DNA of 64,000 bases, from NCBI RefSeq assembly GCF_026460985.1, contig NZ_JAPKNM010000056.1, forward strand, positions 1 through 64,000. The letters run 5' to 3'. Below the pieces are notes generated by a model that had not been told where the DNA came from, made no database searches, and worked only from the letters and a program-made list of their open reading frames with translations. Shown here in pieces: positions 1 to 64,000 of the stretch. The stretch is from Sphingomonas sp. (GTDB lineage Bacteria > Pseudomonadota > Alphaproteobacteria > Sphingomonadales > Sphingomonadaceae). Every line of letters begins with the position of its first letter. Position 1 is the stretch's first letter. Made by a program: the position numbers and the translations under genes.

Positions 1-327
1 CGCCGTGGCAAGACACCACAAGGCGAAGCAGATGGCATAGGGATATTTCACGCCATAGCGGTCGACGATCCACCCCATCGGGATCTGCATCAGCGCATAG
101 GACCAGAAGAACGCCGCGCCGACGAAGCCGCGATCGGCGTCCGACATCGCGAAATGCGCGATGAACTGGCGATCGGCCAGCGCCGAGGAAATGCTCGTCC
201 GGTCGAAATAGGCGATGAGCACGCCGACGGTGAGCAGTGCCAATACGCCCCAGGGCGCGGACCCCGACGTCGCGGAGTCCGCCTCTTTCTCGGCTTCGGG
301 CGTCGTCGGGACCGCCAGACTGCTCAT
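1..327 (-). CDS. MFS transporter, ACS (anion:cation symporter) type, 3' end outside window
   Basis: This is the first 109 codons of a major facilitator transporter whose remainder lies beyond the left edge. After a soluble N-terminal tail of about 25 residues comes a first membrane helix (GVLALLTVGVLIAYFDR), then a second helix leading into QIPMGWIVDRYGVK, the loop 2-3 motif typical of the ACS family that imports organic anions such as aromatic or sugar acids. It is the last visible gene of a minus-strand series and starts 11 bp after the stop of the amidohydrolase gene, so it probably belongs to the same operon and imports the pathway's substrate. The substrate is inferred from context only. 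Confidence 0.85.
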   Translation of the reverse strand, partial: MSSLAVPTTPEAEKEADSATSGSAPWGVLALLTVGVLIAYFDRTSISSALADRQFIAHFAMSDADRGFVGAAFFWSYALMQIPMGWIVDRYGVKYPYAICFALWCLATA

Positions 328-338
328 CGAATCTCTCC

Positions 339-1214
339 TCAGACGGCGCGCGCTGCGGGCGTCTCTGCCGCCAGTTTCGGGTACAGGGTCATTGCGGTCT
401 TGCCGAATATCCACGCGCGGTCCGCGCTCGACAATGTCGCAAGGCGATCGTTCGCGGTGGCCAGGATCTCGCCGAGCGTGCCTTCGGACGTCGGATAGTT
501 CGATCCCCACGCCATGCGATGGGCACCGAAGCGCTCGACCAGCTTGGGGAACAGCGTCTCGGGTGTGGCCGCGCCCTTGCGCGAATCGCCCATGATCCGC
601 GGGGTGAGCTTGAGGTAGATGCTCTCGATCGGCACCAGATCGAACAGGCTCCGGGCGTTCGCATAGGGCGGGCCATCGGTCACGTCGGGGCGGCCGAGAT
701 GGTCGAGGATGATCGGCACGTCCGGGAAGCGCTTCGCCAGCGCGGCGACCGCGCCGAGGCCGACCGGACCGGTCTGGATGCTCATGGTGAGCCCCAATTC
801 GCCCAGCAGCTCCCAGGCCGGATAGGCGCGCGGATCGTCGAGCTCGCTGGCATCGAATTCCTTGGTGCTGCCGCCGGTGAACACGCGCAGCCCCGAAAGC
901 CCCTTGTCCACCCATCGGCGGATCGTCGGCACCGCGTCGGGCGCGAGCACGTCGACCGATCCGACCGCGATCAGCCGGTCGGGATAGAGATTGCAGGCAT
1001 CGACGACATAGGAATTGTCGAAGCCGTAGGTGGTGGAGGAATGGACCACCGCCGCCTTGTCGACCCCGGCCGCGTCCATCTGGGCGATCAGCGTCTCGAC
1101 CGTGCTCGGCCGCTCCTGCGACCAGTCGGACCGCTTGCCGAACAGCGGCGCGGGCGGATAGCGGCCCTCGTCGTCCGAGATGACGTGCGGATGGATGTCG
1201 ATGGTGGCGGCCAT
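339..1214 (-). CDS. Amidohydrolase-2 family TIM-barrel hydrolase (LigI / lactonase-like)
   Basis: A 291-residue amidohydrolase of the family that includes 2-pyrone-4,6-dicarboxylate lactonase (LigI) and sugar lactonases. The N-terminal H-x-H is seen as DIHPHV (His8, His10), and a later strand carries ILDHLGRPD. At the C-terminal strand, where most members have G-[ST]-D-[WY]-P with a catalytic Asp, this protein reads AWGSNYP, with Asn instead. It sits between ligJ and the MFS gene, consistent with lactone hydrolysis in an aromatic-acid route. The role is inferred; a different ring-opening or decarboxylating reaction on a related acid is possible. The start ATG follows a plausible GGAG-like sequence. 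Confidence 0.8.
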   Translation of the reverse strand: MAATIDIHPHVISDDEGRYPPAPLFGKRSDWSQERPSTVETLIAQMDAAGVDKAAVVHSSTTYGFDNSYVVDACNLYPDRLIAVGSVDVLAPDAVPTIRRWVDKGLSGLRVFTGGSTKEFDASELDDPRAYPAWELLGELGLTMSIQTGPVGLGAVAALAKRFPDVPIILDHLGRPDVTDGPPYANARSLFDLVPIESIYLKLTPRIMGDSRKGAATPETLFPKLVERFGAHRMAWGSNYPTSEGTLGEILATANDRLATLSSADRAWIFGKTAMTLYPKLAAETPAARAV

Positions 1215-1351
1215 TCCTGCTCCTGTGCCGTGCCGATCGGGCGTTGCGATCGGCGCGCCTCGATTTCAGGATCTGGGTGTCGATCAGATCAGAGGGCGGG
1301 AACAGTCGAACTTCCGTGCCAGGCCATAAGTTTAGGGTGCGGCAACCTCCA

Positions 1352-1379
1352 AAGCCCCTCCCCTTCAGGGGAGGGGCTT
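1352..1379. repeat. Perfect 12-bp hairpin between ligJ and the amidohydrolase gene
   Basis: Twelve-base arms (AAGCCCCTCCCC and its complement) flank a 4-base loop. It lies in the 172-bp gap between two minus-strand genes. No T-run follows on the minus strand, so it may attenuate or stabilise the transcript 3' end rather than terminate it. It resembles the GC-rich palindromes elsewhere in the window. Confidence 0.7.
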
Positions 1380-1386
1380 CCACTTT

Positions 1387-2409
1387 TCAGAGGCCCCGCG
1401 CCTTCAGCAGCGCGTCGAGACGCGGATAGACCCGGCGGGCGTTGCCCTCATAAATCTTATGCCGGTCCGTTTCGCTCAGCGGCAGCGCGTCGACATATTT
1501 CCGGGTGTCGTCGAAATACTCGCCGGTGTTCGGATCGCGCCCGCGCACCGCGCCGATCATCTCCGAACCGAACAGCACATTGTCCGCCGGGATCACCTTG
1601 GTGAGCAATTCGACGCCGGGGAGATGGTAGACGCAGGTATCGAAGAAGATATTGTCGAGCAGCCCTTCGAGCGGCCGATCGACCATCTCGAGCGACATGC
1701 CGCGATACCGCCCCCAATGATAGGGAACCGCGCCGCCGCCGTGCGGGATGACCAGGCGCAGCGTCGGGAAATCCTTGAACAGGTCCGACTGGAGGATCTG
1801 CATGAACACCGAGGTATCCGCGTTGAGATAATGCGCGCCGGTGCCGTGGAAGTTCGGATTGCACGAGGCGGCGACGTGCACCATGCCCGGCACGTCGAGA
1901 TCGCACATCGCCTCGAACAAAGGATACCATTCGCGATCGGTGAAGGGCTTGCCCGTCCAATAGCCGCCGGTCGGGTCCGGATTCACGTTCACCCCGACAA
2001 AGCCCAGTTCCTCGACGCAGCGGCGTAGCTCGGGCACGCTGTTGGCGGGCGGCACGCCCGGCGATTGCGGCAGCATGCACACCGGCACGAAATTGTCGGG
2101 ATACATCCGAGTGACGCGGTGGACGAGATCGTTGGAGATCGTCGCCCATTCGAGGCTGGTGCGCTCGTTGCCGAGATGGTGGCTCATCAGCCCGGCGATG
2201 GGAGAGAACAGCGTCAGGTCGCTGCCGCGATCCTGCTGGAGCCTGAGCTGGCCCTTCTCGATGCCCTCGCGGATCGCATCGTCGCTCACATGCGCGTCGG
2301 TGACCTTGGGCGCATTGGCGGGATCGTCGGCGAACGCGACCTGCTTCGTCCGGAAGTCGCGGAACGACTGGGGGACGGTGGTGTAATGCCCGTGGCAATC
2401 GATGATCAT
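1387..2409 (-). CDS. ligJ: 4-oxalomesaconate hydratase (LigJ-type)
   Basis: The 340-residue product matches the size and layout of LigJ, the zinc-dependent amidohydrolase-fold enzyme that hydrates 4-oxalomesaconate in protocatechuate 4,5-cleavage and gallate degradation. Visible residues are MIIDCHGH (His6 and His8), MVHVA (His178), the IPHGGGAVPYHWGR block near 221-235, and GSEMIGAVRG with Glu283. These agree with the His/His/His/Glu metal site I recall for LigJ. The C-terminal YEGNARRVYPRL is also typical. It starts 36 bp after the decarboxylase-like gene. No ring-cleavage dioxygenase (ligAB, desB) is in the window, so the upstream steps lie elsewhere or the substrate differs. Related ACMSD-type decarboxylases are the main alternative. 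Confidence 0.85.
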   Translation of the reverse strand: MIIDCHGHYTTVPQSFRDFRTKQVAFADDPANAPKVTDAHVSDDAIREGIEKGQLRLQQDRGSDLTLFSPIAGLMSHHLGNERTSLEWATISNDLVHRVTRMYPDNFVPVCMLPQSPGVPPANSVPELRRCVEELGFVGVNVNPDPTGGYWTGKPFTDREWYPLFEAMCDLDVPGMVHVAASCNPNFHGTGAHYLNADTSVFMQILQSDLFKDFPTLRLVIPHGGGAVPYHWGRYRGMSLEMVDRPLEGLLDNIFFDTCVYHLPGVELLTKVIPADNVLFGSEMIGAVRGRDPNTGEYFDDTRKYVDALPLSETDRHKIYEGNARRVYPRLDALLKARGL

Positions 2410-2445
2410 GACGGCTCCAGATGAATGCTTGGCGGATGCGGAAGG

Positions 2446-3438
2446 TCAGACGCGCTCGGCGACCTTCTCGGGATCGACGAACAACTCGTCCATCGACATG
2501 CGGCGCGGGATCAATCCCTGGTCGAACGCGGTCTTCTCGAGCGCCTCGATCGTCGCGCGATTGGCCTCGATGCCATAAGGCAGCGGGTCGGCGCCGACGA
2601 TCTGCTGGAGCTTGCGATACTTGTCCGCGCCCGCGCCGCTGGCCTCGCCCGAGTTGAGCTTTGCGACCCATTCGTCCTTCGCGCGGAGGAAGGCGTCGTA
2701 GATCGATTTCGCGACCCAGGGATGCGCCTCGAGGACCGAATCCTTGACCACGATCGTGCCGTGCATCGGATAGACGCCGGTGCGACGGTAGTAGTCGGCC
2801 TCGAGTTCCTCTGCATTGGGAAACAGGTCGGGATAGTCCGCCTCGACCTCCTGCCAACCGCCGGTCGGCGCGCCGGTGCGGCCGATGCCCGCCGCCGCAT
2901 CGAAGCCGGCGACGATCTCGCCCTTCGCCATCATCTCGGCGAGGCTGGTGCCCTGGGGTGCGTGGATGACGTTGGGCGGGAGCACGAGCTGGGTCACATG
3001 CTCCTCGTCGTCGACCACCCAGGTGATCCTGGAATTGTCGACGCCGAACTCGTCGATCAGCACCTGGCGCGTCCACACGCCGGTCGTCACCGAATAGGCC
3101 CGCACGCCGGCCTTCCTGCCCTCCAGGTCCTTCGGCGTCCGGATCCCCGCGTCCGGGCGCACCAGCAGCCCCGCATGGTGGAAGCGGCGCACGACGAAGA
3201 TCGGCAGCGCCTTGAACGGCCGGCCATAAGCGCGCGCGGCGATATAGGTGGTCGGCGCGATCTCGCATACGTCGAACTCGACGTCGCGCACCATCCGGCG
3301 GAACGCGCCGATCTGCGGCTTGACGGTGACGATCTCGGCTTCGACTCCCTCGATCGGGATCGATCCGTCGCGGATCGCGGATGTGTGCGGATGCTCGGCA
3401 ACCGCGATCTTGAGGGGCACTTTTCCGGCCACGGCCAT
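2446..3438 (-). CDS. 4,5-dihydroxyphthalate decarboxylase-like / solute-binding-fold protein
   Basis: A protein of about 330 residues with the periplasmic-binding-protein-like fold of the Pht5 / 4,5-dihydroxyphthalate decarboxylase family: PLKIAVAEHPHTSAIRDGS at the start, an AxxYGRPFKALPIFVVRRFHH segment, then DLEGRKAGVRAYS. It has no signal peptide with this start, which fits a cytoplasmic enzyme rather than a transporter-binding protein. The frame stays open to 3630, but a TATAAT element on this strand at 3640-3635 would lie inside that extension, so I use the ATG at 3438. AGGAG is only 2 bases before this ATG, so the GTG two codons downstream (3432) is a real alternative. It is first in the operon with ligJ. 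In known pathways the family yields protocatechuate. Confidence 0.7.
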   Translation of the reverse strand: MAVAGKVPLKIAVAEHPHTSAIRDGSIPIEGVEAEIVTVKPQIGAFRRMVRDVEFDVCEIAPTTYIAARAYGRPFKALPIFVVRRFHHAGLLVRPDAGIRTPKDLEGRKAGVRAYSVTTGVWTRQVLIDEFGVDNSRITWVVDDEEHVTQLVLPPNVIHAPQGTSLAEMMAKGEIVAGFDAAAGIGRTGAPTGGWQEVEADYPDLFPNAEELEADYYRRTGVYPMHGTIVVKDSVLEAHPWVAKSIYDAFLRAKDEWVAKLNSGEASGAGADKYRKLQQIVGADPLPYGIEANRATIEALEKTAFDQGLIPRRMSMDELFVDPEKVAERV

Positions 3439-3828
3439 TTCTCCTGAACAGGGCTGCACGGCGATGGCACCGGGGGTCACCTTGCCGCGCTTCGCCGCCG
3501 AACAGCGCCGGAAGCCCGCGAGGGTCAATAAGCCCGCAGCAAATCCTGCCGACCGCCACGCAATTCCTATCGCCGTTCGCTCGTGCGCGCGCAGCCGAGC
3601 CTCCTGACCCGAGACATAGAAGCGCTGCACTGCATTATAAGTTTTGCGTACAATTTAGTGATAGAAGCGTTGTGCTAAGCCGAGTCGCATTTCGACTCCG
3701 CACATCTCATTCTTATGGACTACAAAGAGGGAAATCAGGGCAATCACTCCTAGGAAACACCAAGAATCTTGCAGCTTCCCAAGTGATCAGTTTCTGCTAT
3801 TGCTCCACTCAGGAGAGGAGCAAAGATA
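3439..3828. promoter_or_regulatory. Divergent control region: -10 element, repeated site and palindrome
   Basis: This 390-bp gap separates the catabolic operon (minus) from its probable LysR regulator (plus). I see TATAAT on the minus strand (3640-3635) with no good -35, which suits an activated promoter. Two direct repeats of ATAGAAGCG followed by [CT]TG[CT][AG]C start at 3617 and 3662, 45 bp apart and flanking that -10. A 6-bp inverted repeat GAGTCG-N5-CGACTC lies at 3683-3699. The LysR gene has an AGGAGAGGAG ribosome binding site just before its ATG. Which element binds the regulator is inference. Confidence 0.5.
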
Positions 3829-5064
3829 ATGGATACCGCCCCGGCCGGCGTCGCCGCGTCCCTGAGTTTCCGCCAGCTCAAGCTGTTCGAGAGCGTCGGC
3901 CGCCTCAACAGCGTCCGCAGGGCTTCGGAAGAATGCAACCTGTCGCAGCCGGCGGTCACGCAGTCGCTTGCCAAGCTCGAGCAGCAGATCGGCGCCTCGA
4001 TGCTCGAGCGGCGCGCCAGCGGCAGCTACCTCAACGAGCTGGGCGAGATCTTCCATCGCCGCACCACGCGGATGTTCGCGTTGATCGAGCGCGCCTTGGT
4101 GGACCTGGGCGTGCCGGGCGGCGCATCGGCCGCGCCGGTGATCGCGCGCCGCATCTCGCGCTCGCAGGCCCGCAGCCTGATTGCGATCGTCGACGGCGGC
4201 TCCTTCTCGCAGGCGGCGCAGTCGCTGGGCCTCTCGCAGGCCTCGCTCCAACGCGCGGCGCGCGATCTCGAGAGCAACGTCAAGAAATCGCTCTACTACC
4301 GCACCGCCGCCGGCGTGATGGTGACGCCGGCGGGGAGCGAGTTCGGCCGCAAGATCAAGCTCGCCGCGCAGGAAGTCGAATGGGGTATTCGCGAGATCGA
4401 GACGGCGCGCGGCAATTTCGCCAGCCAGATCGCGATCGGCGCGCTGCCGTTCGGCGGCAGCGTACTGCTGGCGTCGGTGCTCGACGAGTTCGTCGCGTCG
4501 CACCGCAACGCCGATGTGAAGATCATCAACGAGAGCGCGTCGGAGATGCTCAACCGCCTGCGCGCGGGCGAAGTCGATTTCGTCATCGGCCTAGTGCAGG
4601 AGACGCTCGCCGAGGATCTCGTCAACGAGGCGCTGGGCGAGACGCCTTATGCCATCGTCGCGCGGCGCGGACACAAATTGCTGCGCCAGGGCAAGGTCAC
4701 GGTCGAGGACCTGCTCGAATATGACTGGGTGGTCGGCACCGAAGGCGCCAGCCGCCGCGCCTGTTTCGAGCGGCTGTTCGGTGGCCGCGCGCCCAAGGCG
4801 TCGATCGCGACCTGCGTGCTTCCCGTGATCCGGCACCTGCTCGCGCGCAGCGACCGGCTGACGCTGATGACTTCCTACGAGTTGATGCACGAGGACGGCA
4901 CGCTGGTGCCGCTGAACTTCGGCCCGATCGAGCCGTCGCCCTCGATCGGCATCACCATGCGTTCCAACTGGCTGCCGACGCAGATCCACCTCGACTTCAT
5001 CGAGCTGCTTCGCCGCAACGTCGCGGGGAACGCCGTGAAGCCGGTGCTGCGCGAGGTCGGCTGA
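3829..5064 (+). CDS. LysR-family regulator with two tandem HTH domains
   Basis: The 411-residue protein is about 100 residues longer than a usual LysR regulator because it carries two LysR-type winged helices. The first spans about 14-75 (LSFRQLKLFESV ... SQPAVTQSLAKLEQQIG ... LNELGEIF). The second spans about 108-170 (SRSQARSLIAIVDGGSFSQAA ... SQASLQRAARDLE ... MVTPAGSEFG). The second is closer to the canonical pattern. A periplasmic-binding-like effector domain follows from about 200 (IAIGALPFGGSVLLASVLDEF). It is transcribed divergently from the decarboxylase-ligJ operon, the usual arrangement of a LysR activator and its target, so it probably senses a pathway intermediate. Confidence 0.9.
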   Translation: MDTAPAGVAASLSFRQLKLFESVGRLNSVRRASEECNLSQPAVTQSLAKLEQQIGASMLERRASGSYLNELGEIFHRRTTRMFALIERALVDLGVPGGASAAPVIARRISRSQARSLIAIVDGGSFSQAAQSLGLSQASLQRAARDLESNVKKSLYYRTAAGVMVTPAGSEFGRKIKLAAQEVEWGIREIETARGNFASQIAIGALPFGGSVLLASVLDEFVASHRNADVKIINESASEMLNRLRAGEVDFVIGLVQETLAEDLVNEALGETPYAIVARRGHKLLRQGKVTVEDLLEYDWVVGTEGASRRACFERLFGGRAPKASIATCVLPVIRHLLARSDRLTLMTSYELMHEDGTLVPLNFGPIEPSPSIGITMRSNWLPTQIHLDFIELLRRNVAGNAVKPVLREVG

Positions 5065-5184
5065 CCTCGAATCGCTCGCACTTCGCAACGAGAATTTATA
5101 GCCCGCGTCGCGGATATTCGCCTTGCGCGCGATCCGCGCGGCTAGGATGGGAGAATGGTTCAGTCCTGAAACGAGGTAGCAAGC

Positions 5185-5631
5185 ATGGTACGTGCGCTGG
5201 GTTCGATTGTGGCAGTAGCGGCGCTGACTCTGGTCGCGGCATGCTCGGGCGGTTCCGCCGAGAATCCGCGCGAGGCCAAGTTCAAGGCGATCGCCAAGGC
5301 GAACAAGGCGATCGGCGAGGAGCTCAAGAAGGACGCGCCGTCGGTCGAGCTGGTCGCGGCCAATGCGAAGACCCTCGACGGTCTCGCCCGGGAACTGCCC
5401 GGCTGGTTCCCCGGCGCCACCGGCCCCGAGCCCGGCATCGAGACCGAGGCCAAGCCCGACATCTGGCAGAAGCCCACCGAGTTCAAGGCCGCCGCCGCCA
5501 AGTTCGCAGCCGCGACCGGCGTGCTCCAGGCGGCAGCCGCCACGGGCGACGTCGCGCAGGTCAAGGCCGCGGCGGCGGGCGTCGGCCCGGCGTGCAAGGG
5601 ATGCCATGACAGTTTCCGGCTGAAGAAATGA
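5185..5631 (+). CDS. Class II cytochrome c (cytochrome c'-like) lipoprotein
   Basis: A 148-residue electron carrier. The N-terminus has a signal peptide ending in a lipobox (LTLVAAC, lipidated Cys about 20), and the only haem motif, CKGCH, is near the C-terminus, as in cytochrome c' / c-556 four-helix bundles. The middle is Ala/Lys-rich helix with the WFPGATGPE and DIWQKPTEF segments typical of the family. Its stop overlaps the start of a cytochrome b561 gene (ATGA), so the two are translationally coupled and probably form a periplasm-to-membrane electron transfer pair. GAGGT about 10 bp before the ATG is the likely ribosome binding site. The physiological partner is not visible. Confidence 0.88.
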   Translation: MVRALGSIVAVAALTLVAACSGGSAENPREAKFKAIAKANKAIGEELKKDAPSVELVAANAKTLDGLARELPGWFPGATGPEPGIETEAKPDIWQKPTEFKAAAAKFAAATGVLQAAAATGDVAQVKAAAAGVGPACKGCHDSFRLKK

Positions 5632-6344
5632 GCGAGGGACCCGAGCCCCCCCTCCCGCCCGCTGCCGAGCCTGCCGGCGCGCCGGCGAACGATCCGGAGC
5701 CCATGGACGTGAAGCTGTGGGACCTGCCGGTGCGGCTGGTCCATTGGGGCTTCGCGCTGCTGCTTCCCGCCATGTGGGCGACCGCCGAGTTCGGCCAGAT
5801 GCCCGTGCATCGCGTCCTGGGCTATGTCGCGCTCGGGCTGCTGCTCTTCCGGCTCTATTGGGGCGTCGCGGGCAGCAGCACCGCGCGCTTCGCGTCGTTC
5901 GTGCGCGGGCCGGGCGCAGTGATCCGCTACCTGCGCGCTGGCGTGCCGGTGGTGGGGCACAATCCGCTAGGCGCGCTGAGCGTGATCGCCCTGCTCGGCC
6001 TGCTCGGCCTCCAGATCGGCCTCGGCCTGTTCGCGCAGGACAGCGACGGCCTGTTCGCCGGGCCGCTCGCCGCGCTGGTGGGCTACGAGACCTCCGATGC
6101 GGCAACCGAATGGCACGAAACGGTCTTCAACATCCTGCTCGGCTTCGTCGTGCTGCACATCGCGGCGGTGCTGTTCTATCTCGTCGTCAGGCGCGACAAT
6201 CTGGTCCGCCCGATGGTGACCGGTCGCAAGCGGATGGCGGTATCCGAGCTGCCGGAAATGGGGTCGCTCGCGCGTGCGCTGATCGGCGTGGCGGGGAGCG
6301 GCACGATCACGCTGTGGATCGCGGCCGGGGCGCCGCTGCCTTAG
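5628..6344 (+). CDS. Cytochrome b561 domain membrane protein
   Basis: A 238-residue di-haem b-type cytochrome. After a proline-rich cytosolic tail of about 25 residues comes VKLWDLPVRLVHWGFALLL, the signature of the Ni/Fe-hydrogenase-type b561 family, with haem-ligand histidines in VRLVHW, PVHRVLG, ATEWHETVF and VVLHIAAV. Four to five membrane helices are apparent. Its ATG overlaps the stop of the cytochrome c' gene. The family shuttles electrons between the quinone pool or a c-type cytochrome and a substrate enzyme; the direction cannot be read here. Confidence 0.88.
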   Translation: MSEGPEPPLPPAAEPAGAPANDPEPMDVKLWDLPVRLVHWGFALLLPAMWATAEFGQMPVHRVLGYVALGLLLFRLYWGVAGSSTARFASFVRGPGAVIRYLRAGVPVVGHNPLGALSVIALLGLLGLQIGLGLFAQDSDGLFAGPLAALVGYETSDAATEWHETVFNILLGFVVLHIAAVLFYLVVRRDNLVRPMVTGRKRMAVSELPEMGSLARALIGVAGSGTITLWIAAGAPLP

Positions 6345-6368
6345 GATCTCGATGGGTTCAGCGACTAT

Positions 6369-6490
6369 CCGTTCGTGCTGAGCTTGTCGAAGCACCGTTC
6401 TTCCTCGGCCCGGCGGGAAAAAGGACGGCCCCCTTCGACGCCACCTGCGGCGTCGCTCAGAGCAGGCTTCGACAAACTCAGGGCGAACGG
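6369..6490. repeat. Paired inverted repeat in a convergent gap
   Basis: Two 25-base arms, 6369-6393 and 6466-6490, form a near-perfect inverted repeat around a 72-bp spacer that itself contains CG-rich complementary stretches. The core GCTTCGACAAACTCAG belongs to a repeat type common between genes in sphingomonads. It fills the gap between the b561 gene and the converging TonB receptor gene and probably serves both as a 3'-end hairpin. Confidence 0.8.
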
Positions 6491-6571
6491 GTTTAGCGGA
6501 TCAACGCGACCCCAAAGAAGAACGCCCCCCGGCATAAGCCGAGGGGCGCAGTTGCGCGGGGAAGGAAACGA

Positions 6572-9442
6572 TCAGAATCTCACACGCACGCCCGCGGTCC
6601 AGAAGCGGCCGATCGGGTCGTCGGTGATCGCGAACCCGCCGAAGCCGCCCGGAGAGGTCGAGGTGCCCGGGCTGTTCGCCTCGGGCGGGACCGTGTCGAA
6701 CAGGTTCTGGACGTTGAGGAACACCTCGCCGGTTCCGATGCCCTTGCCCTTGAACGCGTAAGCGAGGTTGAGCGACGCCTGGCCATAAGGCGCGATGGTC
6801 CCCTCGCCCGGCGCCCAGACGACCGTCGGATCGCCCCACAGCTTCATCCGGTTGCGCCAGCGATACATCGCGCTGACCTTGAAGCTGTCGGTCAGCGCAT
6901 AGTTGACGATGCCGGTCAGCCGGACCGAGGGGCTGGCGGTGAGCCCGGTCGAGCCGAACCCCACGCCGCCCTGGTCGATCGTCGGCACCGACGGCTGGAT
7001 GTAGCGGATGTGCGGCTGCCAGGCGGCGAGCCCGCGCACGCCGAAGGCCTGGCCGAACAGCGAGCCGGCATAGTTGAGCTCGAAGTCGACGCCGTGCGTC
7101 TCGATCTTCGCGAGGTTGACCGGGCGGACCAGCCATTGCGTGACCGTGCCCGCGGCGTTGCGGACGATCAGGTCGCAATAGAGCGACACCCCGTTGAGAT
7201 TGCAGCCGTTCTGGATATTGGCCTGGAACCCCTGGACGGTGGTGATCGCGCCGTCGACCTTGATGTCGTAATAGTCGACCGCGAGGCTCAGGCCGGGCAC
7301 GAAGCCCGGCTTGAAAACCAGGCCCACCGTCTTGGTCCGGCCGATCTCCGCCGTCAGATCGGGATTGGGCAGGTTGACCGAGGGCACCTGGTTGGCCGCT
7401 CCGGTCAGCAGATCCTGGTTGTTGACGATCACCACCGAGGTCGGCGCATAGAGATCGTTGAGCGTGGGCGCGCGGATATCGCGCGAGATCGTGCCGCGGA
7501 AGCGCAGGTCATCGTTCAGATGCCAGTCGGCGCCGACCTTCCAGGTCCAATAGTCACCGACCGTGTCGTAGCTGGTGTAGCGCAGCGCGCCGTTCACGTC
7601 GAAAGACTTGATGAACGGGACGTCGCGGACCAGCGGCACGTTCGCCTCGGCGGCGACTTCCCACACCGATTGCTCGATCGTCGAGGTCGCCGGGAAGGTC
7701 TGGCGATAGAGGAAGGTCCCAGCGCCCGTAGTCGCGTTCCGCGGCGTGCAATTGTACCGCAGATTGGTGCAGTCCGCGTACATCGACGGCGTGGCCCCGC
7801 TGGTCGATTCGAACGTCTGGCGCCGCCACTCGCCCGACAGCGCCACGGTCACCGGCCCCGCCCAGGTATCGAAGAGCGCGCCGGAGATGTCGGCGACGAC
7901 GTCGTCCTGCCTGGTCCGCGCGACATAGAGCGTGTCGTCGAGGATATAGTCGATCGCCGCCAGGCTGGCCGATGTCGGCCCGAACAGGTTGAGCGGCTGG
8001 CAGTCGGCATAGGCCGCCGCGGTCGCCGCCTGGGTCGCGGCGTAGCAGGCCGGCTGGCCGTTGGCGCCGGTGACGACGTCGAGCGCCGCCGACAGCTTCT
8101 GGTTGTTCACATTGTTGCGAAGCAGCGTCTCCAGCCGCGACGAACCGCGCGTATAGGCCAGGTTCCAGTCGAACTTGCCGAGCTTGCCGTTCAGGCCCGC
8201 GGTGAACATCAGCTGCCGCGATTCCGGGACGGCGTTGGCGCGCTCCGGCTGGGTGAACATCCGGTTGAAGGTGAAGGTCGCGGTGGGGATCTGCGCCGAA
8301 TAGACCGCCGGCAGGAAGGCGTTGGCCCGGCTCATCGTGATGTTCTGGAGCTGGACCTCGTCGGTGTAGAAGGAATTGCGCTTGAAGGTCCCGCTGGCGA
8401 TCAGGAACAGATTGACCGCATCGCTCACCTCGAAGTCGAAGCGGCCATAGGCCTGGTGCATCCGCTGCTCGGCCTTGAGCGACAAGTCGACATAGCCGCC
8501 GGCGCCGCCGACCTGCGTGTTGGGCGTGCCCGGGTAGGCGGTGCCGTTCACGAACGTGCTGAGCACGCCGTTCGCTGCGAAATACTGGCCGTTGATCGGG
8601 CATGTCGCGCCGCAGGTGATCCTGCCGCCGAACGGCAGGTTGGCGACCGTGGCGTCGGTGATCAGCCGATAGGGTGCGGCCGCCGTGCCGCTGCCGACGA
8701 CGACCGGCCGGTTGAACCAGTCGCGGTCCGAGCGGCGCCCGACGCCCTCGTCATCGCGATATTCGTAGCTCGCCGTGAAATGGCCGCGGCCGCCGAACAG
8801 GTCGCCGCCCACCGCGATACCGGCGGCCATCTGGCCCCCGTCGCCCTGTTCGGACATGCCGCCCTGGATATAGGCCTTCACGCCCTTGAACTTCCGGTCG
8901 GTGACGAAGTTGACCACGCCAGTCACCGCGTCGGATCCATAGACCGCCGAGACGCCGCCGGTGACCGTGTCCACGCGCTCGATCAGCAGCTGCGGGATGA
9001 CGTCCGCGTCGACGATGTTGCTGATCGACGTGGGCGGCACGCGGCGCCCGTCCATCAGCACCAAGTTGCGGTTGGCGCCGATGTTGCGGAGGTTCAGTTG
9101 CGCGGCGACGCCGTTGCCGCCGCCCACGCCGCCCGTGGCCGAGGGATTGCTGACCTGGCTGCGCGATCCCGAGAAGACCGGGAGCACCTGCACCGATTCG
9201 GTCAGGCTCGAGGGACGGACGTCCTTCAGCGTGTCGGTGGCGATCACCGTGACCGGGGTCGGGCTGTTGTTGCCGTTGGTGATCGTACGCGAGCCGGTCA
9301 CCACGATCTCGTCGGCCGCCTGCGTGCTCGCCTGCGCGTCCTCCGCCTGGACCGGTTCCGCCTCCTGCGCGAAGGCCGGACTCGCGATCGCGGCGGCGCT
9401 CACGCCCGCCAGCAGGATCGCGCAAAATTCAAATCGCTTCAT
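6572..9442 (-). CDS. TonB-dependent outer membrane receptor
   Basis: A 956-residue outer-membrane importer. From the ATG at 9442 it has a clean signal peptide (MKRFEFCAILLAGVSAAAIA, cleaved after FAQ), then a TonB-box-like segment DEIVVTGSRT at about 45, a plug domain with NLRNIGANRNLVLMDGRR and GSDAVTGVVNF, and a long beta-barrel ending in the terminal strand WTAGVRVRF. The open frame extends 30 codons upstream, but that part is not a signal peptide. It is divergent from a secreted carboxylesterase and is probably co-regulated with it. The ligand is unknown; such large receptors in sphingomonads import oligosaccharides, siderophores or aromatic compounds. Confidence 0.92.
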   Translation of the reverse strand: MKRFEFCAILLAGVSAAAIASPAFAQEAEPVQAEDAQASTQAADEIVVTGSRTITNGNNSPTPVTVIATDTLKDVRPSSLTESVQVLPVFSGSRSQVSNPSATGGVGGGNGVAAQLNLRNIGANRNLVLMDGRRVPPTSISNIVDADVIPQLLIERVDTVTGGVSAVYGSDAVTGVVNFVTDRKFKGVKAYIQGGMSEQGDGGQMAAGIAVGGDLFGGRGHFTASYEYRDDEGVGRRSDRDWFNRPVVVGSGTAAAPYRLITDATVANLPFGGRITCGATCPINGQYFAANGVLSTFVNGTAYPGTPNTQVGGAGGYVDLSLKAEQRMHQAYGRFDFEVSDAVNLFLIASGTFKRNSFYTDEVQLQNITMSRANAFLPAVYSAQIPTATFTFNRMFTQPERANAVPESRQLMFTAGLNGKLGKFDWNLAYTRGSSRLETLLRNNVNNQKLSAALDVVTGANGQPACYAATQAATAAAYADCQPLNLFGPTSASLAAIDYILDDTLYVARTRQDDVVADISGALFDTWAGPVTVALSGEWRRQTFESTSGATPSMYADCTNLRYNCTPRNATTGAGTFLYRQTFPATSTIEQSVWEVAAEANVPLVRDVPFIKSFDVNGALRYTSYDTVGDYWTWKVGADWHLNDDLRFRGTISRDIRAPTLNDLYAPTSVVIVNNQDLLTGAANQVPSVNLPNPDLTAEIGRTKTVGLVFKPGFVPGLSLAVDYYDIKVDGAITTVQGFQANIQNGCNLNGVSLYCDLIVRNAAGTVTQWLVRPVNLAKIETHGVDFELNYAGSLFGQAFGVRGLAAWQPHIRYIQPSVPTIDQGGVGFGSTGLTASPSVRLTGIVNYALTDSFKVSAMYRWRNRMKLWGDPTVVWAPGEGTIAPYGQASLNLAYAFKGKGIGTGEVFLNVQNLFDTVPPEANSPGTSTSPGGFGGFAITDDPIGRFWTAGVRVRF

Positions 9443-9501
9443 CCATCCTCTCCCACTCCCGGCTCCATCCGGTTCATTCGCCGGCTTGGAGCGCGACCCA
9501 A

Positions 9502-9513
9502 GACAACGTTGAC
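9502..9513. promoter_or_regulatory. Candidate LacI-type operator
   Basis: GACAACGTTGAC is an inverted repeat with one mismatch, centred on AACGTT as in many LacI-family operators. It lies 60 bp upstream of the TonB receptor start and about 230 bp from the divergent carboxylesterase. LacI regulators commonly control TonB-receptor loci in related bacteria, but no lacI-type gene is in the window. Confidence 0.35.
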
Positions 9514-9740
9514 ACCGACTTCCGCCGATCAAGTCCCGGCGAAATGGGTGCTCGTGTCACTTGGACGGAATCGCGAGGATCGACGGCATTCAATTCCGTT
9601 TCGCGCGGATTGATTCCGCTTCCGTGGGTCCAGGACGCGGCGCGCAAAACTATCGAGGATTGCGCTAATCCAATCGTCCGGGCGGCGCGGTGCACGGCTA
9701 GGCATGGGCGCTACGGACGATGTTGCAGGATGGGAAAGCG

Positions 9741-11417
9741 ATGGTTGCACGGAGGCTCTTGCGGTCGGGATCATCGCTCGCGGCGATGCTAGCGGCCATG
9801 GGCGTCGCATCGGGGGCCTGCGCGCAACAGGCGTCCGGCGCCGATATCGTCCGTATCGATTCGGGCAGGCTCGCCGGCACCCTTGGCACCGACAAGTCGA
9901 TCCGCGTGTTCAAGGGCATCCCCTATGCCGCGCCGCCTTTGGGCGCGTTGCGCTGGCGTGCGCCTGCGCCGGTCAAGGCCTGGAAAGGCGTCCGCCGCGC
10001 CGACAGGTTCGGCTTCTCCTGCCCCCAGCACCTGCGCCCCGGCCAGATGCTGGAGATGAGCGAGGACTGCCTGACCGCCAATGTATGGACCGGGGCGAAA
10101 TCGGCCGAGGAGCGGCGCCCGGTCTATGTCTGGATCTATGGCGGCGGGTTCAACGAAGGCACCGGCTCGGATCCACAGTTCGACGGCGAGGGGCTGGCGC
10201 GCAAGGGCGTGGTGGTCGTCACCTTCAACTATCGGCTCGGGCCGCTCGGCTTCCTCGCGACCCCCGAACTCAGCGCGGAATCGGGCAGAAGCGCATCGGG
10301 CAATTACGGCCTGCTCGACGATGTCGCGTTGCTCAAATGGGTCCAGCGCAACATCGCGGCGTTCGGCGGCGATCCGGGGCGCGTCACGATCGGCGGCCAG
10401 TCGGCGGGCGCGGGGTCGGTCGGCTTCCTGTCGATGTCGCCGCTCGCCAAGGGACTGTTCCATCGCAGCATCGCCGAGAGCCAGGTCCGCTACCCGCGCG
10501 ACCCCGAGCTTCGCTACCTCAACACCTCGTGGCGCCCGCTCAAGCAGGCCGAGACCGCAGGCCTGCGCTTCGTCGAGGCGCGGGGCACCCGCTCGCTCGC
10601 GGCGCTCCGCGCGCTGCCCTGGCAAGAGCTGATGGAGGGCAGCAACGCCGCCGATCCCGAGGTGGATACCGGCACCGCCGCGCGTCCGCCGCTGTTCCGC
10701 CCGGCGATCGACGGCTGGGTCGTGCCGAGGACCTATAGCGAGACGCTCGCCGCCGGTGCGCAGAACGCCGTCTTCTACCTCGCCGGCAACAATCTCGACG
10801 AGAGCGGCGCGGTCCCCGAGACGGCGTTCGACCAATTGCGCACCAACCCGCCCGCGCGGCGCCCGGGCATGCCCAACACCAACGTCACGCTGGCCGGCTA
10901 CGAGGCCTGGGCACGCGGCAAGTTCGGCGCGCTCGCAGACGACTTCCTGCGCCTCTATCCGGCTGCAACCGACATGGGCGCCGCCCGCGCGAGCAACGCC
11001 GCGATCCGCGACAATTCGCGCGTCTCCACCTGGCTGTGGGCGCGCGACTGGTCGCGGACCGTGAAGCAGCCGGTCTACACCTATTTCTGGACCCGTGCCC
11101 TGGCCGGCCCCTCACAGAAGCTGCGCGGCGCCTTCCACGGGTCCGAGCTGATGTACATGTTCGACAGCCTGCACGCGAACGACCTGCCCTGGACCGACGA
11201 GGACCGGAAGGTCGCGGACATCATGTCCTCCTATCTCGCCAACTATGTCGCCACCGGCGATCCGAACGGGGCCGGGCTGCCGCAATGGCCGGCCTACGAC
11301 CCCGCCAAGCCGCAGGTGATGGAGGTCGGCGACGGCTTCGGGCCGATGCCGATCGCGGCTTCTCCCGAGCGGCTGGATTTCTGGCAGCGTTATTTCGCTA
11401 CGCAGGACGCCTGGTAG
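9741..11417 (+). CDS. Secreted type B carboxylesterase
   Basis: A serine esterase of about 558 residues with the alpha/beta-hydrolase fold. The signal peptide (VARRLLRSGSSLAAMLAAM, ending about ACAQ) favours this ATG over the one 21 bp upstream. Visible family features are FKGIPYAAPPLG near 60, SEDCLTANVWTG, the oxyanion motif YGGGFNEG, the nucleophile elbow GGQSAGAGS and the catalytic His in AFHGSEL. It should hydrolyse esters in the periplasm or outside the cell, for example an ester-linked compound imported by the neighbouring TonB receptors. Its 3' end overlaps the converging MFS gene by 20 bp. The exact substrate is not predictable. Confidence 0.9.
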   Translation: MVARRLLRSGSSLAAMLAAMGVASGACAQQASGADIVRIDSGRLAGTLGTDKSIRVFKGIPYAAPPLGALRWRAPAPVKAWKGVRRADRFGFSCPQHLRPGQMLEMSEDCLTANVWTGAKSAEERRPVYVWIYGGGFNEGTGSDPQFDGEGLARKGVVVVTFNYRLGPLGFLATPELSAESGRSASGNYGLLDDVALLKWVQRNIAAFGGDPGRVTIGGQSAGAGSVGFLSMSPLAKGLFHRSIAESQVRYPRDPELRYLNTSWRPLKQAETAGLRFVEARGTRSLAALRALPWQELMEGSNAADPEVDTGTAARPPLFRPAIDGWVVPRTYSETLAAGAQNAVFYLAGNNLDESGAVPETAFDQLRTNPPARRPGMPNTNVTLAGYEAWARGKFGALADDFLRLYPAATDMGAARASNAAIRDNSRVSTWLWARDWSRTVKQPVYTYFWTRALAGPSQKLRGAFHGSELMYMFDSLHANDLPWTDEDRKVADIMSSYLANYVATGDPNGAGLPQWPAYDPAKPQVMEVGDGFGPMPIAASPERLDFWQRYFATQDAW

Positions 11418-13041
11418 CCCGCGCGCGGACGTGGCGGCGGATCAGCGGCCCGTCTGGACCGAGGTGGAGCCGCAGCAACGTATCGACATTGTCGACATCC
11501 TCCTGCGTGCGCCGCTGGTTGTGGCGGAGATAATCGGCCCAGCTCGGCACCCGGTAGCTCTCGACCCAGCGCATCGCGTCGTTGAGGTCGCGCCACAGGC
11601 CCCAGTCGCGCGCACCGTCGCGGCGGCGGATCCGCTCGCGCTCCTGCATCGCGGCGAGGAAGGCCTCCGCATCCTCGAGCGCGACGCGATATTCGAGCTC
11701 GACGAAGATCGGCCCGCTGCGCGCATCGACCTCCAGGTCGAGCCGCGGCGGCGTCCAGCGATCGAGCGGATCGAGATTGAGCGTCTCCGCCGCGGGCAGG
11801 CGCATCCGGAGGCCCAGCAGCCCGCCGAGCAACTGCATGGTCCCCGCGGCGACCAGCGCCATCGAGACGCCCGACCGCTCGGCGATCATCCCGAAGAAGG
11901 CGCTTCCCGCCACCATCGCGCCGAAGGTCGCGGTCTGGTAGAGCGCGAGCGACCGCGCCGAGACCCAGCGCGGCGCGGCGAGCTGGACCGTCGCGTTGAA
12001 ACTCGAATGCGCGAGCACCCAGCCGGCCCCCGTGAGCGCGGCTCCCAGACCAGCGGGCGCGGGTGCTCCCCATAGCCCCAGCAGCAACAGGCCCGAGGCG
12101 AGCAGCACCATCGCCGCGCGCACCAGATATTCGGCGGCGACCCGCTCGCGCAGCCGCCCGCTGACCAGCGCCCCCGCCACCGCGCCGGCGCCGAACGCGC
12201 CGAGCAGCGCGCCGAGCAGCATCGGCCCGCCCCCGAGTTGCTGGCGCGCCACCACCGGCATCAGCGCGAAGGCCGCGCTCGCCGAAAAGCCCGAGATCGC
12301 CCCGCGCGTCACCACCGGGCGCAAATGCGGCGACATGGCCGCGTAGCGCATGCCGGTGAGGATCGCGCTGCCCAGCGGCTCGCGCCCGCCCAGCGGCTGC
12401 GTCCGCGCGGGCTGTCGCCAGCGCAGCACCGCCACGATCAGCGCGACATAGCTCAGTGCATTGGCCAGGAACGCGGCAGCGACGCCCAATGTCGCGACGA
12501 TCGCGCCGCCGAGCGCCGGGCCCAGCGTGCGCGCCAAGTTGATGCTCGTGCTGTTGAGCGCCACCGCGCGGCTGATCGCCTCGCGCGGGACGATGTCGCG
12601 CATCGAGGCCTGCCACGCCGGATTGTTGAGCGCCCCGCCCGCCGAGATCAGGAACGTGAACATCAACAGCAGCCAGGGCGTCACCAGCCCCGCCCAGGCC
12701 AGCGCCGCGAGGGTGCTCGACACGATGAGCATGAAGAGCTGGGCGGATAGCAGGAGCCTGCGCTTGTCCATACTGTCGGCCAGCGCGCCGCCGAGCAGGA
12801 TCAGCAGCATCACCGGCAGCGACACCGCCGCCTGGACGAGCGCCACCATCTGGGGCGATCCAGTGAGCGTGGCCATCAGCCAGCCCGCCGCCACCGTCTG
12901 CACCTGCCCTCCGAAATTGGACAGGAGGTTGCTGGCCCAGAGGTTTCGGAAGGTCGGGAAGGCCAGCGGCGACGGGCTGGCCGGGCGCGGGTCCGCGTCT
13001 TTGCTCAACCGCCGCCCCTCGCCCGCCGGCAATTTACGCAC
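11398..13041 (-). CDS. MFS exporter of the transmembrane secretion effector family (MFS_3)
   Basis: A 547-residue protein with a 12-helix MFS part (about 25-410: FRNLWASNLLSNFGGQVQTV, SLPVMLLILLGGALADSMDKRR, ARTLGPALGGAI) and a soluble C-terminal domain of about 130 residues (VELEYRVALEDAEAFLAAM, RDWGLWRDLNDAMRWVESY, HNQRRTQEDVD). This C-terminal extension is characteristic of the enterobactin-exporter-like MFS_3 family and resembles an alpha-beta-barrel monooxygenase fold. It probably exports a small molecule. It converges on the esterase (20-bp overlap) and diverges from the propeller gene. Confidence 0.85.
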   Translation of the reverse strand: MRKLPAGEGRRLSKDADPRPASPSPLAFPTFRNLWASNLLSNFGGQVQTVAAGWLMATLTGSPQMVALVQAAVSLPVMLLILLGGALADSMDKRRLLLSAQLFMLIVSSTLAALAWAGLVTPWLLLMFTFLISAGGALNNPAWQASMRDIVPREAISRAVALNSTSINLARTLGPALGGAIVATLGVAAAFLANALSYVALIVAVLRWRQPARTQPLGGREPLGSAILTGMRYAAMSPHLRPVVTRGAISGFSASAAFALMPVVARQQLGGGPMLLGALLGAFGAGAVAGALVSGRLRERVAAEYLVRAAMVLLASGLLLLGLWGAPAPAGLGAALTGAGWVLAHSSFNATVQLAAPRWVSARSLALYQTATFGAMVAGSAFFGMIAERSGVSMALVAAGTMQLLGGLLGLRMRLPAAETLNLDPLDRWTPPRLDLEVDARSGPIFVELEYRVALEDAEAFLAAMQERERIRRRDGARDWGLWRDLNDAMRWVESYRVPSWADYLRHNQRRTQEDVDNVDTLLRLHLGPDGPLIRRHVRARATRRPA

Positions 13042-13289
13042 CCGATCAGCAAACGCCCACCCTCATCCCTTCGACCGACTCACGCGCCGCTTAGCCGTTC
13101 CTGCTCCGCCGTCCGCGATCGGAAGCGGGCCGCGGGTGAAAGGTTGACCGCATCCAGGCTGCGCGAACCCAGAATCGATTGCCGCCGATGCGCTTGTGAT
13201 TAGGGTCCGCGGCGGCCCGCTTCGCATAGATCGGGAAGGGATTCCGGAAACCACAATCGGGACCCGTTGCTGCGTTGGAGAGAGTTCAG

Positions 13290-15164
13290 ATGGATCGCCG
13301 CACCTTTCTGGGCACCCTGCCCGCAGCCACTCTGCTGGGCGGCACCGCCCGGGCGCTTCCCGTCGCCCGCGACCCGAAGAAGGGCACGATGCTGATGAAC
13401 CGCATCGCGCCGTCGGTTTCCGAACTGCATATCGCCGACACGGACGGCGCGAACGAGCGCAAGCTGCTCGCCGACACGCGCTTCGAATATAACGGCCATT
13501 TCGCGCCGGGCGGCGGCTTCGTGTTCACCTCCGAGCGCAATGGCGACGGCCAATCCGACATCTTCCGCGCCACCGCCGACGGCAAGCTCGTCCAGCCGCT
13601 CGTCACCGGTGCGCCGATGGACGATGCCGGCGCGCTCTCGCCCGACGGTCGCACCCTCGCCTTCGTCTCGACGCGCAACGGCTATCGCGCCAATATCTGG
13701 CTGCTCGACCTCAAGACGGGACGCACGCGCCAGCTCACCGGCATCAACGACGTGCGCGGCGAGGACGGCAAGCCCGATTGCTATTTCCGCCCCGCCTGGT
13801 CGCCCGACGGCAAGTGGCTCGCTTTCTCCTCGGATCGCAACACCGCCTGGACCGGGCATGACCAGGGCCATGGCTGGGAGCACACCCAGGAGCTGTCGAT
13901 CTACGTCATCCGCCCCGACGGCAGCAGCTTCCGCAAGGTCGCGACCAAGCCCGGCTATTGCCTCGGCTCGCCGCGCTGGTCGCCCGACGGGCGCCGCGTC
14001 GTCTTCTACGAAATGACCGTCGAGGCGACCTGGGGCGCGCGCCGGCCCAACTATGTCGGCAAGGCATATTCGCAGATCGTCTCGGTCGACGTCGCCAGCG
14101 GCGAGCGCGTCGAGCACACCCAGGGCACCGATCTCAAGCTCTCGCCGCAATTCCTGAGCAACGGCGAGATCGGCTATCTGGTGAAATACGGCCCGAACGA
14201 GGGTCTCGCCTACACCTCCGATCGCCCGGCGCTGAAGCGCGGCATGATCCGCGCACCGAGCTGGTCGGCCGACGGCAAATCGGTGCTCTACGAGAAAGTC
14301 GCGTTCAAGCCCGTCCGCCCGCTGTTCAAGCTGCTCTACAGCTGGGACAGGGACTGGGACTACCGTCACATCGACGTCTTCCCGTTAATGTCGCGCGACG
14401 GCTGGATCGTCTACACCGACAAGCAGACCGGCAACGCCTCGCTCTGGATCATGCGCCCCGACGGGTCTGAGCGGACGAAGGTGTTCGAGAGCAGCGGCCG
14501 CGGGCTCGACGAGTCCAAGGTGCGCATCGGCCTCGCCGGCGCCTTCCAGCCCGGCTGGTCGCCCGACGGGCAATGGATCGCCTTCGGGCTCGGCGCCTGG
14601 TTCGCCGAGCGCAATACCGCGTCGGCCGCGCTATGGCGCGTCCGCCGCGACGGCACCGGCGCCGAGCAGCTCACCGACGGATCGATCCATAGCGGCTTCC
14701 CGAGCTATTCGGCCGACGGGAAGGAGATCGTCTTCCGCGTGTGGAGCGAGAAGGAGAAGGGTCTCCGCATCCTCGATCTCGATACGCGCCAGATCCGCGT
14801 GCTCACCGAAGGGTACGACAACCTTCCCGGCTGGTCGCCCGACGGCAAGCGCATCATCTTCACCCGCAAACGGGCCGAGGATGGCAATTTCGATATCTAT
14901 ACGATCCGTCCCGACGGCACCGGCCTCTATCGCTGCACCGATCACGGCTCGAGCGACGGCCATGCGGTGTGGACCGCCGACGGTCGGATCCTATGGAGCG
15001 GCTCGCAGCACGGCTTCCGCGACGAGGCCGCGCTCTACGACCAGACCTTCCAGCAATATGGCCAGATCTACGTCATGAACGCGGACGGATCGGGCAAGCG
15101 CATCCTCACCGACAGCAAATGGGAGGATTCGATGCCGCTCTATCTTCCCGGAATATTTCGCTGA
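13290..15164 (+). CDS. Tat-exported TolB-like (PD40) beta-propeller protein
   Basis: A 624-residue periplasmic protein. The ATG at 13290 follows GGAGAGAG and begins MDRRTFLGTLPAATLLGG, a twin-arginine signal; a TTG five codons upstream is less likely. The rest is built of WD40-like PD40 repeats, each with a version of SPDGxxLAF followed by D-x-W-x-x-D, for example LSPDGRTLAFVS, WSPDGKWLAFSSD, WSPDGRRVVFYE, WSADGKSVLYE, WSPDGQWIAFG and WSPDGKRIIFTR. No peptidase or amidohydrolase domain is attached, unlike many TolB-like fusions. It may bind ligands or proteins in the periplasm. It lies just before a TonB receptor gene on the same strand, so a shared function is plausible but unproven. Confidence 0.85.
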   Translation: MDRRTFLGTLPAATLLGGTARALPVARDPKKGTMLMNRIAPSVSELHIADTDGANERKLLADTRFEYNGHFAPGGGFVFTSERNGDGQSDIFRATADGKLVQPLVTGAPMDDAGALSPDGRTLAFVSTRNGYRANIWLLDLKTGRTRQLTGINDVRGEDGKPDCYFRPAWSPDGKWLAFSSDRNTAWTGHDQGHGWEHTQELSIYVIRPDGSSFRKVATKPGYCLGSPRWSPDGRRVVFYEMTVEATWGARRPNYVGKAYSQIVSVDVASGERVEHTQGTDLKLSPQFLSNGEIGYLVKYGPNEGLAYTSDRPALKRGMIRAPSWSADGKSVLYEKVAFKPVRPLFKLLYSWDRDWDYRHIDVFPLMSRDGWIVYTDKQTGNASLWIMRPDGSERTKVFESSGRGLDESKVRIGLAGAFQPGWSPDGQWIAFGLGAWFAERNTASAALWRVRRDGTGAEQLTDGSIHSGFPSYSADGKEIVFRVWSEKEKGLRILDLDTRQIRVLTEGYDNLPGWSPDGKRIIFTRKRAEDGNFDIYTIRPDGTGLYRCTDHGSSDGHAVWTADGRILWSGSQHGFRDEAALYDQTFQQYGQIYVMNADGSGKRILTDSKWEDSMPLYLPGIFR

Positions 15165-15313
15165 TCCCGGCGGCAGCGACAATAAAGCTATCGGCCCGGG
15201 CAGGGTTCTGATGAGTCCCCTACGAAACGATCCCCTAGAAAAGCTGGGCGAATAGACCGGCGACTACGTCGGCATCGCGACTTGCCGGGGAGTTTTCCTT
15301 GCAAGGAGGGCAG

Positions 15314-17701
15314 ATGGCTCGATCGAGGGGAGGATATATGGTTTCGATACATAAGCGGGTCCGCCGTCGGGCGCTGCCATTTCGGACGGGTCTGCTGGCG
15401 AGTGCCGGCCTGGCGTTCGCCGCCGCCCCGGCTTTCGCACAGGACGCGTCCGCCGTCGCGCAGGAGGAGCAGGCCTCCGCCGCCAGCGACGAGATCATCG
15501 TCACCGCCCAGAAGCGCGCCGAGAACGTCCAGGACGTGCCGATCGCGATCACTGCGCTGGGCAGCGAGCAATTGTCCGCGACCGGCGCGCTCGATACCGA
15601 GGACCTCAAGGCCGCCGCCCCCGCGCTCAACGTTACCACCGCGGTCGGCGGCTTCGGCCTGCCTCGCATCCGCGGCATCGGCGCGACCGGCCAGGGCGTC
15701 GGCATCGAGAACCCCGTCGCGGTCTATGTCGACGGCGTCTATTACAGCGCCGCATTCGGCGTGCTCCAGTCGCTGTTCGACGCCGAGCAGGTCGCGGTGC
15801 TCAAGGGCCCGCAGGGCACGCTCTTCGGCCGCAACGCCACTGGCGGCCTGATCCAGATCACCACGCGCGGGCCCGACTATGAATGGAACGCCAAGGCGCA
15901 GTTCGGCTACGGCAATTTCGAGACGGTCGAAGGCGCCGCTTATGTCTCGGGCGGGCTGAGCAGCAACGTCGCGATCAGCCTTTCCGGCCAGTACCAGGTG
16001 CGGAACCAGGGCTTCGGCACCAACGTGTTCACCGGCGGAGAAGTGAAGGACGACCGCAACTGGTCGACGCGCGCCAAGCTGCTGTTCGAACCCGGCGCGA
16101 CGACCCGGATCGTTCTCTCCGCCGACTATAACGGCCGCGACGCCGCCGAGCCCGCCTTCGCCAATTTCGGGCGCAACACGCTCGGCCAGGACGTGCCCGC
16201 GCAGATCGTCGCGCGCGGCGGCGATCCCGAATACGACATCTTCTCGGACTTCGATCCCCAGCTCCAGGCCCGCCAATGGGGCGTCGGCCTGACGATCGAC
16301 CAGGAGCTCGGCTTCGCCGACCTCAAGAGCATCACCGCCTATCGCAAGTCGAATCTGCTCACCTTCTTCGACCCCGACGGCACGACCACCGCGACGCTGG
16401 CGATCGGCAACCACTATTCGGACAAGCAGTTCACCCAGGAGATCAACCTGGTCTCGAGCGGCACCGGCCCCTTCCAATGGGTCATCGGCGCCTTCTACAT
16501 GTGGGATGAGGGCGAGATCAGCCCGCGCCCGACATGGACGCGCCAGATCTTCCGCGGCAACTATACCGACAGCCTAGCGGTCAGCACGCTCAACTCGCTC
16601 GCCGGCTTCGTCGAGGGATCCTATTCGCTCACCGACGCCACAAGGCTCACCGCGGGCGTCCGCTACACGCGCGACGAGCGCAAGCTCGAGGCGTTCAACC
16701 AGACCTATACCGCCGCGACCGGCGCGATCACCAACGGGGCGGTGACGAACGACGAGCGGGTCTTCGAGAAGCCTTCGTGGAAGGTCTCGATCGACCATCG
16801 CTTCTCGCCCGAGATCCTCGCCTATGCGAGCTATAATCGCGGCTTCCGCAGCGGCACCTTCGTGCCCCAGGCGACCCCGATCCTCGTGCTCCAGCCCGAA
16901 GTTGTCGACGCCTATGAAGTCGGGTTCAAGACCGATCTGTTCGACCGGCGCGTCCGCTTCAACCTCGCCGGCTATTATTACGACCAGACCAACGTCCAGG
17001 TCGTCCAGATCATCGCCGGCACGCAGAACGTCTACAACGCCAAGGGCGCGCGCATCAAAGGCCTGGACGGCGACATCTCGGTCAAGGTGACCGACGGGCT
17101 GCGCATCTTCGGCGGCTTCAACTATACCGACGCGCGCTACACCGATTTCACCGACGCGATCATCTCGGCGCCCTTCCCGGTCGCCGCATCGACGCCGCCG
17201 TTCAGCACGACGCAATACACCTATGTCGACAGCCAGACCGGCCAGACGGTCGCGAACACCGCGTGCCTCGGCACCTTCCTGCCGCCGACCGTCACCACCC
17301 AGGCGGCGCGCGACGCCTTCTACCGCGCGCGGCTCGGCGGCAATTGCCTGCTGCGCGGCGACGCCTCGGGGAACCGCCTGCAGAACACGCCCGAATGGAC
17401 CTTCAGCGTGGGCGGCAATTGGGAGATCCCCACCTCGATCGGCAAGTTCACCCTGGCCGGCAACGTCTATTACAATGACGGCTTCGCCGCGACACCCGAC
17501 GAGCGCGTGGTGCAGCCGGGCTATACGACGGTCGACGCCTCGCTGACCTGGCTCCCGGTCGAGCATATGTCGGTGCGGGTCTGGGGCAAGAACCTGACCG
17601 ACCAATTCTACCGGACGCAGCTCAGCGCCAGCAACTCGGGCGACAACGGCACGTCCGCCGTTCCGCGCACCTATGGCGTGACGCTCGGCTTCGATTTCTG
17701 A
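15314..17701 (+). CDS. TonB-dependent outer membrane receptor
   Basis: A 795-residue receptor. A strong AAGGAGG at 15303-15309 precedes the ATG at 15314. The signal peptide ends near AAPAFAQ and is followed by DEIIVTAQKRAENVQDVPIA, the TonB-box and plug start typical of sphingomonad receptors. The plug contains LPRIRGIG and VYVDGVYY, with LKGPQGTLFGRNATGG near 165. The barrel ends in TYGVTLGFDF. The ligand is unknown; this subgroup often sits beside genes for aromatic or steroid breakdown. A ThDP enzyme gene follows after 130 bp. Confidence 0.93.
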   Translation: MARSRGGYMVSIHKRVRRRALPFRTGLLASAGLAFAAAPAFAQDASAVAQEEQASAASDEIIVTAQKRAENVQDVPIAITALGSEQLSATGALDTEDLKAAAPALNVTTAVGGFGLPRIRGIGATGQGVGIENPVAVYVDGVYYSAAFGVLQSLFDAEQVAVLKGPQGTLFGRNATGGLIQITTRGPDYEWNAKAQFGYGNFETVEGAAYVSGGLSSNVAISLSGQYQVRNQGFGTNVFTGGEVKDDRNWSTRAKLLFEPGATTRIVLSADYNGRDAAEPAFANFGRNTLGQDVPAQIVARGGDPEYDIFSDFDPQLQARQWGVGLTIDQELGFADLKSITAYRKSNLLTFFDPDGTTTATLAIGNHYSDKQFTQEINLVSSGTGPFQWVIGAFYMWDEGEISPRPTWTRQIFRGNYTDSLAVSTLNSLAGFVEGSYSLTDATRLTAGVRYTRDERKLEAFNQTYTAATGAITNGAVTNDERVFEKPSWKVSIDHRFSPEILAYASYNRGFRSGTFVPQATPILVLQPEVVDAYEVGFKTDLFDRRVRFNLAGYYYDQTNVQVVQIIAGTQNVYNAKGARIKGLDGDISVKVTDGLRIFGGFNYTDARYTDFTDAIISAPFPVAASTPPFSTTQYTYVDSQTGQTVANTACLGTFLPPTVTTQAARDAFYRARLGGNCLLRGDASGNRLQNTPEWTFSVGGNWEIPTSIGKFTLAGNVYYNDGFAATPDERVVQPGYTTVDASLTWLPVEHMSVRVWGKNLTDQFYRTQLSASNSGDNGTSAVPRTYGVTLGFDF

Positions 17702-17789
17702 GCCGGAAGGAGCGCCGACCGCGAGGACGGCGCCCCGCCCCTGCTAGCCCCAGATTGAATGCCGGCAACCGCGGTTTGAAATGCCCGCC

Positions 17790-17820
17790 CCTCATGCCCC
17801 GCGATAAGCGCGGGATGAGG
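17790..17820. repeat. Hairpin overlapping the ribosome binding site of the ThDP gene
   Basis: CCTCATGCCCCGCG (17790-17803), a 4-base loop ATAA and GCGCGGGATGAGG (17808-17820) form an inverted repeat with one bulge. The right arm ends in GAGG, part of GAGGAG (17817-17822), the best Shine-Dalgarno for the gene starting at 17832. Folding would therefore hide part of the ribosome binding site. Confidence 0.55.
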
Positions 17821-17831
17821 AGCCAAGCCGC

Positions 17832-19523
17832 ATGTCCACCATCACCGGCGCCGAAGCCGCGGTCCGGATGCTTCAGCATCATGGCGTGAAGCACATCTTC
17901 GGGCTGTGCGGCGACACCAGCCTGCCCTTTTACGACGCACTCCATCGCCTCGATCACGGGATGGAGCACATCCTCACCCGCGACGAGCGCAGTGCCAGCT
18001 ACATGGCCGACGCCTATGCGCGGGTTTCAGGACGCGTCGGTATCTGCGAGGGGCCGAGCGGGGGCGGCGCCACCTATATCCTGCCAGGCGTGGTCGAGGC
18101 GAACGAGTCCTCGGTCGGATTGGTCTCAATCACCTCCGACGTGCCGGTGACGGCACGCGGGCGCTATCCGCTCACCGAGCTCGACCAGAAGGCGCTGTTC
18201 GCCCCGCTGACCAAGTGGAACGCAGTCGCCGATCATGTCGGCCAGATCCCGCACCTTCTGCGCACCGCCTTCCGCGCGGCATCCACCGGCCGGCCCGGCG
18301 CCGCGCATGTCGGCCTGCCCTATGATCTCCAGAAGCAGTCGCTCGATGCCTCCGAGGTCTGGGCGCAGATCGAGCATGGCCGCTTCCCCGCCTATCGAAC
18401 CGCCCCGGCGCCCGACCTGGTGGCCGCCGCGGCCGAAGCGCTGATCGCCGCGCGCCGGCCGCTGTTCGTCTGCGGCGGCGGCGTCCTCATTTCAGGGGCG
18501 AGCGCCGAACTGGTCGCGCTCGCCGAGCTCCTCGACGCGCCCGTGGCCTCCACGGTGAGCGGGCATGGCGCGATCGCCGACAGCCATCCGCTCGCGGTCG
18601 GCGTGGTCGGCGCGAACGGCGGGACCAACGAGACGCGCAGCGCCGTCGAGGCGGCGGACATGGTCGTCTTCATCGGCTGCCGCGCCGGATCGACCACCAC
18701 AGAGCATGGCGAGGTGCCCGGACGGGACATCCCGATCGTCCATATCGACATCGACCCGATGGTGGTCGGCGCCAATTATCGGATCGAAGCGGGGCTGGTC
18801 GGCGATGCCCGGCTGTGCCTCGCGGCATTGGAGGCCGAGATCGCCCGGCGGCTCGACGGCAAGGCGCGCCACACCGGCGCCGCGGAACGCCTGGCAACGC
18901 TGCGCCGGGCCAAGCGCGAACGGTTCGAACGGCTCGCCCGGTCGAACGACCTGCCGATCCGCCCCGAACGCGTCGTCGCGGCGCTCCAGGCCGCATTGCC
19001 GCGCGATGGCATCCTGGTTGCCGATCCGGGCACGCCCTGCCCCTATTTCTCCGGCTATTTCGACCTCGACGCGACCGGCCGCCGCTTCATCACCAACCGC
19101 GCGCACGGCGCGCTCGGCTTCTCGCTGCCCGCCGCGATCGGCGCCAGCTACGCGGCACCGGGATCGCGCATCGTCGCGGCGATGGGCGACGGCAGCTTCG
19201 GCTTCGCGGTCGGTGAGATCGAGACGATCGTCCGCAAGCGATTGCCGATCACGCTGATCGTCTTCTCCAACGCCTCCTATGGCTGGATCAAGGCGAGCCA
19301 GAAGAGCGGCTATGGAAAGCGCTATTTCTCGGTCGACTTCGATCGCTCGGACCATGCCGCGATCGCGCAAGCGTTCGGAATGCGGGCATGGCGCGTCGCC
19401 GACCCCATGGATCTCGGGCAGACCGTCCGCGCGGCGCTTCTGCACGATGGCCCGTCGCTGATCGACGTGATGAGCCAGCCCCTGGAGGAGTCCGCCGTCC
19501 CGGTCAGCCGCTGGATGGGCTGA
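17832..19523 (+). CDS. Thiamine diphosphate-dependent enzyme, acetolactate synthase-like
   Basis: A 563-residue enzyme with the three-domain layout of the acetolactate synthase / benzoylformate decarboxylase / glyoxylate carboligase superfamily. The N-terminal Pyr domain has GVKHIFGLCGDTSLP and DERSASYMADAYAR, with the cofactor-activating Glu. The central domain holds PLFVCGGGVLIS. The C-terminal PP domain has MGDGSFGFAVGEIETI followed by VFSNASYGWIK, matching the GDG...N metal-diphosphate motif. No regulatory small subunit gene (ilvN/ilvH) follows, so this is probably not the biosynthetic AHAS. A catabolic carboligase or decarboxylase is more likely, perhaps linked to the adjacent receptor and esterase. 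The reaction is undetermined. Confidence 0.85.
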   Translation: MSTITGAEAAVRMLQHHGVKHIFGLCGDTSLPFYDALHRLDHGMEHILTRDERSASYMADAYARVSGRVGICEGPSGGGATYILPGVVEANESSVGLVSITSDVPVTARGRYPLTELDQKALFAPLTKWNAVADHVGQIPHLLRTAFRAASTGRPGAAHVGLPYDLQKQSLDASEVWAQIEHGRFPAYRTAPAPDLVAAAAEALIAARRPLFVCGGGVLISGASAELVALAELLDAPVASTVSGHGAIADSHPLAVGVVGANGGTNETRSAVEAADMVVFIGCRAGSTTTEHGEVPGRDIPIVHIDIDPMVVGANYRIEAGLVGDARLCLAALEAEIARRLDGKARHTGAAERLATLRRAKRERFERLARSNDLPIRPERVVAALQAALPRDGILVADPGTPCPYFSGYFDLDATGRRFITNRAHGALGFSLPAAIGASYAAPGSRIVAAMGDGSFGFAVGEIETIVRKRLPITLIVFSNASYGWIKASQKSGYGKRYFSVDFDRSDHAAIAQAFGMRAWRVADPMDLGQTVRAALLHDGPSLIDVMSQPLEESAVPVSRWMG

Positions 19524-19538
19524 AGGCGGCGAGGGATC

Positions 19539-19910
19539 TCAGCGCGGCCGGCTGCCCGGCCCGCGCTTCGGTCCCTTGCCGCCGTCGCGCGGGGGCCGGC
19601 GGTCGCCCGCCCCGCTGCGCGGACGGTGCGGCGACGGCGGCGTCGTGGGCGGTGCGCGGCGCTGCTCGACGCCCTGCGCGACCGAATAGCCTTCCTTGAG
19701 CAGCCGAGTGAACGCCGAGCGCACATTGGTGGCGATCGCCGCCTGCACTTCCTTGGGCAGATCGGCATAGGTCGTGTTCGGATGGATGCTGTTGAGCTCG
19801 CGCAGCAGCGGATTGGGTAATCCGTTCGACGCGTCCTTCAACGCCACGATCGAATCGAGGACGGTGGAGAACAGGATCTCCTGCATCAGGTCGGTAGCCG
19901 ATTTTGCCAT
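19539..19910 (-). CDS. Small protein of unknown function with a basic Pro/Arg-rich tail
   Basis: I do not recognise this 123-residue protein. Residues 1-80 look folded and helical (MAKSATDLMQEILFSTVLDSI, then LRELNSIHPNTTYADLPKEV and RSAFTRLLKEGYSV). Residues 81-123 are low-complexity, rich in Pro, Arg and Gly, likely disordered and able to bind nucleic acid or membranes. There is no signal peptide. It ends 15 bp from the converging ThDP gene and lies downstream of pcm on the same strand, with a 70-bp gap. GGGGC-rich sequence precedes the ATG. Confidence 0.65.
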   Translation of the reverse strand: MAKSATDLMQEILFSTVLDSIVALKDASNGLPNPLLRELNSIHPNTTYADLPKEVQAAIATNVRSAFTRLLKEGYSVAQGVEQRRAPPTTPPSPHRPRSGAGDRRPPRDGGKGPKRGPGSRPR

Positions 19911-19980
19911 AGCCCCGCCCCAACGCCCGTCCGGAGCGCCGGTGTCAAGCGATGAGTGGGCGATGCACGGCCGGCGGGTG

Positions 19981-20655
19981 CTAAACCGTCTCCAGCTCGG
20001 TGAACTGCACCGCCATCAATCCGTGGAGCGTCAGTTCGTCGCCGTTGCGCACGCCGCGCACCAACCGTTGCGCCCCCGGCTCCCCGATCGGCATCACGAG
20101 TCGTCCACCATCGGGCTTGAGCTGCGCGAGCAATGCCTCGGGCACTTCCGGCGCCGCGGCGCAGACGAGGATCGCGTCGAACGGCGCTGCCTCCGCCCAG
20201 CCCCGCGATCCGTCGCCGATCCGGATCGCGACATTCTCGTGCCCGAGCGCGATCAGCCGCGAATCGGCGATCCCGGCGAATTCCTCGACCACCTCGACGC
20301 TCCATACCCGTGCCGCCAGCCGGGCGAGGACTGCGGTCTGGTAGCCGAGCCCCGTCCCCACTTCGAGCACGCTGTCGCTCTCCGCGAGGTCAAGCAATTC
20401 GGTCATCAGCGCCGCCATGAAGGGTTGCGAGATCGTCTTGTCGAAGCCGATCGGCAACGGGCTGTCCTGATAGGCCATGGCGGCGAACTGCGTCGGCACG
20501 AACAGGTGCCGCGGCACCGCCAGGAACGCCTCGCGCACCCGCTGGCTCAGAACCGGACGGCCGATCTCTTCGGCGAGTAGGTCGAATTCGATGTCTATCA
20601 CCTCCACCATGTGGCGGCGGAGGATGGCGAGATGCGCCTCGGTGAGCGGCTTCAT
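19981..20655 (-). CDS. pcm: Protein-L-isoaspartate O-methyltransferase
   Basis: A 224-residue cytosolic repair enzyme that methylates isoaspartyl residues in damaged proteins using S-adenosylmethionine. The start is the ATG at 20655 (MKPLTEAHLAILRRHM); the 20 codons upstream are open but atypical. Family motifs seen are PRHLFVP, AYQDSPLPIGFDKTISQPFMAA and the SAM loop VLEVGTGLGYQTAVLA, then VWSVE. In enterobacteria pcm is next to surE and nlpD; here surE and an NlpD-like gene are together about 18 kb away, so the cluster is split. Confidence 0.93.
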   Translation of the reverse strand: MKPLTEAHLAILRRHMVEVIDIEFDLLAEEIGRPVLSQRVREAFLAVPRHLFVPTQFAAMAYQDSPLPIGFDKTISQPFMAALMTELLDLAESDSVLEVGTGLGYQTAVLARLAARVWSVEVVEEFAGIADSRLIALGHENVAIRIGDGSRGWAEAAPFDAILVCAAAPEVPEALLAQLKPDGGRLVMPIGEPGAQRLVRGVRNGDELTLHGLMAVQFTELETV

Positions 20656-20848
20656 GACGGTCTGCCTCGGAAGGTTCGCAACGGGTGAACGCACGACCGG
20701 CCTCGCCGGCAACATCCTCTTCGACGCCTGCGGCCGCCTCGACTATCCGGCCCTCTACGCACGGCTGTCAATTGCTACCGAAAGGTACGAATCTGCTTGC
20801 AACGGCCGCCCGGGTCGTTACTTGCTGCACCGCAGAAAGGGGAGTTCT

Positions 20849-22033
20849 GTGAGGCGCGCGCTCGTTATCCTTGGATTCACGCTGCTTGCAGGTTGCGGTG
20901 GAGAGCAGGCCCCGCCTGCCCCGCCCCCGCCGCAGGTGACCGTCGCCACCCCGCTCCAGCGCGAGGTTGTCGACTGGGACGACTATACCGGCCGCTTCGT
21001 GGCGCCCCAGGACGTCGAGATCCGCCCCCGCGTCAACGGCGTGGTCACCGCGATCCACTTCAGCGACGGGCAGGACGTGCGCCAGGGCGCGCCGCTCTTC
21101 ACGATCGACCCCCGCCCCTATCGCGCCGCGCTCGCCCAGGCCCAGGCCCAGGCGTCGCGCGCCAATGCGGCGCTGTCGAACGCGCGGCAGGTGACTGCGC
21201 GCAGCCGCAAGCTCGCCACCGCGCAGGCCGTGAGCACCGAGGAGCTCGAGGCGAACATCGCCGCCGAGCGCACCGCCGCCGCCGACCTTGCCGCCGCGCG
21301 CGCCGCGATCACCAATGCCGAGCTCAACCTGTCCTTCACCACCGTCCGCGCGCCGTTCAGCGGCCGCATGTCGGATCGGCGCGTGAGCCTGGGCGACTCG
21401 GTGGCCGACGGCCAGACGGTACTCACCCGGATCGTCTCGCTCGACCCGATCTGGTTCGCCTTCGAGGGCGCCGAGGCCTTCTATCTCAAGAATCTGCGCC
21501 AGGATAAGCGCGGCGAGCGCGGCTCCTCGCGCAACACGCCCAACCCGGTCCAGATCCAGCTCGCCGACGAGACCGACTATCGCTGGAACGGCCGCATGCA
21601 GTTCCTCGACAACGCCGTCGATCCGAACTCGGGCACGATTCGCGCGCACGCCGTGGTGGCGAACCCGACTCGCTTCCTGACCCCCGGCATGTTCGGCCGC
21701 GCGCGGCTGCTCGGCTCGGGCACCTATCGCGCGATGCTGATCCCCGACGAGGCGATCGTCACCGATCAGACCCGCCGCCTCGTCTATGTCGTCAGCGCCG
21801 ACAACAAGGCGACGCCGCGCCCGGTGGAGATCGGCGCCAAGGTGGAAGGCCTGCGCATCGTCCGCGACGGCCTCGCGCCGACCGACCGGGTGATCATCGC
21901 CGGCATCGGCCGCCTGCAGCCCGGTGCGCCGGTCCAGCCGGTCAAGGGCGTGATCAAGGCCGATGCGTCGCGGCAGCCCGCCCCGACCGCGCCGACGCGG
22001 GAGCCGGCCTCGGGCCAGGCGACCGTCCGCTAG
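20849..22033 (+). CDS. RND efflux periplasmic adaptor (AcrA/MexA family) lipoprotein
   Basis: A 394-residue membrane-fusion protein. I choose the GTG at 20849, preceded by AAGGGGAG and giving a lipoprotein signal VRRALVILGFTLLAGC; the frame is open for 124 codons upstream without a better start. Domains follow the family order: a lipoyl half (DVEIRPRVNGVVTAIHFSDGQDVRQG), an alpha-hairpin (about 100-170, Ala-rich with SRANAALSNARQ), the second lipoyl half (FTTVRAPFSGRMSDRRVSLGD), then beta-barrel and membrane-proximal domains. It links the pump and outer-membrane channel encoded by the next two genes, with a 9-bp gap to the pump gene. Confidence 0.93.
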   Translation: MRRALVILGFTLLAGCGGEQAPPAPPPPQVTVATPLQREVVDWDDYTGRFVAPQDVEIRPRVNGVVTAIHFSDGQDVRQGAPLFTIDPRPYRAALAQAQAQASRANAALSNARQVTARSRKLATAQAVSTEELEANIAAERTAAADLAAARAAITNAELNLSFTTVRAPFSGRMSDRRVSLGDSVADGQTVLTRIVSLDPIWFAFEGAEAFYLKNLRQDKRGERGSSRNTPNPVQIQLADETDYRWNGRMQFLDNAVDPNSGTIRAHAVVANPTRFLTPGMFGRARLLGSGTYRAMLIPDEAIVTDQTRRLVYVVSADNKATPRPVEIGAKVEGLRIVRDGLAPTDRVIIAGIGRLQPGAPVQPVKGVIKADASRQPAPTAPTREPASGQATVR

Positions 22034-22042
22034 GACCGCATC

Positions 22043-25000
22043 ATGAAGTTCCCCCACTTCTTCATCGAGCGGCCGATCTTCGCGGCGGTGCTCTCGATCC
22101 TGATCGTGATCATCGGCGCGATCGCCTATCCGTCGCTCCCGATCGCGCAATATCCGAGCATCGCGCCGCCGACGGTGGTGGTGACCGCCACCTTCCCGGG
22201 CGCGAGCGCCGAGACGCTGGCGGAAACGGTCGCCGCGCCGCTGGAGCAGGCGATCAACGGCGTCGAGAACATGATCTACATGACCTCGTCGTCGACCGGC
22301 AACGGCCAGACGCAGATCACGATCAGCTTCAAGCAGGGCACCGACGTCGATCAGGCGCAGGTGCTGGTGCAGAACCGTGTTCAGCAGGCCGAGCCGCGCC
22401 TGCCAGAGGACGTGCGCCGTCTGGGCATCACGGTGAACAAGAACTCGCCTGACTTCCTGATGGTGGTGTTCTTCACTTCGCCCGACAACAGCGTCGATAT
22501 CCAGTATATCTCGAATTACGTCACGCTGCAGGTGCTCGACCGCATCGCGCGCGTGCCCGGCGTCGGCCAGGCGCAGGCATTCGGCGGCCGTGACTACAAC
22601 ATGCGCGTGTGGATCGATCCGGGCCTTGCCGCCGCACGCAATCTTACCGTGGACGAAGTAGTCAACGCGATCCGCGCCCAAAGTGTGCAGGTCGCCGCGG
22701 GCTCCGTAGGCCAGCCACCCTTCGGCAAGGCCAGCCCCGCCTTCGAGCTGGGCGTGCAGGCGCAGGGACGCCTCACCTCGCCCGAAGAATTCGGCCAGGT
22801 CGTGATCCGGCGCGACACCGACGGCCGGCTGACCTTCCTTCGCGACGTCGCCCGCGTCGAGCTCGGCGCGCAGGACTATAATTTCAACGGCTATCTGGGC
22901 CCGAAGAGCGCGGTCGGCATGGGCATCTTCCAGATGCCGGGATCGAACGCGCTCGCGACCGCGGACGCGGTCAAGGCCGAGCTCGACGAGCTCGCCAAGA
23001 GCTTCCCGCCGGGGGTCAAATATTCGATCGACTACAACCCGACCGAATATATCGCCGAATCGATCAGCGCGGTCGAGCACACGCTGATCGAGGCATTGAT
23101 CCTCGTCGTGCTGGTGGTGCTGATCTTCCTTCAGAGCTGGCGGACCGCGCTGATCCCGATCATCGCGATCCCGGTGTCGCTGGTCGGCGCCTTCGCCGTG
23201 CTGCTCGCCTTCGGCTATTCGCTCAACACATTGTCGCTGTTCGGACTCGTCCTCGCGATCGGCATCGTCGTCGACGACGCGATCGTCGTGGTCGAGAATG
23301 TCGAGCGCCTGATGGAAGAGGAAGACATCAGTCCGCGCGAAGCGGCGCACAAGACGATGGACGAGGTGTCGGGCGCGATCGTCGCGATCTCGCTCGTGCT
23401 CGTCGGCGTGTTCATCCCGACGATGTTCATCCCGGGCATCTCGGGCGCCTTCTACCAGCAGTTCGCGATCACCATCGCCTCGGCGACGATCATTTCGGCC
23501 TTCGTCTCGCTGACGCTCTCGCCGGCGCTCTGCGCGCTGGTGCTCAAGAAGCCCGAGCATGACAAGCAGCCGAGACCCGGCTTGCTCGGGCTGCCCGGGC
23601 GGCTGGGCCGGAAGTTCAACGACAGCTTCAAATGGCTCTCGCAAAAATACAGCCGCCTCACCGCGCGGCTGGTGCGGATGCTGGTGCTCGTCGGCGTGGT
23701 CTATGTCGCGTTGATCTTCGTCGTCGGCTGGCGTTTCACCGCGACGCCCAGCGGCTTCATCCCGCCGCAGGATCAGGGCTATCTGATCGGCGTCGTCTCG
23801 CTTCCGCCCGGCTCGTCGCTCCAGCGGACCGATGCCGTGGTGCGCGAGACGATTAGGGAATCGATGAAGCTCGAGGGCGTCCAGACCTCGATCGGCTTCG
23901 CCGGGCTCGACGGCGCGAGCTTCTCGACGGCGCCGAATGCCGGCGTGGTCTTCTTCGCGCTGAAGCCGCATGCCGATCGCAAGCAGAGCGCCGACGAGAT
24001 CCAGCAGGCGCTCTACCCGGCGCTCGCCGGGATCAAGGGTGGCGACATCATGGTGATCGCGCCGCCGCCCGTGCCGGGCATCGGCACCGGCGGCGGCTTC
24101 AAGATGATGATCCAGGACCGCAGCGGTCAGGGCTATCAGGCGCTGGCGCAGGCATCGATGGCGATGATGATGGGGGCGAACCAGGCAGAGGGCGTCGCCG
24201 GCGCATTCTCGCTGTTCAACACCGGAACCCCGCGCCTGACCGCCGAGGTCGATCGCGAGCGCGCCGAACGGATGGGCGTGCCGGTGGCGAACATCTATTC
24301 GACGCTCGGCTCCTATCTGGGCTCAGCCTATGTCAACGACTTCAACTATCTCGGCCGCACCTTCCGCGTGACGGCACAAGCCGACGCGCCCTATCGCGAC
24401 GACGCGTCCGACATCCAGACGCTCAAGACGCGCTCCGCCTCAGGCGAGATGGTGCCGATGAGCGCGGTGATGGCGCTGAAGAACGACAGCGGCCCGTATC
24501 GCGTCGTGCGCTACAATCTCTACCCCGCGGCCGAGCTGATGGGCGACACCAAGCCTGGCTATTCGACCGGCCAGTCGCTCGATTCGATGGAGGCGCTCGC
24601 CAACCAGACCCTGCCCAAGGGGATGGGCTTCGAATGGACCGAGCTGGCGTTCGAGCAGCGCCAGGCGGGCAATACCGGCCTGATCGCGTTCGGCCTCGCC
24701 GTGGTGTTCGTCTTCCTGTTGCTCGCCGCACTCTACGAGAGCCTGGTGCTGCCGCTGGCAGTGATCCTGATCGTGCCGATGTGCCTGCTCGCGGCGATCC
24801 TCGGCGTGAACCTGATGGGCATGGACAACAACATCCTGACCCAGATCGGCCTCGTCGTGCTGATCGGCCTCGCCGCCAAGAACGCGATCCTGATCGTCGA
24901 GTTCGCGCGGCAGGGCGAAGAGGATCAGGGGCTCGATCCGCGCGCCGCGGCCGAACAGGCGGCGCATCAGCGCATGCGGCCGATCATCATGACCTCGATC

Positions 25001-25240
25001 GCCTTCATCCTCGGCGTGCTGCCGCTGGTGATCGCGACCGGCGCGGCGGCGGAGCTCCGCCAGGCGCTGGGCGTCGCGGTGTTTTTCGGGATGATCGGCG
25101 TGACCTTCTTCGGCCTGCTCTTCACCCCGGCCTTCTACGTCATGACGCGCAAGCTCGCCGATTGGGGACACCGGCAACGGGAGCGCTTCTCGCGCAAGCC
25201 CCAAACGCCCCCTGCGCCCGAGCCGGAGGCCACGGCATGA
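22043..25240 (+). CDS. RND multidrug efflux pump, inner membrane permease (AcrB/MexB family)
   Basis: A 1065-residue hydrophobe/amphiphile-efflux transporter driven by the proton gradient. It begins FFIERPIFAAVLSILIVIIGA, the standard first helix, and has GIVVDDAIVVVENVERLMEE in helix 4 (the two Asp of proton relay), the periplasmic porter domain, the second half after AFEQRQAGN, and MTSIAFILGVLPLVIATGAA near the C-terminus. Length matches AcrB (1049) closely. It is the second gene of the tripartite operon and overlaps the outer-membrane factor gene by 4 bp. No tetR-type repressor is adjacent; the upstream neighbour is divergent pcm. Confidence 0.96.
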   Translation: MKFPHFFIERPIFAAVLSILIVIIGAIAYPSLPIAQYPSIAPPTVVVTATFPGASAETLAETVAAPLEQAINGVENMIYMTSSSTGNGQTQITISFKQGTDVDQAQVLVQNRVQQAEPRLPEDVRRLGITVNKNSPDFLMVVFFTSPDNSVDIQYISNYVTLQVLDRIARVPGVGQAQAFGGRDYNMRVWIDPGLAAARNLTVDEVVNAIRAQSVQVAAGSVGQPPFGKASPAFELGVQAQGRLTSPEEFGQVVIRRDTDGRLTFLRDVARVELGAQDYNFNGYLGPKSAVGMGIFQMPGSNALATADAVKAELDELAKSFPPGVKYSIDYNPTEYIAESISAVEHTLIEALILVVLVVLIFLQSWRTALIPIIAIPVSLVGAFAVLLAFGYSLNTLSLFGLVLAIGIVVDDAIVVVENVERLMEEEDISPREAAHKTMDEVSGAIVAISLVLVGVFIPTMFIPGISGAFYQQFAITIASATIISAFVSLTLSPALCALVLKKPEHDKQPRPGLLGLPGRLGRKFNDSFKWLSQKYSRLTARLVRMLVLVGVVYVALIFVVGWRFTATPSGFIPPQDQGYLIGVVSLPPGSSLQRTDAVVRETIRESMKLEGVQTSIGFAGLDGASFSTAPNAGVVFFALKPHADRKQSADEIQQALYPALAGIKGGDIMVIAPPPVPGIGTGGGFKMMIQDRSGQGYQALAQASMAMMMGANQAEGVAGAFSLFNTGTPRLTAEVDRERAERMGVPVANIYSTLGSYLGSAYVNDFNYLGRTFRVTAQADAPYRDDASDIQTLKTRSASGEMVPMSAVMALKNDSGPYRVVRYNLYPAAELMGDTKPGYSTGQSLDSMEALANQTLPKGMGFEWTELAFEQRQAGNTGLIAFGLAVVFVFLLLAALYESLVLPLAVILIVPMCLLAAILGVNLMGMDNNILTQIGLVVLIGLAAKNAILIVEFARQGEEDQGLDPRAAAEQAAHQRMRPIIMTSIAFILGVLPLVIATGAAAELRQALGVAVFFGMIGVTFFGLLFTPAFYVMTRKLADWGHRQRERFSRKPQTPPAPEPEATA

Positions 25241-26673
25241 AGCGCCTGACCCTTCTCGCCGCGGGACTGCTCTCCGCCTGCGCCGTCGGCCCCGACTATC
25301 GGCGCCCCGAAACGCCGCAGGCCGTGGCGGGGGCGTTCGTCGATCCGGGCGTCACCAAGGTGTCGGCCGGGGCGGTCGAGGGCGAATGGTGGCGGCTGTT
25401 CCGCGATCCCGCGCTCGACCGGCTCGTCGTCGACGCGCTGGCGCACAACACCGACATCCGCGTCGCCGCGGCCAATCTGCGCCGCGTGCGCGCCTTGCTC
25501 TCCGAGGCGCGCAACCAGCGGCTGCCGACCACCGATCTCAGCGCCCGCTACAACCGTCAGCGGGCCGGCGCGAACTCGAGCAACATCCCGGGCGCGCAGA
25601 GCGCCGAGTTCGACTTCTTCCAGATCGGGCTCGACGCGGGGTACCAGGTCGACCTGTTCGGCCAGGTCTCGCGTTCGATCGAAGCGGCACGCGGCGATGT
25701 CGCCGCGGCGCAGGCCGGGCTCGACGCGGCGCGCATCGCGGTCGCCGCCGAGACCGCGCGCGTCTATGCCCAGGCTTGCGGCTTCGCGGCGCAGGCAGCG
25801 GTCGCGCGCGAGACGGCGCAGCTCCAGGACCAGACGCTCGATCTCACCCGCCGGCTGCTCCAGGCCGGACGCGGCACCCAGCGCGACGTCGACCAGGCTT
25901 TGGTCCTCGCCGAGAACGCCCGCGCGCAGGTTCCCCAGTTCGAGGCCGAGCGCCGCGCGGCGCTTTATGCGCTCGCCACGCTCACCGGGCGCCCGCCGTC
26001 CGAGACCGACGACGCCGCGGAGCAATGCACCGTGCCTCCGCAGGTCAGCGGCCTGATCCCTGTCGGCGACGGCAATGCGCTGCTCGCCCGCCGCCCCGAT
26101 GTCCGCCAGGCCGAGCGTACGCTCGCCGCCGACACCGCGCGCGTCGGCGTCGCCACCGCGGCGCTCTACCCCTCGATCCAGCTGCTCGGCTCGGTCTCGC
26201 TCGGCGCGCAGGATATCGGCCAGCTCGCCAAGTCCGACTCGTTCAACTTCTCGCTCGGGCCGCTGATCAGCTGGAGCTTCCCGAACATGGGCCAGGCCCG
26301 TGCCCGCCTCCGCCAGGCCGAGGCAACGTCGGAAGGTTCGCTCGCCAGCTTCGACGGCACGGTGCTGACGGCGCTGCGCGAAGTCGAGCAGGCGCTGGCC
26401 CGCTATTCGGGCGAGATCGAGCGCAACGTCGCGCTGCGCCGCGCCGAGGCCGCCGCGAGCAACGCCGCGCGGATCGCCGGGCTGCGCTTCACCGCGGGCC
26501 GCGACACCCTGCTCCAGCGGATCGATGCCGAGCGCGACCGGGCCAGCGCCCGGGCGACGCTGGCGCAGTCCAACTCCGCGCTCGCCGAAGCCCAGGTCGC
26601 GTTGTTCAACGCGCTCGGCGGCGGTTGGGAGAAGGCACCGGCACCGGTGCGGCGCGAGCCCGCCGGCGGCTAG
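25237..26673 (+). CDS. RND efflux outer membrane factor (OprM/NodT family) lipoprotein
   Basis: A 478-residue TolC-like channel. The start ATG overlaps the pump stop (ATGA). The lipobox is LLSACAVGPDYRRPE, the classic OprM N-terminus. Two repeated coiled-coil halves follow (about 60-270 and 270-460), with WWRLFRDPALDRLV, LLARRPDVRQAERTLAA and ALYPSIQLLGSVSLG. It completes the efflux complex across the outer membrane. It converges with a small minus-strand gene 11 bp away. Confidence 0.95.
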   Translation: MKRLTLLAAGLLSACAVGPDYRRPETPQAVAGAFVDPGVTKVSAGAVEGEWWRLFRDPALDRLVVDALAHNTDIRVAAANLRRVRALLSEARNQRLPTTDLSARYNRQRAGANSSNIPGAQSAEFDFFQIGLDAGYQVDLFGQVSRSIEAARGDVAAAQAGLDAARIAVAAETARVYAQACGFAAQAAVARETAQLQDQTLDLTRRLLQAGRGTQRDVDQALVLAENARAQVPQFEAERRAALYALATLTGRPPSETDDAAEQCTVPPQVSGLIPVGDGNALLARRPDVRQAERTLAADTARVGVATAALYPSIQLLGSVSLGAQDIGQLAKSDSFNFSLGPLISWSFPNMGQARARLRQAEATSEGSLASFDGTVLTALREVEQALARYSGEIERNVALRRAEAAASNAARIAGLRFTAGRDTLLQRIDAERDRASARATLAQSNSALAEAQVALFNALGGGWEKAPAPVRREPAGG

Positions 26674-26684
26674 CGGCCATCAGG

Positions 26685-26939
26685 TCAGGCATCGGCGAGT
26701 CCGCGGTCGGGGTTCTCGCTGAAGCCACGCTCTTCCTCCACCGCGCGTTCGCGCAGTACATTGCGTGTCGCAGCGGTGCGGCGCTTGCGCTGCTCGCGAT
26801 GCTCGGCGGCGGCTGCCTCCTTGGCCCAGGCTGCTGCCGCTGCCTCGGCCTGAAGACGCACGCTGTCGAGGGTCGAAGACGACGCGCGGGCGCGCTGGAG
26901 CGCTTCCTGAGCGCGGCACAGGGCCGATGATGGGGGAAT
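26685..26939 (-). CDS. Small helical protein of unknown function, start uncertain
   Basis: The last 85 codons of a frame open to 27179 look like a real protein: Ala/Glu/Arg-rich helix (ALCRAQEALQRARASSSTLD, then AEAAAAAWAKEAAAAEHREQ) ending ERGFSENPDRGLADA. No ATG, GTG or TTG is well placed at its start. An ATT at 26939 has AAAGGA 8 bases upstream; otherwise translation begins far upstream at the ATG at 27179, within the overlapping DUF1508 gene. I do not recognise a function. It may be read as the third gene of a tiny minus-strand operon. The start given here is a guess. Confidence 0.4.
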   Translation of the reverse strand: MPPSSALCRAQEALQRARASSSTLDSVRLQAEAAAAAWAKEAAAAEHREQRKRRTAATRNVLRERAVEEERGFSENPDRGLADA

Positions 26940-26992
26940 GGCGAAGGTCCTTTTCGGCGGAATTGCGGAGCGCGATCGAACGCGAAGCGAAT

Positions 26993-27376
26993 TCAGTTGC
27001 GCACGGGAGTCCCCCGAACGCGCGCGGTTCCAGCGCCCCTGCGCAACGCGTCGACCGCCGCGGTGCATTCTCCTTCGGTGCGGAAGCCGCTTCCCGAAGC
27101 GACGGTGAGCCCCGCGCTCGAACAGAATCGCCAGCGCCAATCCTCGCCCGAGAACAGGATCGACGTGAGCATTACGCATTCAGCGCGGTAGATCTCGAAA
27201 TAGGCCTCGTTGCCGGGGCGAAGATCCTGTTCCGGGCAGGCGGTCCGGCTTTCCGGTTCGCTGCGGTCCGGCGACAGGCGCGGAATCGTATCCCGAAGCC
27301 GACGCGGCGGCCGGATGCGCTCGACCGACGAAGCGCCCTCGCCCGTGGATGGCCGGTCGCCCGAAAAGGGGCTCAC
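26993..27376 (-). CDS. DUF1508 (YegP-like) domain protein
   Basis: A 127-residue protein whose C-terminal half, YFEIYRAECVMLTSILFSG then DWRWRFCSSAGLTVASGSGF and TEGECTAAVDALR, matches the DUF1508 fold (F-E-I-Y...W-R-W-R...I-A-x-S-x-x-G-Y). The N-terminal 55 residues are low-complexity and charged. The GTG start at 27376 overlaps the stop of the gene upstream (GTGA), which supports it by translational coupling. An internal ATG at codon 69 would cut the domain. Function unknown; YegP-type proteins are stress-associated small proteins in other bacteria. Confidence 0.6.
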   Translation of the reverse strand: MSPFSGDRPSTGEGASSVERIRPPRRLRDTIPRLSPDRSEPESRTACPEQDLRPGNEAYFEIYRAECVMLTSILFSGEDWRWRFCSSAGLTVASGSGFRTEGECTAAVDALRRGAGTARVRGTPVRN

Positions 27377-27582
27377 GGCCGTAGCCGGGTGCGCGTGACG
27401 GCGCCGGTCAGCACGCGCGCGCCGAACGCCTTGGCGACCGCTCTGGCGCCGTCGGCGTTCATGAGCACGACGCGCGTGCCATTGGGGTGGAGCGGCTCGA
27501 TCGCACTGATCGCGGCATTGTGCTTCGCCGCCATCGCAATGACGTCAGCCCGATCGGCATCGATGTTGATTGCGCGCGACAT
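27373..27582 (-). CDS. Small conserved-looking hypothetical protein (69 aa)
   Basis: A 69-residue protein beginning MSRAINIDADRADVIAMAAK, with a central VVLMNADGARAVAKAFGARV. GGGAG lies 6 bases before the ATG at 27582, a good ribosome binding site. The alternating strand/helix pattern suggests a small alpha/beta fold. It is first of the three-gene run and shares 4 bp with the DUF1508 gene. I do not recognise the family. Confidence 0.6.
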   Translation of the reverse strand: MSRAINIDADRADVIAMAAKHNAAISAIEPLHPNGTRVVLMNADGARAVAKAFGARVLTGAVTRTRLRP

Positions 27583-27705
27583 GCAAATCTCCCGTCGGAG
27601 CGGGAGCGCAAGCATCTCTCAGTCGCGCCTTGCTCGAACGACGGTCGGCGCGATGAGTCGGATATGGGGTGCGAGGGGCGCTTTTACCAGCCCCCCAGCG
27701 CCCCT

Positions 27706-30558
27706 TCAGGGCCGCCGCACGGTGATCGCCTTCCCTTCATAGACGAAGCTCTGCGCCGATTCCGCGAAGTCCGGCGCGACGGCCCGGCCGGGGCCGTAGA
27801 AGCGCACCGAGATCGCGCGCTTGCCCGCCATGCCGTCATAGCCGCCCTCGCGAGCGCCGATCGTCAGCGTGCCCGCCGCCTCGTTCCACGTCACCGGCAC
27901 GCGCGCGAACTTGCCCTGCTTGTAGGCCGGGCTGGTGCCATCATCCTCGTAGAGCGAGAAGGCCCCGTCCGCGCCGGTGAAGACGTGGAGCACGATCGGC
28001 CCGTCGGGCTGCTCGCCGACATGCTGGATCGCCGCGCCGGTCGGCACGATCGATCCCGCACGGACGAACAGCGGCATGCGCTCGCGCGGCGCGGCCGCCT
28101 GGATCATCTGCCCGCCCTTATGGAAGGCGCCGGTGGCGAAATCGTACCAGCCGGCGCCGGCGGGGAGATAGACGTCGCGGGTGCGGGCGTTGAACGCAGT
28201 AACCGGCGCGACCAGGAAGGCCGGGCCAAACATGTACGCGTCGTCGACGTTCCACGTCCTGCGATCGGCCGGGAAGTCCATCACCAGCCCGCGCATCATC
28301 GTGCCGTCCTTGTGCCAGGTGTCGGCGGCGATGGTGTAGATATAGGGCATCAGCCGGTAGCGGAGCTGGTCGTACCAGACCATCGAATCGTACATCGCCT
28401 GGTCGCCCGCGGCGATCTCGAAGATCTCGCGCTTGGGCGTCTCGCCATGGCTGCGGAACAAGGGCGAGAAGGCGCCGAACTGGAACCAGCGCAGGTTGAG
28501 CTCGCGCCATTCGGCGACGTGCGCCGGCTCCTGGTTGGTATAGCGGTCCTCGAGCGCGAAGCCGCCGATATCGTGCGTCCAGTTGGGCACGCCCGACATC
28601 GACAGGTTGACGCCCGCCGAGATCTGGTCGCGCAGATCGTCCCAGCGCGAAGTGACGTCGCCCGACCAGAGCGCCGAACTGGCCCGCTGGATGCCGCCGA
28701 AGCCCGAGCGCGTCAGGATGAACGGCCGCTTGTCGGGCTGCGCCTCGCGCAGGCCGTCGGCGACGCCCTCGGCATGGACGAGCGGGAAGCTGTTGAAGAA
28801 CGAGACGGCCGGCCCCTGCGCGGTCGGCCCCATCCGGTCGATGCGCTGCTCGATCGAGAGGTTGGAATGGATGTCGGGCTCGGTCGCGTCCATCCACCAC
28901 GCGTCGAACCCCTTGTCGACCAGCCCTTCCTTCATCTGCCGGAAATAGATCGCACGCGCCTCGGGCGAATAGGGATCATAGTCGGTATTCTCATAGCCGG
29001 GCCCGACCCAGTCCTTCTCCTTCGCCTTGAGGTTGCCGAGATAGAGATGCCCCTTGGCCATCAGCTCCCGCGCGTTCTCGGTGTTCGGATAGAATTTGGG
29101 CCAGACCGAGATCATCACACGGGTGTTGAGGGCGTGCGCCTCGTTGACCATCGTCACCGGATCGGGGAATCGCTTCGCGTCGAAGCAATGGCAGCCCCAT
29201 TGGTCCTCGGGCCAGTAGAACCAGTCCTCGACGATATTGTCGATCGGGATCCGGCGCTTGCGATATTCGCGCACGACCGAGAGCAGTTGTTCCTGCATCT
29301 CGTAGCGCTGGCGGCTCTGCCAGAAGCCATAGGCCCAATTGGGCATCATCTCGGCCTTGCCGGTGAGCCCGCGATAGCCCGCGATCACTTCGTCCATGTC
29401 GCGGCCGCCGACATAATAATAGTCGATCGACCGGCCGACGTCCGACGACAGCCACAGCGAGTTGCGGTCGGGCTTGGGCAGCGGATCCGAGTGGAAGAGT
29501 GCGAGATAGCCCGCATTGGGCTCCCATTCAATGCGCAGCTCGACCGGCTTGCCCGCGGTCATCGGCAGCTCGAAATTATGGAACCAGGGGTTCCAGTTCT
29601 GCCGCCAGCGCGACAGCACTTCCTTGCCGTCGGCGAAGACCTTCACATAGCTCGACGAATAGAGCCGGAACTTGTGGGTGCCGGTCTTGTCGGGCGTGAC
29701 GCTGCCGGTCCACACCACGCTCTGCTTGCCGACCACCACGCCCGCGGTGTTCTGCCCGCTCTGCGGCGAGGCGACGGTCTGCGCCTTGGCGGCGGCGGGC
29801 CAGTTCTTCTGGTCCTTGATGAACTGATAGTCGATGAACGGCTCCTGCCGGCTCACCGCGAGCTTGTCGCCGAGGAAGTAATCCGCCTTCCAGCCCGGCT
29901 TGCCGCCGCTCGTCACCTTCAGCCCCTGCCCGACATGCGCATAGGGCACCGGATTGCCGAAGCGGGTGATCGAGTTGTTGTCCCAGAGCAGCCCGTAATT
30001 GCGCGTCGACACCAGGAAGGGGATCGCGATGTCCATATTGTGCTGGGCGAGTTCGACGTCCTCGCCGTTATAGTTCATCTGCCGGTTCTGGTGCTGGCCG
30101 AGCCCGTAGAACCCCTCGTCGGTACCGCGGTTGAACTGCTGCTCGGTGGCAAGGAAGGGCTTGCCGTCGGCGGTGGTCGCAGTGAATCGCCGCCGCGCTT
30201 CCTCGGCGAGCACCGGCTTGCCCGCCGCGTCGCGGAACTGGACGCGGCCGTCGGAAAGCCGGATCTCGGCGGTCACCTTGGGCAGCTTGAGCGTCACCAG
30301 CCCCTCGGCCTCGGTGATCACCGGGTCGCCCGCCGCCTCCGCGGTCACCATCAGGCTCTTGGGCAGGTTGAGCTCGCTCGCCGGCACCGCGGTCACCCGG
30401 AAGGAGGCGTCGCCATAAGCGAGCACCCTGACCCGCTTGGCCGCGCCCTGGTCCGGCGTCACCACCACGCCGTGCGGCACCCGCTCCACCTCGGACGCCA
30501 GCGCCGTGCCCGACATGAGCAAGGCGGCCAGCGCCGCCACCCCCAGCAAGTTCCTCAA
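27706..30558 (-). CDS. Secreted glycoside hydrolase family 31 with PA14-like insert (alpha-xylosidase/glucosidase)
   Basis: A 950-residue enzyme. I take the TTG at 30558 as start because GGGGAGG lies 5 bases upstream and the product then begins with a clean signal peptide (RNLLGVAALAALLMSGTALA). The N-terminal GH31 beta-sandwich contains FYGLGQHQN. A PA14-like insert at about 285-375 (VWTGSVTPDKTGTHKFRLYS, VFADGKEVLSRW, LRIEWEPNAGYLALF) precedes the catalytic barrel. The nucleophile Asp is in WWMDATEPD and the acid/base Asp in LWSGDVTSRWDDL. This architecture is known from xyloglucan alpha-xylosidases, so plant or algal oligosaccharides are the likely substrate. No other polysaccharide gene is adjacent. 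Confidence 0.9.
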   Translation of the reverse strand: MRNLLGVAALAALLMSGTALASEVERVPHGVVVTPDQGAAKRVRVLAYGDASFRVTAVPASELNLPKSLMVTAEAAGDPVITEAEGLVTLKLPKVTAEIRLSDGRVQFRDAAGKPVLAEEARRRFTATTADGKPFLATEQQFNRGTDEGFYGLGQHQNRQMNYNGEDVELAQHNMDIAIPFLVSTRNYGLLWDNNSITRFGNPVPYAHVGQGLKVTSGGKPGWKADYFLGDKLAVSRQEPFIDYQFIKDQKNWPAAAKAQTVASPQSGQNTAGVVVGKQSVVWTGSVTPDKTGTHKFRLYSSSYVKVFADGKEVLSRWRQNWNPWFHNFELPMTAGKPVELRIEWEPNAGYLALFHSDPLPKPDRNSLWLSSDVGRSIDYYYVGGRDMDEVIAGYRGLTGKAEMMPNWAYGFWQSRQRYEMQEQLLSVVREYRKRRIPIDNIVEDWFYWPEDQWGCHCFDAKRFPDPVTMVNEAHALNTRVMISVWPKFYPNTENARELMAKGHLYLGNLKAKEKDWVGPGYENTDYDPYSPEARAIYFRQMKEGLVDKGFDAWWMDATEPDIHSNLSIEQRIDRMGPTAQGPAVSFFNSFPLVHAEGVADGLREAQPDKRPFILTRSGFGGIQRASSALWSGDVTSRWDDLRDQISAGVNLSMSGVPNWTHDIGGFALEDRYTNQEPAHVAEWRELNLRWFQFGAFSPLFRSHGETPKREIFEIAAGDQAMYDSMVWYDQLRYRLMPYIYTIAADTWHKDGTMMRGLVMDFPADRRTWNVDDAYMFGPAFLVAPVTAFNARTRDVYLPAGAGWYDFATGAFHKGGQMIQAAAPRERMPLFVRAGSIVPTGAAIQHVGEQPDGPIVLHVFTGADGAFSLYEDDGTSPAYKQGKFARVPVTWNEAAGTLTIGAREGGYDGMAGKRAISVRFYGPGRAVAPDFAESAQSFVYEGKAITVRRP

Positions 30559-30727
30559 GTCCACCTCCCCAGCATTTTCACATATGCTATCTATTTTCAC
30601 ACCAGCCGTCCAGCGGGCCGCTTTTCGCGGTAAGTCCTTGCTGCAATGCGGCGATCCGCAGAATCCCGGCATTGATGCGCCAACCCTGTCCCGCTAACCC
30701 GTTGCGGGGACAAAGCGGGTGGATGGA

Positions 30728-30958
30728 ATGACCGAGTTCTTCATTTTCGTATATGCCTTGCTGGCGATGTTCGTGCTTTTCGCCATGCAGCGCAACCAGC
30801 GCGCGCAGCGGCCCAACCCCCAGATGGTCACGATGGTCGGCTGGGGCCTCTTTTCGCTGTCCTCGACGCTCGCGATCCTGATGGGCGCGGTCGCGCTTGC
30901 CGTGGCGCTGGGGCTGCAGATGCCGCTCCCAGCCAGCTTCGACGCATCGATCTTCTGA
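30728..30958 (+). CDS. Small two-helix membrane protein
   Basis: A 76-residue protein with two hydrophobic helices (MTEFFIFVYALLAMFVLFAM and GLFSLSSTLAILMGAVALAV) joined by a short basic loop (RNQRAQRPNPQ). GGATGGA precedes the ATG; a GTG three codons upstream is possible. It ends 5 bp before the gamma-carbonic anhydrase gene, so they are likely co-transcribed. Function unknown. Confidence 0.65.
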   Translation: MTEFFIFVYALLAMFVLFAMQRNQRAQRPNPQMVTMVGWGLFSLSSTLAILMGAVALAVALGLQMPLPASFDASIF

Positions 30959-30963
30959 AGCGG

Positions 30964-31488
30964 ATGCCGCTCTACGCGATAGGCGGCCACAAGCCTCAAA
31001 TCGCTCCGGATGCCTGGGTCGCGCCGAGTGCCGATCTGATCGGCGACGTGCATCTCGCCGAACTGGCCAGCGTCTGGTTCGGCGCCGTGATCCGCGCCGA
31101 CAACACGCCCATCACCGTAGGCGCGCGCACCAACGTCCAGGACAGCGCGATGCTCCATTCGGATCCCGGCGCGCCGTGCACCTTGGGCGAGGACGTCACC
31201 GTCGGCCACCACGCCATCCTCCACGGCTGCACGATCGGCGACCGCACGCTGATCGGCATGGGCGCCACCATCCTCAACCGCGCCGTGATCGGCGAGGATT
31301 GTCTCGTCGGCGCCGGCGCCTTGGTCACCGAGGGCAAGACCTTCCCGCCCGGCCATCTGATCGTCGGTTCGCCGGCCAAGGCGATCCGCCCGCTCGACGA
31401 CATGCAGAAGGCGATGCTCAAGGCGTCCGCGGCGCTCTACGCGGCCAAGCAGCGCGACTATGCGCAGGGCCTTCGCCGAGTCGATTGA
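30964..31488 (+). CDS. Gamma-class carbonic anhydrase-like hexapeptide-repeat protein
   Basis: A 174-residue left-handed beta-helix protein of the gamma-carbonic anhydrase / YrdA / PaaY family. Hexapeptide repeats run from about 20 to 140, and the zinc-ligand histidines are recognisable in DSAMLHSD and VTVGHHAILHGC. The family assembles as trimers with metal at subunit interfaces. It follows a small membrane protein gene after 5 bp. Whether it hydrates CO2 or is a thioesterase-like relative cannot be told from sequence. Confidence 0.9.
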   Translation: MPLYAIGGHKPQIAPDAWVAPSADLIGDVHLAELASVWFGAVIRADNTPITVGARTNVQDSAMLHSDPGAPCTLGEDVTVGHHAILHGCTIGDRTLIGMGATILNRAVIGEDCLVGAGALVTEGKTFPPGHLIVGSPAKAIRPLDDMQKAMLKASAALYAAKQRDYAQGLRRVD

Positions 31489-31573
31489 ACCTGGCTCCTA
31501 CAGGACCGGCCCTGCCGTAGCGTCGCCGGCGACGGGATAGACAGGCAACTCGGTTTCGCTACAAAACCGGTCC

Positions 31574-32515
31574 ATGGCCCTTCCCCCGCTGTTCGATCGC
31601 CTCCGGCTTCCCGTCATCGGCTCGCCGCTGTTCATCATCTCGGTGCCCGATCTGGTGATCGCGCAGTGCAAGGCGGGGATCGTCGGATCCTTCCCGGCGC
31701 TCAACGCGCGCCCGCAGAGCCTGCTTGACGAATGGCTCCACCGCATCACCGAGGAACTCGCCGCCTGGGATCGTGCCAATCCCGATGCGCCCGCCGCCCC
31801 CTTCGCGGTCAACCAGATCGTCCACCGCTCGAACGACCGGCTCGAGGCGGACCTCCACACCTGCGCCAAGTGGAAGGTGCCGATCGTGATCACCTCGCTC
31901 GGCGCGCGGCCCGAGCTCAACCAGGCGGTGCACAGCTGGGGCGGAATCACGCTCCACGACGTGATCGACGACCGCTTCGCGCACAAGGCGATCGAGAAGG
32001 GCGCCGACGGGCTGATCCTCGTCGCCACCGGCGCGGGCGGTCATGCGGGCGTGCTCAACCCCTTCGCCTTCGTCCAGGAAGTCCGCGAATGGTTCGACGG
32101 ACCGCTGATCCTGTCGGGCGCGATCGCCACCGGCCGCGCGGTGCTCGCCGCGCAGGTGATGGGCGCCGACCTCGCCTATATCGGCTCGCCCTTCATCGCG
32201 ACCGACGAAGCCAATGCCGTCGACGCCTACAAGCAGGGCATCGTCGAAGGCCGGGCGGCCGACATCGTCTATTCGAACCTCTTCACCGGGGTGCACGGCA
32301 ATTACCTGCGCAGTTCGATCGTCGCGGCAGGGCTCGATCCCGACAAGCTGCCCGAAAGCGATCCCAGCGCGATGAACTTCGGCGGCGCCAAGGCGTGGAA
32401 GGAAATCTGGGGATCGGGCCAGGGCATCGGCGCAGTCACCGCCGTCGAGCCCGCCGCGGTCAAGATCGAGCGGCTGAAGCGCGAATACGAGGCCGCGAGG
32501 GCCGCGCTGCGCTGA
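31574..32515 (+). CDS. Nitronate monooxygenase family FMN protein
   Basis: A 313-residue TIM-barrel flavoprotein of the nitronate monooxygenase / 2-nitropropane dioxygenase family. Seen are RLPVIGSPLFIIS at the N-terminus, a phosphate-binding region GADGLILVATGAGGHAG (with the His of the G-x-G-G-H motif), LSGAIATGRAVLAA, and GADLAYIGSPFIATDEA. These enzymes oxidise alkyl nitronates such as propionate-3-nitronate, though many family members have other roles. It stands alone, followed by a palindromic repeat and a converging gene. Confidence 0.88.
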   Translation: MALPPLFDRLRLPVIGSPLFIISVPDLVIAQCKAGIVGSFPALNARPQSLLDEWLHRITEELAAWDRANPDAPAAPFAVNQIVHRSNDRLEADLHTCAKWKVPIVITSLGARPELNQAVHSWGGITLHDVIDDRFAHKAIEKGADGLILVATGAGGHAGVLNPFAFVQEVREWFDGPLILSGAIATGRAVLAAQVMGADLAYIGSPFIATDEANAVDAYKQGIVEGRAADIVYSNLFTGVHGNYLRSSIVAAGLDPDKLPESDPSAMNFGGAKAWKEIWGSGQGIGAVTAVEPAAVKIERLKREYEAARAALR

Positions 32516-32527
32516 GCGCGGGCTTTC

Positions 32528-32664
32528 AATCCTCCCCCGCCAGGGGGAGGTGGCACGCTCAGCGTGACGGAGGGGGCGGAATCACTGGGCTCCATTGGAG
32601 AGGGCACTGCTTACCTCCCCCTCCGACGCCTTCGGCGCCACCTCCCCCTGGCGGCGGAGGATTG
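32528..32664. repeat. Paired inverted repeat in a convergent gap
   Basis: Arms of 28 bases at 32528-32555 and 32637-32664 are inverted copies with a few mismatches; both carry CCTCCCCC and CACCTCCCCCTGGCG-type sequence. The spacer contains shorter complementary stretches. It fills the gap between the nitronate monooxygenase gene and the converging rcdA-like gene. Confidence 0.8.
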
Positions 32665-32685
32665 AGGGTCGAATGTCGATCCGCC

Positions 32686-33159
32686 CTAGAACGAAGCGGA
32701 GAGCCTTTCGAGCATCCGACGGGCGGGGCTAGCCTCCGTCATCGGTTCGTCGAGCGACGCATCGAGGCGCGCGACCCGGCGGTGCAGCTCGATGCTCGTC
32801 GCGATGATCGTCCGCGCCTGTACCGGCATCGTGTCGAGCGTCGCCGCCTCGGTCTCGGGCGCCTCCCCCAGCCGCCGCGACGGCGACAGCGCGTCGCCAG
32901 GGGCGAGCTCGCCCGCCTCGACCGCGCGCTGGGTGAGCAGCCAGGCGATGATGTGCATCAGCCGCGTCGTCACCTTGAGCGACTCGCAGGAGAAGGTGAC
33001 GCGGCTCAGCGCCTCGAGCGAGTCGCGCTCGGCACGGCCCACCACGTCGAAATAGGCGCGCGCCTCGTCAGCCAGCAGCATCGCCTCGACATAGAGCGAG
33101 TCGACCAGCCGTCGGTGGATCGTCGTTGCCTGCTCCGTCATCGCGTAAAGAAGTGCCAT
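32686..33159 (-). CDS. rcdA: RcdA-like DUF1465 protein (regulator of CtrA degradation family)
   Basis: A 157-residue helical protein of the DUF1465 family, whose Caulobacter member RcdA is an adaptor that helps deliver the cell-cycle regulator CtrA to the ClpXP protease. Recognisable are the helices LVDSLYVEAMLLADEARAYF, ESLKVTTRLMHIIAWLL and QARTIIATSIELHRRVARLD. The start could instead be the ATG six codons in (33141); neither has an obvious ribosome binding site. A flexible Pro/Glu loop lies at about 100-115. Cell-cycle function is inferred from the family. Confidence 0.75.
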   Translation of the reverse strand: MALLYAMTEQATTIHRRLVDSLYVEAMLLADEARAYFDVVGRAERDSLEALSRVTFSCESLKVTTRLMHIIAWLLTQRAVEAGELAPGDALSPSRRLGEAPETEAATLDTMPVQARTIIATSIELHRRVARLDASLDEPMTEASPARRMLERLSASF

Positions 33160-33216
33160 ATCGGACGCGCGAGTTGAATGCTTAAAATCGCGGCATTCGG
33201 TCCCGGCGCGGGAGGA

Positions 33217-33414
33217 TCAGGCGATGATGTCGGGGATCAGATGGTCCTCGAGCTGCGTGATCTCGTCGCGCAGGCGCAGCTTGCGCTTCTTGAGCCGCGC
33301 GAGCTGGAGCTGGTCCGCAGTGCCGGTGCGGCGCAGCGCGTCGATCGCCGCGTCGAGGTCGCGATGCTCGGTTCGCAGGGCTTCGAGCTGCTTCTGGATC
33401 TCGCTCTCGTCCAT
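33217..33414 (-). CDS. DUF465 (YdcH-like) small protein
   Basis: A 65-residue helical hairpin protein: MDESEIQKQLEALRTEHRDL then DQLQLARLKKRKLRLRDEI. The L-K-K-x-K-L-x-L-x-D-E-I pattern is diagnostic of DUF465/YdcH. The frame is open to 33519, but the ATG at 33414 gives the standard family length. Function unknown. It diverges from a second DUF465 gene 160 bp away. Confidence 0.85.
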   Translation of the reverse strand: MDESEIQKQLEALRTEHRDLDAAIDALRRTGTADQLQLARLKKRKLRLRDEITQLEDHLIPDIIA

Positions 33415-33574
33415 CCCCGCCCCTCTACGCACTATCACTGCCGGACTCGAAACCCGCAACGGACCATCGCGTCTTTTCCGCAGGCCGTCGATTGCACCAA
33501 ATACGGGGGCGACAAGCATTGCGAAAGGTGATTTATTGGCTTCCCCCGGCGCTTATCGAAGGAGGAACGCTTCC

Positions 33575-33727
33575 ATGCAGAACGCGCATTTCGCGGCACT
33601 CAACGCCAAGCATTCGACCCTGGATCAACGGATCGCCGCCGAGTCGCAGCGGCCCCTTCCCGACCAGATGCTGATAGCGGAATTGAAGAAGCGGAAGTTG
33701 CGCGTCAAGGAGGAGCTCAGCCGCTAG
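33575..33727 (+). CDS. DUF465 (YdcH-like) mini protein, 50 aa
   Basis: AAGGAGG at 33560-33566 precedes the ATG at 33575 by 8 bases, so this very short gene is likely real. The product, MQNAHFAALNAKHSTLDQRI then MLIAELKKRKLRVKEEL, is a second DUF465 hairpin, shorter than its neighbour. The shared LKKRKLR core indicates common descent, perhaps a local inverted duplication. Function unknown. Confidence 0.85.
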   Translation: MQNAHFAALNAKHSTLDQRIAAESQRPLPDQMLIAELKKRKLRVKEELSR

Positions 33728-33784
33728 AGCGACGATCTGGCGCATTGTTGCGGGGGTGTGGTCTCGGGGCCGCACCTCCTGCGA

Positions 33785-33806
33785 CCGCCGGATATTATTC
33801 CGGCGG
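33785..33806. terminator. Hairpin in a convergent gap
   Basis: Perfect 8-bp arms CCGCCGGA and TCCGGCGG around an AT-only loop TATTAT. It lies between the DUF465 mini-gene and the converging PilZ gene and could terminate both. No clear T-run follows on either strand. Confidence 0.5.
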
Positions 33807-33814
33807 AAGCGGCG

Positions 33815-34192
33815 TCAGCGCCGCGTGATGGCCGGCTTCGCGAATTGCGGCGTGCGCGTGCCGTTGCCGACCGGCTTGCGCGCCAGCATCGGATCGATCT
33901 CGATATCGAAGGCCACGCCGACGCGGCCGTCGGTCGCCCAGGCGATCCGGCCCTTCACCCAACCGACGCCGCGCACTTCGATCTCGACCGGAGTGCCGGT
34001 TTCGACAGGTGCGGCATATTCCGCCATGAGGCCGCCCGAGGAAAGATTGCGCACGCGCACCTGCGCGACATTGTCGTCGCCGGCGACGCGGAACTGCGCC
34101 GTCAGCAGCAAGCTGTCGCGCGAGCCGCTGCGCTGACCGGTGAAGTCATCGGCCGAGAGCGCATGCACGGAATCGGTAGAGAACTGGTCCAT
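33815..34192 (-). CDS. PilZ domain protein
   Basis: A 125-residue protein with one PilZ domain at about 25-105: SRDSLLLTAQFRV, the RNLSSGGLM motif (D/N-x-S-x-x-G) and GRVGVAFDIEID. The usual Arg-rich c-di-GMP switch (R-x-x-x-R) before the barrel is reduced to SGSRDSLLL, so c-di-GMP binding is uncertain. PilZ proteins relay c-di-GMP signals to motility and envelope functions. It is followed at a distance by dksA on the same strand. Confidence 0.85.
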   Translation of the reverse strand: MDQFSTDSVHALSADDFTGQRSGSRDSLLLTAQFRVAGDDNVAQVRVRNLSSGGLMAEYAAPVETGTPVEIEVRGVGWVKGRIAWATDGRVGVAFDIEIDPMLARKPVGNGTRTPQFAKPAITRR

Positions 34193-34302
34193 CGGAGCTG
34201 CCCGAACGCAAGATTTGAATTGCGCGCACTAGAGCAGCAATCCCTGACGAAAGCGTAAATTTGGGGACAGCCGGGCAAAAATCGCGCGGCGCCCCCGGAA
34301 GG

Positions 34303-34770
34303 CTATTCGTCGCGCGAGACCTTCTCGTTGCGCTCGTGGCGCTCCTGCGCCTCGACCGTCATCGTCGCGATCGGCCGCGCCTCGAGCCGGGCGAGCGAGA
34401 TCGGCTCGCCAGTCACTTCGCAATAGCCATATTCGCCCTCGTCGATCCGGCGCAGCGCCGCGTCGATCTTGGAGATGAGCTTGCGCTGGCGGTCGCGAGT
34501 GCGCAGCTCGATCGACCAGTCGGTCTCGCTCGACGCGCGATCGGTGAGATCGGCCTCGCGCAGCGAATCGGTCTGCAGCTGGTTGAGGGTGCCCGCCGCC
34601 TCGCGGTAGATCGCGTCCTTCCAGCCCAGCAGCTTCTCGCGGAAATACTCCTGCTGCCGCGGGTTCATGAAGGGTTCGTCGTTGCTCGGCCGATATCCGT
34701 CGTCGCCGTCATTGGCGGCCGGCGGAAAAGGTTTTCCGGGTTCTTCGGAGCGTTCCAAAACCGTAGCCAT
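34303..34770 (-). CDS. dksA: DksA-like RNA polymerase-binding regulator, single cysteine
   Basis: A 155-residue DksA homologue that binds the RNA polymerase secondary channel and works with ppGpp. GGAGAG precedes the ATG at 34770. The central coiled coil carries DLTDRASSETDWSIELRTRD, including the acidic tip, followed by LISKIDAALRRIDEGEYGYC. Of the four zinc-finger cysteines of E. coli DksA only the first is present (GYCEVTGEPIS ... ATMTVEA), so the globular domain cannot bind zinc in the usual way. This is common among alphaproteobacterial DksA proteins. Confidence 0.9.
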   Translation of the reverse strand: MATVLERSEEPGKPFPPAANDGDDGYRPSNDEPFMNPRQQEYFREKLLGWKDAIYREAAGTLNQLQTDSLREADLTDRASSETDWSIELRTRDRQRKLISKIDAALRRIDEGEYGYCEVTGEPISLARLEARPIATMTVEAQERHERNEKVSRDE

Positions 34771-35185
34771 CCCCACTCTCCACACCGGTCACCCAGTGGC
34801 CAAGCCGCTGGATGACTGCTTTTGCCCGCACGCCCTATACTTGCGCGAGAACACATTAACAAGCGTGTCATTATGACAGCCGCGCTGCCTAATCCCCGGT
34901 AACATGGAGGAAATTAGCGACGGCTGAACAACAACCGCAGAGCGTCTCTCATTAACCATGTTCCTTAACAAGTAACGACGCGGCCCACGCGCGAACCGTA
35001 CCGAAACCGCACATTAACCATAAGCTCTGCGCGCCGACGCAAAAAAACAGGCCTGGAACAGGGTAAATGGCGCTCGTTTGGCTTGCGCTTAATAGTTTGT
35101 TTTGCGTTTCCTCCTCATTGACGGCGCAGAAGCTGCTGATGGTTCCGTGGGGAGCGAGCGCCAGCAACAGGAAGAGTGGGACATC
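34771..35185. promoter_or_regulatory. 415-bp intergenic region with repeated TTAAC elements
   Basis: This AT-richer gap divides dksA (minus) from the PEP-CTERM gene (plus). ATTAAC occurs at 34855, 34951 and 35013; the last two extend to ATTAACCAT, a CtrA-like half-site. TTAAC also occurs at 34965. The spacing between 34952 and 34965 is TTAA-N9-TTAA rather than the N7 of a full CtrA box. Run A7 lies near 35040. No gene is evident in the gap. Confidence 0.35.
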
Positions 35186-36043
35186 ATGTCGGTTCGCATG
35201 GCTTTGGCGAAACTCTGCGCATGTGCCTGTGGCGGTGCCGTCGTCGGCGGCAGCGGCGTCTATGCGGTGGAGCGCGTCACACAACCCAGCGTGGTCGAGC
35301 AATATACGGTCGCGAAGAAGCGCGTCATCCGCAAGGCGGCGGTGGGGCCCGTGCGGAAGAAGCTCGTCCGCCGCGTGACCACCACCACGACCCAGGATCC
35401 GCCCCAGGTCGTCGTCCTGGCAGCGCAGGGCGCGCCCATCCCCCTTCCCCCGCGCGAGATGCCGGTGGTCGCGGCAGGCGGCGGCGCGGCGGCCGGCGTG
35501 GTCGGTGGCTCGGGCGGCTATGGCGGCTTCGGCGGCGGCTTCTTCGCCGGCGGCTTCTTCGGCAGCTCCGGAAGCAGCTCGGGCAGCAGCAGCGGCATCA
35601 ACATCGAGATCTCGAGCAGCAGCGGCAACGTCTCGACCTCGAGCGGCGTCTCGTCGAGCACGTCGAGCGGCGGTTCCTCGACCAGTACTTCGACGGGCGG
35701 TTCCTCGACCAGCACCTCGACCGGCGGCTCCTCGACCTCCTCGTCCACGTCGAGCGGCGTCAGCTCGTCGACTTCGTCCTCCACTTCCTCGTCCACCTCG
35801 TCCTCGACCTCGTCGAGCACCTCGTCGTCGAGCGGCAATTGGAGCACTTCGAGCGGCTGGAGCACCTCGAGCAGCTGGGGCTGCAAATGGGGCAAGCATT
35901 GCGGCGGTTCGAGCGGCCATCACGGATCGAGCGGCTCGTCGGGCGGCCCCGAGCCCGTCCCCGCTCCGCCGATGATCCTGCTGTTCGGCGGCGCCGCGGC
36001 GGCGCTGGTCGCGCGCAAGCGCTTCGGCAAGAAGAAGGCCTGA
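35186..36043 (+). CDS. Serine-rich PEP-CTERM-type surface/exported protein
   Basis: A 285-residue protein. The ATG at 35186 is preceded by AGGAAGAG. After a short hydrophobic N-terminus (ALAKLCACACGGAVVGG) and a basic segment comes a Gly-rich stretch, then about 125 residues made almost wholly of Ser, Thr and Gly, partly as nine-residue GSSTSTSTG units encoded by 27-bp direct repeats at 35672-35725. The C-terminus has the PEP-CTERM sorting layout: PEPVPAPP, a hydrophobic helix and a basic tail ARKRFGKKKA. Such proteins are processed by an exosortase and often associate with exopolysaccharide. The exosortase gene is not in the window. Confidence 0.8.
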   Translation: MSVRMALAKLCACACGGAVVGGSGVYAVERVTQPSVVEQYTVAKKRVIRKAAVGPVRKKLVRRVTTTTTQDPPQVVVLAAQGAPIPLPPREMPVVAAGGGAAAGVVGGSGGYGGFGGGFFAGGFFGSSGSSSGSSSGINIEISSSSGNVSTSSGVSSSTSSGGSSTSTSTGGSSTSTSTGGSSTSSSTSSGVSSSTSSSTSSSTSSSTSSSTSSSSGNWSTSSGWSTSSSWGCKWGKHCGGSSGHHGSSGSSGGPEPVPAPPMILLFGGAAAALVARKRFGKKKA

Positions 36044-36048
36044 ACGTC

Positions 36049-36113
36049 ATCCCGGCGAAAGCCGGGATCGCCTGCCGCAACCGCCCCGCCAGAGGCCCCG
36101 GCTTTCGCCGGGG
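36049..36113. repeat. Two hairpins (REP-like) in a convergent gap
   Basis: ATCCCGGC-GAAA-GCCGGGAT (36049-36068) and CCCCGGC-TTTC-GCCGGGG (36096-36113) are two perfect hairpins with complementary loops, the arrangement of a paired REP element. They fill the 78-bp gap between the PEP-CTERM gene and the converging host-attachment gene. Confidence 0.8.
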
Positions 36114-36121
36114 CGACGGCA

Positions 36122-36577
36122 TCATTCCGCCTGGAGCAACGCCTCGATCTGCGGCACGGTGTGCCCGGTCAGGTTCTTGTCGATCTCGGCCTTCAGCCGG
36201 TCGCTCACTTCCTTGTGATAATGTTTCCGGAGCTCGCCCAGCGTCCTGGGCGGGGCGACGATGATCAGCGACTCGAAATCGTTGGCGAGCGCGCGCTTCT
36301 TGAGCAGTTCGGCGGTCTCGGCGGCGAAGCGATCTTCCTCCAACTGGTGGAAATCCACCTCCTCCATGTTGCCGGCGCCCCATTGCGCGCCCGCGGTGCG
36401 CGTGCCCATCGCTCCGCCGGCCAGGTCGGTCGCCTGCTGGTTATGGTCGGGATTGTGTTTGTCGACCACCTTCTTCTCGACCTGCAAATTGGGATGGAAG
36501 GCATCGCCTTCGTTCCTGAGGAACAGCATCTTCCGGCCATCCGCGACCACCACGACCGTATCGTGCGGAACCAGCAT
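36122..36577 (-). CDS. Host attachment family protein (Host_attach)
   Basis: A 151-residue protein of the family first named for proteins required for attachment to host cells, related to the archaeal release-factor-like fold. It begins [20 protein letters not shown] and contains [20 protein letters not shown] and [18 protein letters not shown], all family hallmarks. AAGGAGATGAGCG precedes the ATG. It has no signal peptide, so the attachment name should not be read as surface location. The serS gene diverges 88 bp away. Confidence 0.88.
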
Positions 36578-36665
36578 CGCTCATCTCCTTTGTTGCATTG
36601 CACGTTCAACGCAGCCGCGCGGGTCAGGGTTGCGCGGTTCGGCGCGCCCAGCCATACGCCCGGCC

Positions 36666-37946
36666 ATGCACGACATCCGGTTCATCCGCGAAAACCCCGC
36701 AGCCTTCGACGCCGGCCTGGCCAAGCGCGGGCTGGAGCCGCAGGCCGAAACGCTCGCCGCGCTCGACGAGAAGCGCCGCGCGCTGATCACCGAGCTCCAG
36801 ACGGGCCAGGCGCGCCGCAACGAAGCCTCGAAGGCGATCGGCGCGGCCAAGGCCCAGAAGGACGAAGCGGGCGCGGCGGCGCTGATGGCCGAGGTTGCGA
36901 CGCTCAAGGAGCGGCTCCCCGCGCTCGAGGCCGAGGAAAAGGCGCTGGGCGAGGAACTGGACGGCCGTCTCGCCGCAATCCCCAACCTCCCCCTCGCCGA
37001 CGTGCCCGAAGGGGCCGACGAGGACGACAATGCGCTGGTCCACACGCGCGGCACCCCGCCGACCTTCGCGTTCGAGGCCAGGGAGCATGACGCGATCGGC
37101 CCCGCGCTGGGCCTGGATTTCGAGACCGGCGCCTTGCTCTCGGGCTCGCGCTTCACCTTCGTGCGCGGCGCCGCGGCGCGCCTGCACCGCGCGCTCGGCC
37201 AGTTCATGCTCGACACGCTCACCCGCGAGCACGGCTATGAGGAGACCGTCGTCCCGCTGCTCGTGCGCGGCGAGACCATGTTCGGCACCGGCCAGCTCCC
37301 CAAATTCGCCGAGGACAGCTTCCAGACCAGCGACGGCCGCTGGCTGATCCCTACCTCCGAGGTCAGCCTCACCAACAGCGTGCGCGAGCAGATCCTCTCC
37401 GGAGAGGCGCTGCCGCTGCGCTTCACCGCGCTCTCGCCCTGCTTCCGCTCGGAAGCGGGCTCGGCCGGGCGCGACACGCGCGGCTATATCCGCCAGCACC
37501 AGTTCGAGAAGGTCGAGATGGTCTCGATCACCACGCCGGACCAGTCCGAGGCGGAGCACGAACGGATGACCGCCTGCGCCGAGGACATCCTCGAAAAGCT
37601 CGGCCTCGCCTTCCGCCGGATGAAGCTCTGCACCGGCGACATGGGCTTCTCCGCCGCGCGCACTTACGACCTCGAAGTTTGGCTGCCCGGCCAGGCGCGC
37701 TATCGCGAGATCTCGTCCTGCTCGACCTGCACCGACTTCCAGGCCCGCCGCATGAACGCGCGCTACCGCCCCGAGGGCGAAAAAGCGACGCGCTTCGTCC
37801 ATACGCTCAACGGCTCGGGTCTCGCGGTGGGGCGGACGCTGGTCGCCGTGGTGGAGAACTACCAGCAGGAAGACGGTTCGGTCGCGGTGCCCGCAGTGTT
37901 GCAGCCCTATCTGGGCGGGCTGAATCGCCTGGAGCCGAGGGCGTGA
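36666..37946 (+). CDS. serS: Seryl-tRNA synthetase
   Basis: A 426-residue class II aminoacyl-tRNA synthetase. The ATG at 36666 gives the normal N-terminus [20 protein letters not shown]; the frame is open 135 codons upstream but through another gene's region. The tRNA-binding coiled-coil arm spans about 30-105. The catalytic core has the motif 2 region with [20 protein letters not shown] and motif 3 with [17 protein letters not shown] near the C-terminus. It is followed by a palindromic repeat and surE on the same strand. Confidence 0.97.
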
Positions 37947-37956
37947 GCGCCGCTTC

Positions 37957-38103
37957 AATTCCTCCCCGAGCTTGTCTCGGGGAGGGGGACCGCGCCCGCA
38001 GGGCGGGGTGGAGGGGTGGCGGTGAAACCGCCGTCTACGCCGGCGGCCCCTCCACCATCGCTGCGCGATGGTCCCCCTCCCCGAGCGAGCTCGGGGAGGA
38101 ATT
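37957..38103. repeat. 147-bp inverted-repeat element carrying the surE ribosome binding site
   Basis: Terminal arms AATTCCTCCCCGAGC (37957-37971) and GCTCGGGGAGGAATT (38089-38103) are perfect inverted copies. Internal shorter hairpins (for example around 38056-38071, ATCGCTGCGCGAT) lie between. The right arm contains GGGGAGGA, the only Shine-Dalgarno-like sequence before surE at 38110. The same 15-base arm recurs at 53178, which suggests a small mobile or spreading repeat family. Confidence 0.8.
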
Positions 38104-38109
38104 GGTCTG

Positions 38110-38874
38110 ATGCGCATCCTCCTCACCAACGACGACGGCATCCATGCGCGCGGCCTTGCCGTGCTCGAGCGCATCGCCCGGACGATCTCCGACGATATCA
38201 CCGTGGTCGCACCCGCCGAGGAGCAATCGGGCAAGAGCCGCTCGCTCACCCTCACCGAGCCGTTCCGCGTCCGCCGGCTGGGCGACAATCGCTATGCCGT
38301 GCGCGGCACGCCCACCGATTGCGTGATGTTCGCGCTTGCCGAGGCGATGAAGGATTCGCCGCCCGATCTCGTCCTCTCGGGCGTCAATCGCGGCGGCAAT
38401 CTCGGCGAGGACGTGAGCTATTCGGGCACCGTCTCGGCGGCGATGGAAGGCGCGCTCGCGGGCATCCGCTCGATCGCGCTCAGCCAGCGCTACGAACATA
38501 GCGGCATGGGCGACAAGGTCCCCTTCGACACCGCCGAGGCCTGGGGCGAACGCACACTCCGGCCCTTGCTCGACGCGCCCTGGGCGCCGCGGACGCTGAT
38601 CAACATCAACTTTCCGCCCGTCCCGCCCGAAGCGGTGAAGGGCATCAAGCCGGTCGCGCAGGGCCTGCGCGATTATGGCCGGGTCGGGCTCGACAAGCGC
38701 GTCGATCCGCGCGGCTTTCCTTATTACTGGCTCGCGATGAGCCGTCTTCCCCACACGCCCGATCCGGATACCGACCTGGAGGCGATCGAGCAGGGCTATG
38801 TCACCGTGACGCCGCTCCATCTCGACCTGACGCACCGCAACTCGCTGGAAAGTCTCAAGTCGGTCTATTGTTAA
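38110..38874 (+). CDS. surE: 5'/3'-nucleotidase SurE
   Basis: A 254-residue metal-dependent nucleotidase. It begins MRILLTNDDGIHARGLAVLE, with the Asp-Asp metal ligands, and has the Ser/Asn loop VVAPAEEQSGKSRSLT, GTPTDCVMFAL and VLSGVNRGGNLGEDVSYSGT. SurE dephosphorylates nucleoside monophosphates and is linked to stationary-phase survival. Its ribosome binding site lies in the arm of the preceding repeat. An NlpD-like gene follows after 48 bp, matching the surE-(pcm)-nlpD order of other proteobacteria, with pcm relocated. Confidence 0.96.
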   Translation: MRILLTNDDGIHARGLAVLERIARTISDDITVVAPAEEQSGKSRSLTLTEPFRVRRLGDNRYAVRGTPTDCVMFALAEAMKDSPPDLVLSGVNRGGNLGEDVSYSGTVSAAMEGALAGIRSIALSQRYEHSGMGDKVPFDTAEAWGERTLRPLLDAPWAPRTLININFPPVPPEAVKGIKPVAQGLRDYGRVGLDKRVDPRGFPYYWLAMSRLPHTPDPDTDLEAIEQGYVTVTPLHLDLTHRNSLESLKSVYC

Positions 38875-38922
38875 CCACCCACGTTTCCCTTATTAAATTT
38901 TAAAGGGGTTAGGGAGCTGGCA

Positions 38923-39993
38923 ATGCGCCGGATGGGGGCACTGCTGTTCGGCGTCGTCGTGATGTCGGGCTGCATACCGGCTGAGGCCGGACGGGGACCG
39001 GGCAGTTACGCTGCGCCGGAACCAAATGGACAACAGGAATCGTTCGAGCGGCGCTCGCTCGACCAGGACGTGCGCGCGCTGCCTGCGCCGCCGCCCGCCT
39101 GGGAAGCGCGCCGCGTCACCGCCGATGCCAGGCTCGTGTCCAGTACGACTTATGTCGTCCAGCCGGGCGATTCGCTCCGCTCGATCGCGATCAAGACCGG
39201 CGCCGGCTCCGAGGCGATCGCGCGGACCAACGGCCTTGTCGCGCCCTTCGTCATCAAACCCGGACAACGGCTCACCATCCCGGGCGGCCGCTACCACCTC
39301 GTCCGCGCCGGCGAGACCGGCATCGCCATCGCCCGCGCCTACAGCGTCGCCTGGTCTCGTGTCGTCTCGACCAATGCGCTAGAGGAACCGTATATCCTGC
39401 GCACCGGCCAGCGCCTGCTGATCCCGAGCGCCGGGCCCGAGACGCGCGAGGAGCGCGCCGCGCGCTTCCATCTCGACATCGACGACATCCTCACCGGCGG
39501 CCAGCCCGCGCTCGCGGCCAACGCCAGGCCGGCCAGGCCCACCGCCTCCTCGGCGCGCGTCCTGCCCGCGACCACGCCGGTCGCGGCGCCCACCGTGCGC
39601 GTCGCCAGCAACTTCGCCTGGCCGGTCAAGGGCACGGTCGTGAAGCGCTTCGGCCCGGGCAAGAGCGGCGAACGCAACGACGGGATCAAGATCGCGGTGC
39701 CGCTCGACACGCCGGTGCTCGCCGCCGCCGACGGCGTCGTCGCCTATGTCGGCAGCGACGTTCCCGCATTGGGCGGACTCGTCATCGTCAAGCACGGCAA
39801 CAGCACCACCACGGTCTACGGCCATGCCGGGCAATTGCTCGTGCAGCGCGGCCAATCGGTCAAGAAAGGCCAGATGATCGCGCTCTCCGGCAATTCGGGA
39901 TTCGCCGACCGTCCCGAGCTCCATTTCGAGATCCGCCAGGGGCGCACGCCGGTTGATCCGGTATCGAGGCTGCCCGTACTGACATCACGCTGA
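38923..39993 (+). CDS. NlpD-like LysM/M23 lipoprotein (degenerate LytM factor)
   Basis: A 356-residue outer-membrane lipoprotein (lipobox VVMSGC). Two LysM peptidoglycan-binding modules lie at about 75-120 (YVVQPGDSLRSIAIKTG) and 125-170 (YHLVRAGETGIAIARAYSV). A C-terminal M23/LytM domain spans about 230-350. At the first metal-ligand position, where active M23 peptidases have H-x-G-x-D, it reads RNDGIKIA, so the His is lost, although ELHFEIR is kept. It is therefore probably an activator of a cell-wall amidase rather than a peptidase, as for E. coli NlpD. GGGAG precedes the ATG. Confidence 0.88.
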   Translation: MRRMGALLFGVVVMSGCIPAEAGRGPGSYAAPEPNGQQESFERRSLDQDVRALPAPPPAWEARRVTADARLVSSTTYVVQPGDSLRSIAIKTGAGSEAIARTNGLVAPFVIKPGQRLTIPGGRYHLVRAGETGIAIARAYSVAWSRVVSTNALEEPYILRTGQRLLIPSAGPETREERAARFHLDIDDILTGGQPALAANARPARPTASSARVLPATTPVAAPTVRVASNFAWPVKGTVVKRFGPGKSGERNDGIKIAVPLDTPVLAAADGVVAYVGSDVPALGGLVIVKHGNSTTTVYGHAGQLLVQRGQSVKKGQMIALSGNSGFADRPELHFEIRQGRTPVDPVSRLPVLTSR

Positions 39994-40054
39994 CGGCGCG
40001 GATCGTCATCGGCCGGGCGGTGCCGCTTTCGCGCTTGACGCTTTCCCCGCGGAC

Positions 40055-40426
40055 ATGTTGGTCGCGCGCATGCCGATCCTCCTCGCCCGCGCCCTGCCGA
40101 TCCTGTTGCTGATCGGTTCGAACATCCTGATGACCTTCGCCTGGTACGGGCACCTCAAGTTCAAGGACAAACCGCTGCTCGCGGTGATCCTGGTGAGCTG
40201 GGGTATCGCCTTCTTCGAATATTGCCTCGCCATCCCCGCCAATCGCTGGGGCAGCAACATCTACTCGGCCGCGCAGCTCAAGGGGATGCAGGAAGTCATC
40301 ACCCTCGCGGTGTTCGCGGTCTTCTCGGTCCTCTATCTCGGGCAGAAGATCACGGTGAACCATCTGATCGGCTTCGCGCTGATCGCGGCGGGGGCCTTCT
40401 TCCTGTTCCGCGCGCCAGTCGGCTGA
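40055..40426 (+). CDS. DMT-like DUF486 membrane protein
   Basis: A small membrane protein of up to 123 residues with four helices, of the DUF486 family related to small drug/metabolite transporters: ILLLIGSNILMTFAWYGHLK, WGIAFFEYCLAIPANRWGS and FSVLYLGQKITVNHLIGFAL. An ATG five codons in (40070) is an alternative start; neither has a strong ribosome binding site. Function unknown. It nearly abuts the converging DUF1761 gene (2-bp gap). Confidence 0.85.
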   Translation: MLVARMPILLARALPILLLIGSNILMTFAWYGHLKFKDKPLLAVILVSWGIAFFEYCLAIPANRWGSNIYSAAQLKGMQEVITLAVFAVFSVLYLGQKITVNHLIGFALIAAGAFFLFRAPVG

Positions 40427-40428
40427 GG

Positions 40429-40830
40429 TCAGGTCAGCAGCCCGAAGATCGCTCCCATCACCAGGTAGATCGTGATCCAGTAGCCGGCATCGATCAGGAA
40501 CAGTGATCGCGGCTGGCGCGAGAAGAGGTAGTTCACGCCGATCGAGGTCGCGATGAAGCCGATTCCGATGATCGCCGCGATCACCAGCGAATAGTGCAGC
40601 CCCACCGGCGCGTCATAGGTCGCATAGAGATGGTCGAGCATGAACGCGGCGACGAGATTGAGCAGGAAGGTCGTGCCGAAGATCAGCGGCATGTTGGCCT
40701 CCTTTGCGCTCTCAGGCGTGATCCCGCGCGCCTTCATCCACGCCTTGCCGAACAGCGGCCCGTACCAAAGCCCGCCCACGAGGAAGCCGGCGAGCGCCGC
40801 CAGCACGATCGGAAGCCAATGGAAATGCAT
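40429..40830 (-). CDS. DUF1761 membrane protein
   Basis: A 133-residue protein with four hydrophobic helices. It opens MHFHWLPIVLAALAGFLVGG followed by LWYGPLFGKAWMKARG, the signature of DUF1761, and ends with a helix ITIYLVMGAIFGLLT. GGGAAGGA lies just before the ATG. Function unknown. It converges with the DUF486 gene. Confidence 0.88.
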   Translation of the reverse strand: MHFHWLPIVLAALAGFLVGGLWYGPLFGKAWMKARGITPESAKEANMPLIFGTTFLLNLVAAFMLDHLYATYDAPVGLHYSLVIAAIIGIGFIATSIGVNYLFSRQPRSLFLIDAGYWITIYLVMGAIFGLLT

Positions 40831-40921
40831 CCTTCCCTCCCCTATCCTTCAGGAACGTGAAGCTACGCCGGAAACCCCCGACTAGCAATTTCCGCCGAAA
40901 TCCCTATGTGGCGCGGCAATC

Positions 40922-42253
40922 ATGGCAACCAAACTCCCTGAGTCCCCTCGCATCGGGATGGTGTCGCTCGGCTGTCCGAAGAACCTCGTCGACAGCGAGC
41001 GCATCCTCACCAAGCTGCGCAGCGACGGCTATGCGATGTCGCCCGATTACCAGGGCGCCGACGTCGTGCTGGTCAATACCTGCGGATTTCTAGACTCGGC
41101 CAAGGAAGAGAGCCTCGAGGCGATCGGCGAGGCGATCGCCGAGAACGGCCGGGTGATCGTCACCGGTTGCATGGGCAAGGAAGCCGAGGTCATCCGCGCG
41201 CGCTTCCCCAACGTGCTCGCGGTCACCGGCGCGCACCAATATGAGGAAGTCGTCGGCGCGGTGCACGAAGCGGCGCCGATGCCGCCCTCGCCCTTCGTCA
41301 ACCTCGTCCCCGATGCCGGGCTCAAGCTGACGCCGCGCCATTACAGCTATCTGAAGATCTCCGAGGGCTGCAACCATCGCTGTGCCTTCTGCATCATCCC
41401 GAGCCTGCGCGGCGACCTGGTCAGCCGCCGCCCCGACGCGATCCTGCGCGAGGCCGAGAAACTGGTCGAGGCGGGGACGAAGGAACTGCTGGTCATCAGC
41501 CAGGACACCTCGGCCTACGGCGTCGACATCCGCAAGGAGCCGCGCATGTGGAAGGGGCAGGAAGTCGTCCCCCACATGACCGACCTCGCGCGCGAGCTGG
41601 GCAAGATCGCGCCCTGGGTGAGGCTGCACTATGTCTACCCCTACCCGCATGTCGACCAGGTCATCCCGCTGATGGCCGAGGGGCTGATCCTCCCCTATCT
41701 CGACATCCCCTTCCAGCACGCCAGCCGCAACGTCCTCCGCGCGATGCGCCGACCAGCCAATGAGGCCAAGGTGCTCGAACGGCTCAAGGGTTGGCGCGAG
41801 ATCTGCCCCGACATCGCGATCCGCTCTACCTTCGTCGTCGGCTTCCCCGGCGAGACCGAGGAGGACTTCCAGTATCTCCTCGACTGGCTCGACGAAGCCC
41901 AGCTCGACCGCGTCGGCGCCTTCCGCTTCGAGCCAGTTGAGGGCGCCTCGGCCAACGCGCTCCCCGATCCGGTGCCCGAGGAGGTCAAGGAAGAGCGCTA
42001 TGCGCGCGTGATGGAGAAGACCGCGGCGATCTCCGCCGCCAAGCTCCAGGCCAAGATCGGCCGCACGCTCGAAGTGATCGTCGACGAGGTCGGCGAGGAA
42101 GGCGGCGCCACCGGCCGCAGCCAGGCCGACGCCCCCGAGATCGACGGCGAGGTGTTCCTGCGCGATGCCGGGCACCTCGCGCAGGGCGATATCGTCCGCG
42201 TCGAGATCGAAGACGCCGACGAGCACGATCTCTACGGCGTTCCGCTCGCCTGA
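40922..42253 (+). CDS. rimO: Ribosomal protein S12 methylthiotransferase RimO
   Basis: A 443-residue radical-SAM enzyme that methylthiolates the conserved Asp of ribosomal protein S12. The N-terminal domain has the three cluster cysteines in [21 protein letters not shown] and VTGCMGKEA. The radical-SAM CxxxCxxC is seen in [17 protein letters not shown] near 152-160. A C-terminal TRAM domain for substrate binding ends at [22 protein letters not shown] and [11 protein letters not shown] distinguish RimO from MiaB. It stands as a single gene. Confidence 0.96.
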
Positions 42254-42317
42254 TCCTCCGCGCAGGGCTGCTTTCGGAGGCGTCTCGATCTAGAGGTGCC
42301 GGCGAAGGAGAATACCG

Positions 42318-42998
42318 ATGCGTCTTCGCGCGTTCCTCGCTCTCGTGGCCTTCGCCGCGCCGCTCCCCTCGGCGGCGCAGTCCGGCGGCACGGCGCATCT
42401 CTATGCCTATAGGCTCAGCGACCGGCCGGCCTTCGAGGCGGGATATCGCAAGCATCTCGAGTGGCATGCCCGCATCGGCGACAAGCTGGTCTGGTACGCC
42501 TGGTACGTGACCGCGGGAGACCGCCTGGGTGCCTTTGTCGACGGCACCTTCGGCGCCACGCCCGAGAGCCTCCAGAACCGCCCCCGCCTCAAGGAGGACG
42601 GTGCCGACTTCCGCGCCAACGCCGCCGCTTATTCCACCGCGACCGGCAACGAGGGCTGGGAGCTCTGGCGCGAAGCGAGCCGGGCGAACCCACTCGAGCA
42701 GCGAAAGCCGCAGCCGGTCGTGCAGGTTCACGCCGTCGCGGCGACCGACGCGCGGCGGTTCGAGGCGGCACTGCTCGCTCGACCCGTGGCCGGCGCGAGC
42801 TGGTATCGCGGCATCGGCGAGACGCCCGCGCCCTATCTGATCATCGCGCCCGTTGCAGCTGGGGACACGAAACCAGATCTCGCCGCATTGCTCGGCGCCG
42901 GCCACCCCGCCCTCGCCTTCGCCCGCGCGATTCGCTCGGAAGCCTGGACCTATGCCCCGCGCCTCGCGCTGCTCCCCGGCGAGCCGCTCGCTCCCTGA
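42318..42998 (+). CDS. Secreted protein of unknown function
   Basis: A 226-residue protein with a signal peptide (MRLRAFLALVAFAAPLPSAA, cut near AAQS) and an AAGGAG ribosome binding site. The mature part seems to contain two similar alpha/beta halves: HLYAYRLSDRPAFEAGYRKH with WYAWYVTAGDRLGAFVDGTF, and VVQVHAVAATDARRFEAALL with ASWYRGIGETPAPYLIIAP. This suggests a duplicated ferredoxin-like or NIPSNAP-like dimeric barrel. I do not recognise the family. The next gene also encodes a secreted protein, 105 bp downstream. Confidence 0.7.
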   Translation: MRLRAFLALVAFAAPLPSAAQSGGTAHLYAYRLSDRPAFEAGYRKHLEWHARIGDKLVWYAWYVTAGDRLGAFVDGTFGATPESLQNRPRLKEDGADFRANAAAYSTATGNEGWELWREASRANPLEQRKPQPVVQVHAVAATDARRFEAALLARPVAGASWYRGIGETPAPYLIIAPVAAGDTKPDLAALLGAGHPALAFARAIRSEAWTYAPRLALLPGEPLAP

Positions 42999-43103
42999 GC
43001 CATGCCCTGCGGGCAAGGCAGGCCCACATCATGGAAAGCGCGACCAGGATGACGCGGCGGGGTTGCCGGCCTAAGCTCGGTCGGTCCATTTCCGAAAGGC
43101 ACG

Positions 43104-44015
43104 ATGTTCCGCGCCCTCCTCTTCGCCCTGACCTGGCTGGCCCTTGCCGGCCCGAGCGCCGGGGACCCCGGCACGCACGTATCCCGTGTCGATCCGCTGA
43201 CGGTGCTGGACGACGATTTCGCCCGCCACCGCGACCCCGCCGAATGGCGCGGGCTCGCCGTCAGCCGGATCGAGTTCCGCGAGGAGCGTGCCGCCTGGCG
43301 CCTCTGGCGCATCGAGAATGTCCGGCACTCCCGCGGTCCCCTGTGGTTCGTGCCCCACGACAACGAGAATGCCGGCTTCGAAGCAGGGCTGGCGGCCGTA
43401 CGCAAATATGGCGGGACGCTGGTCGCAGTCGATGCGGGGATCGCCGATGATGGCGTCCGGATGAACCGCGCGGTGGACTATGGCCGCCCCGTCGATCCCA
43501 ATCGCAATTTCGACAGCGCCCTCCCCGGCTATGCCCGCCGCATCCTCGCCGATCTCAAGCCCGGAATGCCGATCATCGCGCTCCACACCAACGGACGCGG
43601 CTTCGACACCGGCGAATCGCGCTGCAACAAGTCCGATCCGCCCGGCAGCGGCGTGATCTCGATCCGCTATTGCGACGACATCCTGCGGCCGAGCCCCTCG
43701 CTGCACCGCGCGTGGCCATGGGACGACGACGACACCGTCGCCTTCGCCGCCTTTCGCAACGGACAGAGCCCGAGCACCGCCTTCTGCCGCGACGCGATGG
43801 TCGCCGCGGACTTCAACGTCGTGCAGGAGCGCGTCGTCGCCAGCGATCGCTCGCTCTCCAACTACGCGGTCCTCCACGACCTCGACTATCTCAACTTCGA
43901 GACGCTCGACCGAGGCGACGGCGCGGAGGGGCTCGCCGAAGGCCGCCGCCGGCTGCTCCACATCGTCGATCGCGCGCTGGCGATGTGTGCGCCGCAGGTC
44001 CGCCACAGGCGATGA
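43104..44015 (+). CDS. Secreted zinc carboxypeptidase (M14)-like protein
   Basis: A 303-residue protein with a signal peptide (FRALLFALTWLALAG). Motifs resemble the M14 / AstE-AspA metallohydrolase fold: VPHDNENAGFEAGL (compare H-x-N-E metal ligands), VDPNRNFD (compare N-P-N-R-N-F), and IIALHTNGRGF (third ligand His). This suggests a zinc amidase or peptidase acting in the periplasm on cell-wall or peptide substrates. The assignment rests on short motifs only. Six cysteines are present, possibly disulphide-bonded. It precedes an M17 aminopeptidase gene by 63 bp. Confidence 0.65.
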   Translation: MFRALLFALTWLALAGPSAGDPGTHVSRVDPLTVLDDDFARHRDPAEWRGLAVSRIEFREERAAWRLWRIENVRHSRGPLWFVPHDNENAGFEAGLAAVRKYGGTLVAVDAGIADDGVRMNRAVDYGRPVDPNRNFDSALPGYARRILADLKPGMPIIALHTNGRGFDTGESRCNKSDPPGSGVISIRYCDDILRPSPSLHRAWPWDDDDTVAFAAFRNGQSPSTAFCRDAMVAADFNVVQERVVASDRSLSNYAVLHDLDYLNFETLDRGDGAEGLAEGRRRLLHIVDRALAMCAPQVRHRR

Positions 44016-44078
44016 CGCGGCATTTCCTTGCACCGCGGGGGCTAGGCGCAGCGGCTTCGCGCCCCTAGATCACTGGCC

Positions 44079-45473
44079 ATGCCTGATCTCTCCACGCTTG
44101 TTCAGCCCGATCGCGGCCAGCCCGCCCGCAATATCCACCTGATCGACGCCAAGGGCTTCGACGCCTGGCTCGCCGCCCAGCCGCCGCGCCACCGCACCGC
44201 CGCGCAGGCGCAGAAGCTCGCCCCCACCGGCTATTCGAGCGCGATCCTCCCGGGCGACGGGCCCGAGGACTGGTCGGTCGTCACCGTGGTCGCCAATGTC
44301 GAGCGACTCTCGCCATGGTGTCTCGCCAAGCTCGCCGAGACGCTGCCCGAGGGCATTTATCGCGTCGACGGCCGCGAGCCCGGCAAGGCGCTCTACGGCT
44401 GGCTCGCCGCCCAGTACAAGTTCGACCGCTACAAGAAGAAGGACGACAAGGCGCAGGGCCCGCGCGTCCTGCTCACCGGCGATCCCGCGAAGATGGAGGG
44501 AGCGCTGCGCCTCGCCGGCGTCGCCTTCAAGCTGCGTGACCGGATCAACACCGGCGCCAACGACATGGGGCCCGCCGATCTCGAGGCCGCCGCGGCCGAT
44601 CTGGCGAAGGAATATGGCGCCACGCTCGCCGTCGCCAAGGGCAAGGACGTCGAGAAGGGCTATGGCATGCTCTGGGCCGTCGGCAAGGCCGCGGGCGAGG
44701 GTCGCGAGCCGCGGCTGATCGAGCTCGAATGGGGCAATCCCGAACATCCGCGCATCGCTATCATCGGCAAGGGCGTGTGCTTCGACACCGGCGGACTCGA
44801 CATCAAGCCCGCCGCGGGCATGCGGCTGATGAAGAAGGACATGGGCGGCGCCGCGCACGCGCTCGCGCTCGCCGAGTTGGTGATGCAGCACCGCCTGCCG
44901 GTCCGTCTCCATATGCTCGTCCCCGCGGTCGAGAATTCGATCAACGGCGAGGCGACGCGCCCGGGCGACGTGATGATCTCGCGCAAGGGAGTGTCGGTCG
45001 AGAACAGCAACACCGACGCCGAGGGCCGGCTGATCCTCGGCGACGCGCTGACCAAGGCAGCCGAGAGCAATCCCGAGCTCGTCTTCGATTTCGCGACGCT
45101 CACCGGCGCCGCCCGCGTCGCGCTGGGCGCCGACCTGCAGGCGGTGTTCGCCAACGACGACACGCTCGCCGCCGAGCTCCTCGCTGCGGCCGAGGCCGAG
45201 GCCGATCCGATGTGGCGCATGCCGCTCTACGAGCCGTACAAGGAAGCGCTCAAGTCCGACGTCGCCGACATGGTCAACGCGGCCGAGGGCCCGTTCGGCG
45301 GCGCGATCACCGCGGCCCTGTTCCTCAAGGAATTCGCGCCCGAAAAGGCGCAATGGGCGCATTTCGACATCTTCTGCTGGAACAGCTCGGCCAAGCCGGG
45401 CCGTCCCAAGGGGGCGGAGGCAGTGAGCCTGCGCGCCACGTGGAAGGTGCTGAAGGATCGCTACGCGGGCTGA
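44079..45473 (+). CDS. M17 leucyl aminopeptidase family protein
   Basis: A 464-residue cytosolic metallo-aminopeptidase. The di-zinc site motifs are clear: GKGVCFDTGGLDIKPAAGM, KKDMGGAAHALALAELVM, and the signature SNTDAEGRLILGDAL (N-T-D-A-E-G-R-L). Family roles are peptide turnover. The sequence is slightly shorter at the N-terminal domain than E. coli PepA (503). Its last 13 bp overlap the converging GGDEF-EAL gene. Confidence 0.94.
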   Translation: MPDLSTLVQPDRGQPARNIHLIDAKGFDAWLAAQPPRHRTAAQAQKLAPTGYSSAILPGDGPEDWSVVTVVANVERLSPWCLAKLAETLPEGIYRVDGREPGKALYGWLAAQYKFDRYKKKDDKAQGPRVLLTGDPAKMEGALRLAGVAFKLRDRINTGANDMGPADLEAAAADLAKEYGATLAVAKGKDVEKGYGMLWAVGKAAGEGREPRLIELEWGNPEHPRIAIIGKGVCFDTGGLDIKPAAGMRLMKKDMGGAAHALALAELVMQHRLPVRLHMLVPAVENSINGEATRPGDVMISRKGVSVENSNTDAEGRLILGDALTKAAESNPELVFDFATLTGAARVALGADLQAVFANDDTLAAELLAAAEAEADPMWRMPLYEPYKEALKSDVADMVNAAEGPFGGAITAALFLKEFAPEKAQWAHFDIFCWNSSAKPGRPKGAEAVSLRATWKVLKDRYAG

Positions 45474-47398
45474 ACCTTCGCCGCCCGCGCCTCGACAGCG
45501 GCCTTCGACATCGGATGGCCGAAGTGGAACCCCTGGCCCATTGCGCAACCGAGCTGGACCAAGGTCCGGGCGGTCGAAGCCGATTCGATCCCTTCAGCCA
45601 CCACCGGCAGGTCGAGGGTGCTGGCCAATGCGATGATCGAATGGACCAGCCGCAGTGCATCCGGATCGCGCTCCATCGAGGTGACGAAGGATCGGTCGAT
45701 CTTGAGCCGGTCGAACGGCAGCATCCGCAGATGCTGGAGCGATGAATAGCCGGTCCCGAAATCGTCCAGCGCCAGCTGGATGCCCTGGTTCCTGAGCGAC
45801 GCGATCGTCTGCTGCGCGCTGTCGGCGTCGACGATCAGCGCGTTCTCGGTGATCTCGATCGTCAGTCGCGGCGCGGGGAAGCGTTCGCGGGTGAGCACCG
45901 CGAGGACCTTCTGGCTGAACCAGGGATCCTTGAGCTGGGTCGGGGATACGTTGATCGAGATCGTCGCGTCCCAATCGCGCGTCTCGCGGCACGCGCGCCG
46001 CAGCAGCCGGAGCATCAGTTCGTTGATCAGCCCGCATTCCTCGGCGATCGGGATGAACTGGTCGGGCCCGATCTCCTCGGCGCCCGGGCGATGCCAGCGC
46101 GCGAGCAGCTCATAGCCGGCCACGGCGCCGCTCCTCAGGTCGACGATGGGCTGGTAATAGGGAACGAAGGCGTCGCTCGCCATCGCCTCGCGCACTTCGC
46201 GCTCGATCTCGGCGCGGCGGCGGATCTCGGCGTCGAGCAGCGGTTCGAACGCGCAATGCTGGCTGCGGCCCGATTGCTTGGCCTTGTAGAGCGCGATGTC
46301 GGCGCGGCGCATCAGCGCCTCGCGGTCCTGCGCGTCGTTCGGATAGAGCGAGATGCCTATGCTCGCGCCGATATGGTGGACGAGATCGGTGGCGGTAAAG
46401 GGCCGCAGCATCGCATGGACGACGGCGTGGGCGACGCGGCGCGCCCCCTCCCCGCCGGCATCGACGATCACGGCGAATTCGTCGCCGCCCAGGCGGTAGC
46501 TGGTACCCTCCTCGGCCACGACCGAGGTCAGGCGCACCGCCACGTCGCGCAGCAACTGGTCGCCCGCGGGATGGCCATGGACGTCGTTGACCGACTTGAA
46601 GCGGTCGAGGTCGACGATCAGCAGCCCGAAGCGCTCGCCGCTCTCCGCCCGCGCGGCCCGCGCCTCGAGCGCCTCGGCCAGCGCGCGTCGGTTGGGTAGG
46701 CCGGTCAGCGGATCGTGATAGGCGAGCTGGTGGGCCCGCTGTTCCGCCCCCTGCGCGCGGCGCTGCTCGGCCGCCATCTCGGAACGCGAGGCCAGTACTT
46801 CGATGAAACCGGCATGGCTCGTGCGCATCATGCGCAGGATGACCAAGGTGACGACGATCATGTTGATCCCCACCCCGCGCAGCAGCCAGTCGCCCGACGC
46901 GACCAGGCAGACGGTGACGGGCATCGCGCCGAACAGCAGCACGGCGTGGCCGGCGCGCGGCAGCGCCTGCAGGCAATAGCAGCAGCTGATCGCGCCGATG
47001 AAGATATAGAGCGCGATGCAGGCGCGCCGCACCAGGTCCGCCTGGGCATAGAGGACCAGCCCCCAGCCGCCGAAGCCGAGGCTGAGCAGTGCGGCGAATA
47101 TCGTCGTGCCGAGCAGATAGCGTGGGATCGCGTCCGGGTGCGGCACGAACGACCGGCGGTGGAGCCAGAAGAGCGTGCGCGCTGCGCAGAGCAACGCCAG
47201 CGCGCCCGGCATGCCCAGGCTCCAATAGGGGCTGACATAGCCATGCGACGCGTAGCTGAGGAACGCCGCGTCGAAGAACATCAGCGCGTACATGAGCGGT
47301 ACCTGCTTGCGCAGCGCGCGGAACTGCTCGACCAGAATCGCACGACTCTGCTCGCTATGGACGCCGACGGCCGGGGCAGGACGCCTGAACATAGTCAA
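45461..47398 (-). CDS. Membrane GGDEF-EAL c-di-GMP turnover protein
   Basis: A 645-residue inner-membrane protein. About six hydrophobic helices lie at 35-195. A GGDEF domain (about 220-390) keeps its active site RLGGDEFAVIVD. There is no R-x-x-D inhibitory site five residues before it. An EAL domain (about 400-640) reads YELLARW at the first motif, keeps the catalytic Glu, and has LALDDFGTGYSSL and VVAEGIES, so phosphodiesterase activity is plausible. It may make and break c-di-GMP in response to a membrane signal. The two PilZ proteins in this window are possible downstream receptors. Confidence 0.93.
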   Translation of the reverse strand: MTMFRRPAPAVGVHSEQSRAILVEQFRALRKQVPLMYALMFFDAAFLSYASHGYVSPYWSLGMPGALALLCAARTLFWLHRRSFVPHPDAIPRYLLGTTIFAALLSLGFGGWGLVLYAQADLVRRACIALYIFIGAISCCYCLQALPRAGHAVLLFGAMPVTVCLVASGDWLLRGVGINMIVVTLVILRMMRTSHAGFIEVLASRSEMAAEQRRAQGAEQRAHQLAYHDPLTGLPNRRALAEALEARAARAESGERFGLLIVDLDRFKSVNDVHGHPAGDQLLRDVAVRLTSVVAEEGTSYRLGGDEFAVIVDAGGEGARRVAHAVVHAMLRPFTATDLVHHIGASIGISLYPNDAQDREALMRRADIALYKAKQSGRSQHCAFEPLLDAEIRRRAEIEREVREAMASDAFVPYYQPIVDLRSGAVAGYELLARWHRPGAEEIGPDQFIPIAEECGLINELMLRLLRRACRETRDWDATISINVSPTQLKDPWFSQKVLAVLTRERFPAPRLTIEITENALIVDADSAQQTIASLRNQGIQLALDDFGTGYSSLQHLRMLPFDRLKIDRSFVTSMERDPDALRLVHSIIALASTLDLPVVAEGIESASTARTLVQLGCAMGQGFHFGHPMSKAAVEARAAKVQPA

Positions 47399-47515
47399 AT
47401 ATAGCGGAAAACGGGCACCGACCGTGTTTTCCGGGGCGATTCAGCGACTTGCCGCTCCCGGCACGCGACCATGCGGGTGCTCCCGCCCCGCCGGCAATCC
47501 TGCTAGCCTGCAGCC

Positions 47516-48889
47516 ATGTCGGCCGCGCACCCCAGGCTCATCCTCGTCGCGTGCATCCTCGCCTCGAGCCTCGCCTTCATCGACGGTTCGGTGACCAACG
47601 TCGCGCTGCCGGCGATCGGCGCGGACCTGAACGCGACCCCGGCCGAACTGCAATGGACGATCAACGCCTATCTGCTGCCGCTCTCGGCGCTGCTCCTGCT
47701 CGGCGGCGCGGCGGGGGACCATTTCGGGCGGCGCAAGCTGCTCGTCCTCGGCATCGCGATCTTCACGCTCGCCTCGGTCGCGTGCGCGCTGGCGGCTGAC
47801 CTCACCCTTTTGCTCGCCGCGCGCGCCGTGCAGGGCGTGGGCGCGGCGATCCTGCTGCCCAACAGCCTCGCCGTCCTCGGCAACGCCTTCACCGGCGAAG
47901 CGCGCGGCAAGGCGATCGGCACCTGGGCAGGGGTGGGAGCCATCGCGGGCGCGGTCGGCCCGCCGCTCGGCGGCTGGCTGGTCGACGCGATCGGCTGGCG
48001 CGCGATCTTCTACGTCAACGTGCCGGTGGCGGCCGCGGCGATCCTGATCGCGCTGCGCCATATCGAGGAAAGCGCCGAGGGCGAACTGCCGCTCGACCTG
48101 CCCGGCGCGGCCTCCGCGACGCTGGCGCTCGGCGCGGTCACCTGGGCGCTCACGCTCTGGTCGAGCGGTCGCGGCCTCGACGCCACCGTCGCGATCGGCC
48201 TCGCCGCCGGCCTGATCGCGACCGCCCTGTTCCTGTGGATCGAGCATCGTCGCGGCGCCCGGGCGATGATGCCCGTCGCCATGTTCGGCTCGCGCGCCTT
48301 TGCCGGGCTGACCCTGCTCACCTTCCTGCTCTACGGCGCGCTCGGCGGCGTGCTGCTCCTCCTCCCCTTCGTGCTGATCGAGGCGGCGGGCTATACCGCG
48401 CTGCAGGCCGGGCTCGCTTTGCTGCCCATGCCGCTCGGCATGGGGCTGGCCTCGCGCGTGATGGGGCGGCTCACCGCACAGGTCGGCCCGCGCTGGCCGC
48501 TCACCCTCGGCGCGTTCGTCGTCGCGATCGGTTTCGCCCTGCTCGTCCTGGTCGACGACGGCGCGCCTTACTGGACCTCGGTCTTCCCCGGCTGCCTCGT
48601 CATCGCGATCGGCATGTCGAGCGTCGCCGCGCCGCTCACCACCGCGGTGCTCGCCTCGGTCGACGACACCCATGCCGGCACCGCCTCGGGCTTCAACAGC
48701 GCGATCGCGCGCACCGGCGGGCTGATCGCCACCGCGATCGCCGGCGCGGTGATCGCGAGCGCCGGCCGCGACCTGATCACCGCCTTCCATGGCAGCGCAC
48801 TCGTCGGCGCCGGTCTCGCTCTCGCGTCGAGTGCGGCGGCGTTCGTCACCCTTGGCGAGATCAGGAAAGCGACGCCGCGGCCCGGATGA
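47516..48889 (+). CDS. MFS drug exporter, DHA2 (EmrB/QacA) family
   Basis: A 457-residue transporter with 13-14 predicted helices. It has the DHA2 first helix (LASSLAFIDGSVTNVALPAI), motif A GDHFGRRKLLVLG, motif C GAIAGAVGPPLGGWL, and RAIFYVNVPVA. It likely exports toxic or hydrophobic compounds using the proton gradient. No regulator is adjacent. The 3' end overlaps tpiA (minus) by 29 bp. Confidence 0.93.
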   Translation: MSAAHPRLILVACILASSLAFIDGSVTNVALPAIGADLNATPAELQWTINAYLLPLSALLLLGGAAGDHFGRRKLLVLGIAIFTLASVACALAADLTLLLAARAVQGVGAAILLPNSLAVLGNAFTGEARGKAIGTWAGVGAIAGAVGPPLGGWLVDAIGWRAIFYVNVPVAAAAILIALRHIEESAEGELPLDLPGAASATLALGAVTWALTLWSSGRGLDATVAIGLAAGLIATALFLWIEHRRGARAMMPVAMFGSRAFAGLTLLTFLLYGALGGVLLLLPFVLIEAAGYTALQAGLALLPMPLGMGLASRVMGRLTAQVGPRWPLTLGAFVVAIGFALLVLVDDGAPYWTSVFPGCLVIAIGMSSVAAPLTTAVLASVDDTHAGTASGFNSAIARTGGLIATAIAGAVIASAGRDLITAFHGSALVGAGLALASSAAAFVTLGEIRKATPRPG

Positions 48890-49607
48890 TCGGCACGAAC
48901 TTCTCGGCGGTCAGGCTCGCGCCGCCGACCAGCGCGCCGTCGACATTGTCGACCGCCAGGATGTCGCGCGCATTCGCGCCCGTCACCGATCCGCCATAGA
49001 GGATGCGGATCCCGTCGGCGGCATCGCCCACCATCATCCTGAGCTTCGCGCGCGCGATCGCATGGATCGCGGCGATGTCCTCCAGCGTCGGGGTCTTCCC
49101 CGTGCCGATCGCCCAGCGCGGCTCGTAGGCGAGCGTCAGCCAATCGGGCGAAGCGCCGTCGGGCAGCGACTTCTCGATCTGCGACTGGACGATCCGCTCG
49201 GCGCGGCCCGCGTCGCGCTCGGCCTCGGTCTCGCCGCAGCACAGGATCACCTTGAGCCCGTGCCGCCGCGCCGCCGCAGCCTTGGCCCAGGCGTCGTGGC
49301 TGGTCTCGTGCTGGTCGGCGCGGCGCTCGGAATGGCCGACGATGGTCAGCGTCGCGCCGCACTCGCGCAGCATGTCGGCGGAGATGCAGCCGGTATGCGC
49401 GCCCTTGTCCGCCTCATGGACGTCCTGCGCACCGATCGGCAGCGCGCCCGACACCGCAATCGCGGGTGCGATCAAGGTGAAGGGCACGCACAGCGCCACG
49501 TCCACCTGGGGGTTCGCCGCGGCCGCCGCGGCGATCGCCTCGACTTCGCCCAGCTGCGCCTTCAGCCCGTACATCTTCCAGTTTCCGGCAACCAGCTTGC
49601 GGCGCAT
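48861..49607 (-). CDS. tpiA: Triosephosphate isomerase
   Basis: A 248-residue glycolytic TIM-barrel enzyme interconverting dihydroxyacetone phosphate and glyceraldehyde 3-phosphate. It starts MRRKLVAGNWKMYG at the ATG at 49607, chosen because AAGGAG lies 7 bases before it, while the ATG two codons earlier runs into that site. Catalytic residues are Lys11 in NWKMYG, the His in VGHSERR and the Glu in LAYEPRWAIGTG; phosphate-binding LYGGSV is near 205. The ppiD-like gene diverges after 115 bp. Confidence 0.96.
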   Translation of the reverse strand: MRRKLVAGNWKMYGLKAQLGEVEAIAAAAAANPQVDVALCVPFTLIAPAIAVSGALPIGAQDVHEADKGAHTGCISADMLRECGATLTIVGHSERRADQHETSHDAWAKAAAARRHGLKVILCCGETEAERDAGRAERIVQSQIEKSLPDGASPDWLTLAYEPRWAIGTGKTPTLEDIAAIHAIARAKLRMMVGDAADGIRILYGGSVTGANARDILAVDNVDGALVGGASLTAEKFVPIIRAAASLS

Positions 49608-49722
49608 GTCCATCTCCTTCTGCTTGGTCGCAGCCGATACCAAGCCACGCGCGCTGCACAAGCTTGAAGGGAGCGTGTCGCGGCCCTAAAGCACGCCAAA
49701 TTCCTCTTGCGAACGGCCCTTC

Positions 49723-51666
49723 ATGCTCAATTTCTTCCGCCGCTTCACCAAGTCGCGCTTCGGCCTGATCGCGGTGTTCGTGTTCCTTGCGGTGATCGCG
49801 CTTGCCTTCGCCGCGGGCGACATCACGGGCCTCCGCGCCACTGGCGGCAGCAGTGCCGGGGGCAATGTCGTCGCGAAGGTGGGCGATCGGAAGATCACCG
49901 ATCGCGAGGTCCGCGAGCGGATCGACATATTTCTTAGTAACCTCCGGCGCGGGGGCCAGAACGTCACGATGGAGCAGTTCCTCGCGCAGGGCGGGCTCGA
50001 GCTGACGCTCGACGAACTGATCAACAGCGCGGCGATGGTCGAGTTCGCCCAAGGATCGGGCATGCAGGTCAGCAAGAAGCTGATCGACGGCGATATCGCC
50101 AGCAACCCGGCATTCTTCGGACTCGACGGCAAGTTCAGCCAGAAGCAGTTCGAGGAGCTGCTCTCTCAGAACCGTATCTCGCCCGTCACCTTCCGCGCGG
50201 GCCTGACCGACGAACGCTACACCAATTGGATGGTCAACCGCGCCACGCTCGGCAACCAGATCCCGGACGGCGTCCTGCTTCCCTATGCCTCGCTGCTGCT
50301 CGAGCGCCGCGCCGGTACGGTGGGCCTGGTCTCGACCATCGCGATGGATCCCGGCCCCGATCCCGACGACAAGACCCTCACCGCCTGGTACAATGCCAAT
50401 CGCGCGCGCTACATGGTGCCGCAGCGCCGCATCGTCCGCTACGCGATGGTCCAGGCGGAGGCCCTGCGCGCGCGCACCGCCGCGACCGAGGCCGAGATCG
50501 CCGACGCCTTCAAGAAGGCGGGCAATCGCTTTGCGGCGACCGAGAAGAGGTCGGTGGAGCTCGTCACGGCGCTCGACCAGAATGTCGCGGGGCAGATCGC
50601 GGCCAAGGCCAAGTCGGGCCCGCTTGCCGCCGCCGCGACCGCCGCTGGCCTTGAGGCGCGCACGCTGACCGCGCTGGAGAAGCCCGCAATGGCGACGCAG
50701 GTCTCGGCGGCATTCGCCGACGCCGCCTTCGCTGCCCAGCCGAACACGTTGGTCGGACCGGTGAAGGTCGGGCCCAGCTGGCTCGTCTACCGCGTGACCA
50801 ATGTCGAGCAGGTCGCCGCCAAGACGCTCGACCAGGCCCGTCCCGAGCTCGCCGGCGAGATCGGCGCGCGCAAGCTGGCCGAGGCGCTGGCCGGTCTGCG
50901 CCAGTCGCTCGAGGACGGCATCGGCGACAGCAAGACCTTCGACGAGCTCGTCGCCGACGCCAAGCTCACCGCCGGGCGCACCCCCGCGCTCGTCGCCGCC
51001 GGCACCGATCCCGACAATCCCGAGTTCAAGCCCGATACGGCGACGGGGGCGATCATGCGCGCCGGTTTCGGGATCGAGCAGGGCGACGACCCCCAGCTCG
51101 TGCCGATCGCATCCGACGGCAGCTTCGCGCTGGTCGCCCTCGAGCGGATCGTCCAGGCCGCTCCGCGCCCGCTCGCGCAGATCCGCGACCAGGTCGTGAA
51201 GGACTATCTCGTCCAGCAGGCGCTCCAGAAGGCGCGCACCGCCGCTACCGCCGTCGTCGCCAAGCTGGAGAAGGGCGTGCCGATGCAGCAGGCGCTGGCA
51301 GAGGCCGGCATCGCCAAGGGCCCGCCGCCCAAGGACTTCGACTTCAAGCGCTCGGAAGTGCTCGGCCCGAACATCGCGCCCCATCTCCAGATGGCGTTCC
51401 AGATGGCGCCCAAGAAGGCCAAGCTGGTCGAGGGCCGCAATCGCGAAGGCTATTATGTCGTCTATCTCGACAAGATCGAGGAACATAGCGCCGCGAACGA
51501 TCCGGCCGCGCTCGCGAAGGTGCGCAGCGACATCGCCCCGCAGGTCGGGCCCGAATATGCGCGCCAGTTCATCGCCTCGGTCCGCAATCATCTGAAGGTG
51601 ACGCGCAACGACCAGGCGATCGCGCAGCTTCGCGCCGATCTGTCCCGCCAGGGCACGGCGCGCTGA
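49723..51666 (+). CDS. PpiD-like peptidyl-prolyl isomerase / chaperone
   Basis: A 647-residue membrane-anchored periplasmic chaperone. A single N-terminal helix (SRFGLIAVFVFLAVIALAFA) is followed by a SurA_N-like helical domain (about 50-190), a parvulin-type PPIase region (about 235-365) and a long C-terminal helical part. Length matches E. coli PpiD (623). It helps folding of proteins leaving the Sec translocon. It ends 1 bp before the trpE start, so trpE is probably translated from the same mRNA. Confidence 0.88.
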   Translation: MLNFFRRFTKSRFGLIAVFVFLAVIALAFAAGDITGLRATGGSSAGGNVVAKVGDRKITDREVRERIDIFLSNLRRGGQNVTMEQFLAQGGLELTLDELINSAAMVEFAQGSGMQVSKKLIDGDIASNPAFFGLDGKFSQKQFEELLSQNRISPVTFRAGLTDERYTNWMVNRATLGNQIPDGVLLPYASLLLERRAGTVGLVSTIAMDPGPDPDDKTLTAWYNANRARYMVPQRRIVRYAMVQAEALRARTAATEAEIADAFKKAGNRFAATEKRSVELVTALDQNVAGQIAAKAKSGPLAAAATAAGLEARTLTALEKPAMATQVSAAFADAAFAAQPNTLVGPVKVGPSWLVYRVTNVEQVAAKTLDQARPELAGEIGARKLAEALAGLRQSLEDGIGDSKTFDELVADAKLTAGRTPALVAAGTDPDNPEFKPDTATGAIMRAGFGIEQGDDPQLVPIASDGSFALVALERIVQAAPRPLAQIRDQVVKDYLVQQALQKARTAATAVVAKLEKGVPMQQALAEAGIAKGPPPKDFDFKRSEVLGPNIAPHLQMAFQMAPKKAKLVEGRNREGYYVVYLDKIEEHSAANDPAALAKVRSDIAPQVGPEYARQFIASVRNHLKVTRNDQAIAQLRADLSRQGTAR

Positions 51667-51667
51667 G

Positions 51668-53173
51668 GTGACCGAAGGCGCCGAAGCCGCCCGGGCGGCG
51701 CTCGCCGCCGGGCGGCCCGCCCTGCTCTGGCGTCGCCAGGTCGCGGACACCGAGACTCCTGTCGCGGCGGCGCTCAAGCTCGTCGAGCCGGGCCGCGGCG
51801 ACTTCCTGCTCGAATCGGTCGAGGGGGGATCGGTCCGCGGCCGCCACAGCCTGATCGGCCTCGCCCCCGACCTCGTCTTCCGCGCCACCGGGCCCGAGGC
51901 GGCGATCAACCCGCACTGGCTCACCGATCGCGAGGCCTTCGCGCCCTGCGCCAAGCCCGCGCTCGAGGCGCTGCGCAGCCTCGTCCAGAGCTGCCGCATG
52001 GAGGTGCCGCCCGAGCTGCCGCGCGCGCTCGCCTGTCTCGTCGGCTATTTCAGCTACGAGACCGTCGGACTGGTCGAGAAGCTGCCACGCCCGCCGGCAA
52101 ACCCGGTCGGCGTGCCCGACATGATGTTCGTCCGGCCGACGGTGATCCTGATCTTCGACCGGCTCGCCGACGCGCTCTTCCTCGTCGCGCCCGTATGGCC
52201 CGACGCGTCGCGCACGCCCGAGGCGCTGGTCGACGCCGCCGCCGAACGCATCGACGCGACTGCCGCGCGCCTCGCCACCGCAGCCCTCCCCGCGCCGGTC
52301 CGGGCAGATCCGGGCGCGGTCGCGCTTACCCCGGTGCTGGAACCCGACCGCTATGGCGAGATGGTCGCGCGCGCCAAGGAATACATCGCCGCGGGGGACA
52401 TCTTCCAGGTCGTGCTCGCCCAGCGCTTCACCACGCCCTTCGCGCTGCCGCCCTTCGAGCTGTACCGCGCGCTCCGCCGCGTGAACCCCTCGCCCTTCCT
52501 CTATCATCTCGACCTGCCCGGCTTCGCGCTCACCGGATCGAGCCCCGAGATCCTCGTCCGCGCCCGCGACGGCGAGATCACCATCCGCCCGATTGCCGGC
52601 ACGCGCCCGCGTGGCGCCACCGCCGCCGAGGATGAGGCCAACCGCGCCAGCCTGCTCGCCGATCCCAAGGAACGCGCCGAGCATTTGATGCTGCTCGATC
52701 TCGGCCGCAACGATGTCGGCCGCGCGGCAGATGCGGGCAGCGTACGCGTCACCGACAGCTACACGGTGGAATTCTACAGCCACGTCATGCACATCGTCTC
52801 GAACGTGGTCGGCAGGCTCCGGCCCGGCGGCGATGCGCTCGACGCCCTGTTCGCCGGCTTTCCCGCGGGCACGGTCAGCGGCGCGCCCAAGGTCCGCGCC
52901 TGCCAGATCATCGCCGAGCTCGAGCCCGAGACGCGCGGGCCCTATGCGGGCGGCGTCGGCTATTTCTCGCCCGATGGCTCGATGGACAGCTGCATCGTGC
53001 TCCGGACCGCGCTGGTGAAGGACGGCGTGATGCACGTCCAGGCCGGGGCTGGGATCGTCGCCGATTCGGACCCGGCCTATGAGCAGCGCGAATGCGAGGC
53101 CAAGGCCGGCGCGCTATTTGCGGCCGCGCGCGAGGCGGTCGCACGGGCCAGCGAGGCGAGGTTCGGGCAGTAA
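51668..53173 (+). CDS. trpE: Anthranilate synthase component I
   Basis: A 501-residue chorismate-utilising enzyme for the first step of tryptophan synthesis. The start is a GTG 1 bp after the ppiD-like stop. The N-terminal domain has ESVEGGSVRGRHSLIGLAPD, with the LLES-x-E tryptophan-binding region (FLLESVEGG). The chorismate-binding domain has YIAAGDIFQVVLAQRF, ALTGSSPEILVR, PIAGTRPRGAT, LDLGRNDVGR and GTVSGAPKVRA. TrpG is 570 bp downstream with a minus-strand gene between, so the subunit genes are not in one simple operon. Confidence 0.96.
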   Translation: MTEGAEAARAALAAGRPALLWRRQVADTETPVAAALKLVEPGRGDFLLESVEGGSVRGRHSLIGLAPDLVFRATGPEAAINPHWLTDREAFAPCAKPALEALRSLVQSCRMEVPPELPRALACLVGYFSYETVGLVEKLPRPPANPVGVPDMMFVRPTVILIFDRLADALFLVAPVWPDASRTPEALVDAAAERIDATAARLATAALPAPVRADPGAVALTPVLEPDRYGEMVARAKEYIAAGDIFQVVLAQRFTTPFALPPFELYRALRRVNPSPFLYHLDLPGFALTGSSPEILVRARDGEITIRPIAGTRPRGATAAEDEANRASLLADPKERAEHLMLLDLGRNDVGRAADAGSVRVTDSYTVEFYSHVMHIVSNVVGRLRPGGDALDALFAGFPAGTVSGAPKVRACQIIAELEPETRGPYAGGVGYFSPDGSMDSCIVLRTALVKDGVMHVQAGAGIVADSDPAYEQRECEAKAGALFAAAREAVARASEARFGQ

Positions 53174-53177
53174 AGGA

Positions 53178-53207
53178 AATTCCTCCCCGAGCAAAGCTCG
53201 GGGAGGA
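53178..53207. terminator. Perfect hairpin between trpE and a converging gene
   Basis: AATTCCTCCCCGAGC (53178-53192), loop AAA, then GCTCGGGGAGGA. The left 15 bases are identical to the arm of the element upstream of surE, so this is a solo short form of that repeat. It probably ends transcription from both sides. Confidence 0.7.
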
Positions 53208-53214
53208 CTTCATC

Positions 53215-53631
53215 TCAATCGTCAGACGGCGCCGTCGTCCGCGCGGCCTTCGCCTTGGCATCGAGCCGCTCCTGATACCATTGCCGGATCATCGCCCGCG
53301 TGCAGCCCGTCTGGCCGCCCGTTCCCACCGGCGAGCAGCTGTTGGGCAGCCCGGCGCGGTTGAACTCCTCGACCGTCTCGACGCGGTTGGTCCAGGCGTT
53401 CGAAGCCGGGCCCTCCTTGGGCTGGTTCCGGAAGCGCTTGGGGATGCGATAGGGCGAATCGCCGGCATTGGCGCACACCACCACTTCGTCGGGGCTCTCG
53501 GCCGGCGGGCATTTCTCGTCGCCATAGAGCAGGATCGAGCGCACCCTCTTGGGTGGTTCGTCCTGCCGGCCGCTGTCCTGCGCCACGGCAGGCGCGGCCA
53601 TCAGCGCGGCGAAGAGCAAGGTGGAAAGCAT
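53215..53631 (-). CDS. Secreted cysteine-containing hypothetical protein
   Basis: A 138-residue protein with a signal peptide (LSTLLFAALMAAPAVAQ). The mature part has four cysteines (GDEKCPP, VVVCANAG, NSCSPVG, TGCTRAM), probably two disulphides, and a segment DSPYRIPKRFR followed by a C-terminal helix MIRQWYQERLDAKAKAAR. I do not recognise a family. It is transcribed against the trp genes and separates trpE from trpG. Confidence 0.75.
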   Translation of the reverse strand: MLSTLLFAALMAAPAVAQDSGRQDEPPKRVRSILLYGDEKCPPAESPDEVVVCANAGDSPYRIPKRFRNQPKEGPASNAWTNRVETVEEFNRAGLPNSCSPVGTGGQTGCTRAMIRQWYQERLDAKAKAARTTAPSDD

Positions 53632-53742
53632 GCAAACTCCTTTGAACAGCGATCAACGCCCCTGTGTCGTCAACCGTTGCGCCGCACTGTGGCCGCGCCA
53701 AGGCAATTGTGAGAATCCGCGAAACACCGTACCGCGGCGCGC

Positions 53743-54327
53743 ATGATCCTCGTCATCGACAATTACGACAGCTTCACCTGGAACCTCGTCCATTATCTGA
53801 TGGAGCTGGGCGCCGAGGTGCAGGTCGTGCGCAACGACGCTTTGACCGCCCGCGACGCGATCGCCAGCAACGCCCAGGCGTTCCTGATCTCGCCCGGCCC
53901 GTGCACGCCCAACGAAGCGGGGATCAGCCTCGATCTGGTCGCCGCCTGCGCCGATCTGAGGAAGCCCCTGCTCGGCGTGTGCCTCGGCCACCAGGCGATC
54001 GGCCAGCATTTCGGCGGGCACGTGGTGCGCGGCGGGCTGATGCACGGCAAGACCTCGCCGGTCGAGCATGACGGCACCGGGCTGTTCGCGGGCCTGCCCT
54101 CGCCCTTCACCGCGACGCGCTATCACTCGCTGATCGTCACCGACATTCCCGAGGATCTCGTCGTCAACGCCACCGCCGCCGATGCCTCGGTGATGGGCGT
54201 GCGCCACCGCGATCTGCCGATCCACGGCGTCCAGTTCCACCCCGAGAGCATCGCCACCGAGCATGGTCACGCGATGCTGGCGAACTTCATGCACCTTGCA
54301 GGGATCGAGGCCAAGGCGCTCGCCTGA
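53743..54327 (+). CDS. trpG: Anthranilate synthase component II (glutamine amidotransferase)
   Basis: A 194-residue class I amidotransferase providing ammonia to TrpE. Typical features are [31 protein letters not shown], the catalytic Cys in [22 protein letters not shown], and the His-Glu pair in [14 protein letters not shown]. PabA has the same layout and one protein may serve both pathways; no pabB is visible here. The gene is separated from trpE and from trpD by unrelated genes. Confidence 0.95.
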
Positions 54328-54431
54328 CGCAGACATCTTGCGACAATTTTGCCGCGGCGTTGCAATCGCCGCGCGACGAAGCGGCGCCATTTCCCTCCAA
54401 TCGTCCGATCCTGGGCGCAATGGAGACTCGA

Positions 54432-54797
54432 ATGAACACTAGACTGAAGCTCGCTGGCGTCATGCTCGCCGGCGTCCTCGCGCTGGGCGCCGGCGGCGTC
54501 GCGGTCGCGAGCATGGAGAACGGCCTCGGCCCTCTCGGCCGCGCCGATGCCAACAGCGACGGCCAGATCACGCGCGCCGAATGGGTCCAGGAGGCGAATG
54601 CCCGCTTCGACCGCCTCGACGCGAACAAGGACGGCAAGCTGGTCGGCGACGAGCTGCCCAGGCACGGCCCCCGCGGCCCGCATCGCGGCCATCACGGCCC
54701 GCGCGACGGCGGCCCCGGCTGGGACGGCGCCCCGCCGCCTCCGCCGCCCGGCGCGCCGCAGCCCGCCGTTCCGGCATCGCCGGCGCCGCAGAAGTGA
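54432..54797 (+). CDS. Exported EF-hand calcium-binding protein
   Basis: A 121-residue protein with a signal peptide (TRLKLAGVMLAGVLALGAGG). Two EF-hand loops are visible: DANSDGQITRAEW and DANKDGKLVGDEL. The C-terminal third is rich in His, Gly and Pro (HGPRGPHRGHHGPRDGG, then a proline run). GGAG lies 6-7 bases before the ATG at 54432; an in-frame ATG four codons upstream is possible. Likely binds Ca2+ in the periplasm. Role unknown; no link to tryptophan synthesis is evident. Confidence 0.85.
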   Translation: MNTRLKLAGVMLAGVLALGAGGVAVASMENGLGPLGRADANSDGQITRAEWVQEANARFDRLDANKDGKLVGDELPRHGPRGPHRGHHGPRDGGPGWDGAPPPPPPGAPQPAVPASPAPQK

Positions 54798-54915
54798 CAC
54801 GGGAGGCGCCCGGGCAGCGGTCCGGGCGCCGCTCGCCGGAGCCGAGCCGCCTTGACCCGGCCCAGGGTGCCAAGGCTATATCCGCCGTTCAGCACCGGAA
54901 GGATGAGATGACCAC

Positions 54916-55320
54916 ATGCCGATCAATCGGAGGGATGTCGTGAAGGCAGTAGCGCTGGGCGGCGCTGCCCTGGCCTCAGACGCGGCTGCGGCGGCATCGG
55001 TGCCGGAAGGCGCCAAGATCGTCCATCACGTCTTCTTCTGGCTGAAACGGCCCGGATCGTCCGAGGATCGCGAGCAACTGGTCGCCGGCCTGCGCGCGCT
55101 CGCGAAGATCCCCGTCATCCGCAACCTGCAGATCGGCGTCCCCGCATCGACCGAGCAGCGCGACGTCGTCGATTCGAGCTTCGACGTGTCCGAGCTCATG
55201 GTGTTCGACAATGTCGTCGACCAGAAAGTGTATCAGGACCATCCGCTCCACCAGGATTTCGTCGCCAAGTGCAGCCCTTTGTGGCGCAAGGTCATCGTCT
55301 ACGACATGCTGACGGTCTGA
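54916..55320 (+). CDS. Tat-signal Dabb (stress-responsive alpha/beta barrel) domain protein
   Basis: A 134-residue protein beginning MPINRRDVVKAVALGGAALA, a twin-arginine signal. The mature part is a Dabb domain: IVHHVFFWLKRPGSSEDREQ, then IPVIRNLQIGVPAST, SSFDVSELMVFD and HPLHQDFVAKCSPLW. Dabb proteins form dimeric ferredoxin-like barrels; some are polyketide or olivetolic acid cyclases, most are uncharacterised. It lies between trpG and trpD on the same strand. Confidence 0.88.
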   Translation: MPINRRDVVKAVALGGAALASDAAAAASVPEGAKIVHHVFFWLKRPGSSEDREQLVAGLRALAKIPVIRNLQIGVPASTEQRDVVDSSFDVSELMVFDNVVDQKVYQDHPLHQDFVAKCSPLWRKVIVYDMLTV

Positions 55321-55407
55321 ACTGTCGCCGGGAGACACAGCCCGGCTTGACCTAACCCCCATCAGGATTTGCTCGACTCCGGCCCGCGGCGCCGGAATAG
55401 AGGCTGG

Positions 55408-56403
55408 GTGACCGTCTTCACCCTCCTCCCCGACCCCTCCTCGCCGCTCGCGCGCGAGAGCGCCGCGCAGGCCTTCGCCGACATCCTCGACGGCACCGTG
55501 CCCGAGGAGGCGATCGAAGCCTTCCTGATCGCGCTCAGCGTCCGCGGCGAGACCAGCATCGAGATCGCCGAAGCGGCACGGGCGATGCGCGAGCGGCTGA
55601 TCCCGATCACCGCCCCCGAGGGCGCGATCGACGTCTGCGGCACCGGCGGCGATGGCCACCACACGCTCAACGTCTCGACCGCGGTGAGCCTCGTCGTCGC
55701 GGCCTGCGGCGTTCCCGTCGCCAAGCATGGCAACCGCGCCGCCTCGTCCAAGGCCGGCGCCGCCGACACCCTCGAGGCTTTGGGCCTCAACCTCGACCGC
55801 GCCGCCGCGCGCGCCGAGGAGAGCCTGCACGAGCTCGGCATCGCCTTCCTCTTCGCCCAGCACCATCATCCCGCGTTGGCACGGATCGGCCCGATCCGGC
55901 GCCGCATCGGCCGCCGGACGATCTTCAACCTGATGGGTCCGCTCGCCAATCCGGCGCATGTCACGCGCCAGTTGATCGGCATCGCCCGTCCCGACTACGC
56001 GCCGATCTATGCCGAGGCGCTCACCCAGCTCGGCTCGCAGGCCGCAGCGGTCGTCTCGGGCGAGGAAAGCCTCGACGAGCTTTCTACCGCGGGCGCGAGC
56101 ATCGTCGTCAATGTCGGCTCCGCCAGCCTGCCCACGCGCATCGTCCCCGAGGACGCCGGCCTGCCGCGCCATCCGCTCGCCGCGATCCGCGGCGGCGATC
56201 CCGAATATAATGCGCTCGCGCTCCGCCGCCTGCTGCTCGGCGAGACCGGCGCCTATCGCGACGCCGTGCTGCTCAACGCCGCCGCCGCCTTGATGGTCGC
56301 GGGGCGAGCCGCCAACCTCGTCGACGGTGTCGAGGAAGCCGCCGAGGCGATCGACGGCGGGCTTGCCAACACCCTGCTCGACTGCTGGATCGCCTTCGCA
56401 TGA
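55408..56403 (+). CDS. trpD: Anthranilate phosphoribosyltransferase
   Basis: A 331-residue enzyme transferring phosphoribose from PRPP to anthranilate. I choose the GTG at 55408 ([10 protein letters not shown]); the frame runs 13 codons further upstream to a TTG. Key motifs are [38 protein letters not shown] and [17 protein letters not shown]. It overlaps trpC by 4 bp (ATGA), showing translational coupling. Confidence 0.95.
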
Positions 56404-57170
56404 GCACGATCCTCGACAAGATCCTCGAGACCAAGCGCGGCGAAGTGGCGGCGCGCCGGCGCACGGCCGTCGAACGCCCGAAGCCGAGCGCGCCGCGCGG
56501 CTTCAAGGCGGCGCTCGACGCCAAGGTCGCCGCCGGCGGCTTCGGCCTTATCGCCGAGATCAAGAAGGCGAGCCCGTCCAAGGGCCTGATCCGCCCCGAT
56601 TTCGATCCCCCCGCCCATGCCCGCGCCTATCAGGCCGGCGGCGCGGCCTGCCTCTCGGTGCTCACCGACCAGGAATATTTCCAGGGCCATGAGGACTATC
56701 TGATCGCCGCGCGCGCCGCGTGCGACCTGCCGGTGATCCGCAAGGACTTCATGGTCGACCCGTGGCAGGTGGCGGAATCGCGCGGCATCGGCGCCGACGC
56801 GATCCTGATCATCGTCGCCGCGCTCGAAGACGGCGCGATGGCCGAGATCGAAGCCGCCGCCTTCGAGCAAGGCATGGACGTGCTGGTCGAGGTCCACGAC
56901 GCCGACGAGCTCGAACGCGCGCTCAGGCTGAGGTCGCGCCTGATCGGGGTCAACAATCGCAATCTCAAGACCTTCGAGGTCGACCTTCAAAAGACCTACG
57001 AACTCGTCCGCCAAGCCCCGAAGGATTGCACCTTCGTCGCCGAATCGGGCCTCACCAGCCGCGCCGACCTCGATGCGATGGCCGAGCACGACATTCGCTG
57101 CTTCCTGATCGGCGAGTCGCTGATGCGCCAGGAGGATGTCGAAGCGGCAACCCGGGCGCTGGTGGGATGA
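56400..57170 (+). CDS. trpC: Indole-3-glycerol phosphate synthase
   Basis: A 256-residue TIM-barrel enzyme that closes the indole ring. It begins [20 protein letters not shown] and has [20 protein letters not shown] (catalytic Lys), [43 protein letters not shown] and [13 protein letters not shown]. No trpF domain is fused. Together with trpD it forms a tight pair; trpF, trpB and trpA are not in the window. Confidence 0.96.
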
Positions 57171-57189
57171 GCGAGGCGAGCATCCTTTT

Positions 57190-57324
57190 CCCTCTCCCCT
57201 TGTGGGAGAGGGAGGGAGCCGACGACGTCGGCGGAAGGGTGCGGGGGAGTGAGACTCACGTCCCCCTCACCCTTCCCACCGCCTCCGGCGGCGGGCCCCT
57301 TCCCTCTCCCACAAGGGGAGAGGG
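57190..57324. repeat. Inverted-repeat element carrying the moaC ribosome binding site
   Basis: Arms of 24 bases at 57190-57213 and 57301-57324 are inverted copies; each is itself a small palindrome (CCTCTCCC around a short loop). Between them lie GTCGGCGG- and GCCTCCGGCGGCGG-type stems. The right arm includes AAGGGGAGAGG, the only plausible Shine-Dalgarno before the TTG start of moaC at 57327. The element occupies most of the trpC-moaC gap. Confidence 0.8.
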
Positions 57325-57326
57325 CG

Positions 57327-57794
57327 TTGAGTGACCTCACCCATCTCGACGAAACCGGCGCCGCGTGCATGGTCGACGTCGCGGGCAAGCCGGTCACCGC
57401 GCGCGAGGCCGTGGCCACCGGCCGCATCACCATGTCGCGTGAGGCGGCCGCGGCGATCCGCGCAGGCAGCGTCAAGAAGGGCGACGTTCTCGCCACCGCG
57501 CGCATCGCGGGGATCATGGCCGCGAAGAAGACCGCCGAGCTGATCCCGCTCTGCCACCCGCTGCCGCTCACCCGCGTCGCGATCGATCTCGCCCCCGACG
57601 ATACCGGCGTCACCGTCACCGCGACCGCGGCGACCGAAGGCAAGACCGGCGTCGAGATGGAAGCGCTCACCGCCGCCAGCGTCGCGCTGCTGACGCTCTA
57701 CGACATGGCCAAGGCGCTCGATAAGGCGATGGTGATCGCCGAAGTCCGGCTGCTCTCGAAGAAGGGCGGCAAGTCGGGCGACTGGCACGCCTGA
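57327..57794 (+). CDS. moaC: Cyclic pyranopterin monophosphate synthase MoaC
   Basis: A 155-residue molybdenum-cofactor enzyme. The TTG at 57327 starts the family-typical [20 protein letters not shown]; no ATG or GTG is suitably placed, and upstream codons lie in the repeat. Motifs include [35 protein letters not shown] (active-site His) and [20 protein letters not shown]. moeA lies 1.1 kb downstream on the same strand, with a PilZ gene between. Confidence 0.94.
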
Positions 57795-57902
57795 AACGCC
57801 GGAGCCCGAGCGCGATTAGGGATTCCACAACCCTTTGTCTTAACCCGGCTTTCAACCGCCTTAAGCAATGTCCTCCCAGCGACCGGGGTGGGAAAAACAG
57901 TA

Positions 57903-58859
57903 ATGATTCAAACACTCAGGTCGGCGACCGTCTTTTCGCTCTCCGCCGATCCGCCCCGCGCGGTCCAGCACCAGCCCGACGCCCAGGCGGCGTTCGACGC
58001 GGCTTTCCTCGTCAGCGAATGCGAACGCTTCCCCTGCTCGCTCCAGCGGCTGTCGTCGGTCGGCGCCACGCTCCAGATCGGCGCCCAGCTCGCCGAGGCC
58101 GAGCCGATGCGGCTCGAAATGGCGAGCGGACAGGCGATCGAAGGCCGCATCGACTGGTGCGCGGACGGCGAGGCCGGCTTCGTCTTCGACGAGCCCATCG
58201 ACACCATCAGCACCCTTGCCCGCACCCTCGCCAGTCTCCCCGCCGAGCGCCGTTCCATGCCGCGCGTCGAGATCAACCAGCTCGTGTCGATCCGCAGCGG
58301 CGCCAGGGTCGAGCATGCGCGCACCCGCAACATCTCGCAGGGCGGCGTCGGCATCGACACGCGGCTCGAGCTCGCAATCGGCGATCCGGTCCAGCTCACC
58401 TTCGACGCGCTCCGCCCGCTCGACGGCACCGTCCGCTGGGTCCAGGACGGCCATGCCGGCATCGCCTTCGACGAGGAGCTCGGCTGGCAGACGCTGATGC
58501 CGTGGCTGCGCCACGCCCAGCGCACCCAGGCCAGCAAGCCCGCGCCGGCTCCGCTCAATTTCGAGAGCGAGGGGATGATCCCCGACAAGCATGCGATCCG
58601 CCTCGACGCGCCCGCCAGCGTCCGCGAGGGCGTGCGCTGGTGGAATGCGCGCGTCCGCGGCATCACTGCGCACCTGGTCGAGCTCGAGACGCGCGCAGTG
58701 CTCGCCCCCGGCGCGCAGCTCTGGGTGTCGCTCCCCGAGATCGGCGGCGGCCCGGCCAACGTGATCGAGGCGGCGCACAACCGCATCCTCTGCGAGTTCC
58801 GCCTGCCGCTGCGCCCGCGCGAGCTCAGCCTCGTCTCGAACAGCCAGGCGCCGCGCTGA
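57903..58859 (+). CDS. Multi-PilZ domain protein
   Basis: A 318-residue protein. A canonical PilZ domain lies at about 115-210 (SMPRVEINQLVSIRS, RNISQGGVGID, VRWVQDGHAGIAFDEEL). The region before it (about 35-105: LQRLSSVGATLQIG ... GRIDWCADGEAGFVFDEP) has the same strand pattern and the same G-x-x-x-W...GxAGhxFDE ending, and a third, degenerate copy may span 235-310. The leading R-x-x-x-R motif is only partial (RRSMPR). It may act as a c-di-GMP receptor with several barrels. It lies between moaC and moeA, with no obvious functional link. The ATG at 57903 is preferred to a GTG five codons upstream. Confidence 0.8.
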   Translation: MIQTLRSATVFSLSADPPRAVQHQPDAQAAFDAAFLVSECERFPCSLQRLSSVGATLQIGAQLAEAEPMRLEMASGQAIEGRIDWCADGEAGFVFDEPIDTISTLARTLASLPAERRSMPRVEINQLVSIRSGARVEHARTRNISQGGVGIDTRLELAIGDPVQLTFDALRPLDGTVRWVQDGHAGIAFDEELGWQTLMPWLRHAQRTQASKPAPAPLNFESEGMIPDKHAIRLDAPASVREGVRWWNARVRGITAHLVELETRAVLAPGAQLWVSLPEIGGGPANVIEAAHNRILCEFRLPLRPRELSLVSNSQAPR

Positions 58860-58900
58860 GGTCTTGCGCCGGGGGCACTTCCCGGCCCAAGGCTGACGGC

Positions 58901-60085
58901 ATGGCCACGCTCCTGCCCATCGCCGAAGCCCTGTCACGCCTGCTCGCGCTCGCATCGCCGCTGGCGGTCGAGCGCGTGCCGCTGGCGGGCGCCGCTGGGC
59001 GCTGGGCCGCGGCCGATATGCACGCCCGCCGCACCCAGCCGAGCGCCGACCTCTCGGCGATGGACGGCTATGCGATCCGCTTCGCCGACCTGCCCGGCCC
59101 GTGGCGCGTGATCGGCGAGAGTGCCGCCGGCCGCGCCTTTGCCGGCGAAGCGCAGCCGGGCGACGCCGTGCGCATCTTCACCGGCGCGCCGCTTCCCCCG
59201 GGCACCGACACCGTGATGGTCCAGGAGGAGGCCGCGCGCGAAGACGATCGTCTCCTGCTCGCCGGCGAGGGCCCGGCCACGCTGGGCCGCAACGTCCGCC
59301 GCCGCGGCCTCGATTTCTCCGAAGGCGACCTGCTGATCCGGACCGGCGAGCGCCTCACCCCCGCGCGACTGGCGCTGGCCGGTACCGCGGGGCATGGCGA
59401 GGTCATGGTTCGCCGCAAGGTGCGCGTGGCCATCGCCGCGACGGGCGACGAGTTGGTCGCGCCCGGCGCTCCGGTGGGCGAAGCGCAGCTCCCCGAAACC
59501 AATCGACTGATGCTTGCGGCGCAGCTCGCCGATTTGCCCGTCGAGCTGGTCGACCTTGGTATCCTGCCCGATCGCGAGGAGGCGCTCGAGGACGCTTTCC
59601 GCGCGGTCGACGCCGACCTGCTCGTCACCAGCGGCGGCGCGTCGGTGGGCGATCACGATCTCGTCCAACCCGCGCTGAAAGCGGCCGGCGCGGTGATCGA
59701 TTTCTGGCGGATCGCGCTTCGTCCGGGCAAGCCGATGATGGCGGGCAGGCTCGGCGATACGATCGTGCTCGGCCTGCCGGGCAACCCGGTCTCGGCCTTC
59801 GTCACCGCCTTGCTCTTCGTCCGTCCGCTCGTCGCGCATCTCGCCGGTGCGGCCGATCCGCTGCCCCGCCCCCGCCCCGCCACGCTCGGCGAGCCGCTCG
59901 CGCAGAATGGCGAGCGCACCGACTATCTCCGCGCCGAGATCCGCGACGGCCGCGTGCTCGCCTCGACGCTCCAGGACAGCGCGATGCTGCAGACGCTCGC
60001 GCGCGCGACCTGCCTGATCGTCCGCGAACCGCACGCCCCCGCGGCCAGTGCGGGCGACTCGGTGGAAATCCTCGACATCGCTTGA
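58901..60085 (+). CDS. moeA: Molybdopterin molybdenumtransferase MoeA
   Basis: A 394-residue enzyme inserting molybdate into molybdopterin. The ATG at 58901 begins MATLLPIAEALSRLLALASP. Family motifs are SAMDGYAIRFAD, RIFTGAPLPPGTDTVMVQEE, VRRRGLDFSEGDLL, VAIAATGDELV, VTSGGASVGDHDLV, and WRIALRPGKPMMAG followed by LGLPGNPVSAFV. Length matches the family (about 400). The lexA promoter -35 overlaps its stop codon. Confidence 0.95.
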   Translation: MATLLPIAEALSRLLALASPLAVERVPLAGAAGRWAAADMHARRTQPSADLSAMDGYAIRFADLPGPWRVIGESAAGRAFAGEAQPGDAVRIFTGAPLPPGTDTVMVQEEAAREDDRLLLAGEGPATLGRNVRRRGLDFSEGDLLIRTGERLTPARLALAGTAGHGEVMVRRKVRVAIAATGDELVAPGAPVGEAQLPETNRLMLAAQLADLPVELVDLGILPDREEALEDAFRAVDADLLVTSGGASVGDHDLVQPALKAAGAVIDFWRIALRPGKPMMAGRLGDTIVLGLPGNPVSAFVTALLFVRPLVAHLAGAADPLPRPRPATLGEPLAQNGERTDYLRAEIRDGRVLASTLQDSAMLQTLARATCLIVREPHAPAASAGDSVEILDIA

Positions 60086-60125
60086 CAAGCTACCGGAACA
60101 TTGCGTAAACGTTCCGTGTCTGTTC
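60082..60125 (+). promoter_or_regulatory. lexA promoter with SOS (LexA) box
   Basis: TTGACA at 60082-60087, overlapping the moeA stop, is a consensus -35; 17 bases later is GTAAAC (60105-60110) as a weak -10. Immediately downstream is GTTC-N7-GTTC at 60111-60125, the alphaproteobacterial LexA-binding sequence. LexA bound here would block its own promoter, giving autoregulation. Confidence 0.85.
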
Positions 60126-60142
60126 TGGACAGGAGGATTGGG

Positions 60143-60832
60143 ATGCTCACGCGCAAGCAGCACGAGCTCATCTGCTTCATTGCCGATCGTTTGGCCGAGA
60201 CCGGCGTTTCGCCGTCGTTCGAGGAAATGAAGGAGGCGCTCGACCTCAAGTCCAAGTCGGGCGTGCACCGGCTGATCAGCGCGCTCGAGGAACGCGAGTT
60301 CATCCGCCGCCTGCCCAATCGGGCCCGCGCGCTCGAAGTGCTCCGCATGCCCGAGCGCGGCGATGCGAAGAAGGGTGTAGTCAAGCCTCGCGCGATGGAC
60401 CAGTCAACTTCGTCAACTTCGCCAGGACAAGCGCTTCCGAGTCCCGCCAACGACGTGGTCGAGATCCCCCTGCACGGTCGCATCGCCGCCGGTACCCCGA
60501 TCGAGGCGCTCGAAGGCGCGACCATGCTCCCCGTCCCCGCCGCCCTGCTCGGCTCGGGCGAGCATTATGCGCTCGAAGTCGCGGGCGATTCGATGGTCGA
60601 GGCAGGCATCCTCGACGGCGACTATGCACTGATCCGCCGCACCGAAATCGCACGCGATGGCGAGATCATCGTCGCATTGATCGACGACGCCGAGGCGACG
60701 CTCAAATATTTCCGCAAGGAAGGCGCGATGATCCGGCTCGATCCGGCCAATCGCGACTACAGCGCCCAGCGCTACCGCCCCGATCAGGTGCGCGTGCAGG
60801 GCAAGCTGGCGGGGCTGCTGCGGCGGTATTGA
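60143..60832 (+). CDS. lexA: SOS-response repressor LexA
   Basis: A 229-residue repressor-protease. AGGAGG at 60131-60136 precedes the ATG. The N-terminal winged helix (1-65) has [20 protein letters not shown] and [20 protein letters not shown]. The self-cleavage Ala-Gly bond is in [11 protein letters not shown] (about 115-116). The peptidase domain has the catalytic Ser in [11 protein letters not shown] and Lys in [12 protein letters not shown] linker of about 20 Ser/Thr/Pro residues ([14 protein letters not shown]) divides the domains. Its promoter carries the SOS box it recognises. Confidence 0.97.
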
Positions 60833-61282
60833 GCGGCGGACACCAGACAAGCTGACTGTCGGTCGGCTATACCTTAGCCCCGGGGCCTTCTTGTCCTTGC
60901 AATGTAGGATTTGGTCTGGTTGCATCAGGTGGTCGGCCTTGCCGACCGCTCTTTGATATTGCCGGTAGCACACAAGCGATAATCGCGTTCGCCTTACCTT
61001 CCGTACTTCAGACGATCTGGAGACAGGACGTCCGCTTATGGTGGAGAACGAACTTCCCAAAATCCGTCATGCTGAACTTGTTTCAGCATCCACCGGGCCA
61101 TGAGCGACGGAGCCGCCTGTGGAGACATGGATCCTGAAACAAGTTCAGGGTGACGATGGTGAGGCGAGAGACCGTCCTTTTCAGATCGTAAGCAGCCATG
61201 CTCGCGCAGACGTTGCCTCATCGGCAGCGCTCCGACCGACGCGGCGATCGACCCAGGCGGGAGGACCGCCTTGGCTATCGGC
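60833..61282. repeat. Convergent 450-bp gap with a hairpin and a paired inverted repeat
   Basis: Between lexA and the 3' end of comEC. GGTCGGC-CTT-GCCGACC (60931-60947) is a perfect 7-bp hairpin followed by GCTCTTT, a possible lexA-side terminator. Further on, arms of 28 bases at 61065-61092 and 61128-61155 (cores CTGAACTTG and CAAGTTCAG) form a REP-like inverted repeat. No protein-coding gene or tRNA is evident. Confidence 0.7.

Positions 61283-64000
<2,718 letters not shown>

Follow-up and report, generated by a model that had tools for sequence, protein, structure and literature searches.

A conserved low-complexity protein of Sphingomonadaceae is mostly co-inherited with the exosortase XrtA and is a candidate for its substrate

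Introduction

Exosortases usually face many unrelated substrates, and the role of an exosortase is therefore hard to test. The locus described here resembles the PEP-CTERM/exosortase system, as set out in the sections of Haft et al. 2006 (PMC1569441) used for this study, in its C-terminal motif followed by a hydrophobic stretch and a basic end, in an exosortase that lies among polysaccharide genes, and in a gene that stands alone after a 400-bp intergenic region; the words Sphingo, Novosphingobium and Erythrobacter do not occur in that paper. A second point of reference is PepA of Aquincola tertiaricarbonis, likewise a PEP-CTERM protein in a polysaccharide-linked system: according to the available part of the report (PMC9850573), its overexpression binds exopolysaccharide to the cells and restores the flocs of an rpoN1 mutant. 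XrtV with the PEPxxWA-CTERM proteins (NF035943, NF035944) is comparable as an exosortase system of the same genus. The MHFG family of PEP-CTERM proteins (NF038119) gives a weak match over the low-complexity end and tail of three relatives (E 0.026–0.062); at 13.6–14.9 bits against a cut-off of 100, this does not amount to membership. A literature survey by title and start of abstract found no paper on the protein itself. Here, we describe its family, architecture and phyletic distribution, starting from a Sphingomonas sequence of 64 kb, the whole stretch of DNA analysed, which we call the window.

A conserved family at the dksA–serS locus

The gene (35186..36043, plus strand) encodes a low-complexity protein of 285 amino acids, plus stop, with an exosortase-type tail. 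A longer listed frame starts with TTG at 35102, and the conserved MSVR start lies at 35186; a start motif of this kind was used to place the starts in our set of 115 proteins, and the start count there is accordingly non-independent. The preliminary description had proposed a gene over this span, which we confirm: the frame is open and conserved across species, and its retention across species indicates that it is not a product of chance. A protein search matched 28 of 61 relatives, comprising the window's own genome, 27 of the 36 other genomes of the genus and none of the 24 from other families of the order; the match in G018 is a tail fragment only. Scanning a contig collection recovered at least 71 loci, and those listed bear the names Sphingomonas, Sphingobium, Novosphingobium, Sphingopyxis, Hephaestia, Stakelama and Parerythrobacter, among others, with one labelled Bacillus that is likely mislabelled. 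The N-terminal profile A1 also matches 70 of the 71 listed loci (the exception being L085) and identifies the protein in 151 of 249 family-level genomes, spanning 60 of 96 genera.

The gene is embedded in a recurrent neighborhood formed by dksA (34303..34785, minus strand; TIGR02420, 141 bits), a gene with a baeRF family 12/Host_attach domain (36122..36577, minus strand; PF18856, 161 bits; PF10116, 123.6 bits) and serS (36669..37946, plus strand; TIGR00414, 493 bits). Of the relative loci, 61 exceed 12 kb; dksA was present in 48 of these, serS in 47 and the baeRF/Host_attach gene in 38, and in all 48 loci holding dksA it lay at most 1.5 kb from the frame of the low-complexity gene. The protein thus represents a conserved Sphingomonadaceae family whose members combine an almost invariant N-terminus with a middle that varies greatly in length and a conserved tail, and whose gene lies next to dksA.

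Domain architecture and sequence features

The N-terminal segment (residues 1–29; 35186..35272, plus strand), which would serve as an export signal or signal anchor, is near-invariant in the alignment: residues 1–25 hold 18 of the 20 invariant columns among 18 aligned sequences, and S2, K9 and A18 are present in 115 of 115 full-length relatives. Its hydropathy is modest, reaching 1.64 in the best 19-residue stretch (residues 10–28). K9, invariant like A18 (115/115), sits inside the hydrophobic segment of this N-terminus (35186–35260 in the window). Such strong conservation is rare in signal peptides, and the segment may therefore have a further role. It is followed by a basic linker (residues 40–65; 35303..35380, plus strand), Lys/Arg-rich as judged by eye in the alignment of 18. 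We also considered a lipoprotein and rejected it: L-x-A-C is retained throughout the first 24 relatives, yet Cys13 is found in only 99 of 115 and is missing from 16. A Pfam scan of the protein returned chance matches only.

The middle had been described as about 125 residues of nearly pure Ser, Thr and Gly with direct 27-bp coding repeats, and both features hold. Residues 125–249 comprise 65 Ser, 17 Thr and 21 Gly out of 125, the composition being densest over residues 126–230 (35561..35875, plus strand), where 93 of 105 residues are Ser, Thr or Gly. The two direct repeats (copy 1, 35672..35698; copy 2, 35699..35725; both plus strand), recovered with Tandem Repeats Finder, agree at 24 of 27 positions; the program reports 27 bp × 3.9 copies over 35636–35737 with a score of 120, the top of 12 rows in the window. 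In 115 distinct full-length relatives, which were chosen by resemblance and describe the members rather than their frequency, the whole protein ranges from 244 to 602 aa (median 324), and the middle averages 77% Ser/Thr/Gly and 1.8% charged residues. Fourteen of the 115 (L005, L007–L009, L014, L017, L027, L052, L070, L088, L100, L111, L141 and L142) have an Asn/Gln-rich middle, defined as more than 15% Asn plus Gln; the constant property of this region therefore seems to be that it is flexible and uncharged, rather than that it offers Ser/Thr for O-glycans.

The expected variation in repeat length is borne out between close relatives. Across 55 non-independent pairs with at least 85% identity, preselected for similar N-termini and drawn from related genomes, 267 of 312 gaps fall in the middle. 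Over 394 aligned residues, a single 24-aa indel within the middle is all that distinguishes L019 from L068; because L068 comes from a metagenome assembly, collapse of a repeat is possible there. Frameshifted copies of the gene occur in L046 and G026 (L028), which may reflect sequencing error, decay or phase variation.

At the C-terminus, a sorting tail (residues 258–279; 35957..36022, plus strand), delineated with TIGR02595 and our tail profile A2, covers VPAPP, a hydrophobic stretch and the start of a basic end. The complete tail, EPVPAPPMILLFGGAAAALVARKRFGKKKA, is built like a PEP-CTERM signal, with VPAPP, a hydropathy of 1.80 over 19 residues and the basic RKRFGKKK, and the suggestion of an exosortase-type C-terminus is supported by the presence of all three elements. 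By itself, the match of the window protein to TIGR02595 (PEP_CTERM) is borderline, at 12.7 bits in hmmscan and 17.2 bits in the genome search against a cut-off of 16. The family tail profile A2 matches the window tail at E 1.3e-16, this tail being itself a row of A2. Among the 115 relatives, the motif is VPAPP in 107, VPEPS in 7 and VPAPG in 1, followed by 4–8 Lys/Arg. Three of six scanned orthologues pass TIGR02595, and all three are VPEPS members (18.8–23.0 bits), the other three remaining under the cut-off, which points to a PEP-CTERM-type tail whose motif is altered in most members.

Only this protein exceeds the TIGR02595 cut-off in the window's genome, where two further matches stay below it (11.4 and 10.8 bits), A2 gives one match at E 0.1 and PEPxxWA none; judged from these profile matches, it is probably the only XrtA client there. 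This claim is confined to the window's genome in view of the numbers of TIGR02595 matches in the carriers sampled: at E 1, among 50 of the 151 carriers, one genome has 0, 42 have 1–5 and 7 have 6–53. TIGR02595 is also unspecific, with matches at E 1 in 7 of 14 control genomes and over the cut-off in 2.

Co-inheritance with XrtA

The preliminary description had pointed to an exosortase and a polysaccharide cluster as partners to be sought in the genome, and both are present. The window's genome encodes one exosortase (PF09721, 212.7 bits), of class XrtA (TIGR03109, 314.3 bits against a cut-off of 208) and with an EpsI domain. It lies on a separate 7.7-kb contig, not beside the low-complexity gene, and its neighbors match TIGR03108, TIGR03087 and TIGR03019 over the cut-off and TIGR03015 under it; XrtA thus sits among XrtA-linked polysaccharide genes. 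In the relative G021, the XrtA locus also contains the XrtA chain-length determinant TIGR03007. PrsR is encoded in the window's genome as well (669 bits).

Across the 249 family-level genomes, 164 were assigned to the XrtA class by a best TIGR03109 E below 1e-55 (163 genomes score over the curated cut-off). The protein and an XrtA-class exosortase occur together in 147 genomes, the protein without any exosortase match in 4, XrtA-class without the protein in 17 and neither in 81. The last group divides into 35 genomes without an exosortase and 46 that have an exosortase but none of the XrtA class; the protein was found in none of those 46. Fisher's test gives p 7e-43 for the association, a value inflated by ignoring kinship. 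Six genera (g101, g43, g57, g65, g72 and g75) hold both states and are concordant in both traits. On the supported branches of a dksA tree, made by a quick method from 69 of 70 rows (one was dropped for want of a long match), there are six independent pairs with contrasting XrtA states; on average, the protein changes in step with XrtA in 5.9 of them, and it never changes in the opposite sense (median p 0.031). The tree test flatters the association because its negatives were hand-chosen (all 8 same-genus negatives in which dksA was found, among them G018, coded as lacking both; 6 other genomes with neither trait; and only 2 of the 17 with XrtA and without the protein), which does not apply to the 249-genome table.

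The same pattern is seen within the genus. Among 37 genomes, in which long and short exosortases were told apart by frame length (short being 296–419 aa), the protein is present in 27 of 29 with a long intact exosortase frame and in 0 of 7 with only a short one; G026, in which the protein is split between frames, is counted among the 27 same-genus carriers. Both exosortase kinds accompany the protein in G004, G022 and G030, and in G033 a further, distant exosortase match (79 bits) was assigned to neither kind. Class was checked with NCBIfam for the window's genome and G021 (XrtA) and with TIGR03109 for G010, G214, G264 and G304. The seven short-only genomes keep dksA, the Host_attach gene and serS, and the low-complexity gene is missing from the locus. 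We conclude that inheritance of the protein mostly goes with XrtA and not with exosortases at large.

In G018 (L029, L037 and L186), the exosortase is broken by four TGA and one TAG, and PrsR does not exceed the cut-off. Its dksA locus retains only a 110-aa remnant with the tail, and its sister in dksA, G024, has both genes; this is an apparent joint decay of the system.

For PEPxxWA-CTERM proteins, 8–44 matches occur in the ten genomes of the genus that have a short exosortase, and 17–44 in the seven short-only ones, the XrtV class being confirmed by profile in G020 only (386.5 bits). The other 27 genomes of the genus have 0 in 24 cases, the exceptions being G007 (16), G012 (23) and G025 (2). 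In G007 and G012, no short (XrtV-type) exosortase was found alongside these PEPxxWA-CTERM matches; both assemblies are incomplete (84 and 85%).

Exceptions to the association

Discordant genomes are found in eight genera, with XrtA and without the protein in g110, g24, g59, g83 and g97, and with the protein and without an exosortase in g117, g56 and g95. Of the latter kind are G130, G176, G231 and G294, in which PF09721 at E 10 recovered no exosortase, bar an insignificant match of 0.186 in G231. The protein frame of G130 contains an internal TAG. G231 (99% complete) and G294 (100%) have an intact protein frame, and two models found no exosortase in either. Several discordant genomes are poor assemblies: G211 (67%), G306 (73%), G176 (87%), G202 (90%, in 320 contigs) and G289 (in 340 contigs). 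In the genus itself, G013 and G035 have a long exosortase and lack the protein, and they also lack dksA, which is present in 17 of 19 genomes searched; the locus is therefore probably missing from these two assemblies.

Genera g107 and g27 account for 8 of the 17 genomes with XrtA and without the protein, and each of these genomes has 5–18 A2 tail matches at E 0.1. XrtA seems to serve several proteins there and is thus not tied to this substrate everywhere. At the same threshold, A2 gives 4 matches in G097, 3 each in G112 and G116, one weak match each in G067, G100, G202 and G289, and none in G211, G306, G013 and G035; in ten genomes that have an exosortase but none of the XrtA class, matches are absent from eight, while G023 shows two weak ones and G186 one. 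In G097, the best A2 match (8e-13) is a frame of Ser/Thr/Gly repeats that bears a VPAPP tail and is truncated by the end of its contig; it is hence probably a cut copy of the low-complexity gene. In L150 (G260, genus g107), the best tail match is a 172-aa Gly-rich frame with PVPEP, whose N-terminus GKLALCICTGAAVGAGV recalls the family by eye; it may be a distant relative, in a genus that our counts score as negative for the family.

An upstream TTAAC array and promoter candidates

Between dksA and the gene lies a conserved TTAAC array (34856..35018, plus strand), with cores at 34856, 34952, 34965 and 35014, delineated by core density and by enrichment in relatives. It is the sole place in the window with at least three TTAAC cores per 300 bp (in steps of 50). 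The 300-bp upstream regions of 120 distinct relatives contain a mean of 2.41 cores, compared with 0.47 in dinucleotide shuffles and 0.17 in low-GC control stretches of the same loci (n = 183). Core spacings of 60 and 15 recur among the 120 relatives, single cores are found in 117 of 120 upstream regions (320 bp), and three of the commonest upstream 8-mers are CGTTAACC (68/120), TTAACCAT (42/120) and GCGTTAAC (34/120). Sixteen genomes without the gene or with a remnant have 0–1 cores in the first 400 bp beyond dksA, where the window's genome has 4, and none of the seven exosortase loci examined has such an array.

The consensus site of the regulator CtrA is TTAA-N7-TTAAC in the consulted part of PMC7200025, and the upstream 8-mers resemble a repeat of 12 bp in a Sphingomonas phage region, which the available text of PMC9437464 discusses for CtrA sites. 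Of the 120 upstream regions (320 bp), just 3 contain the complete CtrA site (TTAA-N7-TTAA), which falls short of a CtrA regulon and leaves CtrA as a lead; we regard the array as a CtrA-like candidate. Sigma-54 type sites with at most three mismatches occur in 26 of 120 upstream regions, compared with a mean of 16.3 and a maximum of 25 in 50 dinucleotide shuffles; with at most two mismatches, there are 4 of 120 against 3.5 in shuffles, at no common position. The window has a two-mismatch site of this type at 35068–35083, about 118 bp before the start codon; among five close relatives checked, it is common to L050 and not to L043–L046. Given an excess that is weak at most, together with this site, sigma-54 control of the window's gene is possible.

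Proposed role and alternative explanations

From its tail and its co-inheritance with XrtA, we consider it probable that the low-complexity protein is a substrate of XrtA, and in our reading its dedicated one. It would be exported via its N-terminal segment and held in the inner membrane by its C-terminal hydrophobic stretch until XrtA recognizes the VPAPP motif and cuts there, after which the cut protein would be passed to the cell surface. The middle would form a flexible, uncharged brush of Ser/Thr/Gly (Asn/Gln in some species), whose length may drift by repeat slippage and which could act as a spacer that keeps the polysaccharide of the XrtA locus attached to the cell. Exosortase substrates that bind polysaccharide to cells are described in the portions of PMC9850573 and PMC12188702 used here, and the consulted part of PMC11340318 reports that cluster B of Sphingomonas sp. 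LM7 makes a cell-surface-associated polysaccharide and includes an 'Amidotransferase, exosortase associated' gene. By analogy, tethering of the XrtA-locus polysaccharide by our protein is conceivable, with chances we put somewhat short of even. More tentative, and rather doubtful as a whole, is a one-enzyme, one-substrate system of Sphingomonadaceae in which XrtA and its polysaccharide locus would place a single surface brush of variable repeat length, encoded at the distant but fixed dksA–serS locus and switched by the CtrA-type TTAAC array with the cell cycle or a motile/sessile decision, and in which XrtV-reliant lineages with many PEPxxWA substrates would have dropped both.

The same association with XrtA would also arise if the protein were a partner of the XrtA polysaccharide system that XrtA leaves uncut, namely a bitopic protein with an inner-membrane anchor at each end, which might be a spacer in the periplasm or a partner of the polysaccharide assembly machine and would be lost together with it. 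For a signal peptide that is removed, conservation as strong as that of the N-terminus (18 of 20 invariant columns within residues 1–25; K9 in 115/115) would be far from expected, which fits this arrangement, but VPAPP or VPEPS, a hydrophobic stretch and a basic end, present in 114 of 115 relatives, have the build of an exosortase signal, and half of the six scanned orthologues pass TIGR02595; we hold this alternative to be unlikely. Another explanation takes the protein for one of several ordinary PEP-CTERM proteins that has no particular tie to XrtA, the association being due to shared ancestry. The several tail-like proteins in XrtA genomes of g27 and g107, the 42 of 50 carriers with 1–5 TIGR02595 matches at E 1 (and 7 with more) and the eight genera with a discordant genome agree with it, whereas the paired changes on supported branches of the dksA tree, the concordant switches in six genera, the coincidence of gene remnant and broken exosortase in G018 and the lack of a second tail over the cut-off in the window's genome all weigh against it and make it quite improbable. 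Finally, other long frames are open over the same GC-rich repetitive DNA, as they would be if the frame were spurious; conservation of the N-terminus, the tail and the synteny in this very frame across genera refutes that reading, whose chance we regard as negligible.

If the protein is indeed the substrate, a single genome with one XrtA and one good candidate substrate would offer a clean two-gene test: loss of either gene is expected to lead to the same phenotype, and the substrate should be traceable by mass spectrometry. It would also name a protein cargo of the polysaccharide system in Sphingomonas, Sphingobium, Novosphingobium, Sphingopyxis and their relatives.

Comparison with known systems

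For all its likeness to the PEP-CTERM/exosortase system, as characterized in the parts of PMC1569441 consulted, the locus differs from it in several respects. There, genomes in which tails are present have a median of eight, whereas the window's genome has one over the cut-off; the motif is PEP there and VPAPP in most relatives here. A sigma-54 type box lies upstream of most proteobacterial members of that system, whereas here, despite PrsR, none is clearly shared and a TTAAC array is found instead. PepA, in the available part of PMC9850573, is RpoN1-dependent and one of several such proteins in its genome, and its effect on flocs comes from an overexpression experiment, whereas the role of the window's protein is a proposal from sequence. 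In contrast to XrtV and its PEPxxWA-CTERM proteins, with which it shares the genus, the low-complexity protein is missing from the seven genomes that have only the short exosortase; if the proposed link to XrtA is true, it separates two parallel exosortase systems within one genus.
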